Source: Deltaproteobacteria bacterium (GTDB lineage: Bacteria > Desulfobacterota > Binatia > UBA9968 > JAJDTQ01). Taken from it: DNA of 64,000 bases. The stretch lies in contig JAPPNF010000169.1 of NCBI GenBank assembly GCA_028818755.1, positions 1 through 64,000 of the forward strand, given 5' to 3'. This document shows, piece after piece, positions 1 to 64,000 of the stretch (the first letter of the stretch is position 1; every line of letters starts with the position of its first letter). The notes below the pieces were generated by a model that worked only from the letters and a program-made list of their open reading frames with translations, did no database searches and was not told where the DNA came from. Position numbers and translations under genes: made by a program.

Positions 1-88
1 CGACGACGAAAAATCCTGCGCATCTTATGGCGCGAATTAACCAGACAGGACACTAGACGCTGGCCGCCGGCTCCATGAATTCCCGCCG

Positions 89-1024
89 CTACGGCTCCGG
101 CAACCGGTGCGCGCCGAGAAAACTCTGGCGCAGGACGTACTCGGCGTGATGCTCGACCGCATGTTGCCGAATGAGCTTCAGGGGAGCGGACAGCCGGACC
201 CGGCCCAGGCGATAGTCGTCCACCATCGCCGCAAGCCGTTGCCGGCTGTCACGGTCCAGGCGTCCCGACAGGAAGCCGGTCAGGTGCTGGAGCGCGTTGG
301 TGTTGGTCTTTCTCGTCGCCGGCTGCTTCAGCGCTTCCATGAACGCGGCGCCGTAACGCATCGTTACGGTCTGCGGCGGGCTCTTTCCGGCCTCGGCCAG
401 GAGCCGCCCCAGAAGCCGCAGGTGCCGCTCGCCGTGGGCCAGCAGGGCCAGCTTGTGGGACGCATGGAAGTCCATGAGCCTTGACAGCGACGGCCCGCCT
501 CGCGTGCAGGCGCGCCATTCCCGGTACGCTTGGACGCGCTCGATGAAGTTCTCGCACAGCGGCGCGTCGTCGAGGCGGTCTTCGGCTTCGACGGGCAGCA
601 ACGGGACGGCATCGGCGAGCGCCCGGGCGAACAGCCCGCTGCCGGGGCTGTGATCCCCGCCGGACTCGGACAGGACCGGGACCCGGTCCGGCCCGCAACT
701 TGGGGAACCCTCCTTCAGAACGAAACCGGATACCTCGAGCCTCTCGATCTCGGCGGCACGCCGGCGTCCGTACCGTCGCATGATCCCGGTCCAGTCCCGG
801 CCGGAGCGCTGTCCCACCATGCGGGGCGCCTTGGGGTCCCCGACGAGGTCCACTGGCTCCCGCGGCACTCCCATCCCCACCTCCATCTCCGGGCACACGG
901 CGACGATATCGAAGAGGCGCGACAGCGTATCGGTGACGGCCCGGTGGCGCTTGTGTCCGCCGTCGTAACGGACCCCATGGCCCAGGAGGCAACTGCTGAC
1001 GCCGATGCGGGGTTTTGCCGGCAT
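89..1024 (-). CDS. DUF523 + DUF1722 (YbgA-like) domain protein
   Basis: Internal start MPAKPRIGVSSCLLGHGVRYDGGHKR; motifs GVSSCLLG, KEGSPSCG typical of DUF523, C-terminal YbgA-like region. The ORF-track N-terminal extension looks spurious. Confidence 0.85.
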   Translation of the reverse strand: MPAKPRIGVSSCLLGHGVRYDGGHKRHRAVTDTLSRLFDIVAVCPEMEVGMGVPREPVDLVGDPKAPRMVGQRSGRDWTGIMRRYGRRRAAEIERLEVSGFVLKEGSPSCGPDRVPVLSESGGDHSPGSGLFARALADAVPLLPVEAEDRLDDAPLCENFIERVQAYREWRACTRGGPSLSRLMDFHASHKLALLAHGERHLRLLGRLLAEAGKSPPQTVTMRYGAAFMEALKQPATRKTNTNALQHLTGFLSGRLDRDSRQRLAAMVDDYRLGRVRLSAPLKLIRQHAVEHHAEYVLRQSFLGAHRLPEP

Positions 1025-1214
1025 GGTGTGTCGAATACCCTGTGACGTTCGCGGGAAAGGCGCCCCACGGTCGTGTATCGTACCACAGTAGCGGGGTCGA
1101 ACGCTTCGCAGCGGGTACGTTAAGCGGTAAGATGAGGGCAAGGGTCCGCCCCCGTGTAGCCGGAACGCGCCGCGCGAGGGCGGGCTCCAGCCTGGGCCGG
1201 CCTGGAGGTGTCCC

Positions 1215-2210
1215 ATGATCAGGAGAGCTCTCCTCGTCATCTTTGTTCTTGCTCTGGCGGTTCCGGCGCATGTCTCCGGCCAGGAGTTCACCGCCGAGAC
1301 CCTCGACGCCGTGGTGAAGATCCGCGCAGAGGTGCCGCCGGAGGCGCGCACGGCCGCTTCCCTTGGTCCGTTGCGGGAAGGCAGCGGCGTCCTCATCGAC
1401 TCCAACGGCCTCGTCCTTACCATCGGCTACCTGGTCCTCGAGGCGTCGCACGTGGACGTCACCGACTCCCGCGGCAAGACCGTGCCGGCCCGTATCCTGG
1501 GTTACGATCATGCCACGGGGTTCGGCCTGCTCCGGGCTCGGTCCCCCTCGGGGGGCCTCCGGCCCCTGCCGCTGGGGTTGTCGGAGAACCTGGGCCGGGG
1601 CGCGGAGGTGTTGATCCTGAGCTACTCCGGCAACGGTCCGTCGGGGCAGGGCGCTTACGTGGTTTCGCGCCGGGAGTTCGCGGGCTACTGGGAGTACCTG
1701 CTGGAGCGCGCCATCTTCACCGCGCCCCATCACGCCAACTTCGGCGGCGCGGCGTTGATCGACAAGGGCGGCAGCCTGCTGGGTATCGGCTCCCTCCAGG
1801 TGCCGGAAGCGATTCCCGGCCAACCGGTGCCGGGCAACATGTTCGTCCCCATCGACCTGCTGAAGCCGATCCTGTCGGACCTCGCGCAGAAGGGCAGTTC
1901 CGGCGCCAGGCGCAGGCCGTGGCTGGGCGTGCAGATGGAGGAGGTGGGTAGACACGTGGTGGTTCGTCGTGTATCCAGGGGAGGGCCGGCGGCGCGCTCG
2001 GGCCTCGAGCCGGGGCAACTCATCGCGGGGGTGGGCGGCGCACCGGTGGCGGGGCTCGCGGACCTTTACCGCAAGGTCTGGGCCCTGGGCACACCGGGAG
2101 TCAGTGTCCCGCTCAACGTCCTCAAGGGGGTCCGTGTCGAAGAGGTGCAGGTCGTGTCGGGCGACCGCTACGACTATCTGCGATTGAAACCCACTGTCAT
2201 GTCCCGCTGA
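1215..2210 (+). CDS. Trypsin-like/HtrA-type fold plus PDZ domain protein; catalytic triad appears lost
   Basis: Signal peptide; GSGVLIDSNGLVLTIGYLVLEA aligns with HtrA GSGVIID..TNNHVV; ANFGGAALID aligns with GNSGGALV; C-terminal PDZ (LGVQMEEV...GLEPGQLI). Confidence 0.75.
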   Translation: MIRRALLVIFVLALAVPAHVSGQEFTAETLDAVVKIRAEVPPEARTAASLGPLREGSGVLIDSNGLVLTIGYLVLEASHVDVTDSRGKTVPARILGYDHATGFGLLRARSPSGGLRPLPLGLSENLGRGAEVLILSYSGNGPSGQGAYVVSRREFAGYWEYLLERAIFTAPHHANFGGAALIDKGGSLLGIGSLQVPEAIPGQPVPGNMFVPIDLLKPILSDLAQKGSSGARRRPWLGVQMEEVGRHVVVRRVSRGGPAARSGLEPGQLIAGVGGAPVAGLADLYRKVWALGTPGVSVPLNVLKGVRVEEVQVVSGDRYDYLRLKPTVMSR

Positions 2211-2281
2211 TCATTGAACCGCGGCGTGGTGTCCGGGGCTCGGCCGAGCACGGAACACTCCGGCCGTGTCGAGGAGAAACC

Positions 2282-3139
2282 GTGACCGTCACCGAACGTC
2301 GCCGGCAGTACCGCGGCCTGCTCCAGGACTCCGGCTGTTGTCACCCGGCTTCCGTTTTCGATCCAGTATCGGCCCGGCTGGCTGAGGCCGCGGGTTTCGA
2401 GATCGCCATGCTGGCGGGCTCCGTCGCCTCGGCCACGGTGCTGGGGGCGCCGGACATCGTCGTGCTGACGCTGACGGAGCTCGCGGAGCAGGCGCGCCGC
2501 ATCGTCCGGGCCGGACGGCTGCCGTTGATGGTGGACGCGGACCACGGCTACGGCAACGCCCTGAGCGTCATGAGGACGGTGGAGGAGCTGGAGGCGGCCG
2601 GGGTGGCGGCCCTGACCATCGAGGACACGCACCTCCCCAGGGGGTTCGGCACGCAGGGGGACGAGTTCATCTCCTTGGAGGAGTTCGCCGGCAAGATGCG
2701 CGCGGCGGCGGCGGCTCGGTCGGACCGGGAGCTGGTGATCCTGGGCCGGACCGGCGTGTTGCCGGCCCAGGGGGAAGAGTCTCTGGCGGAGCGCGTGAAG
2801 GCCTGCGAGGAAGCCGGCGCGGACGGGGTCTTCTTCACCGGGGTCCGCACCCGTGAGCAGGTCGCCGCCATCCATGCCATGACCTCGCTGCCGGTGGTGT
2901 TGGGCACCACGCCGCCGGAACTCCATGACCGCGAGTTTCTCGCCGCCAACGGCGTCCGCATCGCCCTCCAGGGCCACATGCCGTTCCAGGTGGCGGTGCA
3001 GGCCCTGCAGGCGTCCTACGAGCACCTGCGCGCCGGCCGCCCGCCCGCGGGCCTCAAGGAAAGCGCTGCGGCGCCGGATTTGATGAAGCGCGTGCTGGGT
3101 CAGGACCGCTACGACGCCTGGACCGACGAGTTCCTGTAA
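2282..3139 (+). CDS. Isocitrate lyase/PEP mutase superfamily protein (oxaloacetate decarboxylase-like)
   Basis: SVFDPVSARLAEAAGFEIAMLAGS, DADHGYGNALSVMRTVEELEAAGVAALTIEDT. Confidence 0.85.
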   Translation: MTVTERRRQYRGLLQDSGCCHPASVFDPVSARLAEAAGFEIAMLAGSVASATVLGAPDIVVLTLTELAEQARRIVRAGRLPLMVDADHGYGNALSVMRTVEELEAAGVAALTIEDTHLPRGFGTQGDEFISLEEFAGKMRAAAAARSDRELVILGRTGVLPAQGEESLAERVKACEEAGADGVFFTGVRTREQVAAIHAMTSLPVVLGTTPPELHDREFLAANGVRIALQGHMPFQVAVQALQASYEHLRAGRPPAGLKESAAAPDLMKRVLGQDRYDAWTDEFL

Positions 3140-3230
3140 TCCCGCACACCCCAGGGGAGTAGACAAGATTCAAGATTCCACCGCCACCAACGCGCGGCGT
3201 ATCGGCCAGGTCGCCCTCGGTTTCCTCCAC

Positions 3231-4400
3231 ATGGGCTTCAACCGAGGCATCCGGGGCACCTACGCGGTGTTCTACGTCGCCTTCCTCCAGGCCTTCGGGT
3301 GGTCCCGCGGGGTCACCGCCACGGCCCTGTCCATCTCGGTCCTGGCGGAAGGGTTTTCCATGCCGCTGGCGGGTTCCCTGGTGGACCGCTGGGGGTCCCG
3401 CAAGACCCTGGTGTTGGGCGGGTTGCTGCTGGCCGCGGGACTGGCGTTCAGCGGCACGGTCTCGTCGCTTTGGCAGCTTTACCTGTGGGTCGGCGTGGTC
3501 ACGGCGCTGGGGCTCGGCCTCATGGGCATGGTGCCCCATGTCGCCATCATCGCGCGGCAGTTCAGCAAGCGCCGGGGCCTGGCCATGGGGCTCGCCTGGT
3601 CCGGCGGCGGGCTCGGGATCGCCGCTCTGCTGCCCGTGGCGCAACTCCTTGTTGACATCTGGGGTTGGCGGCTGGCCTACGCAGGCATGGGGGCGCTGTG
3701 CCTCGTCCTCGTGGTGTTGCCTTCGGGGGTTCTCATGCCCCGTGACAAGCCCGCGACGAGGAAACGGGCGGAGCGGCGCGTTCCGGTGGAGGGGGAGTGG
3801 ACGGTCTGGGAGGCGTTGGCCAGCACCATGTTCTGGCTGCTCTTCGTGTCGCGGGTGGTGGCCAGCATGGGCAACCAGATCATCACCAACCACCAGGTGG
3901 CCCACGCCGTGGATATCGGTTACACGCCGTTCTTCGCCGCTTCCGTCCTGGGCCTCATGGGGGTGTTCAGCATCTTCGGCCGGGTCCTCTTCGGTTATCT
4001 GACCGACGTGTTGAGCCACCAGATGGTCTACACGCTGGTACAGGCCGTCTCGTCGGTGGGGATCCTGGCTCTGGTGGCAGCCGACAGCACCGCTTACCCG
4101 GTGCTGTTGTATACGTACGCGGCTTGCTATGGGCTCGGCCAGGGGTCCAGGGCGCTGGTGCTTTCGGCCATCTCCGCCGACGTTTTCCTCGGCCGTGACT
4201 TCGGGGCGATCTACGGGTACTTTACCATGAGCATCGGCATCGGCGGTGCCGTGGGAATATGGCTCGGCGGCTTCCTGCACGACGTGTTCGGCAACTATAC
4301 GGTGCCCTTCATGGTCGCTTTCGCCAATTTCATGGTTTCCATACTCATGGTGTGGGGCATTCGTTTCCTGAAAGGCACTAGGGCGCAGGCGTTCAAGTGA
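3231..4400 (+). CDS. MFS transporter
   Basis: About 12 hydrophobic segments; MFS-type loop GSLVDRWGSRKTLVLGGLL; true start may lie slightly upstream. Confidence 0.85.
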   Translation: MGFNRGIRGTYAVFYVAFLQAFGWSRGVTATALSISVLAEGFSMPLAGSLVDRWGSRKTLVLGGLLLAAGLAFSGTVSSLWQLYLWVGVVTALGLGLMGMVPHVAIIARQFSKRRGLAMGLAWSGGGLGIAALLPVAQLLVDIWGWRLAYAGMGALCLVLVVLPSGVLMPRDKPATRKRAERRVPVEGEWTVWEALASTMFWLLFVSRVVASMGNQIITNHQVAHAVDIGYTPFFAASVLGLMGVFSIFGRVLFGYLTDVLSHQMVYTLVQAVSSVGILALVAADSTAYPVLLYTYAACYGLGQGSRALVLSAISADVFLGRDFGAIYGYFTMSIGIGGAVGIWLGGFLHDVFGNYTVPFMVAFANFMVSILMVWGIRFLKGTRAQAFK

Positions 4401-4443
4401 GCCGCGCGCAGTTGGAAGCCCCGTGCTCCGGCGGTGATCGCGC

Positions 4444-4899
4444 ATGTTCTACCGGTTCGAGTTCGAGGCGGAATTTTATCCCACCCTGGAACGGGTACCG
4501 TTCCACGTCAGGATGAAGCTCGACCTGGTGGGGGTCCGGGTGTCGCTGAGCACTTGGCGCGCCTTCAGCCTGGAGGAGCGCCGGGCGCTGTGTCATCTGC
4601 CGGCGGAGACCGACGAGGAGAAGGAGGTGTTCGCCGCGTTCCTGGCCGCGCTGGCGGAGACCCGTGCCGGAGTCGAGGCCGAGCGTTGCCCGGCACTGGA
4701 CCCGGATGCGTGGGCCGCCGCTTCAGTGCCCGATCCGGTGGCCGCGCGAAGCGAAGGGGAGGGCATGCCCGTGACCCCCGCCGAGTGGGGCCGCTGGGCG
4801 GCGCACGAACGCTATGCCCTCTACAAGACCGCCCTGTCAAAGGATCCCGAGCTTTTTCGGCTCGCCCTCCGAGAGCTGCGCGCCAGGCTGTGTTCCTGA
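4444..4899 (+). CDS. Nitrate reductase associated protein family (Nitr_red_assoc)
   Basis: FYPTLERVPFHVRMKLDLVGVRVSLSTWRAFSLEERRALCHLPAETDEEKEVF matches the recalled family pattern. Confidence 0.65.
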   Translation: MFYRFEFEAEFYPTLERVPFHVRMKLDLVGVRVSLSTWRAFSLEERRALCHLPAETDEEKEVFAAFLAALAETRAGVEAERCPALDPDAWAAASVPDPVAARSEGEGMPVTPAEWGRWAAHERYALYKTALSKDPELFRLALRELRARLCS

Positions 4900-5131
4900 T
4901 TCCTGCTTGCCAAGGAAATCCGGGAACTATATTGAGAATTTATTCTCATTTGAATTCGCCCTCCGAGAGCTGCGCGCTACGCTATTGTTCCTATTCGTGC
5001 TTCTAAGGAAGCTCCGGAAACCTCATTGAGAATTCGCTCTCATTTCGTCCCACCGTCCGAGAGCTGTGCGTTAGGCTGTGTCGTGCTTGCCAAGGAAAAC
5101 CGGGAAACCCATTGAGAATCCGCTCTCATTT
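4863..5131. repeat. Three-copy 94-bp tandem repeat (third copy has an 8-bp deletion), each ending in TGAGA-N6-TCTCA
   Basis: TCCGAGAGC at 4868, 4962, 5056 (period 94); TGAGA...TCTCA at 4933, 5027, 5113. First copy overlaps the 3' end of the 4444..4899 CDS. Confidence 0.9.
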
Positions 5132-5181
5132 TTTCGTTGTTTTTCACTTCCTTGCCGTGCTAGCGTCGCGGCGTATTTTGC

Positions 5182-5200
5182 GCACTTTCTCAGAAAGTGC
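5182..5200. promoter_or_regulatory. Perfect 19-bp palindrome, candidate operator upstream of formamidase
   Basis: GCACTTTCT C AGAAAGTGC, 9-bp arms around 1 nt. Confidence 0.5.
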
Positions 5201-5323
5201 CGGATTTGTGCTCTAATTCGAAAGGAGGACAAATAGCCGTTACACAGACTGTTGGATCTGTCACCGGCGAATCTAACGCGTACCGCTGCTTCGATCGAGA
5301 CCGTGCAAGGAGGAGGACGAACG

Positions 5324-6562
5324 ATGGCCAAAACCGTGTTTCGGGCTGAAATGGACAAATGGCCCGAGGATCAAGCGGTCAAGACCCACAATCGCTGGCA
5401 TCCCGACATTCCGATCGTGGAGCAGTTCAAACCCGGCGACGAGTTTCGGGTCGAATGCTACGATTGGACGGGCGGGCAAATTCACAACGACGAGTCGGCC
5501 AACGACATCCGCGATGTCGACCTTTCGAAGGTGCATTACCTGAGCGGTCCGTTCGGTGTCGAAGGGGCCGAGCCCGGCGACCTTCTCGTCGTGGACATCA
5601 ACGACATCGGCTGGCTCGAAGACTCGCAGTGGGGCTTCACCGGCATCTTTGCGCTGGAGAACGGCGGCGGTTTTCTCGACAAGCATTATCCCGAAGCACG
5701 CAAGGCCTGCTGGGACTTTTCCGGCATCTACACCACCACCCGCCACATACCCGGCGTACGCTTCCCTGGGCTCATTCATCCCGGACTCATCGGCACCCTG
5801 CCTTCGGCCGATTTGTTGAAGCGCTGGAATGACCGGGAGTCGGCCCTGTTCAGAACCGATCCGGATCGCGTACCGCCGTTGTGTACGTTGCCGGACGGGC
5901 TCGCCGGCACCACGACGGCACTCATGGGGCAGATGACCGGTGCGGCGGCCCAGGCCGCTGGGCAGGAGGGCGCCCGGACGGTTCCGGGGCGGGAGCACGG
6001 TGGCAACTGCGACATCAAGAACCTGTCGCGTGGCTCGCGCTGCTACTTCCCGGTCTTCATGCCGGGCGGCGGGCTGTCGATGGGTGACATCCACTGGTCG
6101 CAGGGGGACGGCGAGATCACCTTCTGCGGCGCCATCGAAATGGCCGGGTGGATCGACATCGGCGTCGATGTCATCAAGGGCGGCGTCGAGAAGTACGGGA
6201 TCACCAACCCGGTCTTCAAGCCGAGCCCGGTGGAGCCGCACTACTCCGACTACCTGATCTTCGAAGGGGTGTGCGTCGATGAGCATGACGGGTCCCAGAA
6301 GTACCTGGATGCGACGGTTGCGTACCGGCGCGCTTGTCTGAACGCCATCGAATACCTCAAAAAGTTCGGCTATTCGGGCGAGCAGGCCTACATGATACTG
6401 GGCACGGCTCCGGTAGAGGGTCGGATCAGCGGAATCGTCGATATTCCCAACGCCTGTTGCACGCTTGCCGTGCCGACGGAAATCTTCGATTTCGATGTCC
6501 GGCCGAGCGCTTCCGGACCGACGGTCCAGGTCAGTGGTGTGGACGTCACATCCTGCAGTTGA
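5324..6562 (+). CDS. fmdA: Acetamidase/formamidase family protein
   Basis: MAKTVFRAEMDKWPEDQAVKTHNRWHPDIPIVEQFKPGDEFRVECYDWTGGQI is FmdA-like; RBS AGGAGGA upstream of ATG 5324. Confidence 0.9.
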   Translation: MAKTVFRAEMDKWPEDQAVKTHNRWHPDIPIVEQFKPGDEFRVECYDWTGGQIHNDESANDIRDVDLSKVHYLSGPFGVEGAEPGDLLVVDINDIGWLEDSQWGFTGIFALENGGGFLDKHYPEARKACWDFSGIYTTTRHIPGVRFPGLIHPGLIGTLPSADLLKRWNDRESALFRTDPDRVPPLCTLPDGLAGTTTALMGQMTGAAAQAAGQEGARTVPGREHGGNCDIKNLSRGSRCYFPVFMPGGGLSMGDIHWSQGDGEITFCGAIEMAGWIDIGVDVIKGGVEKYGITNPVFKPSPVEPHYSDYLIFEGVCVDEHDGSQKYLDATVAYRRACLNAIEYLKKFGYSGEQAYMILGTAPVEGRISGIVDIPNACCTLAVPTEIFDFDVRPSASGPTVQVSGVDVTSCS

Positions 6563-6717
6563 CGGTTCCCGGCGGAGAGGGGCGACATTTCGCCTCGCCT
6601 CCGCCTCGTCATCCCCTGGGTGACGGACGGCGAGCGCCCGCTTGGCGTTTACAGCGTCGAGCGGGCGTTTCCCGAACCGCCGAACTGAAAACATGTGACA
6701 CTCGGAGGGCTTGAACA

Positions 6718-7233
6718 ATGCTCTTGGGACTTGCACTGTTGTACGTCGGATCCGTTCTTTTCCTGAACGGCATCTGGCTGATGGGCCGCATCGGTGATCG
6801 GGAGATCGCCATCATCAATATCTTTGTCGGCGGTCTCACCGCGCTGGTTTCGGCGTTTCTGGCCTTCGGGCCGAATGCGGATGCGACGTCGATCAAGGCC
6901 GCGGCGCTGACGCTTCTCTTCACCTTCACCTACCTGTGGGTGGCCTACAATAGATTCCACGATGTCGATGGCCGCGGGCTGGGCTGGTACAGCCTCTTCG
7001 TTGCCATCACGGTGGTTCCGGTAGCGTTGGATACCCTGATCAATGCCACCACGCTGTGGGGGTATTGGTTCGGGCTGTGCTGGGCGGCGTGGGCCGTATT
7101 GTGGTTCATGTTCTTCCTGCTGCTCGCGATGCAGAAGCCGATCGCGAAGGTGACCGGCGCGGTGACCTCGATACAGGGCATCCTGACCGGGTGGCTGCCG
7201 GGTTACCTGTTGCTGGAAGGCATTCTGGCGTAA
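6718..7233 (+). CDS. AmiS/UreI family transporter
   Basis: LLGLALLYVGSVLFLNGIWLMGR... with six hydrophobic segments, downstream of formamidase. Confidence 0.9.
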   Translation: MLLGLALLYVGSVLFLNGIWLMGRIGDREIAIINIFVGGLTALVSAFLAFGPNADATSIKAAALTLLFTFTYLWVAYNRFHDVDGRGLGWYSLFVAITVVPVALDTLINATTLWGYWFGLCWAAWAVLWFMFFLLLAMQKPIAKVTGAVTSIQGILTGWLPGYLLLEGILA

Positions 7234-7251
7234 CATTCTGGTACTAACGAC

Positions 7252-7287
7252 GGATGCCGTCCGTCCTCCAACGGGTGGACGGCATCC
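7252..7287 (+). terminator. Hairpin downstream of amiS (terminator-like, no clear U-tract)
   Basis: GGATGCCGTCC N14 GGACGGCATCC, 11-bp perfect stem. Confidence 0.4.
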
Positions 7288-7323
7288 CGCCGCGTTGCGG
7301 TAGCAGCGGAAAAGGACAACGCC

Positions 7324-7605
7324 ATGCCGTTATATGACTATGAGTGCGAGGAGTGCGGCCCATTCACCGAATTCCGCAGCATGAGCCAATCATCGGACCC
7401 GATGCCTTGCCCGGCCTGCGGGAAAGCGGCTCAGCGAACCCTCACGGCACCGTTCATCGCCGACATGAATCCAAACAGCCGGATCGCGCATCAGCGGAAC
7501 GAAAAAAGCGCGCATGAACCCAAGGTAGTGTCCGGAAAGCCTCCTGGCCACGGCCACGGTCACGGCCGTCAGCGCGCGCGCCGCCCTTGGGCGATCGGAC
7601 ACTGA
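7324..7605 (+). CDS. fmdB: FmdB family zinc ribbon protein
   Basis: MPLYDYECEECGPFTEFRSMSQSSDPMPCPACGKAAQRTL. Confidence 0.9.
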   Translation: MPLYDYECEECGPFTEFRSMSQSSDPMPCPACGKAAQRTLTAPFIADMNPNSRIAHQRNEKSAHEPKVVSGKPPGHGHGHGRQRARRPWAIGH

Positions 7606-7732
7606 TTCTCGATCGCGATCTGGCGCAAGGGTCGAGCAATCGCCCCGCGCGGCCGGCGACGCTCGTACGCGGTGACATGCCGTCGCGCCTGCCGGCCTCC
7701 ACGGATGCGCCAACGATCGCGCCAATGCGGAA

Positions 7733-8131
7733 ATGACCTATTTGTGGATCGCGCTTGGGAGCGCCATCGGTGGCGTTGGACGTTACTGGTGCACCGGCCT
7801 GGTTTCAGATCAGTTTGGCGACGCGTTCCCTTGGGGTACGTTCCTCGTCAACGTGGTGGGCTCGTTCATCATCGGCGTGGTTGCACCGTTGAGCGGATCT
7901 GTCGGCCATCCATGGGCGCCCGGACCCGAGGCCCGCGCGTTCATCATGGCCGGTTTCTGCGGCGGCTACACGACCTTCTCGGCGTTCAGCCTGCAGACAC
8001 TCCAACTCCTGCGCGATGGTCAGTTGTTGCACGCGCTCGGCAACGTCGTCCTTTCGGCCGCGGTTTGCCTGATCGCCGTCTGGCTCGGCTACCTTGCCGG
8101 AGCCGGCCTCAACCAGGTTCGGGCAGGCTGA
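7733..8131 (+). CDS. crcB: CrcB/Fluc fluoride channel
   Basis: IALGSAIGGVGRYW, GTFLVNVVGSFIIG, GFCGGYTTFSAFSLQ. Confidence 0.93.
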   Translation: MTYLWIALGSAIGGVGRYWCTGLVSDQFGDAFPWGTFLVNVVGSFIIGVVAPLSGSVGHPWAPGPEARAFIMAGFCGGYTTFSAFSLQTLQLLRDGQLLHALGNVVLSAAVCLIAVWLGYLAGAGLNQVRAG

Positions 8132-8273
8132 GCTTCATTGGCTTCCACCGCCTCCTTCCGGCTCATGTGTCGTCGAAAACTCTTTTTCTTGTGCTTGTGC
8201 AACCGCTGTGGAATCATTCAGGCGAAGGCCGCGGGATACGGAGCCCCGGCCGGGCTTTCGAGAGAGATGACGC

Positions 8274-9176
8274 ATGACCGGTGAATCGGACAAGGTCGGT
8301 TCGGCCGTCGTGCTGGCCGGCGGAAAGAGCAGCCGCATGGGCCGGCCCAAGGCCATGCTTCCGTTCGGCGGCGAGCCTCTGATCGTGCACGTGGTGCGCC
8401 GGCTGGGGCTCCTCTTTCCGGACGTCGTGGTAGTGGCGGCGCCCGGCCAGGAGCTGCCCGAACTGCCGGTTACTCTGGTGCGCGACGACGTGGCGTACCA
8501 GGGTCCGGTGGGCGGCATTGTCTACGGGCTCAGGGCATGCGGCAGCGCCGCCGGGTACGTGACCTCGTGCGACGTGCCTTTTCTCAGCCTTCCCCTGGTC
8601 TCCCACATGGCCTCGCGGCTCCCGGGTCACGACGTCGTAGTGCCGTACTGGGAAGGGCGCCCGCAACCGCTGCACGCGGTGTACCGGCGCTCGGTGCTGC
8701 CTTTGCTGGAGGGGCAACTGGAGCGCGGCGAGCTGCGTCCGGTCTTCCTCTACGACAAGGTTCGCACCCTGAAGGTGGGGGAGGACGAGATCCGCACCGT
8801 CGATCCCGACGGGTCGAGTTTCTTCAACATGAACACCCCGGAAGACTACTCCGCGGCCCTTGCGCGCTGGGAGCGGACGGCCATGGACGCGGTGCCTGAC
8901 CGCTGCGAGGTGGAGCTGCTGGGCGCGGCCCGGCTGCGGGCACGGACAAGCCGTGTCTCGGTCGACTTGCCGCGGCCGGCCACGCTGGCGCAGGTGCTGT
9001 CCGCGCTGGCGCTTGAGCTTCCGGCGTTGGTGGGCCCGGTCATCACCGAGACCAGGGACGGCCTCACCGCCGGCCACGTGTGCAACCTGAACGGCCGGGA
9101 CTTCGTTCGGGACGCCAGCCGGCCGGTGGAGCCCGGGGACCGGCTCCTCATCATGTCCAGTGATGCCGGAGGATGA
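8274..9176 (+). CDS. mobA: MobA-like molybdenum cofactor guanylyltransferase fused to a C-terminal MoaD/ThiS-like domain ending in GG
   Basis: VVLAGGKSSRMGRPKAMLPFGGEPLI (MobA); C-terminal about 85 aa MoaD-like, terminating SSDAGG-stop. Confidence 0.85.
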   Translation: MTGESDKVGSAVVLAGGKSSRMGRPKAMLPFGGEPLIVHVVRRLGLLFPDVVVVAAPGQELPELPVTLVRDDVAYQGPVGGIVYGLRACGSAAGYVTSCDVPFLSLPLVSHMASRLPGHDVVVPYWEGRPQPLHAVYRRSVLPLLEGQLERGELRPVFLYDKVRTLKVGEDEIRTVDPDGSSFFNMNTPEDYSAALARWERTAMDAVPDRCEVELLGAARLRARTSRVSVDLPRPATLAQVLSALALELPALVGPVITETRDGLTAGHVCNLNGRDFVRDASRPVEPGDRLLIMSSDAGG

Positions 9177-10999
9177 CCGTGCACGGGTTTCACGACAGGT
9201 TGCTGCACGTGGATCTGAGCACGCGCCGACACCACTGGGAGAAGACCGGGGAGAGCCGCCTTCGAGCCTTTCTCGGCGGCATCGGCCTCGGCACGAGCCT
9301 GCTCTACGACTTCGCGCCGCCGGGAGTGGAACCCCTGGGGCCGGATAACCCCTTGATTCTCGCCAGCGCGCCGCTGGCGGGCACCGGTCTCACCACCACC
9401 GCCAAGTACGCGGTGGTGACGAAATCGCCCCTGACCGGCTTCATCGCGGACTCCCTGTCGTCGAGCCACTTCGCGCTGGCGCTCAAGGCGGCGGGCGTTG
9501 ACGCGGTGGTGATCACCGGCCGGGCCCGGGCTCCGTCCTATCTGTTCGTGGACAATGACGGGGTGGAGTTGCGGGACGCCCGCCACCTCTGGGGACGTAG
9601 CGCAGCCGGCGCCGAGGCCGCGATCCGCGGGGAACTGGGCAGCGAAGTGCGGGTGGCCGCGGTGGGCGCGGCCGGCGAGAACGGCGTGCGTTACGCAACC
9701 ATCAGCAACGAAGGCCGGCACGCCGGCCGCGGCGGCGTGGGCGCGGTCATGGGTTCCAAGAACCTCAAGGCCGTGGCGTTGTCCGGCAGCGCGCGGGTCT
9801 CGGTGGCGGATCCCGAAGGGGTGGCGGTTGCGGCGGACGCGCTGAGGCGGCGCAGCCTGGGCGAGCACACCGCCAAGTACCGTGAGATCGGCACGGTGGC
9901 CAACCTGGCGGCGTTCGACCGCCTGGGCGCCCTCCCCACCCGCAACTTCCAGCAGCCGACCTTCGCCGCGGCCGACGGCCTCAGCGGCGAGAGCCTCACC
10001 GAGAACAGTTTCAGCCGCCGCCACGGCTGCGCTTCCTGCACCATCCGCTGCGAGCGGCTGTTCAGGTCGTTGTCCGGGAACGAGCAACGCATGGAGTACG
10101 AGACCCTGTTCGCGCTGGGGCCGCTGTGCGGCCTCGAGGACCCCGAAGCGGTGCTGGAGGCCGCACGGCTCTGCGACGAGTACGGGCTCGACAGCATCAG
10201 CACGGGCGGCACGCTGGCCTGGGCCATGGAGTGTGTCGAGCAGGGGCTTCTGCCGGAGGCCGGCGACCTGCGCTTCGGCTCCGCCGAGGCGGTGCTGGCG
10301 GCGATACCGGCCATCGCGGAGCGCCGGGGCGTCGGCGATCTGCTGGCCGAGGGCTCCCGCCGCGCGGCGTTGGCGTTGGGCCACGGCTCCCTCGACTGGG
10401 CCATGCAGGTGAAGGGGCTGGAGCTGCCGGGATACGAGCCCCGGAGCCTCAAGACCATGGCCCTGGGCCTGGCCGTGAGTCCCCGGGGCGCCTGCCACAA
10501 CCGCTCCGGCGCCTACGAGGCGGATTTCTCCGGCGCGGTGGACCGCCTGAGCTCGGAGCCGGGCCGAGGCGCGCTGGTGGCCGCCTCGGAAGACTTCGCC
10601 GCGGCGCAGGACTCCCTCATCGTCTGCAAGTTCCTGCGGCGTTGCTTCGACGACTTCTACGCGGAGGCGGCGGATCTCCTGGCCAAGGTCACGGGCTGGG
10701 ACTACACCGCCGACGAGTTGCGCCGCGCCGCGGAGCGGATCCATACCCTCAAGCGCTGGTTCAACCAGCGCGAGGGCTGGCGCCCGGAGGATGACGGGTT
10801 GCCGCCGCGGGTGCTCACGGAATCCCTTGCCACGGGCGTGGCCCGGGGCACGCGCCTCACCGCCGAGGAGCTCCAGGCCATGATCCGCGACTACTACGGC
10901 GCCCGGCGGTGGGACGAGAGCGGCCGCATCCCCGAAGCCAGGCTGAAGGAGCTCGGCCTGCCGGCGAGCCAAGACGGAGCCCGGGCGCATGGCCGGTAA
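9173..10999 (+). CDS. Aldehyde ferredoxin oxidoreductase (W/Mo-bisPGD)
   Basis: FLGGIGLGTSLLYD, GRHAGRGGVGAVMGSKNLKAV, CASCTIRC; ATGA overlap with mobA. Confidence 0.92.
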   Translation: MTVHGFHDRLLHVDLSTRRHHWEKTGESRLRAFLGGIGLGTSLLYDFAPPGVEPLGPDNPLILASAPLAGTGLTTTAKYAVVTKSPLTGFIADSLSSSHFALALKAAGVDAVVITGRARAPSYLFVDNDGVELRDARHLWGRSAAGAEAAIRGELGSEVRVAAVGAAGENGVRYATISNEGRHAGRGGVGAVMGSKNLKAVALSGSARVSVADPEGVAVAADALRRRSLGEHTAKYREIGTVANLAAFDRLGALPTRNFQQPTFAAADGLSGESLTENSFSRRHGCASCTIRCERLFRSLSGNEQRMEYETLFALGPLCGLEDPEAVLEAARLCDEYGLDSISTGGTLAWAMECVEQGLLPEAGDLRFGSAEAVLAAIPAIAERRGVGDLLAEGSRRAALALGHGSLDWAMQVKGLELPGYEPRSLKTMALGLAVSPRGACHNRSGAYEADFSGAVDRLSSEPGRGALVAASEDFAAAQDSLIVCKFLRRCFDDFYAEAADLLAKVTGWDYTADELRRAAERIHTLKRWFNQREGWRPEDDGLPPRVLTESLATGVARGTRLTAEELQAMIRDYYGARRWDESGRIPEARLKELGLPASQDGARAHGR

Positions 11000-12692
11000 G
11001 GAACCGTCCGGGCCGCGTCGCTCGCACCCCGGCTCAGGCCGCCGCCGGGGCCGGAACCGTCCCAGGGGCCGGCAGGTCGACCTGGAAGCGCTGGAGCAGG
11101 TGCGGGCGCTGCTGGGGGATGAACCGCGCCGCCGGGACCTTCTCATCGAGCACCTTCACCGTATTCAGGACCGCTACCAGGTACTGTCGGCCGCCCATCT
11201 GGCGGCGCTGGCGGACGAGATGCGCCTCGCCCTGGCGGAGGTCTACGAGGTGGCGACGTTCTACGCCCACTTCGACGTGGTCCGGGAAGATGCGGCGCCG
11301 GCTCCGGACTTCACCGTGCGGGTGTGCGACGGGCTGGTGTGCGAGATGATGGACGCGCAAGGGCTGTTGGAAAGCCTGCCGGACGTCGTGGGCAGAGGTG
11401 TTCGGGTGGTGCCGGGACCGTGCATGGGCGGCTGCGACCGCGCCCCGGTGGCCAGGGTGGGAAGCCGCACCGTGGTCCGGGCCACCGTGGACAAGGTGTC
11501 GGCGACGGTCCGGGGTGGAGAGGTCGAGGCGGAGTTGCCGGCCTGCAAGGACTACGGGGAATACCTGGCGGAGGGCGGCTACTCGCTGCTGAGGGAATGC
11601 ATCGGCGGCGTTCTCGACCGCGAGGAGGTTGTTGAAAAGGTATCGGCGTCGGGCCTCCGGGGCCTGGGCGGCGCCGGGTTCCCCACCGGCCGCAAGTGGC
11701 AGATCGTGCGGGGCTATCCGGGCCCTCGGCTCGTGACCGTGAACGCGGACGAAGGCGAGCCGGGCACCTTCAAGGACCGCTACTTCATGGAGAGCGATCC
11801 GCACCGGTTCCTGGAAGGCGTGCTGGTGGCGGCGTGGGCGGTGGAAGCGGAGGCCGTCTACATCTATCTGCGGGACGAGTACGCCGAGGTGCGGGAGATC
11901 CTGTCGCGGGAGCTGCCCAGGCTCGCGGAAGCCGGCCTGGACGCGCACGTCGAGGTGCATCTGCGCCGCGGCGCCGGAGCCTACATCTGCGGCGAAGAGT
12001 CGGCCATGATCGAGAGTATCGAGGGCAAGCGCGGGCTGCCGCGGCACCGGCCGCCTTATGTCGCGGAGACCGGCCTGTTCGGGCGGCCCACCCTGGTGCA
12101 GAACGTCGAGACCCTCTACTGGGTCCGCGACATACTGGAGAAGGGGCCGGAGTGGTTCACGGCCCAGGGACGCAACGGCGGCGCCGGCTTGCATGCCTAC
12201 TCGGTATCAGGCCGGGTGGCGCAACCGGGTGTGAAGATCGCGCCCACCGGCATCACCGTGCGCGAGCTGATCGACGAGCACTGCGGCGGCATGCAGCCCG
12301 GCCACCGGTTCAAGGGATACCTTCCCGGCGGCGCCTCCGGCGGCATGCTGCCCGCCTCCATGGCGGACCTCCCGCTCCGCTTCGGTTCCCTGGAGGAGCA
12401 CGGCTGTTTCGTCGGTTCCCATGGCGTGGTGGTGTTGAGCCACCAGGACGACGTCAAGGCCGTGGTCCGTAACCTGATGCGCTTCTTCAAGCACGAGAGT
12501 TGCGGCCAGTGCACGCCGTGCCGGGTGGGAACGGAGAAGGCGGTGGCCCTCCTGGAGCGCCCCTCGTGGGACGAGCCCTTGCTGGAGTCATTGGGCGACG
12601 CCATGGCCGACGCCTCCATTTGCGGCCTCGGCCAGGCGGCCCCCAACTCCGTGCGCTGCGCGTACCGGTATTTCCGGGAGGAGCTGTCGTGA
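10989..12692 (+). CDS. NuoE-NuoF fusion, formate dehydrogenase NAD-binding (beta) subunit
   Basis: NuoE-like 2Fe-2S region (VCDGLVCEMMDA...GPCMGGCDRAP) followed by NuoF FMN/NADH and 4Fe-4S (GLGGAGFPTGRKW, ESCGQCTPCRVG). Confidence 0.9.
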   Translation: MAGKEPSGPRRSHPGSGRRRGRNRPRGRQVDLEALEQVRALLGDEPRRRDLLIEHLHRIQDRYQVLSAAHLAALADEMRLALAEVYEVATFYAHFDVVREDAAPAPDFTVRVCDGLVCEMMDAQGLLESLPDVVGRGVRVVPGPCMGGCDRAPVARVGSRTVVRATVDKVSATVRGGEVEAELPACKDYGEYLAEGGYSLLRECIGGVLDREEVVEKVSASGLRGLGGAGFPTGRKWQIVRGYPGPRLVTVNADEGEPGTFKDRYFMESDPHRFLEGVLVAAWAVEAEAVYIYLRDEYAEVREILSRELPRLAEAGLDAHVEVHLRRGAGAYICGEESAMIESIEGKRGLPRHRPPYVAETGLFGRPTLVQNVETLYWVRDILEKGPEWFTAQGRNGGAGLHAYSVSGRVAQPGVKIAPTGITVRELIDEHCGGMQPGHRFKGYLPGGASGGMLPASMADLPLRFGSLEEHGCFVGSHGVVVLSHQDDVKAVVRNLMRFFKHESCGQCTPCRVGTEKAVALLERPSWDEPLLESLGDAMADASICGLGQAAPNSVRCAYRYFREELS

Positions 12693-15436
12693 GCGATCCC
12701 GTGCGGTTTACCCTCGACGGCAGGGAGGTGGAGGCGGCGGCCGGCGAGACCATCTGGCAGGTGGCCGAGCGCCACGGCACGACGCTGCCGCACCTGTGCT
12801 ACGACCCTCAGCCCGGCTACCGGCCCGACGGAAACTGCCGCGCGTGCATGGTGGAAGTGGAGGGGGAGAGAGTGCTGGCGGCTTCGTGCATTCGGCGCCC
12901 CGGACCGGGCATGAAGGTGAGCACGGAGAGCGGACGCGCCCGGAGCGCGCGGCGGATGGTGCTGGAGCTGCTGGTGGCCGACCAGCCCGGGCGCGACCTC
13001 GCCCACGATTCGCGGTCGCGTCTGTGGCAGTGGGCCGAGCGGCTGGAGGTCACGGAAAGCCGGTTCCCGGTCCGCGAAGCGCCCGCGCCCGACGCCAGCC
13101 ATCCGGCCATGCGCGTGGCGCTGGACGCGTGCATCCACTGCACCCTGTGCGTGCGCGCCTGCCGCGAGGTGCAGGTGAACGATGTCATCGGCATGGCCCA
13201 CCGGGGCGCCGGCGCCAAGATCGTCTTCGACTTCGACGACCCCATGGGCGACAGCACCTGCGTGGCCTGCGGCGAGTGCGTGCAGGCGTGTCCCACCGGT
13301 GCGTTGATGCCGGCGTCGATGGTGGATGCGACCGGGGTGGACAAGCGCGAGGTCCTCGCCGAGGTGCCCAGCGTGTGCCCTTATTGCGGCGTGGGTTGCC
13401 AGATCGGCTACCGGGTCAAGGACAACGCCATCGTCGCGGTGGAGGGCCGCAACGGCCCGTCCAATCGCGGCCGCCTGTGCGTCAAGGGCCGCTTCGGCTT
13501 CGACTACGTCAGCCACCCGCACCGCCTCACCGTGCCGCTGATTCGCCGGGACGACGCGCCCAAGGACGCGTCGGCGGACGTGGACCCGGCGAATCCCTAC
13601 AGCCATTTCCGCGAGGCCACGTGGGAGGAGGCGCTTGACGCGGCGGCCGCGGGCCTGCGGAAGATACGGGACCGGGACGGCGGCGATGCCCTGGCGGGCT
13701 ACGGCTCCGCCAAGGGTTCCAACGAGGAAGCGTACCTGGTGCAGAAGCTCGTTCGCACGGGCTTCGGCACCAACAACGTGGACCACTGCACGCGCCTTTG
13801 CCATGCGTCCTCGGTGGCGGCGCTGATGGAGGGCATCGGCTCGGCCGCCGTGACCGCGCCCTTCACCGCCTGCGAGGACTCGGACGTCGTCATCGTCATC
13901 GGCGCCAACCCCACCGAGAATCATCCGGTGGCGGCCACCTACTTCAAGCAGGCCGCCAAACGCGGCGCCCAGCTCATCGTGATGGATCCCCGCGGCCAGG
14001 CCTTGCGGCGGCAGGCGACCTGGATGCTTCAGTTCAAGCCCGGCGCCGACGTGGCGCTGCTCAACGCCCTGCTCAACGTCATCATCGCCGAGGGGCTCTA
14101 CGATGGCGACTACGTGGCTGCCCACACCGACGGCTTCGAGGAGCTGAAACGGCACGTGGCGGAGTTCACGCCCGAGGCCATGTCGGAGATCTGCGGCGTT
14201 GAACCCGAAACCCTGCGCTCGGTGGCGCGGCTCTACGCCGGCGCCCGGGCCGCCATGATCTTCTGGGGCATGGGGATCTCGCAGCACATCCACGGCACCG
14301 ACAACGCGCGCTGCCTCATCGCCCTGGCGCTGGTCACCGGCCAGGTGGGCCGGCCCGGCACCGGGCTGCATCCGTTGCGCGGGCAGAACAACGTGCAGGG
14401 GGCTTCGGACGCCGGCCTCATCCCGATGTTCTATCCCGACTACCGCTCGGTGGAAGAGGCGGACACGCGCCGGCGTTTCGAGGAAGTCTGGGACATGGCG
14501 CTGGACCCGCGCCGCGGCCTCACGGTGATGGAGATCGTCGACGCGGTGCACGCCGGGCAGATCAAGGGCATGTACATCATGGGCGAGAACCCGGCCATGT
14601 CGGATCCCGACGTCCAGCACGCGCGCGAGGCCCTGGCCAGGCTCGATCACTTGGTGGTGCAGGAGATATTCCTGACCGAGACGGCGTTTCACGCGGACGT
14701 GGTGCTGCCTGCGTCAGCCTGGCCGGAGAAGGACGGCACGGTCACCAACAGCAACCGCCAGGTGCAGATGGGCCGGGCAGCGCTCGAGCCGCCGACCGGA
14801 GTCCGGCAGGACTGGTGGATCGTCCAGGAGATCGCGCGGCGCATGGGCCTCGACTGGAACTACACCGGGCCGGCCGACGTTTTCGCGGAAATGAAGCGCG
14901 TCATGCCGTCCCTGGACCACATCACCTGGGAGCGGGTGGAGCGGGAAAGCTCCGTAACCTATCCGTGCGCGGCGCCGGATCGGCCGGGAGCGGAGGTGGT
15001 GTTCGGCGAGGGCTTCCCCACCGCCAGCGGACGCGGCAGGCTCGTGCCCGTGGACATCATCCCGCCCGACGAGCAGCCCGACGAGGCGTTCCCGATGATC
15101 CTCAGCACCGGCCGGCAACTGGAGCACTGGCACACGGGCGCCATCACCCGGCGTGCCAGCGTGTTGGACGAGCTCGAGCCCGAGGCGGTGGCCAACCTGT
15201 CACCCGGGGAACTGCGCCGCCTGGGCGTGTCGCCGGGGGAGTTCGTCCGCGTATCCACCCGGCGGGGCGTCATCGAGATCAAGTCGCGAGCCGACAGCGC
15301 TGTCCCCGACGGATGCGTCTTCATTCCATTCTGTTTCGCCGAGGCGGCGGTCAACCTGCTGACCAACCCGGCGCTGGATCCCTACGGCAAGATACCCGAG
15401 TACAAGTTCTGCGCGGCGAGGGTCGAGCCGCTGTAG
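12689..15436 (+). CDS. Formate dehydrogenase alpha (catalytic) subunit, Cys form
   Basis: GTG start overlapping the previous stop; 2Fe-2S and ferredoxin N-terminus, CPYCGVGCQI, NNVDHCTRLCHASSV active-site region, C-terminal molydopterin-binding domain; stop TAG 15434-15436. Confidence 0.92.
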   Translation: MSDPVRFTLDGREVEAAAGETIWQVAERHGTTLPHLCYDPQPGYRPDGNCRACMVEVEGERVLAASCIRRPGPGMKVSTESGRARSARRMVLELLVADQPGRDLAHDSRSRLWQWAERLEVTESRFPVREAPAPDASHPAMRVALDACIHCTLCVRACREVQVNDVIGMAHRGAGAKIVFDFDDPMGDSTCVACGECVQACPTGALMPASMVDATGVDKREVLAEVPSVCPYCGVGCQIGYRVKDNAIVAVEGRNGPSNRGRLCVKGRFGFDYVSHPHRLTVPLIRRDDAPKDASADVDPANPYSHFREATWEEALDAAAAGLRKIRDRDGGDALAGYGSAKGSNEEAYLVQKLVRTGFGTNNVDHCTRLCHASSVAALMEGIGSAAVTAPFTACEDSDVVIVIGANPTENHPVAATYFKQAAKRGAQLIVMDPRGQALRRQATWMLQFKPGADVALLNALLNVIIAEGLYDGDYVAAHTDGFEELKRHVAEFTPEAMSEICGVEPETLRSVARLYAGARAAMIFWGMGISQHIHGTDNARCLIALALVTGQVGRPGTGLHPLRGQNNVQGASDAGLIPMFYPDYRSVEEADTRRRFEEVWDMALDPRRGLTVMEIVDAVHAGQIKGMYIMGENPAMSDPDVQHAREALARLDHLVVQEIFLTETAFHADVVLPASAWPEKDGTVTNSNRQVQMGRAALEPPTGVRQDWWIVQEIARRMGLDWNYTGPADVFAEMKRVMPSLDHITWERVERESSVTYPCAAPDRPGAEVVFGEGFPTASGRGRLVPVDIIPPDEQPDEAFPMILSTGRQLEHWHTGAITRRASVLDELEPEAVANLSPGELRRLGVSPGEFVRVSTRRGVIEIKSRADSAVPDGCVFIPFCFAEAAVNLLTNPALDPYGKIPEYKFCAARVEPL

Positions 15437-15447
15437 CCGACGCGGGA

Positions 15448-15519
15448 TCAGTACCGCAGCAGTGCGGCGATGGTGAGGCTGACGGCGATGGACAAAGCTA
15501 TGACGAGCCAGACTTCCAA
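15448..15519 (-). CDS. Candidate 23-aa single-TM small protein
   Basis: TTG start; LEVWLVIALSIAVSLTIAALLRY*; AAAGGGGG about 6 nt upstream. Confidence 0.3.
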   Translation of the reverse strand: MEVWLVIALSIAVSLTIAALLRY

Positions 15520-15639
15520 GTGAAACCCCCTTTCACATAGAAGTCTAACAGAGAAAGTTAGGTTAGTCAAATTTGTCGCCGGATGACGGTGGACTGGTAA
15601 CCGATCCAGTACCCCTGAAGGCGCCCATGGCCGGCCAGA

Positions 15640-16212
15640 TCAGAAGCTCACCCTGGGAGTTTCCCTGGCCGCTTCCTCGACCTGGAAGTACTCCGCCTTC
15701 TCCACCCCCGCGAGTCCCGCGTAGAAGCGTCCCGGCAGTCTCCGCACAAAAGTGTTGACCGCGGTCACGCTGTCGTTGAACCGTTTTCGTTCCACGGCCA
15801 AGCGATTCTCGGTGCCTTCCAGTTGATCCTGGAGCTTGAGGAAGGACTCGTTGGACCTGAGTTGCGGGTATCGCTCGCGCAGGACCAGCAGCCGGGACAA
15901 CGCTCGCTCGAAGCCGGCCGCCGCCTGCGCCTTCTGATTGACGGTGTTGGCCTGGAAATAGGCCTTGCGGGCGTTGGCCACCCCCAGAAAGATCTTCTCC
16001 TCCTGTTTCGCCACGCCCTTGACCGTCTCCACCAGGTTGGGGATCAACTCGAAGCGGCGCTGGAGCTGGTTCTCCACCTGCGCCCACTGGTTCTTGACCC
16101 CCTCGTCCAGGGTGATGGCCCGGTTGTAGCCGTTGAGGACACAGCCCCCCGCCAGCAGGACTATCCCGACGACCGCCGCCAGCACGATCAAAAGGACCCT
16201 TGATGCACTCAC
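15640..16212 (-). CDS. lemA: LemA family protein
   Basis: N-terminal TM then GYNRAITLDEGVKNQWAQVENQLQRRFELIPNLVETVKGVAKQEEK. Confidence 0.95.
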   Translation of the reverse strand: MSASRVLLIVLAAVVGIVLLAGGCVLNGYNRAITLDEGVKNQWAQVENQLQRRFELIPNLVETVKGVAKQEEKIFLGVANARKAYFQANTVNQKAQAAAGFERALSRLLVLRERYPQLRSNESFLKLQDQLEGTENRLAVERKRFNDSVTAVNTFVRRLPGRFYAGLAGVEKAEYFQVEEAARETPRVSF

Positions 16213-16337
16213 GCCCGCTCCCCCTTACACGTTTCAGTCAGATCTGATTATCGGCCATGTAGGGGCGGGTTTCAATGACCTGCTCCCCTTGAATGTCCTC
16301 ACCTAAAGGTTAGTGTTTAACCGGAAAGGAGGAGGCC

Positions 16338-17146
16338 ATGCGCAAGAGCAGGTACAGCGAAGCCCAGATCGTGGGGATACTGAAGGAGCACTAGGCGGGG
16401 CTTGGGGCGGCGGAGCTGTGTCGGAAGTACGGCATCAGTGACGCGACGTTCTACAAGTGGCGCTCGAAGTACGGGGGGCTGGAGGTGTCGGAGACGAAGC
16501 GGCTGCGGAGCCTGGAGGCGGAGAACGCCAAGCTGAAGCGGCTGTTGGCGGAAGCGATGCTGGACGTGTCGACGCTCAAGGAGATGGTCGGAAAAACTTC
16601 TGACGCCCAGGTCGCGGAGGGAAGCGGTGGACTGGGCGATCAACGAAAGAGGCCACTCGCAACGGCGGGCATGTGGTCTGGTGGGGATGGAACCGCGGGT
16701 GTACCGGCACCGGTCGACCCGACCGGGCGACTGGGATCTGCGAGGGAGGCTGCGGGAGTTGGCTGGGGAACGTCGCCGCTTCGGGTATCGGCGGCTGCAC
16801 ATCTTGTTGGCGAGGGAAGGCGTGGTGGTGAACCGCAAGAAGCTCTACCGGCTCTACAAGGAGGAGCGGTTGGTGGTGCGCAAGAGGGGCGGCTGCAAGC
16901 GGGCGCTGGGCACCCGGGCGCCGATGACGATCCCGCAAGGGGCGAACCAGCGGTGGTCGGTGGACTTCGCCTCCGACGCCCTGGTGGACGGCCGGCGTTT
17001 CCGCGTGCTGTGCGTGATCGATGACTTCACCCGGGAGTGCCTGGGCACCATCGTGGACAACTCCATCACCGGGGAGCGGGTATCGAGAGAACTGGACCAC
17101 ATCGCCCGACGGCGGGGGTATTCCGTGCTGGTGGTGTCCGATAACG
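16338..17146 (+). pseudogene. IS3-family transposase orfA (amber at 16392) and 5' part of orfB (rve core)
   Basis: MRKSRYSEAQIVGILKEH*AGLGAAELCRKYGISDATFYKW; orfB ERRRFGYRRLHILLAREG...RWSVDFASDALVDGRRFRVLCVIDDFTRECL truncated at VVSDN. Confidence 0.9.
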
Positions 17147-17206
17147 TCCTATGTGAGGAAGGGAGGTTGATGATCGGGGCGCAGGTCTCCGATTGCCAGT
17201 TTCGGC

Positions 17207-18530
17207 GAGCCTGTAAGGATTTTTGTGTTTGTGAGCCATACGATGAACCCTTAGAGAGGAGGGACGTATGGCGAAGAAGGAAGACGATGGGATCTGGCGG
17301 CAGCTGCTGGACGAGCTGATCGCGAAGCGAGGGGTGCGCGGGGCGGCCGATTTCGAGTCGCTGGCGACGGAGTTGAAGAAGGCGTTGGCGGAGCGGATGC
17401 TGGGGGCCGAGATGGACGTGCACCTCGGCGAGACGTCCGAGCGGGAGGACGGTAACCACCGCAACGGCACGAGCCGCAAGACAGTGGACACGGGCAACGA
17501 GCGGATCGTGCTGGACATACCGAGAGACCGCCAGGGTCGGTTCGACCCGGTGCTGGTCGGGAAGTACTAGCGCCGGTTCCCGGGTTTTGACGAGAAGATC
17601 ATCGCGATGTACGCGCGCGGGCTGAGCACGCGGGACATCCAGGCGCACATCGAGGAACTGTGCGGGATCGAGGTGTCGCCGGCGCTGGTGTCGGCGGTGA
17701 CCGATGCGGTGCTCGAGGAGGTGACGGTTTGGCAGAACCGGCCTCTGGAGCCGGTGTACGCGGTGGTGTACTTCGATGCGCTGCGGGTGAAGATCCGCGA
17801 CGAGGGCTTGGTGCGCAACCGGGCGGTGTACCTAGCCATGGGGATCACCTGCGGCGGCGAGAAGGACGTGCTGGGGCTGTGGATCGAACAGAGCGAGGGG
17901 GCCAAGTTCTGGCTTCGGATCATCAACGAGCTCAAGGCCCGCGGCGCCCAGGACGTGCTGATCGCCGTGGTGGACGGGTTGAAGGGCTTTCCCGACGCGA
18001 TCACCAATGTATTCCCCGAATGCGTGGTGCAGACCTGCGTGGTTCACCTCATCCGTCACTCGCTGCAGTTTGCCTCATGGAGGGACAGAAAGCCGCTGGC
18101 GAAGGCCCTCAAGGCCATCTACGGGGCGCTCGGCCGAGGCCGCCGCCGCGGAGTTGGACCGATTCGAAGCCGGCCCCTGGGGTCAACAGTACGCCGCCGT
18201 GGTGCAAAGTTGGCGCCGGCGCTGGGAGGAAGTGACCCCGTTCTTCGCCTTCTCCCCGCAGGTGCGCAAAATCCTGTACACCACGAATGCCATTGAGAGC
18301 CTGCACAGCCAGGTCCGCAAGGCGATCCGGAACAAGGGCCACTTCCCGAGCGACGAAGCGGCCACGAAGCTGATTTACCTGGCGCTGAGGAACATCACTG
18401 CCAAGTGGCGGAAACCCCCGAAAGAATGGCATGCTGCCAAGCTCCAGTTCGCCATCCAGTTCGGGGATCGATTCGTGCTGGCGGCCTAGATGACCGAGGA
18501 CGGCTCACACACAAAATTCTGTACAGCACC
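17207..18530 (+). mobile_element. IS256-family element nested in the IS110 element, with 8-bp target duplication GTTTCGGC
   Basis: GTTTCGGC at 17199-17206 and 18531-18538; imperfect IR GAGCCTGTAAGGATTTTTGTGTTTGTGAGCC / GGCTCACACACAAAATTCTGTACAGCACC. Confidence 0.9.
17268..18489 (+). pseudogene. IS256-family (mutator-type) transposase with amber at 17568 and a frameshift near 18125
   Basis: [27 protein letters not shown]...[27 protein letters not shown]...TTNAIESLHSQVRKAIRNKGHFPSDEAATKLIYLAL in a second frame. Confidence 0.9.
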
Positions 18531-18687
18531 GTTTCGGCTGGCGGCATAACGTTTGTCAATCTTGCCAAGTGGCCTCCACTTTGCGGAAGAAGCTCTCCTC
18601 CATAGCAAACACAGGGTCCGCGATGTCAGCGGCCCTCACCACCCTTAGGACGAGATACTTGATCCAAGTGGAAGACCCAATCATTAT

Positions 18688-19977
18688 CTACAGGGTCGCG
18701 TTGTACGCGCCCTCACGGCCGAGTCGGAGAGGGGTTCTTCCACTTGGCACCGCTCCCTCGAAGAAGGGGCGGTAGTCGGTTCCGCCTTTGATGACGGCGT
18801 GCACGACACGGGCCATCTTGGCGGTTACGGCAACGAGCGCTTTTCGCCTTAGGTCGGCGTTGTGCCTTTCCTTGGCGATAGAGCGCTCGAACTTGTCCCG
18901 GAAGCTGTTCTCGCGTTGTCGGACCGCGATCTGGGCAGCCATCCACAGGGCGCGCCTCAGGCGGGCATTGCCGAACTTGGAGAGGCGCGTCTGGCCGCGG
19001 AACTGTCCTGACTGATGGGTTGCGAGATCGAGTCCGCAGAACTTGAGGAACTGGCGGTGGTGGCGAAAGCGGCGAAGGTCGCCGGCCTCAGCCAGGATAG
19101 TCAAGGCATTGATGGGTCCAATGCCTGGTACTTGGCGCAGCCGCCTGTAGTCGGGATGATCCTGCAACAACTCGTGGGCCATCCGTTCGATCTCGTCACG
19201 CTGCCGGATGAGACGGCGGGCCTCGTTGACAACCATGCGGAACATGACGATCGCGGGCGCATCAAGCGGCAGCCCGACAGAGGCTTGGGCTGTCTGATAG
19301 ATATCCCCGAGCAACCACGCCTTGGAGACCTTTCTGCCGACGACATCCCAGGCGGCCTCGACGAAGGCGTCCTGGTCGAGGCCAGTGATGCTCGCCGGTG
19401 TCGGAAAACGGTCAAGGAAGGCGAAGAACCATTCACCGCGGCTGTTGTGGCGGAAGCGTTCGATCTCCGGGAAATAAAGCGGTAGGTAGTGCGTCTGGAG
19501 TCGGTGCAGGATGCCTGTCTTGGCCTTCGAGACCACCTCATGGGTCTTCGACAGCTCCTGGATATCGTTGAGCCCTTCGGCGAGTGGGTCCTGGTAGTGT
19601 TGGGTCAGACCGATCCGCAGCATGTGCAGGATGACCTGCGCGTCCTTGGGGTCGTTCTTGTCCCAGCCGTTGTGCAGTGCTTCCCGGGTTCGGGCCAGCG
19701 CCACCGAGGAGATCAGCCGCAGCTCGATTCCGGCCTCAAGCAGGCGCCAGACCAGAGCCCGGTGATAGTTGCCGGTGGCCTCGAAACCGGTGATGATCGG
19801 ACATTCCAGGGACCGCAGAACAGCGACCAAACGATCATGCTCCTCACGCGTGTTGAGAACCGTGAGCCGGCGACGGCGAGAGTGGCCGGGACACTCGATC
19901 AGGACCTCGTGGCGGTGCTTTGCGATGTCGATCGCTACAAGCGCGGCCCCGCAGGGCGTAGGGTACTGCCTGGTCAT
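18688..19977 (-). CDS. IS110 family transposase (DEDD + transposase_20 domains)
   Basis: [74 protein letters not shown]. Confidence 0.93.
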
Positions 19978-20072
19978 GGTTGGCCTCCAAAGTGTGTGCT
20001 GGGACACCTTTACTTTGGAGACCTGCGGCCCAGCCATCGCTTTCGAACATCCTTCCTTCCCAATGTGCTACG

Positions 20073-20364
20073 GCACCGAGTTCACCTCCAATGCGATGCT
20101 CGGATGGCAACAGGACCACGGGATCGGCTGGCACTACATCGCTCCGGGCAAGCCTATGCAGAGCGGCTTGGTGGAGAGCTTCATCGGCCGGCTGCGCGAT
20201 GAGTGCCTGAACGGCACGTGTTCACCAGCTACCGCCATGCCCGGGAACTCATCGAAGAGTGGTGAGTTGACTACAACGCCAGAAGGCTGCACACGAGCCT
20301 CGAAGGACTCACTCCCATGGAGTTCGCAGCCCGGTCCCGAGCGGACCACAACCAAAAACCACTA
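20073..20364 (+). pseudogene. 3' part of the IS3-family orfB (frameshift plus TGA at 20273)
   Basis: [47 protein letters not shown] continues from SDN at 17146. Confidence 0.88.
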
Positions 20365-20721
20365 ACTTATAGGTGAGGACAAAAAGGGGAGCAGGTCATC
20401 TGATACTTCTCGAATCCCGCCTGTGAAAACGTCCCTTGCCGCATCTAGAAACCTCCCTCGCTTGTGCTTTTTTTCCTATCCTAACACCTTTTCTCGAAAG
20501 ACGAACTATGGCAATTGATCAGAGGTTCCTAACTCCGCCGCCTGCCTGTCCTACAAAGTAGGACCACCTCACCTACAAACCGTACGAAATTGTTTGACAA
20601 CGCGACTCCCCTATGTAAATGTGGTATTCATGTACGACTTCTACCGAAAACCCCCGGATGCTAGCCGGCCTCACCGCACCAGCTTCTCCAACAACGCTGG
20701 ACACTGCCGACGAATAATCAC

Positions 20722-21768
20722 ATGGGTTTGAAAGAATTCATCGATAACCACCCCGCAGTCTACACTGTATCATTCATCGTTGCGGCCATCGGCGCTACAA
20801 CGGCTGTCGTCGGCAATCTGAACGACCGCCATACGAAAGCACTCCAGCACCAACACGCCGCACAGTTGACGGACCTCCGCTCGTCGCTCAACACGCAGAT
20901 TAACGATCTCGCAACACGGCTCAACTCGATCGAGCGCCGTTTCGGTGACGAGGCCGCCTTCTTCGACGTTACGAAACTTTCCATTGCGCCGGGACAGTTT
21001 AAAACGCTCTCAACTGACTATCGTCCTTACCAAAATGGTAAGTTCTTTGTTCACGTACCACCTAGCGACAAGTGGAGTCATCAACAAACGACTGAAGGAG
21101 CGTACTATCGAGAAGTCTTGAAGGAACATCTTCCCGTAGCAGGGCCGATGCAGTCACTGATGTCACAATTGGATAAGGCGCCTGTCGATATATGGCGTCA
21201 TTCTGAAACCCTGGCACTTTCGATATCGCTTGGCGATGACACACAGGAAGTTCGTCTCTTTCCGCATATTCTCATTCAGACTATGTCACGAAAGCAGCTT
21301 GAGGGCCTCCTGCAACCCATTCTTCGGGACGACGTCCTGACAAAGATTTTTGACGATTTGTCGGAGAAAGTGAGAGGCTATGCGGAGGATAGAACCCGCG
21401 ACCCTACGAGCTCCAAATGGGTGGAAGAGCTGGCCGGGATAATGTTTGATGATGTGACAGGCTTTATTTTGATGTCGCGCCTGCAACAGCATTATATGAT
21501 GGCCACCCTACTGAAGAAAGTCCGGTTCAGGGTATTGTCAATACAAAAAAAGGGCAACGTCGTCTATTGGAGAAGTCAACGTATATTTTACGACGACACC
21601 GATCAAACTTTGGAAAAGCTTCTTGTGGACGAAGAAGTATTCTTGGTTGGCACGGGAAGCGAACTTGTGCTCGTAAGCGTACAAGTGCCATCGAAACATG
21701 GGCAACATGACGCGTTCAATTGGGCAGCCGCGTGGCTAGCCGGTCTTCGAATCGCTATTGGAACGTGA
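20722..21768 (+). CDS. Hypothetical protein with N-terminal TM segment and short coiled coil; family not recognised
   Basis: 348-aa ORF; HPAVYTVSFIVAAIGATTAVVGNL hydrophobic segment, QLTDLRSSLNTQINDLATRLNSIERRF; lower GC than surroundings. Confidence 0.6.
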   Translation: MGLKEFIDNHPAVYTVSFIVAAIGATTAVVGNLNDRHTKALQHQHAAQLTDLRSSLNTQINDLATRLNSIERRFGDEAAFFDVTKLSIAPGQFKTLSTDYRPYQNGKFFVHVPPSDKWSHQQTTEGAYYREVLKEHLPVAGPMQSLMSQLDKAPVDIWRHSETLALSISLGDDTQEVRLFPHILIQTMSRKQLEGLLQPILRDDVLTKIFDDLSEKVRGYAEDRTRDPTSSKWVEELAGIMFDDVTGFILMSRLQQHYMMATLLKKVRFRVLSIQKKGNVVYWRSQRIFYDDTDQTLEKLLVDEEVFLVGTGSELVLVSVQVPSKHGQHDAFNWAAAWLAGLRIAIGT

Positions 21769-21935
21769 CGTCGCGCAGCGCTTTTCCTGCCCAACCCGGC
21801 AAATCAGCCCATCCGGCACAACGTGGTTCTACCGTTTGCGCTCCGTCGGGCCACCACTTCGCTCCCCTCCGGACTGCGCCACCATCACTTCAATCAAGAT
21901 GAACCGCCCCGGGTATACCGGAGACGGATTAGATA

Positions 21936-22784
21936 TCACCAGCCGGCGCCGCCCCCGCCTCCGCCAAAACCTCCTCCACCACCGAAGGAACCTCCGAAGC
22001 CGCCTCCGAACCCGCCGCCCAAGCCTCCGCCCACCGGCCCTCCCCAGGAGCGCCCGCCACCCCCGAGAAGGCTGCCGAGGAGGGCTCCCATCAGAAGGCC
22101 CGAGGCCGCGCCCCGGCCGCCCCAGGCCGTGCGGTGGCGCCGCCGCCGCAGGGAGCTCAGGACGAACAGCAGCACCAGGATCGGCATGAACGAGGCGCCG
22201 ATGCCGGTGTTGCGGGCCATGCGCCGGCGCCCGTCGCGGATGCGGTAGTCGGGAGCGCCGGTGAGCTTCACCCGCGACGCGTCCGCCACCCGGTTGGCGG
22301 TGGCGACGGTGAGAGCCATCAACCCTTCGGCGTACTTGCCCGCCCTGAAGAAGTCCGCCGCCACCCGGCGCGAGGCCGTGCCCGCCCACGAGTCGGGCAG
22401 CACCCCCTCGAGGCCGTAGCCGGTGTGAATCCGCACCCGCCGCTCCTTGACCGTCAGGGCGATAAGCGCGCCGTTGTCCTTGCCCTTGCGGCCGAGCTTC
22501 CAGGCTTCCGCGTGGCGCTGGACGAAGCCGAAGAAGTCCTCTCCGCCGGTGGTGGGCACGGTCAGGACCTTGACCTGGGCCGTGGTCTTCTGTTCCAGTT
22601 CGCGTAGCCAGCCTTCCATCCGGCGTTCGGTGGCGGCGTCGATGAGGCCGGCGGTGTCCACCACATACGTCCCCGGATCCCTGACCGTCACGGCCGCGCC
22701 GGCCTTTGGCGCCAAGGAAGCCGGCCCCAGGAGGCACGCCAGCAGCAACAGGCCCGGCAGGAGACGGGTTCCCCTACCATTCAT
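21936..22784 (-). CDS. TPM-domain (YgcG/DUF477) protein with Gly-rich C-terminus
   Basis: Signal peptide; YVVDTAGLIDAATERRMEGWLRELEQKTTAQVKVLTV; C-terminal GGGFGGGGGGAGW. Confidence 0.9.
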   Translation of the reverse strand: MNGRGTRLLPGLLLLACLLGPASLAPKAGAAVTVRDPGTYVVDTAGLIDAATERRMEGWLRELEQKTTAQVKVLTVPTTGGEDFFGFVQRHAEAWKLGRKGKDNGALIALTVKERRVRIHTGYGLEGVLPDSWAGTASRRVAADFFRAGKYAEGLMALTVATANRVADASRVKLTGAPDYRIRDGRRRMARNTGIGASFMPILVLLFVLSSLRRRRHRTAWGGRGAASGLLMGALLGSLLGGGGRSWGGPVGGGLGGGFGGGFGGSFGGGGGFGGGGGGAGW

Positions 22785-23496
22785 CGATGAGGGTCCTCAG
22801 GGCGTCCACGTCCGTGTAAAGGGTCTTGAACTCCTCCCAGCCGTGATTGCTTCGTTCGTCGACGGCACTGCGTACCCCGGGCAGCGCGCGGTGGATGCCC
22901 TCCTCGACGGCCGTCACCGCGTCCATCGCCGCCCTGGGTCCGGTGTCGCCGTGAAGCCAGAGCAGCCCGCGCAGCGATCGCAGCAGGCGCTCTCCCACGT
23001 CCACTTCCACGGTGGTCAGGGCCTTGTCCCGGCCCGCCGCGGCCAGCAGCGCCTGCCTCATGCCGAGCTGGATGGTCTTGAGCTCGCGCTCGCACTGGTG
23101 TCTCACATCCGCGGCCTGCAGGGACAATTCCTGGAAGTAGTCCTCGCCGAACACGCAGACATGGCGCTGGGCGATCTCCAGCAGTTCCAGTGGAAAGGTG
23201 TCCAGGGAGGCCTCGATGTACTCCGGCGTCATGATCAGGGGCGCGGCGATTCGCGCCTTCCCGAGGCGCGGCCCCTGGCGCGCCAACCGCCGCAGCATGT
23301 CGAGGTCCACCGCTCCCACCACGAAGACGCTGCGCGCGGTGTGGAATCGGGGATTGAAGGCGCCGGCGGCGATGGCGCCGAACAGCGTCAGGGACCGGGC
23401 GTTGTCGCCGGCAAGTTCCCCGAGGGTATCGGCGTAGCGCCCGATGGGCGCTCGCATGGCTTCCGGTACGCCTTCCAGGTTGTGTTCCTCCGCCAT
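22774..23496 (-). CDS. Hypothetical protein (possible nucleotidyltransferase-like fold) cotranscribed with the TPM gene
   Basis: Overlaps the TPM gene start; TLFGAIAAGAFNPRFHTARSVFVVGAVDLDMLRRLA resembles nucleotidyltransferase-like proteins. Confidence 0.5.
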   Translation of the reverse strand: MAEEHNLEGVPEAMRAPIGRYADTLGELAGDNARSLTLFGAIAAGAFNPRFHTARSVFVVGAVDLDMLRRLARQGPRLGKARIAAPLIMTPEYIEASLDTFPLELLEIAQRHVCVFGEDYFQELSLQAADVRHQCERELKTIQLGMRQALLAAAGRDKALTTVEVDVGERLLRSLRGLLWLHGDTGPRAAMDAVTAVEEGIHRALPGVRSAVDERSNHGWEEFKTLYTDVDALRTLIDEW

Positions 23497-23514
23497 AAAC
23501 TCTCGCCTCCATTG

Positions 23515-23562
23515 ACCAACGTTCACTTTAGATGCACGTTGGTTCACTTTACCGAATATAAT
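23515..23562. promoter_or_regulatory. Divergent promoter region with inverted repeat ACCAACGT-N13-ACGTTGGT, 21-bp-spaced GTTCACTTTA direct repeats and a TATAAT
   Basis: ACCAACGT 23515-23522 / ACGTTGGT 23536-23543; GTTCACTTTA at 23521 and 23542; TATAAT 23557-23562. Confidence 0.5.
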
Positions 23563-23578
23563 CCCGTCGTGACAGACG

Positions 23579-25372
23579 GTGTCGACATTGAAACGGTTAG
23601 CTCGCTGGAATATCCTGTACCTACAAGCGAGGACGCACTTGGCCACTACCGGTATCCGCTACCAGCCCGACGAACATCCCCCGACGGCGGTCTCCCTGGG
23701 ACTCGGCCTCCAGCTCGCGGTCATCAGCGTGACCGTCACGGTGCTGATCCCCACGGTGGTGATGCGCGCGGGCGGTGCCACCGAGATTCACCTGGGATGG
23801 GCGGTGTTCGGCGCCACCGTCATCAGCGGGGCCGCCACGGTGCTGCAAACGGTTCGCTTCGGACGCATCGGCATGGGTCACGTGCTCATGATGGGCACCT
23901 CAGGGGCGTTCATCGCGGTCTGCATCACGGTGTTGGCCCAGGGCGGTCCGGCGCTTCTCGCCACCCTGGTGGTCGCGGCGGCGCTCTTTCAGCTCCTGCT
24001 GTCCGCCCGGCTCGCGATGTTCCGGCGGGTCCTGACGCCCACCGTCTCCGGTACGGTGCTCCTGCTGATAGCGGTGACGGTGATGCCGGTAGTCTTCGAC
24101 ATGCTGAGCGAGGTGCCGGACGGGAGTCCGTCGGCCGCGGCCCCGCTGACCGCCCTCGCAACGGTCCTGGTGGTCGTCGGCTTCGCGCTGAAGTCGACCG
24201 GCGCGCTGCGCCTGTGGGCGCCGGTCCTGGGCGTGGTGGCGGGATCGGTAGTGGCCGCGCTCTTCGGCATCTACGACCTGGAGCGCGTCGCCGGGGCGTC
24301 GTGGGTAGGATTGCCCGCGGGCCCGTGGCCCGGCTTCGCCCTCGACTTCGGGCCGGCGTTCTGGGCGCTTCTCCCGGCCTTCCTGCTGGTGGCGCTGATC
24401 GGCTCCATCCGCACCATCAGCAGCTCCATCGCGGCCCAGCGCACGTCCTGGCGCCGCCCCCGGGCGGTGGACTACCGCGCGGTGCAGGGCGCCGCTGCGG
24501 TGGACGGCCTCGGCAACCTGATATCGGGTTTCGCCGGCACGGTGCCGAACACGGCCTACACCACGGGCGTATCGTTGGCGGAGCTGACCGGGGTCGCCGC
24601 GCGTTCTCTCGGCATCGCCGCCGGAGTCATCCTGACGTCCCTGGCTTTCCTTCCCAAGGCCCTCGCCCTGCTCCTGGCGATCCCGAACCCGGTGGTCGCG
24701 GCCTACTTGACGGTCATCATCGCCATGCTCTTCATCATCGGCATGAAGATGGTCCTCCAGGACGGCATGGACTACCGCAAGGGATTGGTGGTGGGCGTCG
24801 CCTTCTGGCTTGGGGTCGGGTTCCAGAGCGATGCGGTGTTTCCCGAGCATGTCGCCGGGTTCGCGGGCGGCCTTCTCGGCAACGGCATGACCGCCGGCGG
24901 TCTGGCGGCCATACTGATGACCGCGTTCGTGGAGTTGACGAAACCTCGGGGCAGCCGCTTCGAGGGTGAGATCGGGGTCGCGGCGCTGCCGGGGATCAGG
25001 AAGTTCGTCGGCGATTTCGCCTCCCGGAGCGGCTGGGACAAGGCCATGGCGGACCGGCTCGACGCCGTCGCCGAGGAGGCGATGTCGACGCTCCTCCGCG
25101 AGCATGACGCGGGCGCGGAAAGCCGCCGGCAGCGCATGCGCCTGATGGCCTACAAGCAGGACGGCGGGGCGGTTCTGGAGTTCGTCGCCGCGCCCGACGA
25201 GGAGAACCTTCAGGACAGGATGGCGCTGCTGGCCGAACAGGCGGGCGAGGCGCCGAGTGAATCGGAAATCTCATTACGGCTGTTGCGGCACCTGGCGGCC
25301 CAGGTCCGGCATCAGCAATACCATGACACGGACATCCTGACGGTGCGGGTGGATGCGCCGGCGCACCGCTAG
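23579..25372 (+). CDS. NCS2 (xanthine/uracil) permease with C-terminal cytosolic extension
   Basis: NCS2 membrane domain (FGRIGMGHVLMMGTSGAFI..., GTVPNTAYTTGVSLAELTGVAARSLG); about 130-aa soluble tail. GTG start uncertain. Confidence 0.8.
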   Translation: MSTLKRLARWNILYLQARTHLATTGIRYQPDEHPPTAVSLGLGLQLAVISVTVTVLIPTVVMRAGGATEIHLGWAVFGATVISGAATVLQTVRFGRIGMGHVLMMGTSGAFIAVCITVLAQGGPALLATLVVAAALFQLLLSARLAMFRRVLTPTVSGTVLLLIAVTVMPVVFDMLSEVPDGSPSAAAPLTALATVLVVVGFALKSTGALRLWAPVLGVVAGSVVAALFGIYDLERVAGASWVGLPAGPWPGFALDFGPAFWALLPAFLLVALIGSIRTISSSIAAQRTSWRRPRAVDYRAVQGAAAVDGLGNLISGFAGTVPNTAYTTGVSLAELTGVAARSLGIAAGVILTSLAFLPKALALLLAIPNPVVAAYLTVIIAMLFIIGMKMVLQDGMDYRKGLVVGVAFWLGVGFQSDAVFPEHVAGFAGGLLGNGMTAGGLAAILMTAFVELTKPRGSRFEGEIGVAALPGIRKFVGDFASRSGWDKAMADRLDAVAEEAMSTLLREHDAGAESRRQRMRLMAYKQDGGAVLEFVAAPDEENLQDRMALLAEQAGEAPSESEISLRLLRHLAAQVRHQQYHDTDILTVRVDAPAHR

Positions 25373-25458
25373 CGCGCAGCGGGCGGATTTCCCGGGAAGC
25401 CCGACGTGATACGGTACTTTCGAATCAATAGCGTGGTAGGCCACGCCTGGAGAGCAAG

Positions 25459-28086
25459 ATGAGCAATGAGTCCTTCGTACCTCCCCGCGGGGGAGGCGCC
25501 CGCACACGGGAACTGGTCGGGACAGCGGAGCCCGTCGCCATCGTGGGAATGGCGTGTCGGTTCCCCGGCGCGCCGGACCTTTCCTCCTTCTGGCGCCTGC
25601 TCGAGGCCGGCGGGAACTCCATCACCGAGAAAACTCCGGGTTCCGGCGTCGGGCGGGTGGGCGAGATCTTCGCCGACGGCACGGTCCCCAGCGAAGCGTG
25701 CCGTTTCGGCGCCTTCGTCGATGACATCGAGCTGTTCGACGCGGGTTTCTTCCGGATCTCCCCGGTGGAGGCGCAACTGCTGGACCCGCAACAGCGCATG
25801 ATGCTCGAGACGAGCTGGCAGGCGCTGGAGGACGCGGGGATCGATCCAGACCGGCTCAAGGAGAGCCTCACCGGCGTGTACACCGGCATCAGCAACGACG
25901 AGTACCGGATGCTGGTGGTGGATTCGACCAAGCCTTCCGGAGCCGCCGAATGCCTCTACGCCCTGAGCGGCACGAACCTGAACGGCACCAGCGGGCGGGT
26001 CTCTTTCGTCCTGGGTCTCATGGGACCGGCCAAGGCGGTGGACGCCGCCTGCGCGTCATCCCTGGTATCGGTGCACGACGCGGTGGCGGACCTCCAGCAG
26101 GGGAAGGCGGATCTGGCCATTGCCGGCGGGGTTCAGGCCATTCTGAATCCCCGCATCTACGAGCTGCGGGCGGACGCGATGATGTTGTCCCCCGATGGGC
26201 AGAGCAAGGCGTTCGATGCCTCCGCCAACGGTTACGTGCGGGGCGAGGGTTGCGGGGTGGTGGTGCTGAAGCGGCTGAGCGAGGCCGAGGCGGACGGCGA
26301 CCGGATCTGGGCGGTGATCCGGGGCGCCGCGGTGAACCACGGCGGCGCCAGCTCCGGGCTGACCGTGCCGCACACGCCCGCGTTGGTGCAGGTCATCGAA
26401 ACGGCGCTGTCGCAAGCGGGAATACCACCGTCGGAGGTGGACTACCTGGAGGCGCACGGGACCGGGACCGCGGTGGGCGACCCCATCGAGATCGACGCCG
26501 TGGCCGACGTCTACGGCAGGGGCCGCGACCCCGACCGGCCGCTCCTGGTGGCTTCGGTGAAGACCAACATCGGCCACCTGGAGTCGGCGGCCGGGATCGC
26601 CGGCCTGATCAAGGCGGCGCTTGTCGTAAACAGGGGCGTCCTTCCCAAGCACCTGCATTTCCAGGACCCCAACCCCCGTCTCGACTGGGACCGTCTGCCC
26701 TTGCGCATTACTACGACCATGATGGACTGGCCGAGCCGTCCCGACCGGCCGCGGCTCGCGGGCGTGAACTCCTTCGGGATATCCGGGACCAACGCCCATG
26801 TCGTGGTGGGGGAGCACAGCGCCCCGGAGGCGACTTCCGGGGAGGAACATCGGGCCGCCGGCCCTGTCCGGGTGGTGCCGGTTTCTCTGCCCGAGGGCGC
26901 CGCGGACCTGCGGTGGCCGGAGCAGGGGCTCGGTCCCCGGCCGACCCGTTTCCTGCCGCTCTCGGGCAAGTCGCCGGACGCGCTCCGGGAGCTTGCGGGC
27001 CGGTATCTGTCGTGGCTCGATGAGCCGCCGGAGACGCTGTTCGCCGAAGGTCCTGCCTCGGAGCCGGCGCTGTCGGACATGGCCTGGACCGCGGGCGTGG
27101 GGCGCAGCCACTTCGATCACCGCGCCGGCGTCGTCTTCCACGATGCCGGCTCGTTGCGCGAGGGCCTGAATGCGCTGGCCGAATCGGGCGAGGACGCCGG
27201 GCCGGCCGCGGCGGGCAAAGTGGCCTTCGTCTATACCGGACAGGGGAGCCAGTGGATCGGCATGGGCCGGACGCTCTACGACACCGAGCCGGTTGCGCGG
27301 GCGGTGCTCGACCGTTGCGAATCCGTGTTCCGGGAGGAGCGGGGGACCTCCCTGCTGGACGTGATGTTCGGCCGGCCGGGCGGGGAGGGGGACCTGGGCG
27401 ATACGGCTTGGGAGCAGCCGGCGCTCTATGCCCTGGAGTGTGCGCTGACCGCCCTCTGGGCGAGCGTGGGCATCCGGCCCGCGGCGGTCCTGGGGCACAG
27501 CGTGGGCGAGCTGGCGGCGGCCCAGGCGGCGGATGTGTTCAGCCTGGACGACGGGATGAGGCTCGCCGCGACGCGGGGCACCCTGCTGTCGGGCATCGAG
27601 CCGGGCGCCATGGCCGCGGTCTTCGCCCCGCCGGCGCGCGTGGCGGCGGTGGTGGAGGCGTCGAACGAGGCATCGGCCGGCGTCGGCGTCAACATCTCCG
27701 CGGACAACGGGACCCACCAGGTGGTCAGCGGACCGGTGGCCGGCATCGAAGCCGTCTCGCAGCGTTTCGAATCGGAGGGCCTCCGGGTCAGGCGGCTCAA
27801 CACGACCAAGGCGTTTCACAGCGCCCTGGTGGAACCGGCGCTGGATGCGCTGGAAGCGTTTCTGGGCAGCATCACCGTCGAGGCCCCCTCGCTGGCGGTG
27901 GTCAGCAACCTGACCGGCCGGGTGGTGGAGCCCGGCGAGAGGCTGGACGGCGTCTACTGGAGGCGTCATGCCCGGGAGCCCGTGGCGTTCGCGGCCGGTG
28001 TCGGGACGTTGGCGGAACTCGGCGTGGACCTGGTGGTGGAGATCGGTCCGCATTCGGTGCTGGCGCCGATGGCGGTGTCGGCCTAG
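25459..28086 (+). CDS. Type I PKS, module 1 N-terminal part: KS-AT (ends at an in-frame amber)
   Basis: KS: VDAACASSLVS, EAHGTGT, KTNIGHLESAAG; AT: GHSVGELAAA, TKAFHS (malonyl-type). Confidence 0.93.
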   Translation: MSNESFVPPRGGGARTRELVGTAEPVAIVGMACRFPGAPDLSSFWRLLEAGGNSITEKTPGSGVGRVGEIFADGTVPSEACRFGAFVDDIELFDAGFFRISPVEAQLLDPQQRMMLETSWQALEDAGIDPDRLKESLTGVYTGISNDEYRMLVVDSTKPSGAAECLYALSGTNLNGTSGRVSFVLGLMGPAKAVDAACASSLVSVHDAVADLQQGKADLAIAGGVQAILNPRIYELRADAMMLSPDGQSKAFDASANGYVRGEGCGVVVLKRLSEAEADGDRIWAVIRGAAVNHGGASSGLTVPHTPALVQVIETALSQAGIPPSEVDYLEAHGTGTAVGDPIEIDAVADVYGRGRDPDRPLLVASVKTNIGHLESAAGIAGLIKAALVVNRGVLPKHLHFQDPNPRLDWDRLPLRITTTMMDWPSRPDRPRLAGVNSFGISGTNAHVVVGEHSAPEATSGEEHRAAGPVRVVPVSLPEGAADLRWPEQGLGPRPTRFLPLSGKSPDALRELAGRYLSWLDEPPETLFAEGPASEPALSDMAWTAGVGRSHFDHRAGVVFHDAGSLREGLNALAESGEDAGPAAAGKVAFVYTGQGSQWIGMGRTLYDTEPVARAVLDRCESVFREERGTSLLDVMFGRPGGEGDLGDTAWEQPALYALECALTALWASVGIRPAAVLGHSVGELAAAQAADVFSLDDGMRLAATRGTLLSGIEPGAMAAVFAPPARVAAVVEASNEASAGVGVNISADNGTHQVVSGPVAGIEAVSQRFESEGLRVRRLNTTKAFHSALVEPALDALEAFLGSITVEAPSLAVVSNLTGRVVEPGERLDGVYWRRHAREPVAFAAGVGTLAELGVDLVVEIGPHSVLAPMAVSA

Positions 28087-28116
28087 CCCGAGTCGTCGCG
28101 GACACCGGCGCCGAGG

Positions 28117-31100
28117 GTGCTGTCGAGCCTGTGCCGGCCGTCCGGCGACGAGACGGCTCCGGCGGGTGACGGCTTCGTCGAGGCCGTGGCCGGGGCGTAC
28201 CGGGCGGGGCTGCCGGTTCGTTTCGAGGGGCTTTTCGCGGGCGAGGCGCGGCGGCGCATCTCGTTGCCGGGGTATCCGTTCCAACGCGAACGCCACTGGA
28301 TCGAGGCCTCGAAGCAACGGCGCGGCAGCGCCGGCCACCCCCTGCTGGGGGTCCGGCACGAGTCCGCCCGCGGCGAGATCTCTTTCGAGACGGAAGTCTT
28401 CCCTTCGGACCCGGCGTGGCTGAGCGACCACCGGGTATTCGGGCGGGTGCTGGCCCCGGGCGCCCTCTACGGCGCCATGGCGGCGACGGCGGCCCTTGCG
28501 GAGGGCAGCGGTTCGGCGGTGGTGGAGGACATGCAGCTCCACAATGCGCTGGTTTTTCCCGAGCAGGGCTCCGAGGACGGAGCGGGCGAAGACGGCCGGA
28601 CTGTGCAACTCGTGCTCGACGCTCCCGGACAGGCGGCGTCGCGCGGCGTGCAGATCTTCAGCAAGGGGGCTGAAGGGGAGTGGACGCTGCACGTGGAGGG
28701 CCGCGTGCCGTCAGGTGTTCCGGCGTCGCAACCCGCGACCCGGGTGGATATTGAAAGCCTGAAGGCCGGCATGTCGCTGGTGGAGGTGGCTGACTACTAC
28801 CGGGCCAGGGCCGATACGGGGATCGATCTCGGCCCGTCCTTCCGCACCCTCGGGAGGGTCTGGGCGCGGCCGGGCGAAGCGGTGGGCGAGGTCTCTTTTC
28901 CGGAAGCTCTCGGCCGCAATGGGCTGGACGTGCACCCGCTCGTGCTGGATGGTTGCTTTCAGGTCGTTGGCGCCGCCCGCGGCCTGACCGGAACCCAGGG
29001 GGCGACCACGTACCTGCCGTTCGGATGGGAGCGGTTGTGGCTCACGGGGCGGCTGCCGGAGCGGGTCGTCTGCCACGTGCGCATGAACATGCCGTCCCCG
29101 GAACCGGAGGCCGAAGCCGGCGAACCGCCGGAGGTCCTGAGCGGAGAACTGACCATCTACGATACCGACGGGGTCCTGCTCGGGGTGTTGAGCGGGTACA
29201 CGGTGAAGCGGGCCACGCGCGAGGCGCTGCTGTCGGCGGTGGAAGGCGTGAAGGAGCTGCTGTACGAGGTCGTGTGGCGCGATTCCGCCCTCGCGCCGGG
29301 ACTGGTGCCGGCGGACTTCTTCCCGACGCCGGCAACCGTCGCCGCGGGCTCGCAGTCGTTCTCCGGCTACCTGACCGGCGCCGACGTGGATCCGGAGGAC
29401 AGGCGCGCCCTGCTGGCGGACCTGGAGCGTTGGTCCCGTTCCTACGCGCTTGCCAACCTCGACAAGCTGGGATGGGAGCGCGGGGCCGGCGAGGTGGTGG
29501 ATCCCGACGACCTGCGGCAACGGCTGAACGTCAACGAGGAGCACCGGCGCCTCTTCCGCCGGATGCTCGAAATGCTCGCCAGGTCGGGCGTCCTGGAGGA
29601 AACCGCCGACGGCTTTGCGGTAGTGGCGGCATCGGGGGATCCGTGGCCGGAGGAGATGCCCGGGGATCCCGAGGCGTTCGCCACGCGGATGGCCGAGATG
29701 TATCCGGACGGCCTGGTCGAGATCGGACTGTTCAAGCGGTCGGCTGACGCCCTCGCCGACGTGCTCCGCGGCGGCGCCGATCCCCTGACGCTGCTGTTCA
29801 GCAGCGGAGAGCCCACGGCGGCGGATCTGTATCTCAAGGCGCCGGTGGCTCGGGCGGCCAACCGGATGCTGGCGGACGCGGTCCAGGCGCTGGTGGCCCG
29901 GTTGCCGGAGGGACGGCGGTTGCGGGTGCTGGAGATCGGAGCGGGCACCGGGTCGGCCACCGCCTCCGTGCTGCCTGAACTTGCAGAAGGGCGGTTCGAC
30001 TACACCTACACGGATATCTCCGCGGGCTTCTTTGCGGAGGCCGAGGCGCGCTTCGGCAACGACGGTATCGACTACCGTCCGCTGGATATCGAGAAGGACC
30101 CCGTCGCCCAGGGCTTCGAGTCCCACGGCTACGACCTGCTGATCGCGTCCAACGTGCTGCACGCGACCCGATACCTGCCGGAGACGCTGGGGCACTGCCT
30201 GGACCTGCTGGCGCCGTCGGGACACCTGATCGCCCTCGAGAACCTGAGCGGCCTGGGCTGGATGGACCTGACCTTCGGACAGTTGGACGGGTGGTGGCGC
30301 TTCGCCGACGACTACCGCCCGCACCACGCCCTGGCGAACCCGGCGGTGTGGCGCCAAGCGCTCGGCGACGCCGGTTTCACGGGGGCGGAAGTCCTGGGTC
30401 CGGACGAGTCCGAGACCGACAGGATGCCCGACAAGGGAGTGATCGTGGCGCAGGGTCCGGCGCAGGTGACGGAGCTCCCGGGCGCGTGGGTCCTGGCGGC
30501 GGACCGCGGGGAGGTGGCGGCCGGCTTGGCAACCGAGCTCGCGGCGCGGAACCAGACGGTGGTGCTGGCGGACGGCGAAGCGTCGGAGGACCTGAAGATC
30601 CACGGGCCCGGTGTTTTCAGGACGGCCGTGGGAGCGGAGGATCGCGAGGCGTGGCGATCGCTGGTGGAGGGCTTGCCTCAGGACATACCGTTCAACGGGG
30701 TAGTGCATCTGGTGGGGCTGGACGGTCACGGGGCCGAGGCCGCGACCGCGGAGATCGCCGAAGACGTGCGGCGCGCGGGAGCGAGCGCGCTGGCGCTGAC
30801 GCAAGCGGTGGCCGACTCCGACGTCACGCCGGCCAAGGGCGTATGGTTCGTGACGCGGGGCGCGCAACTCCTGGAACGGGAGCGCGGCGGCGAGCTTGCC
30901 GGCGCTACCCTCTGGGGCTTCGGCAAGGCGGTGGCGCGGGAAGCGGCGCACCTCCAGCCGAGGATGATCGATCTCGACCCCGGCGGGACGGCTCCCGTGC
31001 CCCATGTCCTCAATGAGCTGCTGTATCCCGACCCTGAAAATCACATCGCATACCGCGCGGGACGCCGGCGCGTGGCGCGCCTGGTCCGGGCGGGGGCGGG

Positions 31101-34100
31101 GGTGGAGCGGCTGGCCCTGCCCGAGGGGCCGGAGTGGGCGCTGGCCCCGGACCCGGCCGGCGTGTTCGAGAAACCGTACGTCATGCCGCTGCCGGCGCGT
31201 TCCCTGGAGCCCAGGGAAGTCCGCGTCGCGGTGGATGCCGCCGGACTCAACTTCTGGGACGTGTTCCGTTCGCTCGGCTTCATCGAGGAGGGGAATCTGG
31301 GCCGGGAGTTGTGCGGTAACGTGGTCGAGGTGGGCTCGGAAGTCTCGACCGTTTCCGCCGGCGACCCCGTGGTCGGACTGGGGTTCGGCGCGTTCGCGGC
31401 GGAAATGATCACCCACGAGGAACTGGTGGCGCCGGCGCCGCCGGGAATCCCGGTGACCGGGCTTGCCACGGTGCCGAGCGCGTTCGTGTCGGCGGCGCTG
31501 TCGTACGAGTTCACCGGGCTGGAAGTCGGCGACCGCGTGCTGATTCACGCCGGCGCCGGGGGCGTGGGGTTGGCGGCCATCCAGTTGGCGCAAGCGGCGG
31601 GAGCCGAGGTCTTCGCCACCGCCAGCGCGCCGAAGCAGGCGTATCTCCGGTCGCTGGGAGTGGAGCACATCTACGACAGCCGCCGGACGGCCTTCGGGAA
31701 GGAAATACTCGAGGACACGGATGGCGCGGGCGTGGACGTGGTGCTGAACAGCCTGACGGGAGAAGGCTTCATCGACGCCAGCCTGTCCTGTCTGAAGCAC
31801 GGCGGCCGGTTCGTGGAAATGGCCCGGCGCGACATCTTGAGCGTGGACGAGATGGCGGCGGCGCGTCCGGACGTGGCCTACCTGATCCTGGAGCTGGACG
31901 TTCTCAAGAAGACCGATCCGGCGTGGGTAGGAAGGGTCCTGCGGGGGGTGATGGAACGCCTGGTGGCGGGGGAGCTGGAACCCATCATCCACAGCAGGTG
32001 GCCGCTGGCCGAAGCCGGGGCCGCATTGAGCTTCATGCGCTCGGCGCGGCACCTCGGGAAGATCGTCGTCACCGCGTCGCCGCTGGCGAAGGGCCGGTTG
32101 CGGCAGGACCGGACCTACCTGGTGACCGGCGGTCTGGGCGGCATCGGGTGCGCCGTGGCCGGTTGGCTGGCGGACCGCGGAGCGGGGACCATCGTCCTCA
32201 ACGGCCGCCGCGCTCCCGACGACGCGGCCGAAGCGGCCATCGGCGCTCTGAGGGAGCGCGGGGTGACGGTTCAGGTGGAACTGGCGGATGTCTCCGACGC
32301 GGCCGCGGTGGACGGGATGCTGGAGCGGATCGACGGGGAGCTGCCGCCGCTCGGCGGCGTGATCCACAGCGTCGGCGTGCTGTCGGACGGCGCCCTCACC
32401 AACCAGAGCTGGGAGCGGTTCGAGACGGTGCTGTGGCCGAAGGTGCTGGGCGGTTGGCACCTGCACCGCGCCACCGCCGACCGCGACCTGGAGTTCTTCA
32501 TCCTCTTCTCCAGCCGGGTCGGCGTCATGGGCAATCCGGGGCAGGCCAATCACGCTTCGGCCAATGCCTTTCTGGACCAGCTCGCCGGCCATCGCCGGGC
32601 GCTGGGGCTCCCGGGACAGAGCATTGCCTGGGGGGCGTGGTCCGAGATCGGCGAGGCCGCGGAACAGCGGGAACGCATCGACCGGCAACGGACGGCCCTG
32701 GGCGGGCGCTGGTTCACCCCGCAGCAGGGTCTCCGGGCGTTGGACCAGTTGGTGCGGCAGGATGCCACCACCTCGGTGGTGATGGCGATGGACTGGTCCA
32801 TGTTCGAAGAGGCGGTGGAAGACCGTCCGTTGTTTCTGGACGACCTGCTGTCCACCACCGCCGAGGACGATGCCCGCGCCGAGGCCCCGTCGGGCGACCT
32901 GCTTTCGCAACTGCGGGGGACCCCCGCGGGGTCGCGCGAGGAGTTGCTCGTGTCCTTTCTGCAACAGGAGGTCCGGGCGGTGCTGAGGCTGCCGGCCACG
33001 CCGGCGCCCACGGTGGGATTCTTCGACCTGGGGATGGACTCGTTGATGGCGGTGGAGCTGCGGAACCGGCTGAACCGGGCGTTCGCGGACGTCTACACGG
33101 TGCCCAACACCGCGGTGTTCGACTACCCGGACATCGCCGCGCTCGCGCGGCACCTGGTCGGGGAGCTTGGTGATATCGGTAGCGCGCCCGCACCCCAGCC
33201 CCGGCCCGAGACCCAACCCGAGGCAGGGGCGGAGACCCGGACAGGGACACGGCCGGCAATGCCCCGCGAGGACGGGGGAATCGCGATCATCGGCATGGCG
33301 TGCCGCCTCCCCGGCGCTCCCGATCTGTCGGCCTTCTGGCGTCAGCTCGAAGCGGGCGAGAACGCGGTGACGGACAGACGCCGGGATGCTGCTTCCTCGG
33401 CCGATCTCGCCGGGGGCCTTCCAGCCGGGTATGAGGCTTACGGCCGCGGCGGGTTCGTGGACGAGATCGACAAGTTCGACGCGGATTTCTTTCGGATTAC
33501 GCCGATCGAGGCGCGCACGATGGATCCCCGGCAGCGCATGATGCTCGAGACGACCTGGCAGGCGCTTGAGGATGCCGGGATGGACCCGAACCGGTTGAGG
33601 GGAAGCCGCACCGGGATATATGCCGGCATCGGCACCAGCGAGTACCGGGACCTGATGACGGCCGGCGCTTCCAGCGTCAGTTACCTGGGCACCGCCGCGA
33701 GCATGGCGGTCGGGCGGGTGGCCTTCCATCTGGGAGTGGAAGGGCCGACGATGCCGGTGGAGCTCAACTGTGCGTCGTCGCTGGTGGCGGTGCATCACGC
33801 GGTCGCGGGGTTGCGTGGAGGCGAGGTGGATATGGCCCTGGTCGGCGGCGTGGCCGCGGTCCTGTCACCGGGGATAACGCGGGAGATGGCAGATCTGGGG
33901 ATGCTGTCGCGGGGAGGCCAGTGCAGGGCCTTCGACGCCTCGGCGGACGGCTTCGTGCGGGGCGAGGGCTGTGGAATGGTGGTCCTGAAGCGGCTCGGCG
34001 ACGCGGTGGCCGACGGCGATTGCATCTGGGGCGTGATCCGCGGCTCGGCGGTCAACCAGAACGGTGCGAGCGCGGGACCGACGGTGCCCAACGGTCGAGC

Positions 34101-35823
34101 GCAGGAGCGGGTGATCGAAGAGGCGCTGTCGCGAGCGGGGGTGTCGCCGTCGGAAGTGGACTACCTGGAAGCCCACGGGGCCGGATCGGAGTTGGGCGAC
34201 ACCATCGAGGTGCAAGCGGCTGCGGCGGTGTACGGCAAGGGACGCGGAGCGGAGCAGCCGCTCCTGATCGGCTCGGTCAAGACCAACATCGGCCATCTGG
34301 AGCCGGCCGCCGGGGTCGCGGGCCTGATCAAGACGATGCTGTCGATGAGACGAGGGGCAATTCCCAGGCAACTGCACTTCCAGAATCCGAATCCTCAACT
34401 CGACTGGGGCCGGCTCCCGGTGCGGGTGACCTCGGAGGCGGCGGACTGGCCGGTTCATCCCGACAGGCCGCGGCGCGCGGCGGTCAGTGCGTTCGGGATC
34501 TCGGGGACGAACGCTCACGTCATCGTGGAGGGATACGACGCTTCGGGGGATGGGTCCGCGGGAATGGATCAGGGGCAGAGCCCCTCGGGTTCTGCGGTTT
34601 CCGTGCCGGTCTCCCTGCCGGATGCCGTTCCAGCGGCTACGGACGAAGAACCCCCGGCACGCGCTGCCCGCTTGCTGCCGCTTTCGGGAAAAACGAGCGG
34701 CGCGCTCCGGCAGTTGGCGGGAGGGTATCTTTCGTGGCTGGACGAGCGCGACGGCGTGCTTTCATCGGCGGGCGCGGCCTCGGGACCCTTGCTTTCGGAC
34801 ATGGCATGGACGGCCGGCGTGGGGCGAAGCCATTTCGACTGCAGGAAGGGCCTCGTGTTCCGCGATGCCGCATCACTTCGGGAAGCGTTGAAGGCCCTTG
34901 CGGATGGAAGCGAGGAGCCGGAGCCCGCGACGGCCAGGAAGGTGGCGTTCGTCTACACCGGAGAAGGCAGCCAGTGGGCCGGCATGGGGCGTGCGCTGTA
35001 CGAGGACGAGCCGGTCGTCCGGGCAGTTCTGGACCGCTGCGACGCAGTGGTCCGAAAAGATCGAGGGACCTCGCTGCTGGACGTGATGTTCGGCCGCGCG
35101 GCCGCGGATCTGGACGATCCGGTGTGGACACAGCCGGCGATCTATGCGCTGGAGTGCGCGCTGACGGCGCTGTGGTCGAGTCTGGGAGTCAACCCGAGCG
35201 TGGTGGCGGGTCACGACCTGGGCGAGCTTGCGGCGGCGCGGGCGGCCGGAGTGTTCGGCCTGGAGGACGGGCTGCGTCTGGCCTGCGCGCGCGCGGTGTC
35301 GGCGTCGTTGCGCGAAGACGGAGCGGCAGAGCCGCCTCCGGACGACCTGGGGGCGGCGCTCGCCGATGTCGCGTTAGCGCCGCCGGCGCTCGTCCTGGTG
35401 AGCGGCCTGACCGGACGGGCCGTAGAACTGGGCAGCACGCTCGACGGACCGTATTGGCGCCGGCAGGCGCACGAGCCCACGGCGTTCGCGCAATGTGTCG
35501 GGACGTTGGCCGCCCTGGACGTGGAGGTGGTGGTGGAAGTCGGCCCGTCCGCGGTCCTGGGTCCGGCGGTGGCCGGAGCGTGGCCGGACTCGGCGGACGC
35601 ACGCCGGGCGCCGATCGTGCTGTCGAGCCTCCAACAAGAGGTGTCGGGGTCTACAGCGGACAGCGGGTTCGTCGCGGCGGTAGCCAAGGCCTACGAGTCG
35701 GGGATCGATGTCTCGTTCACCGGGCTCTTCGCGGGGGAGACCCGGCGTCGGATCTCGCTTCCGAGCTACCCGTTCCAGCGCCGCCGCCACTGGATCAAGG
35801 AAGCCAGCCGGGCTCCGAGATGA
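28117..35823 (+). CDS. Type I PKS continuation: DH-MT-ER-KR-ACP then KS-AT (degenerate)
   Basis: Same frame as 25459..28086. DH HRVFGRVLAP; MT VLEIGAGTGSATA; ER HAGAGGVGLAA; KR TYLVTGGLGGIG; ACP GFFDLGMDSLMAVEL; KS2 VELNCASS, EAHGAGS, KTNIGHLEPAAG; AT2 GHDLGE. The start is nominal. Confidence 0.92.
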   Translation: MLSSLCRPSGDETAPAGDGFVEAVAGAYRAGLPVRFEGLFAGEARRRISLPGYPFQRERHWIEASKQRRGSAGHPLLGVRHESARGEISFETEVFPSDPAWLSDHRVFGRVLAPGALYGAMAATAALAEGSGSAVVEDMQLHNALVFPEQGSEDGAGEDGRTVQLVLDAPGQAASRGVQIFSKGAEGEWTLHVEGRVPSGVPASQPATRVDIESLKAGMSLVEVADYYRARADTGIDLGPSFRTLGRVWARPGEAVGEVSFPEALGRNGLDVHPLVLDGCFQVVGAARGLTGTQGATTYLPFGWERLWLTGRLPERVVCHVRMNMPSPEPEAEAGEPPEVLSGELTIYDTDGVLLGVLSGYTVKRATREALLSAVEGVKELLYEVVWRDSALAPGLVPADFFPTPATVAAGSQSFSGYLTGADVDPEDRRALLADLERWSRSYALANLDKLGWERGAGEVVDPDDLRQRLNVNEEHRRLFRRMLEMLARSGVLEETADGFAVVAASGDPWPEEMPGDPEAFATRMAEMYPDGLVEIGLFKRSADALADVLRGGADPLTLLFSSGEPTAADLYLKAPVARAANRMLADAVQALVARLPEGRRLRVLEIGAGTGSATASVLPELAEGRFDYTYTDISAGFFAEAEARFGNDGIDYRPLDIEKDPVAQGFESHGYDLLIASNVLHATRYLPETLGHCLDLLAPSGHLIALENLSGLGWMDLTFGQLDGWWRFADDYRPHHALANPAVWRQALGDAGFTGAEVLGPDESETDRMPDKGVIVAQGPAQVTELPGAWVLAADRGEVAAGLATELAARNQTVVLADGEASEDLKIHGPGVFRTAVGAEDREAWRSLVEGLPQDIPFNGVVHLVGLDGHGAEAATAEIAEDVRRAGASALALTQAVADSDVTPAKGVWFVTRGAQLLERERGGELAGATLWGFGKAVAREAAHLQPRMIDLDPGGTAPVPHVLNELLYPDPENHIAYRAGRRRVARLVRAGAGVERLALPEGPEWALAPDPAGVFEKPYVMPLPARSLEPREVRVAVDAAGLNFWDVFRSLGFIEEGNLGRELCGNVVEVGSEVSTVSAGDPVVGLGFGAFAAEMITHEELVAPAPPGIPVTGLATVPSAFVSAALSYEFTGLEVGDRVLIHAGAGGVGLAAIQLAQAAGAEVFATASAPKQAYLRSLGVEHIYDSRRTAFGKEILEDTDGAGVDVVLNSLTGEGFIDASLSCLKHGGRFVEMARRDILSVDEMAAARPDVAYLILELDVLKKTDPAWVGRVLRGVMERLVAGELEPIIHSRWPLAEAGAALSFMRSARHLGKIVVTASPLAKGRLRQDRTYLVTGGLGGIGCAVAGWLADRGAGTIVLNGRRAPDDAAEAAIGALRERGVTVQVELADVSDAAAVDGMLERIDGELPPLGGVIHSVGVLSDGALTNQSWERFETVLWPKVLGGWHLHRATADRDLEFFILFSSRVGVMGNPGQANHASANAFLDQLAGHRRALGLPGQSIAWGAWSEIGEAAEQRERIDRQRTALGGRWFTPQQGLRALDQLVRQDATTSVVMAMDWSMFEEAVEDRPLFLDDLLSTTAEDDARAEAPSGDLLSQLRGTPAGSREELLVSFLQQEVRAVLRLPATPAPTVGFFDLGMDSLMAVELRNRLNRAFADVYTVPNTAVFDYPDIAALARHLVGELGDIGSAPAPQPRPETQPEAGAETRTGTRPAMPREDGGIAIIGMACRLPGAPDLSAFWRQLEAGENAVTDRRRDAASSADLAGGLPAGYEAYGRGGFVDEIDKFDADFFRITPIEARTMDPRQRMMLETTWQALEDAGMDPNRLRGSRTGIYAGIGTSEYRDLMTAGASSVSYLGTAASMAVGRVAFHLGVEGPTMPVELNCASSLVAVHHAVAGLRGGEVDMALVGGVAAVLSPGITREMADLGMLSRGGQCRAFDASADGFVRGEGCGMVVLKRLGDAVADGDCIWGVIRGSAVNQNGASAGPTVPNGRAQERVIEEALSRAGVSPSEVDYLEAHGAGSELGDTIEVQAAAAVYGKGRGAEQPLLIGSVKTNIGHLEPAAGVAGLIKTMLSMRRGAIPRQLHFQNPNPQLDWGRLPVRVTSEAADWPVHPDRPRRAAVSAFGISGTNAHVIVEGYDASGDGSAGMDQGQSPSGSAVSVPVSLPDAVPAATDEEPPARAARLLPLSGKTSGALRQLAGGYLSWLDERDGVLSSAGAASGPLLSDMAWTAGVGRSHFDCRKGLVFRDAASLREALKALADGSEEPEPATARKVAFVYTGEGSQWAGMGRALYEDEPVVRAVLDRCDAVVRKDRGTSLLDVMFGRAAADLDDPVWTQPAIYALECALTALWSSLGVNPSVVAGHDLGELAAARAAGVFGLEDGLRLACARAVSASLREDGAAEPPPDDLGAALADVALAPPALVLVSGLTGRAVELGSTLDGPYWRRQAHEPTAFAQCVGTLAALDVEVVVEVGPSAVLGPAVAGAWPDSADARRAPIVLSSLQQEVSGSTADSGFVAAVAKAYESGIDVSFTGLFAGETRRRISLPSYPFQRRRHWIKEASRAPR

Positions 35824-36005
35824 AGCGTCGGGCGCCAGTGTGTGTCCGTGGAAGCAGGGAAGCCTGGCTTGGAGGGTTCGTTCGTTTGACATGCCCGCTT
35901 GAGACCTTATAGTGACGGGAACATTCTTTTTGGATCGTGGAACACGAGTTCCATCTGACCGCGTCCCGTGTGGAACACGGGTCGTCGATTGAAAGGAGGA
36001 CACCA

Positions 36006-36230
36006 ATGGCGTCGAGTGAGGATCGTATCAAGCAACTGTTCCAGGAAAACCTTGGCCGGGCGGCGAACCCCGCTGCAAGCGTGGCTGATTCCGGCGTTTC
36101 GTCCGTGGATGCCGTGGCATTCATCAAAACGGTCGGCGAGGAATTCAACGTCACGATTCCTCCCGAAGAGGTGGCGAAATTCAACACGATCGGGGATCTG
36201 ATCGCGTACGTGGATTCCCACTCCGGCTGA
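36006..36230 (+). CDS. Discrete acyl carrier protein
   Basis: 74 aa; DSGVSSVDAVAFIKTVGEEFNVTIPPEEVAKFNTIGDLIAYV; RBS AAAGGAGG. Confidence 0.85.
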   Translation: MASSEDRIKQLFQENLGRAANPAASVADSGVSSVDAVAFIKTVGEEFNVTIPPEEVAKFNTIGDLIAYVDSHSG

Positions 36231-36246
36231 GGCTGTTTGGGAAACC

Positions 36247-37143
36247 GTGTGGCAAGTACCCGAGCCGCTTTCCACCCGTGACGTCCGCGTGGACGATGAC
36301 ACGGTCATCGTCCTGCGGCGTCACGGGAATCCGGCCGGCCCGCGGCTGGTTCTGAGCCACGGCAACGGTCTCGCCGTCGATCTCTACTATCCTTTCTGGT
36401 CGCTGCTGGCCGACGATTTCGACTTGGTCGTCTTCGACTTGCGAAACCACGGTTGGAATCCGGTCGGCAGGCCGGAGAGTCACAACGTGGCAAGATTCGT
36501 CCGCGACCACGACCTGATTCTCCAGGCCATCGACCACCATTTTGGAAGCAAACCGAAGATCGGGGTCTTCCATTCCGTCTCGGCCCTCGCCTCGCTCCTG
36601 TCGGCCAACCTGGGAAGCGAGTTCGCGGCGCGCGTGCTGTTCGATCCGCCCGTATGCAAGCGCGGGCTCGGCTACGAGGCATTCGATGCCGCCGCCGAGC
36701 GCGTCTCGGCCATGGCCCGCCGCCGCGCGCCCCGGTTCGAGAGCATCCAGCAGTTCGCGGAGGTTCTGCCCTACCTGCCAATCTATCAACGGGCCGTTCC
36801 CGGCGTGTTCGACCTCGTCGCGAGGACGACGCTGCGCGAAACCACCGACGGGGACGGTTACGAGCTCCGCTGTCCGCGGGACTACGAAGCCCAGATCATC
36901 CAATACGCCGCCCCGTTTGCGGTCATGGTGGAGCTGGAGAAGCTCCGCAGCCCGACCAAGGTCATCGGCGCCGACCCTACCTTGCCCTTTTCCTACCTGC
37001 CGACGCTGGACCTGAGCCATATCCTGACCGTAGACTACGACTTCGTGCCTGAAACGACACACTTCCTGCAGCTCGAAGAACCGGAGAGTTGTGTGGCAAT
37101 CATGCGTGAGTTCCTGGATCGGCAGGGGCTCTTGAGTTCGTGA
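36247..37143 (+). CDS. Alpha/beta hydrolase (candidate PKS release enzyme)
   Basis: GPRLVLSHGNGLAVDLYYPFWSLLADDFDLVVFDLRNHGWNP; elbow-like GVFHSVSALAS. Confidence 0.8.
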   Translation: MWQVPEPLSTRDVRVDDDTVIVLRRHGNPAGPRLVLSHGNGLAVDLYYPFWSLLADDFDLVVFDLRNHGWNPVGRPESHNVARFVRDHDLILQAIDHHFGSKPKIGVFHSVSALASLLSANLGSEFAARVLFDPPVCKRGLGYEAFDAAAERVSAMARRRAPRFESIQQFAEVLPYLPIYQRAVPGVFDLVARTTLRETTDGDGYELRCPRDYEAQIIQYAAPFAVMVELEKLRSPTKVIGADPTLPFSYLPTLDLSHILTVDYDFVPETTHFLQLEEPESCVAIMREFLDRQGLLSS

Positions 37144-37166
37144 CTTCCAGCCCGGGTTGAACGCTC

Positions 37167-37772
37167 ATGGCGATGCGAAATCAGTTGGAGATACCCATGG
37201 TGGTGGAGGAGACCGGACGGGGCGAGCGCGCCTACGACCTCTACTCCCGCATGCTGCGCGACCGCATCGTGTTTCTGGTGGGAGAGATCGACGACCCGGC
37301 GGCCAATGCCATCGCGGCTCAGCTTCTCTACCTTGAATCCGAGGATCCCGAACAGGACATCTATCTCTACATCAACTCGCCGGGCGGGTTGGTCACCGCG
37401 GGTCTGGCCATCTACGACACCATGCAATACATCCAGGCGGCCGTGTCCACGGTGTGCATCGGCGAGGCCGCGAGCATGGGAGCGCTGCTGCTGGCCGCCG
37501 GCCAGCAGGGGAAGCGGTTCGCGCTACCTCACGCCCGGGTCATGATCCACCAGCCCCTGGGGGGCTACCGGGGCTCGGCGGCTGACATCGACATCCACGC
37601 CAGGGAGATCCTCCGGGTGCGCGAGGAGGTCAACGGCATCCTGGTCAAGCACACCGGGCAGACCCTCGAGACCATCGAACGGGACACCGAGCGTGACCGC
37701 TACATGACCGCGTCCATGGCCCTCGACTACCGCATCATCGACAAGATCCTGGAGAAGCGGGAAGCGGACTAG
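37167..37772 (+). CDS. clpP: ATP-dependent Clp protease proteolytic subunit
   Basis: [50 protein letters not shown]. Confidence 0.95.
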
Positions 37773-37784
37773 CCAGCCGTGGCG

Positions 37785-37899
37785 CCCTCACCCCGACCCT
37801 CTCCCAGAGGGAGAGGGGGTCGTTCGCTCTCCCTGCGGGAGAGAAGGGGTGGCTAGCCCCTCTCCCTCTGGGAGAGGGTGGCCGAAGGCCGGGTGAGGG
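37785..37899. repeat. REP-like inverted repeat (CCCTCACCC..CCCTCTCCCAGAGGGAGAGGG and inverted copy)
   Basis: Inverted arms at 37785-37817 and about 37857-37899 between convergent clpP and an oxidoreductase gene. Confidence 0.8.
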
Positions 37900-37908
37900 C
37901 CGGAGTTC

Positions 37909-39018
37909 TCAGCCGAAGCGCGCGGGCGAGAAGTTCGGATCCGCGTCCGCCCCGAAAAGCAACCGGGCAGCCAGGGAACCCACCGCCGCGCTGGTGGTGA
38001 CGCCGTGCCCGCCGAGTCCGGCGACCCAGAAGAAGCCCTCGACCCGGGGATCCCACCCGATCACGAAGCGGTTGTCATCGGTGAATGTCCGCAGCCCGGC
38101 CCAGGAGCGGCCGATGGGAACGTCGGGGAAGTTGGGGTAGGCCGCGGCCAGCCTCTCCGCCAGCAGCTCGAGCGCCTCGGGTCGCGTCGGCGGGTCGCAG
38201 GGCGGCAACTCGTCCTCGTCCATTGCGCACAACATCAACCCGCCCGAGCTGGGCTGGAAGTAGACTTCGTCGGAAACGTTGAGGACGAAGGGCCAGTCCG
38301 GCTTGACCCAGTCCAGCGGCGGCGTCACGAACAGGTGGCGCCGGCGCGGATGGAAGGCGATGGGCACGGCGCCGGCCATGATGCCCACCGGTCCGGCCCA
38401 GGGCCCCGCGGCGTTGACGACCACGTCGGCGTCGAAGAATCCCCGGGTGGTGGCGACGCCCTGAACGCGTCCGTCGCGCACCTGCACTTCCTCCACCGTC
38501 GCGTCGTACCGGATCACCGCGCCCGCGCTCTGGGCCGTCTTCAGGTAGCCCGAGAGCAGCGCGTTGATGTCGATGACGCCGTCTGACGCGCACCACACGG
38601 CCCCGTCCACGTCGGCGTCCTCGATGAGCGGCATGGCGGCCCGGGTCTTCTCCGGGGACCAGCATTCCACATCGAGGCCCCGCCCGCGCGCCAGCTCCGC
38701 GTCCTTGCGCAGGGCGTCCCACTGCTCGCCGCGCCCGAGGATCATGCAGCCGATGGCATCGTACGAAACCGGCACGGGCCAGCCGGGCGGGGGATTGCGG
38801 ATGAACTCCGCCGATTCGGCGGCCAGGTCCGCCACCGAGGGTTCGCTCAGGACCTGCCGTATGAAACCCGCGTTCCGTCCCGAGGAGTGGAACCCGGCCA
38901 CCGCTTCCTGCTCGACGATCACCATTTGGCGCGCGCCCTGGAGGGCCAGGTGGCAGGCGGTGGTGGCGCCGGCGAACCCGGCGCCAATGATGACGTATCG
39001 CGCCTCTTCGGGTTGCAT
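37909..39018 (-). CDS. FAD-dependent oxidoreductase (DAO/glycine oxidase type)
   Basis: ARYVIIGAGFAGATTACHLALQG; C-terminal GLGGHGVTTSAAVG. Confidence 0.88.
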   Translation of the reverse strand: MQPEEARYVIIGAGFAGATTACHLALQGARQMVIVEQEAVAGFHSSGRNAGFIRQVLSEPSVADLAAESAEFIRNPPPGWPVPVSYDAIGCMILGRGEQWDALRKDAELARGRGLDVECWSPEKTRAAMPLIEDADVDGAVWCASDGVIDINALLSGYLKTAQSAGAVIRYDATVEEVQVRDGRVQGVATTRGFFDADVVVNAAGPWAGPVGIMAGAVPIAFHPRRRHLFVTPPLDWVKPDWPFVLNVSDEVYFQPSSGGLMLCAMDEDELPPCDPPTRPEALELLAERLAAAYPNFPDVPIGRSWAGLRTFTDDNRFVIGWDPRVEGFFWVAGLGGHGVTTSAAVGSLAARLLFGADADPNFSPARFG

Positions 39019-39024
39019 GTCAGC

Positions 39025-40059
39025 TTAGTCCCCGGACGCCACCAGCACCTCGCGAATACGCCTTATTGCGTCGTGGATGTCCGAATCCGAAATCTGGAGA
39101 TGGGTGACCGAGCGGATCCAGCCTCCGCCTACGTGGTTCACGAGCACGCCCTTGTCGCGCAGTCGCGCCACCACGTCTCCCCCGTTGGCGACCCGCCAGT
39201 AGACCATGTTCGTGGGCGGGTCGGGGATGTCGACGTCTAACGGACGCCCGTCATGGACGAGCTCTTTCAGTCCTTCGGCCAGCGCCGCGGCGCGCCGGTG
39301 GTCCTCCAACAGGCGTCCGCGATGCTGGCGCACGCCGTAGAGCGCCGCCGCGGCCAGGAATCCCGCCTGGCGCATGCCGCCGCCGAGCCGCTTGCGGATC
39401 TTGCGCGCGCGCCCGACGTCCTCCCGGCTGCCGGCCAGGGCGGAGCCCACGGGCGCCCCCAGGCCCTTGGAAAAGCAGACCGACACCGTGTCGAACCCGG
39501 CGGAGAGCTCGCGTTCCGAGTGGCCGGTGGCCACCGCCGCGTTCCACAGCCTGGCGCCGTCGCAATGCGCCTTGAGCCCGAGGCCGTGGGCCGTGTTGAC
39601 GATCCGTTCCGTCTCCTGCCGCGGCAGCGCCCGGCCCCGGCCGCGGTTGTGGGTGTTCTCCACCAGGATGAGGGTGGACGCCGATTCGTGCAGTCCGTCG
39701 GGCCGGAACCTGCCCTTGATGGCTTCATCGGAAAGGCTCTCGCTGAACGGGATGAGGTCGAACTGCACCCCCGAAAGCGCGGCCCCGGCGCCCGCTTCGT
39801 AAGCGAAGGTGTGCGATCCCTCCTCGCACAGCACCGAGTCTCCGGGCCTGGTGTGGAGCAGAATCGCGATCTGGTTCGCCATGGAGCCGGAAGGAGTGAA
39901 CACGGCGGCCTCTTGGCCCAGCAGCGCCGCCACTTCTTCCTCGAGCCGGTTGAGACTGGGGTCTTCGCCGTAAACGTCGTCACCCACCTCGGCCGCCGTC
40001 ATCGCGCGGAGCATCTCCGGCGTGGGCGTGGTCACGGTGTCGGAACGCAGGTCGATCAT
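39025..40059 (-). CDS. Threonine aldolase / beta-eliminating lyase family
   Basis: [48 protein letters not shown]. Confidence 0.92.
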
Positions 40060-40068
40060 GTTTCTTGT

Positions 40069-41280
40069 CTATTCGTCGGGGGGGAACTTGCGGCCGCGCA
40101 CTACCTCTCCGGATCTGCCGACCGGGGGAAGCGCTTCTCCGTTCAACGTGAGACGCACTCCTCCGGCGTTGCCGAAAGTGATGACGAAATGGGTTTGCGC
40201 GGACAGCGTCCTGGATTCTCCGGGGCCCAGCAGCAGGTCCTGGAACGGCTCGCCGTCGACCCAGATCCTCATCCAGGACTTCTGCTCGGCGGCGATCGTA
40301 AGGGTATGGTTCGCCGGCGTTCCGGCGGCAGCGGTATCCGGAGGCGTCGACAACGCGGCTACCTCGGGTGCCGCCGCCGGGTCGGGGCCTTGGGCGGTCT
40401 GTGTGCCGCTGTCCGGTCCCTGTTGCTGCTGCGGCTCGGCGGTGCTCGTGGTCCGGTCCGTGGTGTCCTCGCCTTGCGATGCCGTGAACTCCTGGGCCGG
40501 CGGTGACGCCGGCGCGTCGGGTGCGGGTGGCGACACGGCAGCGACCTGGTCGGTCTGTGGCGCGGGAGTGTCCTCCGTGGCCGACGGCGCCGGCTCTCCC
40601 CCGGCGGTCGACGGTACGGTGACGTCTTGCGCGGCAGGTGACGCGGCAACGTCCGGCTGGGCCGGTGGCGGCTGCTGTAACGCGGCTACGGGTTCAAGCG
40701 CCGGAGCCGGAGCGGGTTCGGGCGGAGAGGCCGGCGGTTTTGCCACCAGCCGGGGTTTCGATGGATCCGTTTCGGTGGCTTCCGGTTGCAGGACGGAGCT
40801 TTGGGCATCGTCGGTCCGGGGCGGGGGGACGGGGATCGGCGGCGTCCCCGGTGCAGGCGTTTCCGGTGGTGCGGGCGCGGATTTCACCAGGAGCCGCTCC
40901 ACCGGTCCGCCGATGACGCCGATGAACGGCGGGTCGTAGAGATAGACGCCGATCACCGCGCCCAGCAACAAGGCCAGCGTGACCATGGCGGTGGCTTTCC
41001 ACGACCGGGGCTGCCTTACGGGGATGACGGCCGCGGGCTCCGGCTGCCGGTTCTCGCGAACGAACTGGGCCGCGAGCGTCTCCACCTCGACCTCCAGGAA
41101 CGAGGCATAGGTGCGGAGGAAATGGACCATGTACAGACGGTCCGAAACAAGACGCCCGTCGCCGCCGCCCTCGAGGATCTCGAGGTAGTAGCGTGGAATG
41201 CGGGTCGCCTCCTCCACCTGCGTGAGGGTCAGGCCCTTTTGCTCCCGCGCTTCCCGAATATAGTCGGCAGTGCCACTCAC
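40069..41280 (-). CDS. RodZ-like HTH protein with C-terminal DUF4115
   Basis: HTH IREAREQKGLTLTQVEEATRIPRYYLEILE, one TM, Pro/Ala-rich linker, C-terminal WMRIWVDGEPFQDLLLGPGES. Confidence 0.85.
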   Translation of the reverse strand: MSGTADYIREAREQKGLTLTQVEEATRIPRYYLEILEGGGDGRLVSDRLYMVHFLRTYASFLEVEVETLAAQFVRENRQPEPAAVIPVRQPRSWKATAMVTLALLLGAVIGVYLYDPPFIGVIGGPVERLLVKSAPAPPETPAPGTPPIPVPPPRTDDAQSSVLQPEATETDPSKPRLVAKPPASPPEPAPAPALEPVAALQQPPPAQPDVAASPAAQDVTVPSTAGGEPAPSATEDTPAPQTDQVAAVSPPAPDAPASPPAQEFTASQGEDTTDRTTSTAEPQQQQGPDSGTQTAQGPDPAAAPEVAALSTPPDTAAAGTPANHTLTIAAEQKSWMRIWVDGEPFQDLLLGPGESRTLSAQTHFVITFGNAGGVRLTLNGEALPPVGRSGEVVRGRKFPPDE

Positions 41281-41326
41281 GGCTCTCGGGATAACCTCCG
41301 CGTATACGGATTTTCGGATCCGGCCA

Positions 41327-42316
41327 CTAGTTCACGGACTGGAATACCGGCCCGCCCGGGTAGAAGGCGGCGAAGCGGTCGTTCAGAATCGGGTTGTACA
41401 GGAGCTGCCGGAGCTTGCGCCCCTTGAGGGGACCCTCCACCGCTTCTCCGCGCAGCCACGACCACAGGCTTCCCGTCTCCTTGTCGCGCAACAGCACGTT
41501 GCCCTGCGCATCCTTGCGCTCCGACTTCGCGAAGGTCAGGACGCGGTCGTCGAGTTCCCGGCGCCACGCCGTACCCGTGGAGTCGCCGGGCGAGTAGTAC
41601 ACCACGATCTTGGCGCCGTTGAACTCGTCGTTGACCACGTTCTGCCGTTCGAGCGCCTTGTAGGGGTAGAGCTTGCCCTTGAACTTGACCACCACGGCCA
41701 GCCCGAGGGGCTCGCTGTCGTACGGGCCTACGTAGGTTCCCATGAAACCGCCGCGGCGGTAACCCGGCAGGACCAGGGTATCGGGATAGCTCTTCTTCCA
41801 GTTGGCCCAGCTCGTCACGGTCGACGGCATGAACTCCAGCCGCTCTCCCTTTAGCGGGCCGTGGGCCGCCTCGCCGGTCACGTGGACCCAGAGCGAATCC
41901 GTTTCCCGGTCGTACATGACGAACGATTGCTCGTAGAGGATTCCCGCGTGCCCGAAGCTCAACACCCTGTCGTCGAGTTTGCGTCTATACACGATAGACG
42001 TCTGGCACAGCGGTCACCAGGAGACGGCGATGGGCACCCCTCCGATGGTGTCGTTGCCGAGCTCGTGGACGCCCATGATGGTGATGGGATACGCCTTGGC
42101 TTCGCCCTTGTGGGCCACGCCGATGATCACGTCCCGGTCGAAGATGAACTGCTGCTTTTCCGCTTCCGCGGCGCTCAGCATCCTGGGGTCGTCGAAGACC
42201 GGGAACGCGTCCCGCGGCACCGCCTGCCAGCCGAAGGGGGGCGCCGCCGCCGTCGCGGCCGTGACCGCCGCCAGCGCGGCCGCGGCCAGCAAGGCCGTCA
42301 ATGATTTTCGGATCAT
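41327..42316 (-). CDS. DUF3179 protein, candidate selenoprotein (in-frame TGA at 42014-42016 at the CPLC first-Cys position)
   Basis: Two ORF-track pieces (42014..42376 and 41327..41992) share a frame: ...NDTIGGVPIAVSW-[TGA]-PLCQTSIVYRRKLDDRVLSFGHAGILYEQSFVMYDRETDSLW. Signal peptide and RBS at ATG 42316. Confidence 0.7.
41982..42000 (-). promoter_or_regulatory. Candidate bacterial SECIS hairpin
   Basis: mRNA CGUCUAU-CGUGU-AUAGACG; stem starts 13 nt and loop 20 nt after the UGA. Confidence 0.5.
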
Positions 42317-42411
42317 GGGTTCACCTCGTTTCCTGTCCTGTCGTCCCTCAACGATAACCGGTCGTCCTGTCTCCATTATTAACGATTACCGCGCCGGAGG
42401 CCACAGGCGGC

Positions 42412-43143
42412 TCACTTGCGGTGGAAGCCGAGGACCTCTCCGGTGATGTAGTCGCTGTCGCTGCACGCGAAGAAGACGAACGCCGGCGCTACCGTCTCGG
42501 CGGGGGCCGGAGCGGGCCGGGGGTCGGGAATCCCCTCGCGCTCACGGAAGTCGGCGATGGCGTCGGTCATGCGCGTGTCCGCGATGGGCGAGATGCAGTT
42601 GACCTGGATGTTGTGGGCCTTCATCTCGTTGGCGACGTTGAAGGTGAGGGTGATGATGGCGCCCTTGGCGGCGGCATAGTCCGACACCCCGTTGGACGGC
42701 CGCAACGCCGCCGGGCCGGTGAGGTTGATGATCTTGCCCGATCGTTGCCGCTTCATGATCGGGAGCACTGCCTGCATGCCGTTGAAGGTGCCCTTGAGAT
42801 GAACCCGGATGGTGTCGTCCCACTGCTCCTCGGTGATGTCCTCGAACCGTCTGAGCGTGAGGACTCCCGCGTTGTTGACGAGAACGTCGACGCGGCCCCA
42901 GCGTTCCTCGACTTCCCGCACAAGGCCCTCCACCTCCGCCCGCCGGCCGACGTCCACCAGCCGCGCGATGCTCTCGGCGCCCATGCCCGAGAGATCGTTC
43001 TGGACCGAATCGAGAGCCGCCTGGTCGCGCACTCCCGTGATGGCCAGAACCGCGCCCTCCCGGGCGAAAGCCAGCGCCACCGCCCGGCCGATGCCGCGGC
43101 TGGCGCCGGTGATGATGGCGACGCGCCCTTCAAGCCTACCCAT
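42412..43143 (-). CDS. SDR family oxidoreductase
   Basis: GRVAIITGASRGIGRAVALAFA, NNAGVL, SDYAAAKGAI. Confidence 0.93.
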   Translation of the reverse strand: MGRLEGRVAIITGASRGIGRAVALAFAREGAVLAITGVRDQAALDSVQNDLSGMGAESIARLVDVGRRAEVEGLVREVEERWGRVDVLVNNAGVLTLRRFEDITEEQWDDTIRVHLKGTFNGMQAVLPIMKRQRSGKIINLTGPAALRPSNGVSDYAAAKGAIITLTFNVANEMKAHNIQVNCISPIADTRMTDAIADFREREGIPDPRPAPAPAETVAPAFVFFACSDSDYITGEVLGFHRK

Positions 43144-44506
43144 GGGCCTGCCCTTTCTCGGCCAGCTCGTTCACCGTCTCCGCCAGCCTCCGGCACAGCT
43201 CCGGCAGGTCGGCGCTGTCGACGCTGCAGAACGCGATCCGAAGCCCGTTCATGTTGTCGCCGTCGAACGGCACGGTGCCGATGCCGTGCTCGTCGAGCAG
43301 GTGGTTGGCGACGTCCGTCGCGCGCAGCCCCGACTCCGGCCGCAGGGTGACGAAGCAGAAGAAGCCGCCCTGGAACGGCTCCACGGTGAGGAGGTCGGTC
43401 TCCATCGTTCCCAGCTCTTCCTTCAGGGTCTGGTAGCGTTCCTTCAGGAGCTCGAAGGTCCGCTGCCGCTCCACCACCAGCCGCTCCATTTGCTCCATGG
43501 CTTTCGTGGCCACGGATTGGGTCACCGTCGAGTTGTTGGAGAAAAGGCCGCGGTTGACTCCGGCGAACTTGTTGTCGATCTCCGAGGCCAGGGTGTCGGC
43601 GTCGTCCCCGGACAGCCACTCGTCGGGACGCGCCAGGGTGATGGTGCCGGCGCGAGCGCCGTACCAGAGAAGCTCCTTGGTGACGCCGTCCAGCTTCACC
43701 GGCAGGAGGTTCGTCCGCGGCCGGCACAGGTAGAACAGCGACGACTGCATGGCGGCAGGGTCGTAGACGTAGCTCTCGTAGGCGTCATCGAACAGCACGA
43801 CCAGACGCTTGTCGCTGCCCTCCGCGAGTCGGTCCAGCGCGTCCACCAGCCGGCGTCCGGCCGCGGCGGACGGGCAGAAGCCGGTGGGGTTGTTCGGGAA
43901 GTTGAGCAGCACCACCGCGTTGTCCTGCTCGAGCCACACCCGTTGGATGACCGAGACGAGCCCGGCGACGTTCAGGTCGCCGCCGTCGTACAGCGGGAAG
44001 TCGGTGATGCGGATGCCGAGGTTCCTTTCCAGGACGTGGTCGTAGTTCTCCCAGCGCCGGTCGGCCGTGATGAGGGAGCGGCCGGGGTCCACGAACATCC
44101 GCGCGGCGATGCTGATGGCGGCGGTGATGCCGGGGGTGAGGATCGGCGGATGCAGTTGCCGCTCGAGCCGTTCGTACTCATCGCCCGCCCGGGCCAGGAC
44201 CCACTTCTTCCATGCCGAGCGGAACGCCGGCGTGCCGGTTTCCGGCGTGTACGGAAAGATCTCCTCGGTCTCCAGCCCGTTGAAGAAAGAGTGGATCAGG
44301 GGCGTGCAAAGCGTGATCTCGCGCTCCCCGCCCTCGGGGTACACGGCGCTTTCCGGCCCCCGGGCGGAGCCGATGGTGGCGTTGATCCGGGCCTTGGCCT
44401 TGGCCTTGCCGGTCCAGTAAAGGATCCCCTGCGGGTTGTGGATGTTTTTCCCGTAGTCGGAGAAGAACGCCATGGCGCCGGTACGGGTCAGTGCGGGAAA
44501 GTCCAT
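43136..44506 (-). CDS. PLP-dependent aminotransferase class I/II
   Basis: NFPNNPTGFCPS, LFDDAYESYVYD, lysine region VKLDGVTKELLWYGARAG. Confidence 0.9.
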   Translation of the reverse strand: MDFPALTRTGAMAFFSDYGKNIHNPQGILYWTGKAKAKARINATIGSARGPESAVYPEGGEREITLCTPLIHSFFNGLETEEIFPYTPETGTPAFRSAWKKWVLARAGDEYERLERQLHPPILTPGITAAISIAARMFVDPGRSLITADRRWENYDHVLERNLGIRITDFPLYDGGDLNVAGLVSVIQRVWLEQDNAVVLLNFPNNPTGFCPSAAAGRRLVDALDRLAEGSDKRLVVLFDDAYESYVYDPAAMQSSLFYLCRPRTNLLPVKLDGVTKELLWYGARAGTITLARPDEWLSGDDADTLASEIDNKFAGVNRGLFSNNSTVTQSVATKAMEQMERLVVERQRTFELLKERYQTLKEELGTMETDLLTVEPFQGGFFCFVTLRPESGLRATDVANHLLDEHGIGTVPFDGDNMNGLRIAFCSVDSADLPELCRRLAETVNELAEKGQAHG

Positions 44507-44545
44507 CGGGTTCTCGATTCGTCTCGACGAGCCTGCCGGGTCCGC

Positions 44546-45349
44546 CTAGGCGAAGGCCTGGTCCAGGCGCGCCATGTCCTCTTCGGAAAGGCGCCAGTCC
44601 GACGCGCCGCAGTTCTCGGTGGTCCGGGAGACCTTGTCGGACTTGGGGATGGCGATGACGCCTTCGTGGGAAGTACACCAGTTGAGCGCCACTTGAGCGG
44701 CGGTCTTGCCGTTCGCTTCCGCGATCTCGTGCAGCGCCCTTGTCTCCCGCGCCGGGAACAGCCCGGGTTTGCCGGCAAGCCTGCCGCTGTCCAGCGGCGT
44801 GTAGGCGATGACGGTGACGTCGTGGCGCTGGCAATAGGGCAACAGCGTCCGCTCGATTTCGCGCCGCCGGAGGTTGTACAGCACCTGATTCGACACGATG
44901 GGATGATGGCTCAGGGCGGCCTGCGCCTCCACCAGTTCGTCGGTGGAGAAGTTGCTGACGCCGATGTAGCGGATCCGGCCCGTATCCACCAGGGTTTCCA
45001 TTGCACGCATGGTTTCCTCGATGGGAGTGTTCCGGCTCGGCCAGTGGATCTGGTAGAGGTCGATGGTGTCGATATCGAGCCGCCGTAGGCTGGCGTCCGC
45101 GGCTCGAAGCACCTGGTCGTAACCCAGGTGGTCTCCGGACACCTTGCTGGCGACGAATACCTGCTCGCGGATGCCGCGCACGGCCTCGCCGACGATGTCC
45201 TCGGTCCGGTACATCTCGGCCGTGTCGATCAGGTTCGCGCCCAGCTCGATGCCGTGCCGGAGAGGCTCGACTCCGCCCCGGTATTGCCACACGCCCAGGC
45301 CGACCTCGGGCACCTGGAGATCAGTGCGGCCGAGTGGTTTCGTCTTCAT
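44546..45349 (-). CDS. Aldo/keto reductase
   Basis: LIDTAEMYRTEDIVGEAVRGIREQVFVASKVS, DLYQIHWPSRNTPIEETMRAME, RYIGVSNFS. Confidence 0.93.
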   Translation of the reverse strand: MKTKPLGRTDLQVPEVGLGVWQYRGGVEPLRHGIELGANLIDTAEMYRTEDIVGEAVRGIREQVFVASKVSGDHLGYDQVLRAADASLRRLDIDTIDLYQIHWPSRNTPIEETMRAMETLVDTGRIRYIGVSNFSTDELVEAQAALSHHPIVSNQVLYNLRRREIERTLLPYCQRHDVTVIAYTPLDSGRLAGKPGLFPARETRALHEIAEANGKTAAQVALNWCTSHEGVIAIPKSDKVSRTTENCGASDWRLSEEDMARLDQAFA

Positions 45350-45434
45350 CGGGTGCCTGTCGTGGGGACCGGGAGGGCCGGTTCTGCGGCCGGCAAGTCG
45401 CGCCGGACAAAGCGCATGGGCAGGAGATCAAGCG

Positions 45435-45531
45435 GCGTCCTTCGACTTCGCTTCGCTACGCTCAGGACGAACGGGTTTGGAAATCCTGTTTCCGTTCGTC
45501 CTGAGCGTAGCGAAGCGAAGTCGAAGGACGC
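45435..45531. repeat. Long perfect inverted repeat (40-bp arms, 17-nt loop), interspersed hairpin family
   Basis: GCGTCCTTCGACTTCGCTTCGCTACGCTCAGGACGAACGG and exact reverse complement. Confidence 0.93.
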
Positions 45532-45555
45532 CATTCTGCTTACTCGGACGGGCTC

Positions 45556-45858
45556 CTAGGCGGTGCTGGCGGCGCTGTCACCGGAGGATGACTTCTCCGA
45601 AGGCTTGCTCTCCTTGGACTTCCCGGAGTCCGTCGAATCCTTTCCGCCGTTGTTGTCCTGCTTGTCTCCGTTGGAACCCTTTCCGCGTCCGTAGTCGGTC
45701 ACGTACCAACCGGTGCCCTTGAGTTGAAAGGACGTGTTCGAGATCAGCTTCTGTACCTTGGCCCGGCAACTCGGGCACTTCTTGAGCGGGTCTTCCGTGA
45801 TCCTCTGGGTCACCTCGAACACGCCGCATTTCGAACACTGGTACTCGTAGATGGGCAT
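45556..45858 (-). CDS. FmdB family zinc ribbon protein (second copy)
   Basis: [56 protein letters not shown]; low-complexity tail. Confidence 0.9.
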
Positions 45859-46055
45859 AGGCTGGCCTCGCGCGGGTAGGTTATCGGAAACATAAACACT
45901 GGTCCCGCGGTTGTCAAATACGCTCTCCCGCCGCCCGGCGGTGTCGTTCGGGGCTTCGAGGCGCGGCTTCCGGGGTTGACTTGACCTGCGACCGGACACG
46001 GGCTTATGTTACGAGCCATCTGACAGCCGGACCGACGCCAGCCAAGGAGGAAAGA

Positions 46056-47225
46056 ATGGATTTCGAGCTTCCCGAAGAGGTCAAGATCATCAAGAACACC
46101 ATGCGTGATTTCGTCGACCGTGAGCTTATCCCGCTGGAGCGGGAGTTTCGCCCGGAGGGCGAGGAGATGCCCGAGGAGCTCTACAAGCCGCTTCAGGAAA
46201 AGGCCAAGGCCCTGGGGTTCTGGATGCTCGACATTCCCGAGGAGTACGGCGGCGCCGGTCTCGACCTGTTGACGCGCTGCGTGATCCAGGAGGAGGTCTC
46301 CCGCACCATCTCCATCCCTTTCCGCAACAACCCGGTCTTCGGCCCGGAGGCGCGCGGCATTCTTTTCGAGCTCAACGACGAGCAGAAGGAGCGCTACCTC
46401 TACCCCGTGATCCGCGGGGAAAAGACCGCGTGCTTCGCCCAGACCGAGCCCGACGCCGGCGGCGACCCCGCGGGGATGAAGACCCGGGCGGTGCTGGACG
46501 GCGATCACTGGGTGCTGAACGGCACCAAGCGCTTCATCAGCAACGCGGGCTTCTCCGACTTCGCCCAGGTCATGGCGGTGACCGATCCCGAGAAGCGCGC
46601 GCGGGGCGGCATCACCTGCTTCCTGGTGGACATGGACACGCCGGGCGTGACCATCGAACGCCGCTGGCCCACCATGATGGGCGACGCGCCGTTCCAGATC
46701 CTTTTCGAGGACGCCCGCATACCCGTGGGCAACGTCGCGGGCGAGGTGGGGCAGGGCTTCCGGCTTGCCCAGGGCTGGCTCCAGGAGGGGCGCATCAAGG
46801 GCCACGGTGCGCGTTGCGTCGGCATCGCAGAGCGCGCGCTGGACATGATGATGGACTACTCGCAGATCCGTACCACCTTCGGGCAGCCGCTGGCGGAACG
46901 GCAGGCGGTCCAGTTCATGATCGCCGACTCGGTCATGGAGCTACACATGGCGCGCAACTTGGTCTACGAATGCGCCTGGCGCCACGACCGCGGCGAGGAC
47001 ATCCGCAACATGGGCTACATGGTCAAGTGCGTGTGCACGGAGATGGCCAGCCGGGTGGTGGACCGCTCCATCCAGGTCCACGGCGGCATCGGCCTCACCA
47101 AGGAGTTGCCGCTGGAGTGGTGGTACCGGCAGTTGCGCAGCATCCGCATCACCGAGGGCGCCACCGAGGTGCTGCGCTGGCGCATGGCCCAGAACCTCTT
47201 GCGCGCCCGCGCCAAGGGTCAATGA
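46056..47225 (+). CDS. Acyl-CoA dehydrogenase
   Basis: MDFELPEEVKIIKNTMRDFVDREL, CFAQTEPDAGGDPAGMKT, QVHGGIGLTKELPLE. Confidence 0.94.
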   Translation: MDFELPEEVKIIKNTMRDFVDRELIPLEREFRPEGEEMPEELYKPLQEKAKALGFWMLDIPEEYGGAGLDLLTRCVIQEEVSRTISIPFRNNPVFGPEARGILFELNDEQKERYLYPVIRGEKTACFAQTEPDAGGDPAGMKTRAVLDGDHWVLNGTKRFISNAGFSDFAQVMAVTDPEKRARGGITCFLVDMDTPGVTIERRWPTMMGDAPFQILFEDARIPVGNVAGEVGQGFRLAQGWLQEGRIKGHGARCVGIAERALDMMMDYSQIRTTFGQPLAERQAVQFMIADSVMELHMARNLVYECAWRHDRGEDIRNMGYMVKCVCTEMASRVVDRSIQVHGGIGLTKELPLEWWYRQLRSIRITEGATEVLRWRMAQNLLRARAKGQ

Positions 47226-48421
47226 GCGGAGAGTCGCTGCTTCCCTCGGGCTTCCGGGTGCTGGACCTCGGCACCGCCATGGGGGCCTTCTGCGGCAAGG
47301 TGCTGGCGGACCTCGGCATGGACGTGGTCAAGGTCGAGCCGCCGTCGGGGGACGACCTCCGCAACGAGCCGCCCTTCGCCAGGGGCCGGAACAACCGCGA
47401 GGGCAGCCTCCGGTTCGCCTACTTCAACTCCGGCAAGCGCGGCATCACCCTGGATCTCGGGCGTGAGACAGGTCGCAGCATCCTTCTGGACCTGGTGGAG
47501 CGGGCGGACGTGGTCATCGACAGCCATGACCCCGGCTACCTCGAAGACCTGGGGATCGGCTACGGGGAGATGGTGGCGCGCCGCCCCAAACTGGTGCTGG
47601 TTTCCATCTCCGCCTTCGGGCAGGACGGACCTTACCGCGACTACCGGGCGCCGGACCTGGTGGCCAACGCCATGGGCGGGCTGCTCTTCATCAGCGGCGA
47701 CCCCAGCATGACCCCGTGCGTTCCCCCCGGCGGCCAGTCCTACGTCTACACCTGTCTCTACTCCGCCCTGGGCGCCCTGCTGGCGCTCTGGCAGCGCGAG
47801 ACCAAGGGCGTGGGCGCCCACATTGACGCCTCGGTGCAGGCCAGCATGGCTCTCCACGAGCACGTTGCCTTTACCTGGTCGTCCGAGGGCCGGCTCATGA
47901 AGCGCGCCGGCAGCCAGCACCAGCACGTGGCCCCGGCCAACCTGTTCCCGTGCAAGGACGGCTGGATTTCGTTCTTCGCCACCCAGCGGCACTGGCCCAT
48001 CTTCCTGGACATGTGGGAGGGGCACCCGACGGAGTTGGACGACCCGGAGCTGATCGACAACGCCAAGCGCCGCGCGGCCGCGGACTGGCTCAATCCCATG
48101 GTGGCGTCGTTCACCTCCCAATACGGCAAGGAGGAGCTGTCCGTGCTGCTTCAGAAGCACGGCCTGCCGGCGCTGCCGGTGAACTCGCCGCGGGACTTCA
48201 TGGAGGACCCGCATATCGTCGAGCGGGGTTTCTTCGGTACGGTGGAGCACCCGGTCCTCGGCTCCTTCTCCCAGCCGGGAGTGCCGTTCCTGCTGGACGG
48301 AGAACGCCGGGGCCCCCGGCCCGCGCCGATGCTGGGCCAGCACAACGCGGAGGTTCTCGGCAGCGACCTCGGGCTGAGCGAGGAGGACATGGGGGTGTTG
48401 GCCGCGGAGGGAGTCATCTGA
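47222..48421 (+). CDS. CaiB/BaiF CoA-transferase family protein
   Basis: GFRVLDLGTAMGAFCGKVLADLGMDVVKVEPPSGDDLR; overlaps both neighbours. Confidence 0.92.
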   Translation: MSGESLLPSGFRVLDLGTAMGAFCGKVLADLGMDVVKVEPPSGDDLRNEPPFARGRNNREGSLRFAYFNSGKRGITLDLGRETGRSILLDLVERADVVIDSHDPGYLEDLGIGYGEMVARRPKLVLVSISAFGQDGPYRDYRAPDLVANAMGGLLFISGDPSMTPCVPPGGQSYVYTCLYSALGALLALWQRETKGVGAHIDASVQASMALHEHVAFTWSSEGRLMKRAGSQHQHVAPANLFPCKDGWISFFATQRHWPIFLDMWEGHPTELDDPELIDNAKRRAAADWLNPMVASFTSQYGKEELSVLLQKHGLPALPVNSPRDFMEDPHIVERGFFGTVEHPVLGSFSQPGVPFLLDGERRGPRPAPMLGQHNAEVLGSDLGLSEEDMGVLAAEGVI

Positions 48422-49635
48422 TGTCCAGTCCCAACCGGATTCTCGAAGGCGTCCGCATCATCGCGTTCACCACCGGGTACGCCGGCCCCTATGCCGGCCG
48501 GCTGCTGGCGCAGTACGGCGCCGAGGTCATCAAGGTGGAGTCCTTTCCAGGCGGGCTCGACACCTTCAGACATTACGGCGCGGAGGGCGACATCAATGCC
48601 GCGCCGCGCTTCATCGAGTGCAACCTGGCCATCCGGTCCATGACCGTCAACATCAAGCACGACGACGGCAAGCGGATCATCAAGGAGCTGGCGGCCAAGT
48701 CCAACGCGGTGCTGGTGAACTTCCGGCCCCAGGTGCTGGGCCGGCTCGGGCTCGGCGACGACGAGCTCAGGAAGGTCAACCCCGCCATCATCATTCTCAA
48801 GCTGCCGGGGCTGGGCGAGACCGGACCCAAGAACTGGTACGGCACCTGGGGGTTCAATCTCAACTCCTTCAGCGGCATGACCTACCTCTGGAACCATCCC
48901 GGACAGGACCGCCCCATCGGCAGCCAGGGCGTCTATCCCGACCATCTCGGCTTCATCTCCGCGCCCACCATCATGATGGCCGCGCTGCTGCGCCAGAAGC
49001 TCACCGGCAAGGGCTGCTCCATCGACGTGTCCCAGGGCGAGGTGACCGCCTATACCCTGGGCACCAGCTACCTGGAGTCCAGCATCAACGGCGTCGACCC
49101 CCAGCCCCAGGGGAACCGGAGCCTCACCGCGGCCCCCCACGGCTGTTATCGCTGCCAGGGCGACGAGCGCTGGTGCGTGGTGTCGGTGAACAGCGACGAA
49201 GAGTGGCGGAGCCTGTGCGGCGTCATGGGCAACGAGGCGCTGGCGGGCGACAGCCGCTTCGCCACCTGCGTCGAGCGGCGCCGCCATGCCGACGAGCTGG
49301 ACGCCATCATTTCCGACTGGCTCGCCACGCAGACCGTCGAGGACGTCGCCCACCGCCTGCAGGCCGCCGGGGTACCGGCCGGGGTGGTGCAGAACGGCAC
49401 CGACCTCTGCAACGACCCCCAACTCCGCCACCGGGACTACTTCCAGAAATACCAAGACTCCCCCATCGGCCCCTTCGAGCTGCCCCGCGGCGGGATCATC
49501 TTCAGGGACATGCCGGAGGAGGAGATCCCCATCACCCCGCCGCTCGGTGAGCACACCGAGCAGGTCATGCGCGACGTGCTGGGCTACGACGCCGCCGCCA
49601 TCGTGAAGTGGAAAGAGGAGGGGGTGCTGGCGTAG
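48421..49635 (+). CDS. CaiB/BaiF CoA-transferase family protein
   Basis: ILEGVRIIAFTTGYAGPYAGRLLAQYGAEVIKVES; starts in the preceding stop codon. Confidence 0.92.
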   Translation: MSSPNRILEGVRIIAFTTGYAGPYAGRLLAQYGAEVIKVESFPGGLDTFRHYGAEGDINAAPRFIECNLAIRSMTVNIKHDDGKRIIKELAAKSNAVLVNFRPQVLGRLGLGDDELRKVNPAIIILKLPGLGETGPKNWYGTWGFNLNSFSGMTYLWNHPGQDRPIGSQGVYPDHLGFISAPTIMMAALLRQKLTGKGCSIDVSQGEVTAYTLGTSYLESSINGVDPQPQGNRSLTAAPHGCYRCQGDERWCVVSVNSDEEWRSLCGVMGNEALAGDSRFATCVERRRHADELDAIISDWLATQTVEDVAHRLQAAGVPAGVVQNGTDLCNDPQLRHRDYFQKYQDSPIGPFELPRGGIIFRDMPEEEIPITPPLGEHTEQVMRDVLGYDAAAIVKWKEEGVLA

Positions 49636-49772
49636 GGGCCTCCTCGGGCCCGGGACCCACCGTCCCGGGAAGTGACTGCGGCAACACCAACGACGTAACC
49701 GGACTCTCCAGGTCTTGAGAGGGAACACGGAGTGGGTCGCGGTCTATCAGAAGAAAGGAGTGGACGAGTATC

Positions 49773-50135
49773 GTGTTTTGGCGTCGCAAGAACAAGAAGG
49801 TGGACGAGCAGGTTGTGCTCTACCCGTGGGTGGCGTGGTCCGAACAAGACACGGCGGAGGCGAAGGAGACCATCAGGGCCGTATTCGACAAGGAGCCGCG
49901 GGAGCTTGACAGCGGCGAGGCCAGCACGGTGCTGGTCATGATCCAGTCGAACCGTGAGGGCGGCATGGCTGGAACGCTCGTGGATGGGGCGATGGCCGAA
50001 ACATTCATGAAGGATGAGGGCATCTCCATGGACCCTGATGCGCAGGACCCATCGGGCCGGCTGCGCTATCCGGAGATCGTGCGGAAAATCGGCTTCTCCC
50101 AGGAAGTCATGGATGAGTTGAAGATAGGTTTTTGA
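49773..50135 (+). CDS. Hypothetical protein
   Basis: GTG start after AAAGGAG; acidic 120-aa ORF, C-terminus RLRYPEIVRKIGFSQEVMDEL; family not recognised with confidence. Confidence 0.5.
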   Translation: MFWRRKNKKVDEQVVLYPWVAWSEQDTAEAKETIRAVFDKEPRELDSGEASTVLVMIQSNREGGMAGTLVDGAMAETFMKDEGISMDPDAQDPSGRLRYPEIVRKIGFSQEVMDELKIGF

Positions 50136-50874
50136 TCGCGCGGGCCACGAAGAACGCGTAGCCGTAGCAGTCCGAGTACGCCTTCCAGATGTCGATCTCG
50201 CGCTGGCACTGATCGGCCAGTTCCTGCGCCTCGGGGCGGCCGGGGTGGCGCGCCCGAAACGCGGTCACGTTCCGCTCGAGCGGTCGGTAGTAGTCGTCCC
50301 ACCATGCCGACCGCGGCAGCATGAAGTGGCCCACCGTCTCGTACCCGCACGCGTCGATGGCGGTCAGGAGGGCCGCCGTATCGCGTATCGCGGGGTATTC
50401 CTGTTCCCAGAACCAGACGCATTCCGCCGGCGGGTCGGGTTTCGTCCAGCAGACCTCGGTAAACGCCACATGCCCACCACGCACGAGCAGGCGGCGCCAG
50501 TCGCACAGGGATGCCTCGACACCCGTATTGTAGATGGCGCTTTCGCACCAGATCAGGTCGAACGAGGCGTCCGCGAAATCGAGGCTTTGCATGTCGGCGA
50601 CACGCGCCTCCACGCGCTCGGCGAAACCAAGGCGGCGGGCTTCGCGGTTCAACTCGTCGACGAACGGCGGATGGTTGTCAATGGCGACGATGCGGGCAGG
50701 GGAGTTCTGCGCGAGGACCCGTGTCTGCCGGCCGGTTCCGCAGCCGATGTCGAGAATACGGGTATCGGGCCCGATGCCGGGAACCAGGGAGAGGGCCCGG
50801 ATCGTGCTGGCGACATCGCCGGGTCCCTGCTGCGGCAACCCGCTGAACAACTCGAAGAACAGTGCTGTCGTCAA
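50107..50874 (-). CDS. SAM-dependent methyltransferase
   Basis: TRILDIGCGTGRQTRVLAQ; probable TTG start overlapping the upstream stop; C-terminus convergently overlaps 49773..50135. Confidence 0.82.
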   Translation of the reverse strand: MTTALFFELFSGLPQQGPGDVASTIRALSLVPGIGPDTRILDIGCGTGRQTRVLAQNSPARIVAIDNHPPFVDELNREARRLGFAERVEARVADMQSLDFADASFDLIWCESAIYNTGVEASLCDWRRLLVRGGHVAFTEVCWTKPDPPAECVWFWEQEYPAIRDTAALLTAIDACGYETVGHFMLPRSAWWDDYYRPLERNVTAFRARHPGRPEAQELADQCQREIDIWKAYSDCYGYAFFVARAIKNLSSTHP

Positions 50875-51914
50875 CCCGACTCCCGGGGGGCGTTGTCCAG
50901 GGCGGCCCGCAACTGCGGGATCGAGATGTTTCCGCCGCTCATCACGAGGGCGATCCTCTTCCCGCGCAGCCGCTCCCGGACCTTCAACGCTCCGGCCAAA
51001 GAGGCGGCGCCCGCCTGCTCCGTCAGGTTGTGGGTCTTTTCGAGGCACAGCACGATCGCCTGTTCCAGCTCCGTGTCGGTTACGAGGACGAAGTCGTCCA
51101 GCAGGTCCCTCAGGATGCCGTTGGTCATCTCGTAACCGGAACCGGTTGCAAGGCCCTCGGCAATGGTCCGCATGGGCGATTCGACGATCCGGCCTTCCTT
51201 CCACGACAGCCAAGCGGCCTGGGCCTGCGCGGACTGGACGCCCAACACCTGGATGTCCGGATTGACCGTCTTGGCGACGATGCAGGCGCCGCACGCACCG
51301 CTGCCGCCGCCAATGGGGGTCACGATGACCTGCACATCCGGCAGGTCTTCGAGGATCTCCAGTGCGACCGTGCCGACGCCGGCGATCAGGTGGGGCTCGT
51401 TGGCGGAGTGGATGAAGCGGTACCCCCGCTCGCGCGCCAGCCGCTCGGCATGGGCGAGGCAATCGTCGAAGACCGCGCCGTGGAAGATGACGTTGGCGCC
51501 GAGGTTCCGCATCGACTCGACCTTGCCCGGGTTGGCGCCTTCGGGCGCGACGATGGCGGCCTCGACTCCGAAGACACCGGCGGCGTAGGCGATGGATTGT
51601 CCGTGGTTGCCCGTGGACGCCGCGGTCACGCCGCGACGCTTCTCGTCGTCCGAGAGCTGGGAAATCAGATTGACGCCGCCCCGCACCTTGAAGGCCCCCA
51701 GGCGCTGGTGGTTCTCGTGTTTGACGTAGACCTCTGCGTCCAGGAGGCGGTCCAGGGACAGGTAACGGTGAAGCGGGGTCCTGGTCACATGCGGGGCGGT
51801 GCGGCGGCTCGCCCCGATGACGTCCTGCAACGTGGGTCGCTCGAACGTGTCCACCCGGCCTGTCAATAAACTGTCCCTGTTACCTTCCATTGGTCTACCG
51901 TGACTCATGGCCAT
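50871..51914 (-). CDS. PLP-dependent threonine/serine dehydratase-like protein
   Basis: VKHENHQRLGAFKVRGG, TASTGNHGQSIAYAA, GGGSGACG. Confidence 0.9.
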   Translation of the reverse strand: MAMSHGRPMEGNRDSLLTGRVDTFERPTLQDVIGASRRTAPHVTRTPLHRYLSLDRLLDAEVYVKHENHQRLGAFKVRGGVNLISQLSDDEKRRGVTAASTGNHGQSIAYAAGVFGVEAAIVAPEGANPGKVESMRNLGANVIFHGAVFDDCLAHAERLARERGYRFIHSANEPHLIAGVGTVALEILEDLPDVQVIVTPIGGGSGACGACIVAKTVNPDIQVLGVQSAQAQAAWLSWKEGRIVESPMRTIAEGLATGSGYEMTNGILRDLLDDFVLVTDTELEQAIVLCLEKTHNLTEQAGAASLAGALKVRERLRGKRIALVMSGGNISIPQLRAALDNAPRESG

Positions 51915-52043
51915 TCAATTGCGTTGTGTCCACAATTCCTCCTTTCGCCACCGGTTGCAATGATCTGGTGCGCGGAATGGGACCATCGTCGAAGTTTCGT
52001 TGTGCCTTGTCTTTCCCCGGACGGTTGGATAGGCAGGGAAATC

Positions 52044-53114
52044 ATGGCGCTGTTCCTGACCAACGAGGAAGTGGAGCGGCTTGTCACCGTCGAGGACGCC
52101 ATCGAGGTGCTGGAGCCGACTTTCGCCGACCTCGGTGCCGGCCGGTTGTCCAGCCGTCCGCGCACGCTCAACTATACCGGTCTTGGCGATGGCGAGTTCT
52201 ATCTTTATTCCTGCATGGATGCCTCGGTGCCGCGATTCGGAGTGCATTTGATCAGGATGACCTCGGAACACCTGTCGCGCAAGGTAGTGAAGGGTGTTCC
52301 CCGGCGTTACCAGATCCCCAATCCCGCGGGCAAGTTCTCCGGCCTGATCATCATGTTCAGCATCGAGGACCACGCGCCGCTGGCGATGTTTCAGGACGCG
52401 GTGCTCAACCGTACCATGATCGGCGCTACCAGCGGGATTGCCGCCAAGTACCTGAGCCGGGCCGACAGCGATGTGATGGCATTATTGGGCGCGGGATGGC
52501 TGGCTCCGACTCAGGTGATCGGCCATTGCGCCGTGCGGCCGATCCGGGAAATTCAGGTCTACTGCCCGACCGAAGAGCACAAGCTCCGGCTGTGCGAGGC
52601 CATGGAGGGAAGGGTCGACGCCAAACTCATCCCGATGGGCAGCACCGAAGAGGCGGTTAGGGGCGCCGACATCATCGCCTGCGCCACCAACTCCTACGAG
52701 CCGGTGTTCGACGGCGCCATGCTCAAGCCCGGCCACTACGTCGGCTCCCTCCAGGTGGGAGAGCTGGACGACCTCACCCACGAGACCGCCGACACCATCA
52801 CCGCGCGAGCCCGAGAGCCGGCCACCATCTGGCACATGAAGACCGGCGAGGTGCCGGCCGATCAGTTATGGCTGGAGCGCTGGAAGCCCCACTGGAACCA
52901 CAAGCTAAAGTTCCTGGGCGAGATTGTCGAAGGCCTCGACCAGGGTCGCACCCGCGACGACGACATCACGCTCTTCGGCGGCGTCGGCACCGGACCCTCC
53001 AGCGGGCTCGGCCTCCAGTACATTCCCGCCTGGGTCGCCTACCAGCGCGCACGCGAGCAGGGCATCGGCTTCGAGATACCGGACGAATTGTTCCTTCAGG
53101 ACGTGCACCCCTAA
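52044..53114 (+). CDS. Ornithine cyclodeaminase/mu-crystallin family protein
   Basis: MALFLTNEEVERLVTVEDAIEVLEPTFADLGAGR, MIGATSGIAAKYLSRADSDVMALLGAGWLA. Confidence 0.9.
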   Translation: MALFLTNEEVERLVTVEDAIEVLEPTFADLGAGRLSSRPRTLNYTGLGDGEFYLYSCMDASVPRFGVHLIRMTSEHLSRKVVKGVPRRYQIPNPAGKFSGLIIMFSIEDHAPLAMFQDAVLNRTMIGATSGIAAKYLSRADSDVMALLGAGWLAPTQVIGHCAVRPIREIQVYCPTEEHKLRLCEAMEGRVDAKLIPMGSTEEAVRGADIIACATNSYEPVFDGAMLKPGHYVGSLQVGELDDLTHETADTITARAREPATIWHMKTGEVPADQLWLERWKPHWNHKLKFLGEIVEGLDQGRTRDDDITLFGGVGTGPSSGLGLQYIPAWVAYQRAREQGIGFEIPDELFLQDVHP

Positions 53115-53145
53115 ACCAGCCCCTTCGAGGGATGTGTCGTGGCAT

Positions 53146-53394
53146 CTACCACGCTTCCTTACCGGTTGGCGGTCCCCAGTCGACTTCTTCGGGCTTGTGG
53201 TCCTTGGGTATTCTTGACAGAAGGTCCTTTAAGTCATGTCTGCCACGGACCATGGACACGGGCTGAACGATAATCCGGCCTTCTCTGACAGATACGTCCA
53301 CTTCGTCGCCAACGTGAATTCCGGCCTCAATCAATAGGGCTTTCGTCAACCGAAGCCCTTGGCCGTTTCCCCACTTCTGAACCTTGCTCAACAT
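53146..53394 (-). CDS. AbrB/MazE-type antitoxin-like DNA-binding protein (no toxin alongside)
   Basis: MLSKVQKWGNGQGLRLTKALLIEAGIHVGDEVDVSVREGRIIV. Confidence 0.85.
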   Translation of the reverse strand: MLSKVQKWGNGQGLRLTKALLIEAGIHVGDEVDVSVREGRIIVQPVSMVRGRHDLKDLLSRIPKDHKPEEVDWGPPTGKEAW

Positions 53395-53454
53395 ACGCCA
53401 CCTCCAGCCACATATATTTGCAGTGTCAACTTCATCGGATCGACTGTCTGACGG

Positions 53455-54675
53455 TTACGCCCACAGCGCCGAGATCGGAGCGGCGTACAAACGCTCGCCG
53501 AACGGCACGACATGCCCGTGGTCGTGGAGGACCAGTCCCAGCACGAACCGGTCACCGCAGGCTTCCGACAGGCGGCGGAGGCCGGCGAATTCCCGGGCGG
53601 TCACGGTGGCGGAGGCCTTCACCTCGATACCGACCACGCGTCCGCGGCGATCCTCGATGACGATGTCGACCTCCTTCCGTTCCTTGTCGCGGAAATGCGC
53701 GAACTCGTACCGGTCGGCGGACCAGCTCGACAGCTTCAGTAGTTCGGCGACAACGAAAGTCTCCAGGACCGGTCCGAACAGCGCCTTGTCTTTCTTCACG
53801 CGGTCGGGAGTGATGTCCCTCAACGCGGCAAGGAGTCCTGCATCGAGGAAGTGCAGCTTGGGTGTCTTGGTGAGCCGCTTGAGCACATTGCTGAACCAGG
53901 GTTGAAGGGTGTGCAGGAGAAACAGGCTCTCGAAGACCCCGGTGTATCTCCGCGTGGTGGGGTGATTCATGCCCAGCGGCGCGCCGAAACCGGAATAGTT
54001 GACGAGTTGCCCGGAGTGTTCGGCGAGGACCCGCAGGAGCCTCGGCATCAGCGGTATCTTCTCGAATTGGGCGGTGTCGTGGACGTCCCGTTGAACGATG
54101 GCCTCGATATAGTCGAGGTACCAGTCCTGTCGCGTGTGCCACCGCGTGCGAGTCAGAGCTTCCGGATAACCGCCGGCCAGAACCTTTTCGATCAAGCCGG
54201 CTCCGACCACCACGTTGCCGACTTTCGGCACTTGTCCTTCGAAAGCTGTCTCGAGGAAAGTGGGTGGTCTTCTGTTTAACTCCGCCTGGGCCAAAGGTAG
54301 GAGGCGCACGACCTTCATCCGTCCGGCAAGCGAATCGGCCACCCGTGGCACAGTCATCAGGTTCGCGGATCCGGTGAGCAAGAAACGCCCGGGCCTCGGA
54401 TCGGCGTCCACGGCCGTCTTGATGGCGAGAAGCAGGTCGGGTGCGCGCTGAATCTCGTCGATCACCGCCCGGTCGAGGCCGCGTATGAAACCCACCGGGT
54501 CTGTTAGGGCCGCATCCAGCGTGGTCTTGTCGTCAAGGTTCAGAAACGGGATCTTTCGGCCCGCGATCTGTTTTGCGAGCGTTGTCTTCCCCGACTGCCG
54601 GGGCCCCGATATGAGCACGACTCTCGTATAGGTCAGCGCGTCATGGATACGGTCTTCGATAAAACGGGGATACAT
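53455..54675 (-). CDS. AAA ATPase with DUF4143 C-terminal domain
   Basis: VVLISGPRQSGKTTLAKQIA, DEIQRAPDLLLAIK, FLLTGSANL; C-terminal nuclease-like region VDIVIEDRRGRVVGIEVKAS. Confidence 0.92.
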   Translation of the reverse strand: MYPRFIEDRIHDALTYTRVVLISGPRQSGKTTLAKQIAGRKIPFLNLDDKTTLDAALTDPVGFIRGLDRAVIDEIQRAPDLLLAIKTAVDADPRPGRFLLTGSANLMTVPRVADSLAGRMKVVRLLPLAQAELNRRPPTFLETAFEGQVPKVGNVVVGAGLIEKVLAGGYPEALTRTRWHTRQDWYLDYIEAIVQRDVHDTAQFEKIPLMPRLLRVLAEHSGQLVNYSGFGAPLGMNHPTTRRYTGVFESLFLLHTLQPWFSNVLKRLTKTPKLHFLDAGLLAALRDITPDRVKKDKALFGPVLETFVVAELLKLSSWSADRYEFAHFRDKERKEVDIVIEDRRGRVVGIEVKASATVTAREFAGLRRLSEACGDRFVLGLVLHDHGHVVPFGERLYAAPISALWA

Positions 54676-54717
54676 ATCCGGATCTCTTCAAGTAGTTGAT
54701 GTGTAAGGATATGCATC

Positions 54718-54800
54718 CGACTGATTGAAAGTCAAGGCGCGACTGATTGAAAGTCAGAGTCCGACCGATTGAAGGTGAGGCACCGACCGATTGAAAGCCG
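54718..54800. repeat. Four-copy 22-bp tandem repeat (CGACYGATTGAAAGTCA core)
   Basis: GATTGAA at 54723, 54745, 54767, 54789 (exact 22-bp period). Confidence 0.9.
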
Positions 54801-54832
54801 GTGGATGGAGGCAGGCTGCTTCGGACCCTGGC

Positions 54833-56227
54833 CTACCCGCTGGTTACGCAGGCCTTCAGCCCCTCCCGCGACCCCCGGTCCCACTCCTCTTCGTAGTTGG
54901 GCCAGTCGTTCAGGAAGAGCATGTCGTCGTAGGTGGCGTGGCCGGAGCCCCAGCGGCGTTCGGGGTGCACGGAGTCGTGGTGAGGGAAGGGGAGGCGGTA
55001 CTTCTTCCAGCTCTCGTAGTAGCGGCGCATGATCCGGATGTAGAACTCCAGGGGGATGGCGGGCTGCTCGTGCTGGGAGACGAGGTCGGAGCCCGGCTCC
55101 CGGCGCCACTGGTTGAAGCGCGGGAAGACGCCGTGGCGCATCATGAAGTCGACGCCGTCGCCGGTGGACTTGACCGCGTCGGCGATGTTGTCGAAGCCGT
55201 AGGGACGGGCCAGCTCCACCCCGCAGACGAAGTTGGGGCGGGCGTTGCCCTCGCCCAGCACCTCCACCGACTCGATCATCCACCTGACCCAGTTGTCCCA
55301 GCCGATGCGGCGGTTCTTGCCGGGGTTGATCCACTCGAACAGCCGCTTGTCCCAGACCTCCATGTTGGCGTGGTGGCAGTCCACGCCCTCGGCGCGGTAG
55401 CGCTTCATGGTCTCCTTGTCCTTGGCGTTGGTCTGGATGTTGATGTAGCGGCGGTGGCCGCCCCACTTGAGGGCCGAGGCGTACTCCAGGTAGAAGTCGT
55501 CCTCAGACTTGCGGTGGAGGGTCTTGAGGATGGTGCCGCCGGAGATCAGGAAGTCGATGGGGGGCGCGTAGCCCACCTCGTCGATGGCGTCCTGCTCGAT
55601 GGAGCGGGCCACCTCGGCCACGTAGGACACCGGCTTCACCGGCGTGTTGAAGGTGAAGTCTCGGGACTCCTTCATCTGGCGCACGTTGACGTTGATGTCG
55701 CAGAAGCGGCACTCCTCGTCGGGCCCCCAGTACTGGCAGTTGCGGAACACCGTGGCGAAATAGCCGAAAGCGATGATCTCGTGGTACTTGGTGCCGTCCT
55801 CGAAGGACCGCGTGTAGTACTTGAGCGGCTTGGGGAAGCTCACGTCGCACAGCTCGCGCCCGTCCAGCAGGAGCCGGACCTCTCCGTCCACCACGTCGAT
55901 GACGTAAGGCGAATCGGCGTTCAGGGTCGTCTGGACGATGACGGGGCGCAGACCCAGGTGGCCGCCGCGGATGGCGAACCACTCGGGCGTCCTGCGGTGC
56001 TCCTTCCGCTTCATGTCCTTCATGGACATGAGATCATAGGAGAACAGCCGGTAGGACTTGACCAGGGCCTCGGAGGCCAGCTCCAGGGCGGCGTCCGTGA
56101 ACCAGTGGCCCACCCGCAGGAGGTCCATCTTGAGGATCACCTCGCGGGGCATGTCCTCGTAGTTGCGCAGGTGCCACTCGAGGTATTCGGTCTCGCTCGA
56201 CGACGTGACGCTATCCAGTTCGGTCAT
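54833..56227 (-). CDS. Radical SAM-like protein with unusual C-x8-C-x2-C motif
   Basis: FRNCQYWGPDEECRFCDINVNVRQ; PPIDFLISGGTIL; internal start MTELDSV chosen to exclude the hairpin repeat. Confidence 0.7.
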   Translation of the reverse strand: MTELDSVTSSSETEYLEWHLRNYEDMPREVILKMDLLRVGHWFTDAALELASEALVKSYRLFSYDLMSMKDMKRKEHRRTPEWFAIRGGHLGLRPVIVQTTLNADSPYVIDVVDGEVRLLLDGRELCDVSFPKPLKYYTRSFEDGTKYHEIIAFGYFATVFRNCQYWGPDEECRFCDINVNVRQMKESRDFTFNTPVKPVSYVAEVARSIEQDAIDEVGYAPPIDFLISGGTILKTLHRKSEDDFYLEYASALKWGGHRRYINIQTNAKDKETMKRYRAEGVDCHHANMEVWDKRLFEWINPGKNRRIGWDNWVRWMIESVEVLGEGNARPNFVCGVELARPYGFDNIADAVKSTGDGVDFMMRHGVFPRFNQWRREPGSDLVSQHEQPAIPLEFYIRIMRRYYESWKKYRLPFPHHDSVHPERRWGSGHATYDDMLFLNDWPNYEEEWDRGSREGLKACVTSG

Positions 56228-56254
56228 GGTCCTGCTCTCCGTAGACTTCGACAT

Positions 56255-56391
56255 CCTTCGACTTCGCTCCGCTGGCGCTCCGCTACGCTCAGGACGAACG
56301 GTTGTAGGGAGGGCCGTGGGAAGGATTGCCATTCGTCCCCTTGACCGTTCGTCCTGAGCGTAGCGGAGCGCCAGCGGAGCGAAGTCGAAGG
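56255..56391. repeat. Long inverted repeat (48-bp arms), same interspersed hairpin family as 45435..45531
   Basis: CCTTCGACTTCGCTCCGCTGGCGCTCCGCTACGCTCAGGACGAACGGT and reverse complement at 56344-56391. Confidence 0.92.
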
Positions 56392-56421
56392 ACGTCACTC
56401 ACAAGGCTGGATTCGGCCCCC

Positions 56422-57789
56422 CTACCCCGCGTAGCGCGGCACTATATTCACGGGCGTGTACTCCGCCGGCGCCTCGGTCACGAACAACTCCGGCTCGATG
56501 CCGTAGAGCCTGCGGGCGTTGCCGCCCAGCAGCTTCTCCTGCACCTCCCGCGGCACGCCGTACTTGTCCATGTTGTCGATGGCTTCCCAGGTGTCGGAAG
56601 CGTCGTGGTGCGGCATGTCGGACGACCACAGGGCGATGTCCTCGAAGATGTCCCACAGCCGGAGGGTGACGTCCTCGTCGCTCTCGAAGGCGATGAAGCA
56701 CTGCCGGGCGAAGGTCTCCCGCGGGTCGCCGACCTTTTGCGGCGGCTTGGCCTGCTCGCGCACGAAGCGGTAGAGGTCGAGGTAGGTCTCGGCCTTCTCC
56801 AGGATCAACGGCAGCCAGCTCGAGTTGGACTCCAGGATCGCCACCCTGAGCTTGGGGAACTTCTCCAGCCAGCCCGTGAGCATGACGATCATGGTCCAGG
56901 TCTGGGCCTCGCTGATGAAGCTCAAGGATTCGGCGCCGGGCTGCACCGACCCCATGCCGCGCATGATGTTCTCCACGAACTGTCCCGGCGAGTACACGTA
57001 GACTTCATGGGCGGTGAAGGGCGAGCGCTGGGCGCTGCTCTTGCCCCGGGTGCCGGTCGACATGCGCTCCGCCATGGCCTCGGTGACGGCCTCGCCGCCC
57101 GACGGGAACGTGTGCATTCCCAAGGCCAGCCCCACCTCCTCGAATTCCTTCCACAAGGGGTCGAACTCGGGAAAGGTGGGGTAGCGGTCGTTGACCAGCA
57201 CCGGGCGCACCACCGCGGACTTGAAGCCCAGCTTGGCCACGCGCCGCAGCTCCTGCACCGCGTAGTCCACGTCCTGGACCGGCAGCACGGCGCACGGATA
57301 GAGCCGCTTGCGGTCGGCCGCGCAGTAGTCGTTGACCCAGTCGTTGTAGGCGGCGGCGCAGATCCGGGCGGCGTCCGGGTTCTTGACCAGCGGCATGCGC
57401 ACGAAGGTGGACGGGAACACCATCACCTGGTCGATGCCCGATGCGTCCATGTCCTTGAGGCGGACGTGCGGGTCCCGCTGGCTGGCGTTGCGGCCGATCT
57501 CCTCGTCCCACCTGGGGTCGTCGGGCGCGATGGAGCCCAGGATCTTCTTGTTCATGCCCGGGTGCCAGCCCTGCCCGGGGTAGGCGTAGGTCTTGGGGTT
57601 GCCGTAGCTCACCTGGCCGTTCACGACCATCACGAGCCGGTCCATGTCCCGGTAGAAATGCTGCTTGGCGAACGCCCGCTGCTTCTCCGGAATGTACTCG
57701 TCCCAGACCTCACGGGGCTCGTGGATGTGGCTGTCACAGTCGAAGACCGGAAAGTTCTTGGTGCGCCCTTGTGCCGTGTAGGCCATCAC
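56422..57789 (-). CDS. Amidohydrolase family protein (ACMSD-like)
   Basis: FPVFDCDSHIHEPREVWDEYIPEK, RLKDMDASGIDQVMVFPS, SSDMPHHDASDTWEAI. Confidence 0.88.
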   Translation of the reverse strand: MMAYTAQGRTKNFPVFDCDSHIHEPREVWDEYIPEKQRAFAKQHFYRDMDRLVMVVNGQVSYGNPKTYAYPGQGWHPGMNKKILGSIAPDDPRWDEEIGRNASQRDPHVRLKDMDASGIDQVMVFPSTFVRMPLVKNPDAARICAAAYNDWVNDYCAADRKRLYPCAVLPVQDVDYAVQELRRVAKLGFKSAVVRPVLVNDRYPTFPEFDPLWKEFEEVGLALGMHTFPSGGEAVTEAMAERMSTGTRGKSSAQRSPFTAHEVYVYSPGQFVENIMRGMGSVQPGAESLSFISEAQTWTMIVMLTGWLEKFPKLRVAILESNSSWLPLILEKAETYLDLYRFVREQAKPPQKVGDPRETFARQCFIAFESDEDVTLRLWDIFEDIALWSSDMPHHDASDTWEAIDNMDKYGVPREVQEKLLGGNARRLYGIEPELFVTEAPAEYTPVNIVPRYAG

Positions 57790-57858
57790 TGACTCCTCGC
57801 TGGACGCGCGCCCGGCGCGGGCCGCGGGCCGGACGGGCGCCAGGGGTTGCGGCCGAGC

Positions 57859-58302
57859 CTATGCGCTCGGCTTGAACTTCGGCAGCGTGAACCCCTCGTG
57901 GTCCTCGTACACCACCTCCACCGCCATTCCCACCTTCACCTCCTCCGGCGCGATGTCGACGACGTTGCTAACCAGGCGCGGCCCTTCATCGAGGTCCACG
58001 AGCGAGACGTTGTACGGGATCTTGTCCTGGTACGCCGGATGCCACGCCCGGTGATAGGTGACGAAGGAATAGACCGTGCCCTTGCCGCTCACGGGCACCC
58101 ATTGGTTGTCCGACGACAGACACTTGGCGCAGAGCGCCTGGGGCGGGAAGTTGAAGTACGTCCGGCAGGCATTGCACTGCTGCACCGTGAGCTTGTGCTC
58201 CTTGAGGTTGTCCCAGAAGGGCTGGGCCTCCACCTCCGCCAGGAACGGTTCGTTGCGCGGCGCCGCGCGCCCGCGCTTGTCGTGTGCTTCTGTTTTGCTC
58301 AT
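57859..58302 (-). CDS. Zn-ribbon/OB-fold (DUF35) protein
   Basis: VQQCNACRTYFNFPPQALCAKCLSSDNQWVPVSGKGTVYSFVTYHRA. Confidence 0.9.
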   Translation of the reverse strand: MSKTEAHDKRGRAAPRNEPFLAEVEAQPFWDNLKEHKLTVQQCNACRTYFNFPPQALCAKCLSSDNQWVPVSGKGTVYSFVTYHRAWHPAYQDKIPYNVSLVDLDEGPRLVSNVVDIAPEEVKVGMAVEVVYEDHEGFTLPKFKPSA

Positions 58303-59453
58303 TGTACCCCCAGTACGAGTGATGCGTGCATGCACAGGCTGCCGCCGTGCCCGCTGATGACCCCCGCCTTCGCGCCCTGCACCTGCCGCTCGGGCTCCAC
58401 CTCATTGCCGCGCAACTGCTTGACGCCCTCGGTGACGTGCATGATTCCCTCTAGATGGGCCTGGGACAACAGACCGCCGTGGGTGTTCACGGGGATCTCG
58501 CCGCCCACCTCGATGCGCCCGTCCTTGATGAAGTCCTTGCCCTCGCCCTTGCCGCAGAAGCCGTAGTCCTCGATGGTGATCAGCGTCGTGATGGTGAAGC
58601 AGTCGTAGAACTCGGCGAAGTCCATGTCCTTGGGTGTGAGCCCCGCCATGCGGTAGGCTGCCTCCGACGACTTCCGGCTCCCCAGCGTGGTGAGGGTGGG
58701 CGCATCCATGACGCTGGAGTGCGGGTGGTGCTGCCCCATGCCCAGCACCTGCACGGGCTTCCTGGGCAGGTCCCTGGCCCGCTCCATGCTGGTCACCAGC
58801 AGGGCGGCGCCGCCGTCCGATTCCAGCGAGCAGTCGAACAGGTGCAGCGGCTCCACGATCAGGCGCGAGTTCTGGTGGTCCTCGATGGTCATGGGCTTTT
58901 GCATGGTGGCGTTTCCGTTCATGCACGCGTGCTTGCGGGTGGACACCGCGATCTGCCCCAGGTCCTCGCTGGTGGTGCCGAACTCGTGCATGTGGCGGGT
59001 GGCCGCGAAGGCGTGGTTGGCCACCGCGGAGAAATGTCCCCAAGGCTGCTCCCAGTGCTCGTCGCCGCTGCGGATGGGGTACCCCGGCGTGGGATCCGGC
59101 GTCGCCCGCTTGCGCGCGTGGACGCACACCACGTAGTTGCACATGCCGGCCTCGATGGCCATCACCGCGTTCTGGATCATGGCGATGGGCGTGGCGCCCC
59201 CGAGCGCGAGGTCGGTGGCGTAGCTGGGGTCGATGCCCGCCATGTGCGCCAGCCGCACCGCGTAGCTCCGGTGGGCGTCGGTGAGGGGCTGGTTGGTCAG
59301 CAACCCGTCCACCTGGGACGCCTCGATTCCGGCGTCCTCCAGGCACAGGCGGATGGCTTCGACGTGCAGCGAGTTGGTGGTGGCTTCGGGCCGCTTGCCT
59401 ACCTTGGTCTCGCCCACGCCGACGACGGCGTACTTGCCCGAGAGGTTTGACAT
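58299..59453 (-). CDS. Thiolase-family (SCP-x-like) protein, partner of the Zn-ribbon protein
   Basis: YAVVGVGETKVGKRPEATTNSLHVEAIRLCLEDAGIEASQVDGL, FYDCFTITTLITIEDYGFCGKGEG; ATGA-type overlap with 57859..58302. Confidence 0.88.
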   Translation of the reverse strand: MSNLSGKYAVVGVGETKVGKRPEATTNSLHVEAIRLCLEDAGIEASQVDGLLTNQPLTDAHRSYAVRLAHMAGIDPSYATDLALGGATPIAMIQNAVMAIEAGMCNYVVCVHARKRATPDPTPGYPIRSGDEHWEQPWGHFSAVANHAFAATRHMHEFGTTSEDLGQIAVSTRKHACMNGNATMQKPMTIEDHQNSRLIVEPLHLFDCSLESDGGAALLVTSMERARDLPRKPVQVLGMGQHHPHSSVMDAPTLTTLGSRKSSEAAYRMAGLTPKDMDFAEFYDCFTITTLITIEDYGFCGKGEGKDFIKDGRIEVGGEIPVNTHGGLLSQAHLEGIMHVTEGVKQLRGNEVEPERQVQGAKAGVISGHGGSLCMHASLVLGVQ

Positions 59454-59534
59454 GACTGCCTCCTTGTCCCCGCGGGGTCCCGGCCATGTGCCGGGAACCC
59501 ACCGGGATCGGTCATAAGCTCTGCTCGAACGGTC

Positions 59535-60578
59535 CTACTTGTCCAAACCGACGATCCTGCGCGCGCGGCTCACCACTTCCGGCGTCATCTGCTTCTTCAT
59601 GTCGGCGATGAGGCCCGTGAGGTACTCGCCGCTCCTGGGGTTGATGTCGAGCCGCGCCCGCTTGGCGTCCTTCAGGAAAGCGGGGTCCTTCAGGATGTCG
59701 TCGAAGGCCTTGCGCAGGATCGCCACCCTGTCCTTCGGGGTCTTCGGCGGCAACGCCCAGGGGCGCACCATGGCGGCCGGAAGGAGCAGGACCTTCATGA
59801 AGGCCACGTCCGCGGGCTTGGTGATCCTGTCGTTCAGCGGCGGCACGTTTAGCGCCTCCAGCTCGGGGTGACGTTCCTCGCTGATGTAGGTGATGAGCTT
59901 GATGGAGCCCTCCTGCAGCATGGACATGCCGGTGGACTTCACCGAGTCCCAGGTCCATCCGGTGAGGGCGTCCACCTCCTTCTGCAGCAGCCCCGCGCGC
60001 ACCGGCGCCGTCCCCTTGTAGCCTGGGACGATCTTGGATGTGATGCCGAAGATGTCGTTCATGGCCAGGGGAATGCTGCAGGTCAGGCTGTTGCGCGCGG
60101 TGCAGCCGAAGATCAACGGCTCGGTCTTGGTGTCGAGCCACTGGTCCATGCTCTGGATGGGCGAGCCCTTGCGCACCGCCACGGTGATGGGGCTGGTGTT
60201 GGCCAGCCCCAGCCAGATGAACTGGTTGACGTCGTACCGGATCCCCGGGAAGTTCAGGAACTGCGCCTGCGCCACGGTCCAGGTGGGGTGCACGAGGGCG
60301 AGGCCGTCCCGCTTGGTGATGTTGTACACGTAGTTGGTGCCGATGAGCCCGCTGCCGCCGGGTATGTTGATGACGATGACGTTGGGCTTGCCCGGGATGT
60401 GCTTCCCGAGATGGCGCGCGAACAGCCGCGAGTAGGTATCGTAACCACCCCCCGGGGAGCTCACCGAGATGATCTTGACCGTCTTGCCCTCGTAGAAGGA
60501 TGCGGCTCCGGCGGTGCCGCCGGCGGCCGCCATGAGCGCCGCGACGAGGACGATGAAGAATATCCGTTGCAGGAACAT
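59535..60578 (-). CDS. Tripartite tricarboxylate transporter (TctC/Bug-like) substrate-binding protein
   Basis: Signal peptide; YEGKTVKIISVSSPGGGYDTYSRLFARHLGKHIPGKPNVIVINIPGGSGLIGTNYVYN. Confidence 0.85.
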   Translation of the reverse strand: MFLQRIFFIVLVAALMAAAGGTAGAASFYEGKTVKIISVSSPGGGYDTYSRLFARHLGKHIPGKPNVIVINIPGGSGLIGTNYVYNITKRDGLALVHPTWTVAQAQFLNFPGIRYDVNQFIWLGLANTSPITVAVRKGSPIQSMDQWLDTKTEPLIFGCTARNSLTCSIPLAMNDIFGITSKIVPGYKGTAPVRAGLLQKEVDALTGWTWDSVKSTGMSMLQEGSIKLITYISEERHPELEALNVPPLNDRITKPADVAFMKVLLLPAAMVRPWALPPKTPKDRVAILRKAFDDILKDPAFLKDAKRARLDINPRSGEYLTGLIADMKKQMTPEVVSRARRIVGLDK

Positions 60579-60642
60579 GTTGGATTGCCTCCTGTTTCTC
60601 TGGTCCGGAACTCGTTACCAGCCGAATACCGTTACCGTCCGG

Positions 60643-61686
60643 CTATTTGTCCAGGCCGATAATCTTCCGCGCCCGGCTGATGATCTCCGGCGTCATCCGC
60701 TTCTTCATGTCGTTCATGAGATTCACCAGGTACTCGCCGCTCTTGGGGTTGATGTCCAGCCGCGCCCGCTTGGCGTCCGCCAGGAAGGCGGGGTCCTTCA
60801 GCGTGTTGTCGAACGCGCTCTGCAGGATCTGGACCTTGTCCTTCGGGGTCCCGGGGGGAACCGCCCATGGCCGCAGCATGGCCGCCGGCAGCATCAGGAC
60901 CTTCATGAACGCAATGTCGGCCGCCTTGGTGACCCGTGGGTTCAGGTACGGCACCTTCCGCTCTTCGAGTTCCGGATGCCGTTCCTCGCCGATATAGGCG
61001 ATGATCTTGGCTTCGCCTTCGTCGATCATGGACATGCCGGTGGACTTCACCGAGTCCCAGCTCCAGCCGGTAACGGCGTCGACTTCTTTCTGCAATAGCG
61101 CCGCCCGGATGGGGGCCGTGCCCCTGTAGCCCGACACTATTTTGGATGTCTTCGGCCCGAAGATGTCGTTCATGGCCAGGGGGATACTGCAGGTGGGGCT
61201 GTTGCGCGACGTGCAGCCGAAGATCAGCGTCTTCGTATCCGGGTTCAGCCAGTCGTCCATGCTCTGGATCGGCGATCCCTTGCGCACCACCGCGGTGACG
61301 GGACCGGCGTTGGCCAGTCCCAGCCAGATGAACTTGTTGACGTCATACTTGATCCCGGGGAAGTTCAGGAACTGCGCCTGCGCCAAGTTCCAGCTCGGCT
61401 GGACCACGGTAAGGCCGTCCGGCTTGGTCACGTTGTAGACGTAGTTGGTGCCGATGAGTCCGCTGCCGCCGGGGATGTTGATAACGATCACCTTGGGCTT
61501 TCCGGGTATGTGGTTGCCCAGGTGACGCGCGAACAGGCGCGAGTAGGTGTCGTAGCCGCCCCCAGGGGCATGCACCGACACGATCTTGACCGTCTTGCCT
61601 TCGTAGAACGACTCGGCCGCGGCGGCGCTTGCGCACGCCAACAGCACGGCCATGATGAGTCCGATCCATGCGATTCGTCGGAACAT
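60643..61686 (-). CDS. Tripartite tricarboxylate transporter (TctC/Bug-like) substrate-binding protein, tandem paralogue
   Basis: Highly similar along its length to 59535..60578. Confidence 0.85.
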   Translation of the reverse strand: MFRRIAWIGLIMAVLLACASAAAAESFYEGKTVKIVSVHAPGGGYDTYSRLFARHLGNHIPGKPKVIVINIPGGSGLIGTNYVYNVTKPDGLTVVQPSWNLAQAQFLNFPGIKYDVNKFIWLGLANAGPVTAVVRKGSPIQSMDDWLNPDTKTLIFGCTSRNSPTCSIPLAMNDIFGPKTSKIVSGYRGTAPIRAALLQKEVDAVTGWSWDSVKSTGMSMIDEGEAKIIAYIGEERHPELEERKVPYLNPRVTKAADIAFMKVLMLPAAMLRPWAVPPGTPKDKVQILQSAFDNTLKDPAFLADAKRARLDINPKSGEYLVNLMNDMKKRMTPEIISRARKIIGLDK

Positions 61687-61802
61687 GATAGTTCTCCTTG
61701 TTGGATAGACAGTTCTCACCCGATTTACGGGGGGTACGATAGACTAGTCAGCAGGCCTTTTCAACAACGACGCCCGGTTGGGGTACGGCGAGATCCTCGG
61801 TC

Positions 61803-61857
61803 CGTCATCCCCGCCCACGATCGGGGGTCGAGGGCATACTTTCGCGGGAATGACGGA
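61803..61857. repeat. REP/MITE-like inverted repeat CCGTCATCCCCGC...GCGGGAATGACGG
   Basis: 13-bp arms with one mismatch. Confidence 0.65.
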
Positions 61858-61949
61858 GTCAGTCGAAACCGAGTATTCCAGGCGGCGTTGCTGCTTGTCG
61901 AACGCTACTACTCGTGTTCTATCAAGACCTGACGAACCTGGGAGGCAGC

Positions 61950-63083
61950 ATGTCGAAACCCATCCTACACGGCGTCAAGGTGCTGGACTTGAGCCACATG
62001 TACCCGGGCACGCTGTGCACGTGGCTGCTGGCGGCGCTGGGCGCGGAGATCCTCAAGGTGGAGGAGCCTGAGGCGGTGCGCTCGGGCGCGCCCTTCCTCA
62101 ACCAGGGCAAGAAGAGCATCACATTGAACCTCAAAACCGACGCGGGACGCGGGGTGCTGTACACCTTGGCGAAGGAGTCGGACATCGTGGTGGAGGGGTT
62201 CCGGCCCGGCGTGGCGCGCAGGCTCCGGGTCGACTACGACACGCTGCGAGCGTTGAACCCCAGGCTCGTTTACTGCTCCATATCGAGCTTCGGCCAGACC
62301 GGCCCGTCGGTGTCGTACTCCGCCCACGACATCAATTTCCTGGCGCTGAGCGGCATGCTCGGCATCGGCCGGGAGGCGGACCGCAGGCCGCTTCCTCCTG
62401 CCGCGCAAGTGGCGGACGTGGCCGGCGGCGGATACCCGGCCCTGAGCGCGATCCTCGCCGCCTACATCGCGGTGCTGCGCGACGGAGAGGGGCGTTTCCT
62501 CGACATCTCCATGTTCGACTGGACCCTGCTCATGGTGGCGCGCTACCTGATGCTCGACCCGCCGCCCCGGCGTTCCCGGCCGGTGGTCAAGCGCGAGCAC
62601 GCCACCCTGGCCGGCACGGCGGCCTGTTACGACACCTACGAGGCGGGCGACGGCGGATTCGTGTCGCTGGCTGCCCTGGGGCCCAGGCAGTGGGCTCTCC
62701 TGTGCAAGGCGCTGGGCCTGGAGCGCTACGCGGACGCGGCCCTCGACCCGCTCAAGACGCCGCGAATCAAGGCGGCGATGCGCCGCGTCTTCAAGACCCG
62801 CCCGCGCGACCACTGGGTGGAGCTGCTGCGGAACGAGCACGGCCTCTCGGTGGCGCCGGTCTACGAGCCCGAGGAGGTGCTGGAGGATCCTCACGTCCGC
62901 TTCCGCAAGACGCTCGCCCGGGGGCGGGACGGCGTGGAATTTACGCCGCCGTTCTGGTTCGCCGGAGCGCGGAAGCCGGGAGGAAAGACCTGCCGCGTGG
63001 GTCAGCACACCGCCGCCGTCCTCAGGAGCCTCGGATACACCGCCACGGAGATCCGGCAACTCCGCAAGGCCAAGGCCGTCTGA
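61950..63083 (+). CDS. CaiB/BaiF CoA-transferase family protein
   Basis: GVKVLDLSHMYPGTLCTWLLAALGAEILKVEEPEAV; RBS GGAGG. Confidence 0.92.
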   Translation: MSKPILHGVKVLDLSHMYPGTLCTWLLAALGAEILKVEEPEAVRSGAPFLNQGKKSITLNLKTDAGRGVLYTLAKESDIVVEGFRPGVARRLRVDYDTLRALNPRLVYCSISSFGQTGPSVSYSAHDINFLALSGMLGIGREADRRPLPPAAQVADVAGGGYPALSAILAAYIAVLRDGEGRFLDISMFDWTLLMVARYLMLDPPPRRSRPVVKREHATLAGTAACYDTYEAGDGGFVSLAALGPRQWALLCKALGLERYADAALDPLKTPRIKAAMRRVFKTRPRDHWVELLRNEHGLSVAPVYEPEEVLEDPHVRFRKTLARGRDGVEFTPPFWFAGARKPGGKTCRVGQHTAAVLRSLGYTATEIRQLRKAKAV

Positions 63084-63183
63084 TGCGGGATGCTCGGTTG
63101 AACACCGTCCGTGATTGGAGTAATTCTCCGGTAGCGTCCCGCGGGGCGTATTGCGCCCGCGTGGCGCCTTGGGGAGGCATTCG

Positions 63184-64000
63184 ATGTCGGAGGTAAAGGC
63201 GGGACTGGAAGGGGTGGTGGCCGGGGAGACGGCCATCTGTTCGGTGCGCCCGGAGGGGGAGTTGGTGTACCGCGGCTACGATGTGCACGACCTGGCGGAG
63301 CAGGCGAGCTTCGAGGAAGTGGCGTACCTGGTGCTGTTGGGCAGGCTTCCCACCCGTGCGGAGCTGGAAGCGTTCGACGCGGAGTTGCGCTCCCAGCGGG
63401 CGCTGCCGCCGGGAGTGGTGGAGAGCCTGGAGCTGCTCCCGTCGGACGCGGTTCCGATGGACGCGTTGCGCACCGCGGTATCGGCGCTGGCGCTCTACGA
63501 CCCGGACGCCGGAGACGACTCCCGCGAGGCCAACCTGAGGAAGGCGACGCGGCTGCTGGCGCGCCTGGCCACGGTGGTGGCGGCGGTGCACCGGCTCTCG
63601 CAGGGGCTGGAGGTGGTGGCGCCGGATCCCGGGCTGAACCACGCGGCGAGTTTCCTGCACATGCTGCGCGGGGAGCGGCCCGACGAGTTCGAGGCCCGGG
63701 TGCTGGAGGTGACGCTGATTCTTTACATGGAGCACGAGTTCAACGCCTCCACGTTCACCGCCCGTGTGATCGCGTCCACGCTGGCGGACCTGTACGGCGC
63801 GGTGGTGGGAGCGATCGCGGCGCTCAAGGGGCCGCTTCACGGGGGCGCCAACGAGAAGGCGATGGACGTGATCCTGGAGATCGGGGAGCCGGAGCGTGCG
63901 GAGGGGTGGGTGGAGGAGAGCCTGCGGGAGAAGAAGCGTGTGATGGGGTTCGGGCACCGGATCTACAAGACCGCGGACTCGCGGGTGGAGGTGGCGAAGA
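63184..64000 (+). CDS. Citrate synthase family protein (3' truncated by window end)
   Basis: GLEGVVAGETAICSVRPEGELVYRGYDVHDLAEQ, GPLHGGANEKAM, GFGHRIYKTADSR. Confidence 0.92.
   Translation, partial: MSEVKAGLEGVVAGETAICSVRPEGELVYRGYDVHDLAEQASFEEVAYLVLLGRLPTRAELEAFDAELRSQRALPPGVVESLELLPSDAVPMDALRTAVSALALYDPDAGDDSREANLRKATRLLARLATVVAAVHRLSQGLEVVAPDPGLNHAASFLHMLRGERPDEFEARVLEVTLILYMEHEFNASTFTARVIASTLADLYGAVVGAIAALKGPLHGGANEKAMDVILEIGEPERAEGWVEESLREKKRVMGFGHRIYKTADSRVEVAK

Follow-up and report, generated by a model that had tools for sequence, protein, structure and literature searches.

An in-frame UGA codon, almost certainly read as selenocysteine, in a DUF3179 gene of a Candidatus Binatia lineage

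Introduction

Two reviews include DUF3179, with the motif UxxC/T, among the selenoprotein families (PMC9312934, PMC13188914), and both trace the family to the study of Zhang and Gladyshev in 2007 on the Olavius algarvensis symbiont. In the bacterial SECIS model, a stem of 4-16 bp carries a loop of 3-9 nt with a G in the first two loop positions, the spacing from the UGA to the loop is 16-37 nt, and the energy limit is -7.5 kcal/mol (PMC13188914). Some public plasmid records are named 'DUF3179 domain-containing (seleno)protein', which agrees with the naming mentioned in the preliminary description of the present locus.

Here we analyzed a DUF3179 gene in a stretch of 64,000 nucleotides (contig JAPPNF010000169.1, positions 1 to 64,000 of the forward strand; hereafter the window), which had been proposed to encode a selenoprotein. 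That reading is correct but not new, as selenocysteine (Sec) forms of DUF3179 were already known. Added here are the occurrence of Sec in three clades of the tree, an internal duplication in which only the N-terminal repeat has the motif, and a weak resemblance of the predicted fold to Rieske domains.

Results

The gene and its coding frame

The preliminary description had joined two adjacent minus-strand open reading frames into one DUF3179 protein. We found a single frame running from an ATG at 42316-42314 to a TAG at 41329-41327, and in a profile search the read-through protein matched Pfam DUF3179 (PF11376) with 238 bits, compared with a gathering score of 27. The two frames can be read as one protein, as described. 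The features of the locus are as follows.

41327-42316, minus strand: predicted selenoprotein gene of the DUF3179 family, encoding 329 residues, with a single UGA in frame and TAG as its stop
42317-42332, minus strand: ribosome-binding-site region, GAGGTGAACCC before the ATG; GAGGTGAA or close variants throughout the genus
42230-42316, minus strand: signal-peptide-like N-terminus of about 29 residues, its end placed approximately by eye; helix 3-20 in the predicted model
42014-42016, minus strand: UGA codon, predicted to be read as selenocysteine 101 (WUPLC) from conservation and alignment
42005-42007, minus strand: partner cysteine codon, Cys104 of UxxC, from translation and alignment
41982-42000, minus strand: hairpin CGUCUAU-CGUGU-AUAGACG, a candidate bacterial SECIS from comparative evidence; spacing of 20 nt from the UGA to the apical loop
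41330-41744, minus strand: C-terminal repeat of the DUF3179 domain, SPGD in place of UPLC; limits approximate

Both a ribosome-binding site, here the Shine-Dalgarno-like stretch GAGGTGAACCC 5′ of the ATG, and the signal-peptide-like N-terminus had been pointed out before, and both are conserved in the genus. The window contains 1453 TGA triplets in its six frames, 72 of which break a frame with no fewer than 60 open codons on the upstream side and 100 on the downstream side. Among these 72, the TGA of the DUF3179 gene was the only one with a coding-like codon-position composition on both sides. TGA also serves as an ordinary stop nearby, where an SDR gene terminates with TGA at 42412-42414. 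PADLOC and NCBIfam gave no match, and nothing was found in an Rfam search of the window.

Conservation of the UGA codon

All nine genus genomes examined carry the DUF3179 gene, each with a single TGA inside, and the TGA occupies the identical codon in all 10 extracted loci. Across the class, DUF3179 was found in 46 of 150 genomes; 23 of the 46 have one TGA in the gene, at the same codon in every extracted locus. Where the motif column could be read in the class, it contained either UGA (UPLC, UTLC, UPLT) or Cys (CPLC, CPLT, CTLC). The TGA at 42014-42016 therefore corresponds to the first Cys of the CPLC motif of relatives, as had been proposed, and the partner Cys of UxxC is kept. Outside the class, the TGA is at the same codon in homologues from SAR324, with 64-66% identity, and in one from Planctomycetota, with 51% identity. 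The claim of intact homology and undisrupted frames also held, as relatives keep the TGA with intact frames. Within the genus, dN/dS was 0.096 upstream of the TGA; downstream of it, codons +1 to +40 gave 0.13 and the remainder 0.106. With values of about 0.1 throughout, the two sides of the TGA are under the same selection.

The close named relatives are metagenome bins labeled Candidatus Binatia or 'Deltaproteobacteria'; their isolate names (APA, RHO1) presumably refer to sponge hosts, which is our guess. One 76%-complete bin (G006) had two UGA-containing DUF3179 loci (L017 and L024), one of which is 98% identical to the protein of the window and has the same gene order. This bin probably combines two related species. 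The DUF3179 gene of G081 seems to be degraded, as more than one kind of stop codon interrupts it repeatedly, and in that of G142 a TAA close to the end forms a second stop.

Sec decoding machinery

A search of the genome for selA, selB, selC and selD had been suggested, and all four were found in the assembly of the window. The tRNA-Sec gene (selC) scored 73.1 bits (cut-off 47) as the sole match above the cut-off, and ARAGORN gave its anticodon as TCA. The selA gene scored 586 bits and selD 369 bits, and selB was found by its SelB wing domain. Genes selA, selB and selD are mutually adjacent on one contig (C9 of G000; L013 and L036, in the order selD-selB-selA). SelD of this genome carries its own in-frame TGA, in the stretch KAAGUAAKLG. 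The selC gene (L035:5648-5738, the same as L001) has two notable neighbors: a molybdopterin-oxidoreductase-like reading frame, whose 3′ end is some 20 bases away, and a major-facilitator-like transporter.

SelB was present in 127 of the 150 genomes of the class. Thus, the machinery is required but its presence does not discriminate strongly, and co-occurrence alone would be weak evidence. Every UGA-bearing genome has selA with the exception of G140. In this bin, reported as 100% complete, the UGA-containing DUF3179 gene (L055) was on a 6.5-kb contig, and selA, selB and selC were absent. The simplest reading is that this contig was mis-binned; the alternative would be that G140 is a genuine exception.

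The SECIS hairpin

The candidate hairpin spans codons +5 to +11 (ACG TCT ATC GTG TAT AGA CGC). Its stem of 7 perfect base pairs starts 13 nt past the UGA, and together with the CGUGU loop and its spacing it agrees with the bSECIS geometry. The isolated hairpin has an energy of -6.9 kcal/mol, just short of the limit, and the 54-nt stretch that contains it has -14.8 kcal/mol. The folding energy of the single sequence does not pick out the hairpin, since a 38-nt piece gave z = -0.1 with a different best fold. As thermodynamic scoring of one sequence is uninformative, the case for the SECIS is a comparative one.

At the fixed position, 6-7 of the 7 pairs are formed in all 21 UPLC sequences. Comparatively, 17 Cys homologues form 2-5 of the 7 pairs at the same positions (at most four in 16 of them, and five in one). 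Two stem pairs, at columns 19/33 and 21/31, vary on both sides yet stay paired (U-A, G-C, C-G), and eight UPLC sequences have a mismatch at the middle pair. For 16 distinct UPLC sequences we compared the covariation with 500 shuffles and with a sliding control. The score was 0.310 for the hairpin and 0.084 on average for the 500 shuffles, none of which reached the value of the hairpin, and the maximum on sliding was 0.145. As relatedness inflates shuffle tests, the sliding control weighs more. Within the genus, nine-codon windows that begin at codons +5 to +8 show no synonymous divergence, which is the minimum of the gene, compared with 0.27 overall. Some stem codons are rare in this GC-rich genome: AGA accounts for 2.2% of the codons for Arg, and TCT for 2.4% of those for Ser.

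A loose search for bSECIS-type hairpins did not separate UGA from Cys genes, as such hairpins occurred in Cys genes too. Given this result, we based the case for the SECIS on the fixed-position hairpin and its covariation only. The UPLT and UTLC forms did not fit the exact UPLC hairpin, and other hairpins were seen there. The UTLC loci are L047 and L053; the UPLT loci are L040 and L056, and this form has no partner Cys.

Protein architecture and predicted fold

The C-terminal half of the protein repeats the domain, the two copies sharing 39% identity across 97 residues (E = 5e-20). It has SPGD at the position of UPLC, so the reactive motif is confined to the first repeat. The AlphaFold model was confident (mean pLDDT 91.6). 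We found no relative among solved structures by sequence search, and no match reached significance in a fold search against the PDB. Among the high-probability PDB matches, Rieske was the sole recurrent fold, with Foldseek probabilities of 0.84-0.96 for the best ones: NirD-like 3c0d (0.95-0.96), toluene dioxygenase ferredoxin 3dqy (0.87) and PetC3 5cxm (0.93). The best Rieske E value was 0.09 for the full length and 0.23 for the N-domain, with TM-scores of 0.34-0.36 over the query domain. In the sequence, we noted no pair of CxH...CxxH cluster-ligand motifs as in Rieske proteins. We take this weak resemblance of the predicted fold to Rieske domains as a lead only. The N-domain model also had fold matches in uncharacterised giant-virus proteins, namely A0A1V0SD44 of Indivirus (E = 1.6e-6) and A0A1V0SF28 of Hokovirus (E = 0.04).

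Tree and gene neighborhood

In a tree built from the N-terminal domain, the UPLC forms all fall into one supported clade (99/95), and UPLT and UTLC are in separate supported groups near Cys forms. Sec thus occurs in three separate clades, which suggests at least three changes from Cys to Sec or repeated reversals, the inner branches being too weak to decide between the two. Within the UPLC clade, the genus of the window joins SAR324 and Planctomycetota (100/100), apart from its own order. This grouping suggests that the UPLC form was horizontally transferred, on thin sampling. The order of SDR, DUF3179 and RodZ-like genes is kept within the genus. The copies in SAR324 and Planctomycetota lack the SDR and RodZ-like neighbors, and the neighborhood yields no hint of function. 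In the Planctomycetota contig JAMLIC010000020.1 (L077:5873-6499), an AhpD/CMD-like gene directly downstream of the UGA-containing DUF3179 gene has an in-frame TGA at NGCHYU (CxxU). It is likely a second selenoprotein, belonging to a listed family.

Discussion

We are close to certain that UGA codon 101 is decoded as Sec, judging from the sequence comparisons: the Sec genes are present, the TGA is kept within intact frames, and the aligned column is either Cys or UGA. SelB and tRNA-Sec would decode the codon, directed by the hairpin at 41982-42000, which lies inside the coding sequence. We infer from the N-terminus that the protein is exported, and its N-terminal signal would route the two-repeat selenoprotein to the envelope. 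Sec101 and Cys104 (U-P-L-C) would be the reactive motif of the first repeat and are predicted most likely to alternate between a selenol-thiol and a selenenylsulfide state, as in a thiol-type oxidoreductase. As the protein is apparently exported and homologues can have Cys in place of the Sec of its two-residue motif, a thiol-type redox role in the envelope seems a reasonable expectation, which we favor with less confidence than the decoding itself.

Other explanations of the TGA must be considered. A damaged TGC or TGT codon, due to a pseudogene or to an error of sequencing or assembly, has a single point in its favor: the genome was binned from a metagenome and has 5.6% contamination. However, nine genomes of the genus that were assembled separately share the TGA at one exact codon, as do other families and two further phyla, and purifying selection is strong downstream of it; the nine genomes effectively refute such an error. 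We would give as little credit to the reading of the TGA as another residue, either Trp by a general change of the code or whatever a leaky near-cognate tRNA inserts. An open frame under a changed code does not itself prove Sec, but the SDR gene uses TGA as its ordinary stop, and no other TGA in the window breaks a coding frame. Homologues have Cys and not Trp in the aligned column, and both a dedicated set of Sec genes and a covarying SECIS were found.

Regulated termination is a different matter, in which a short secreted product would be made at scarce selenium and the full protein otherwise, both of them mattering to the cell. It would follow from a general property of UGA decoding, and the truncated product would stop just before the motif. 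Nevertheless, judging from the predicted fold, much of the first domain would be missing from the 100-residue fragment, and we regard this possibility as improbable, if a little less so than an error or another residue.

A bolder scenario would be that DUF3179 is a Rieske-like beta-sandwich in which the metal cluster was swapped for selenol/thiol chemistry, that Sec was gained at least three times at one column, each time with its own SECIS, and that one form moved between Binatia, SAR324 and Planctomycetota. As a whole, we think this unlikely.

Standard gene callers split or truncate the DUF3179 gene, so the protein is liable to mis-annotation in its lineage. The homologues, some with Cys and others with Sec and a covarying SECIS, provide a clean natural experiment on what Sec contributes to an uncharacterised envelope protein, and Binatia provide a concrete case of selenium use.

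Compared with known systems, the gene resembles the listed DUF3179 selenoprotein family (PF11376) in its Pfam family, its UxxC-type Sec motif and a bacterial host with the full Sec machinery; it differs in coming from a Candidatus Binatia lineage and in having a second, motif-less DUF3179 repeat. The Cys-form DUF3179 proteins of bacteria and haloarchaea share the fold family and the conserved A-Y-P, W/Y-C-P-L, D and W surroundings, but they have Cys for Sec, are mostly CPLT with no second Cys, and their SECIS hairpin is poor or absent. The fold of Rieske ferredoxins and the NirD-like small subunit (3c0d, 3dqy, 5cxm) is a recurrent match to the predicted model in fold but not in sequence.
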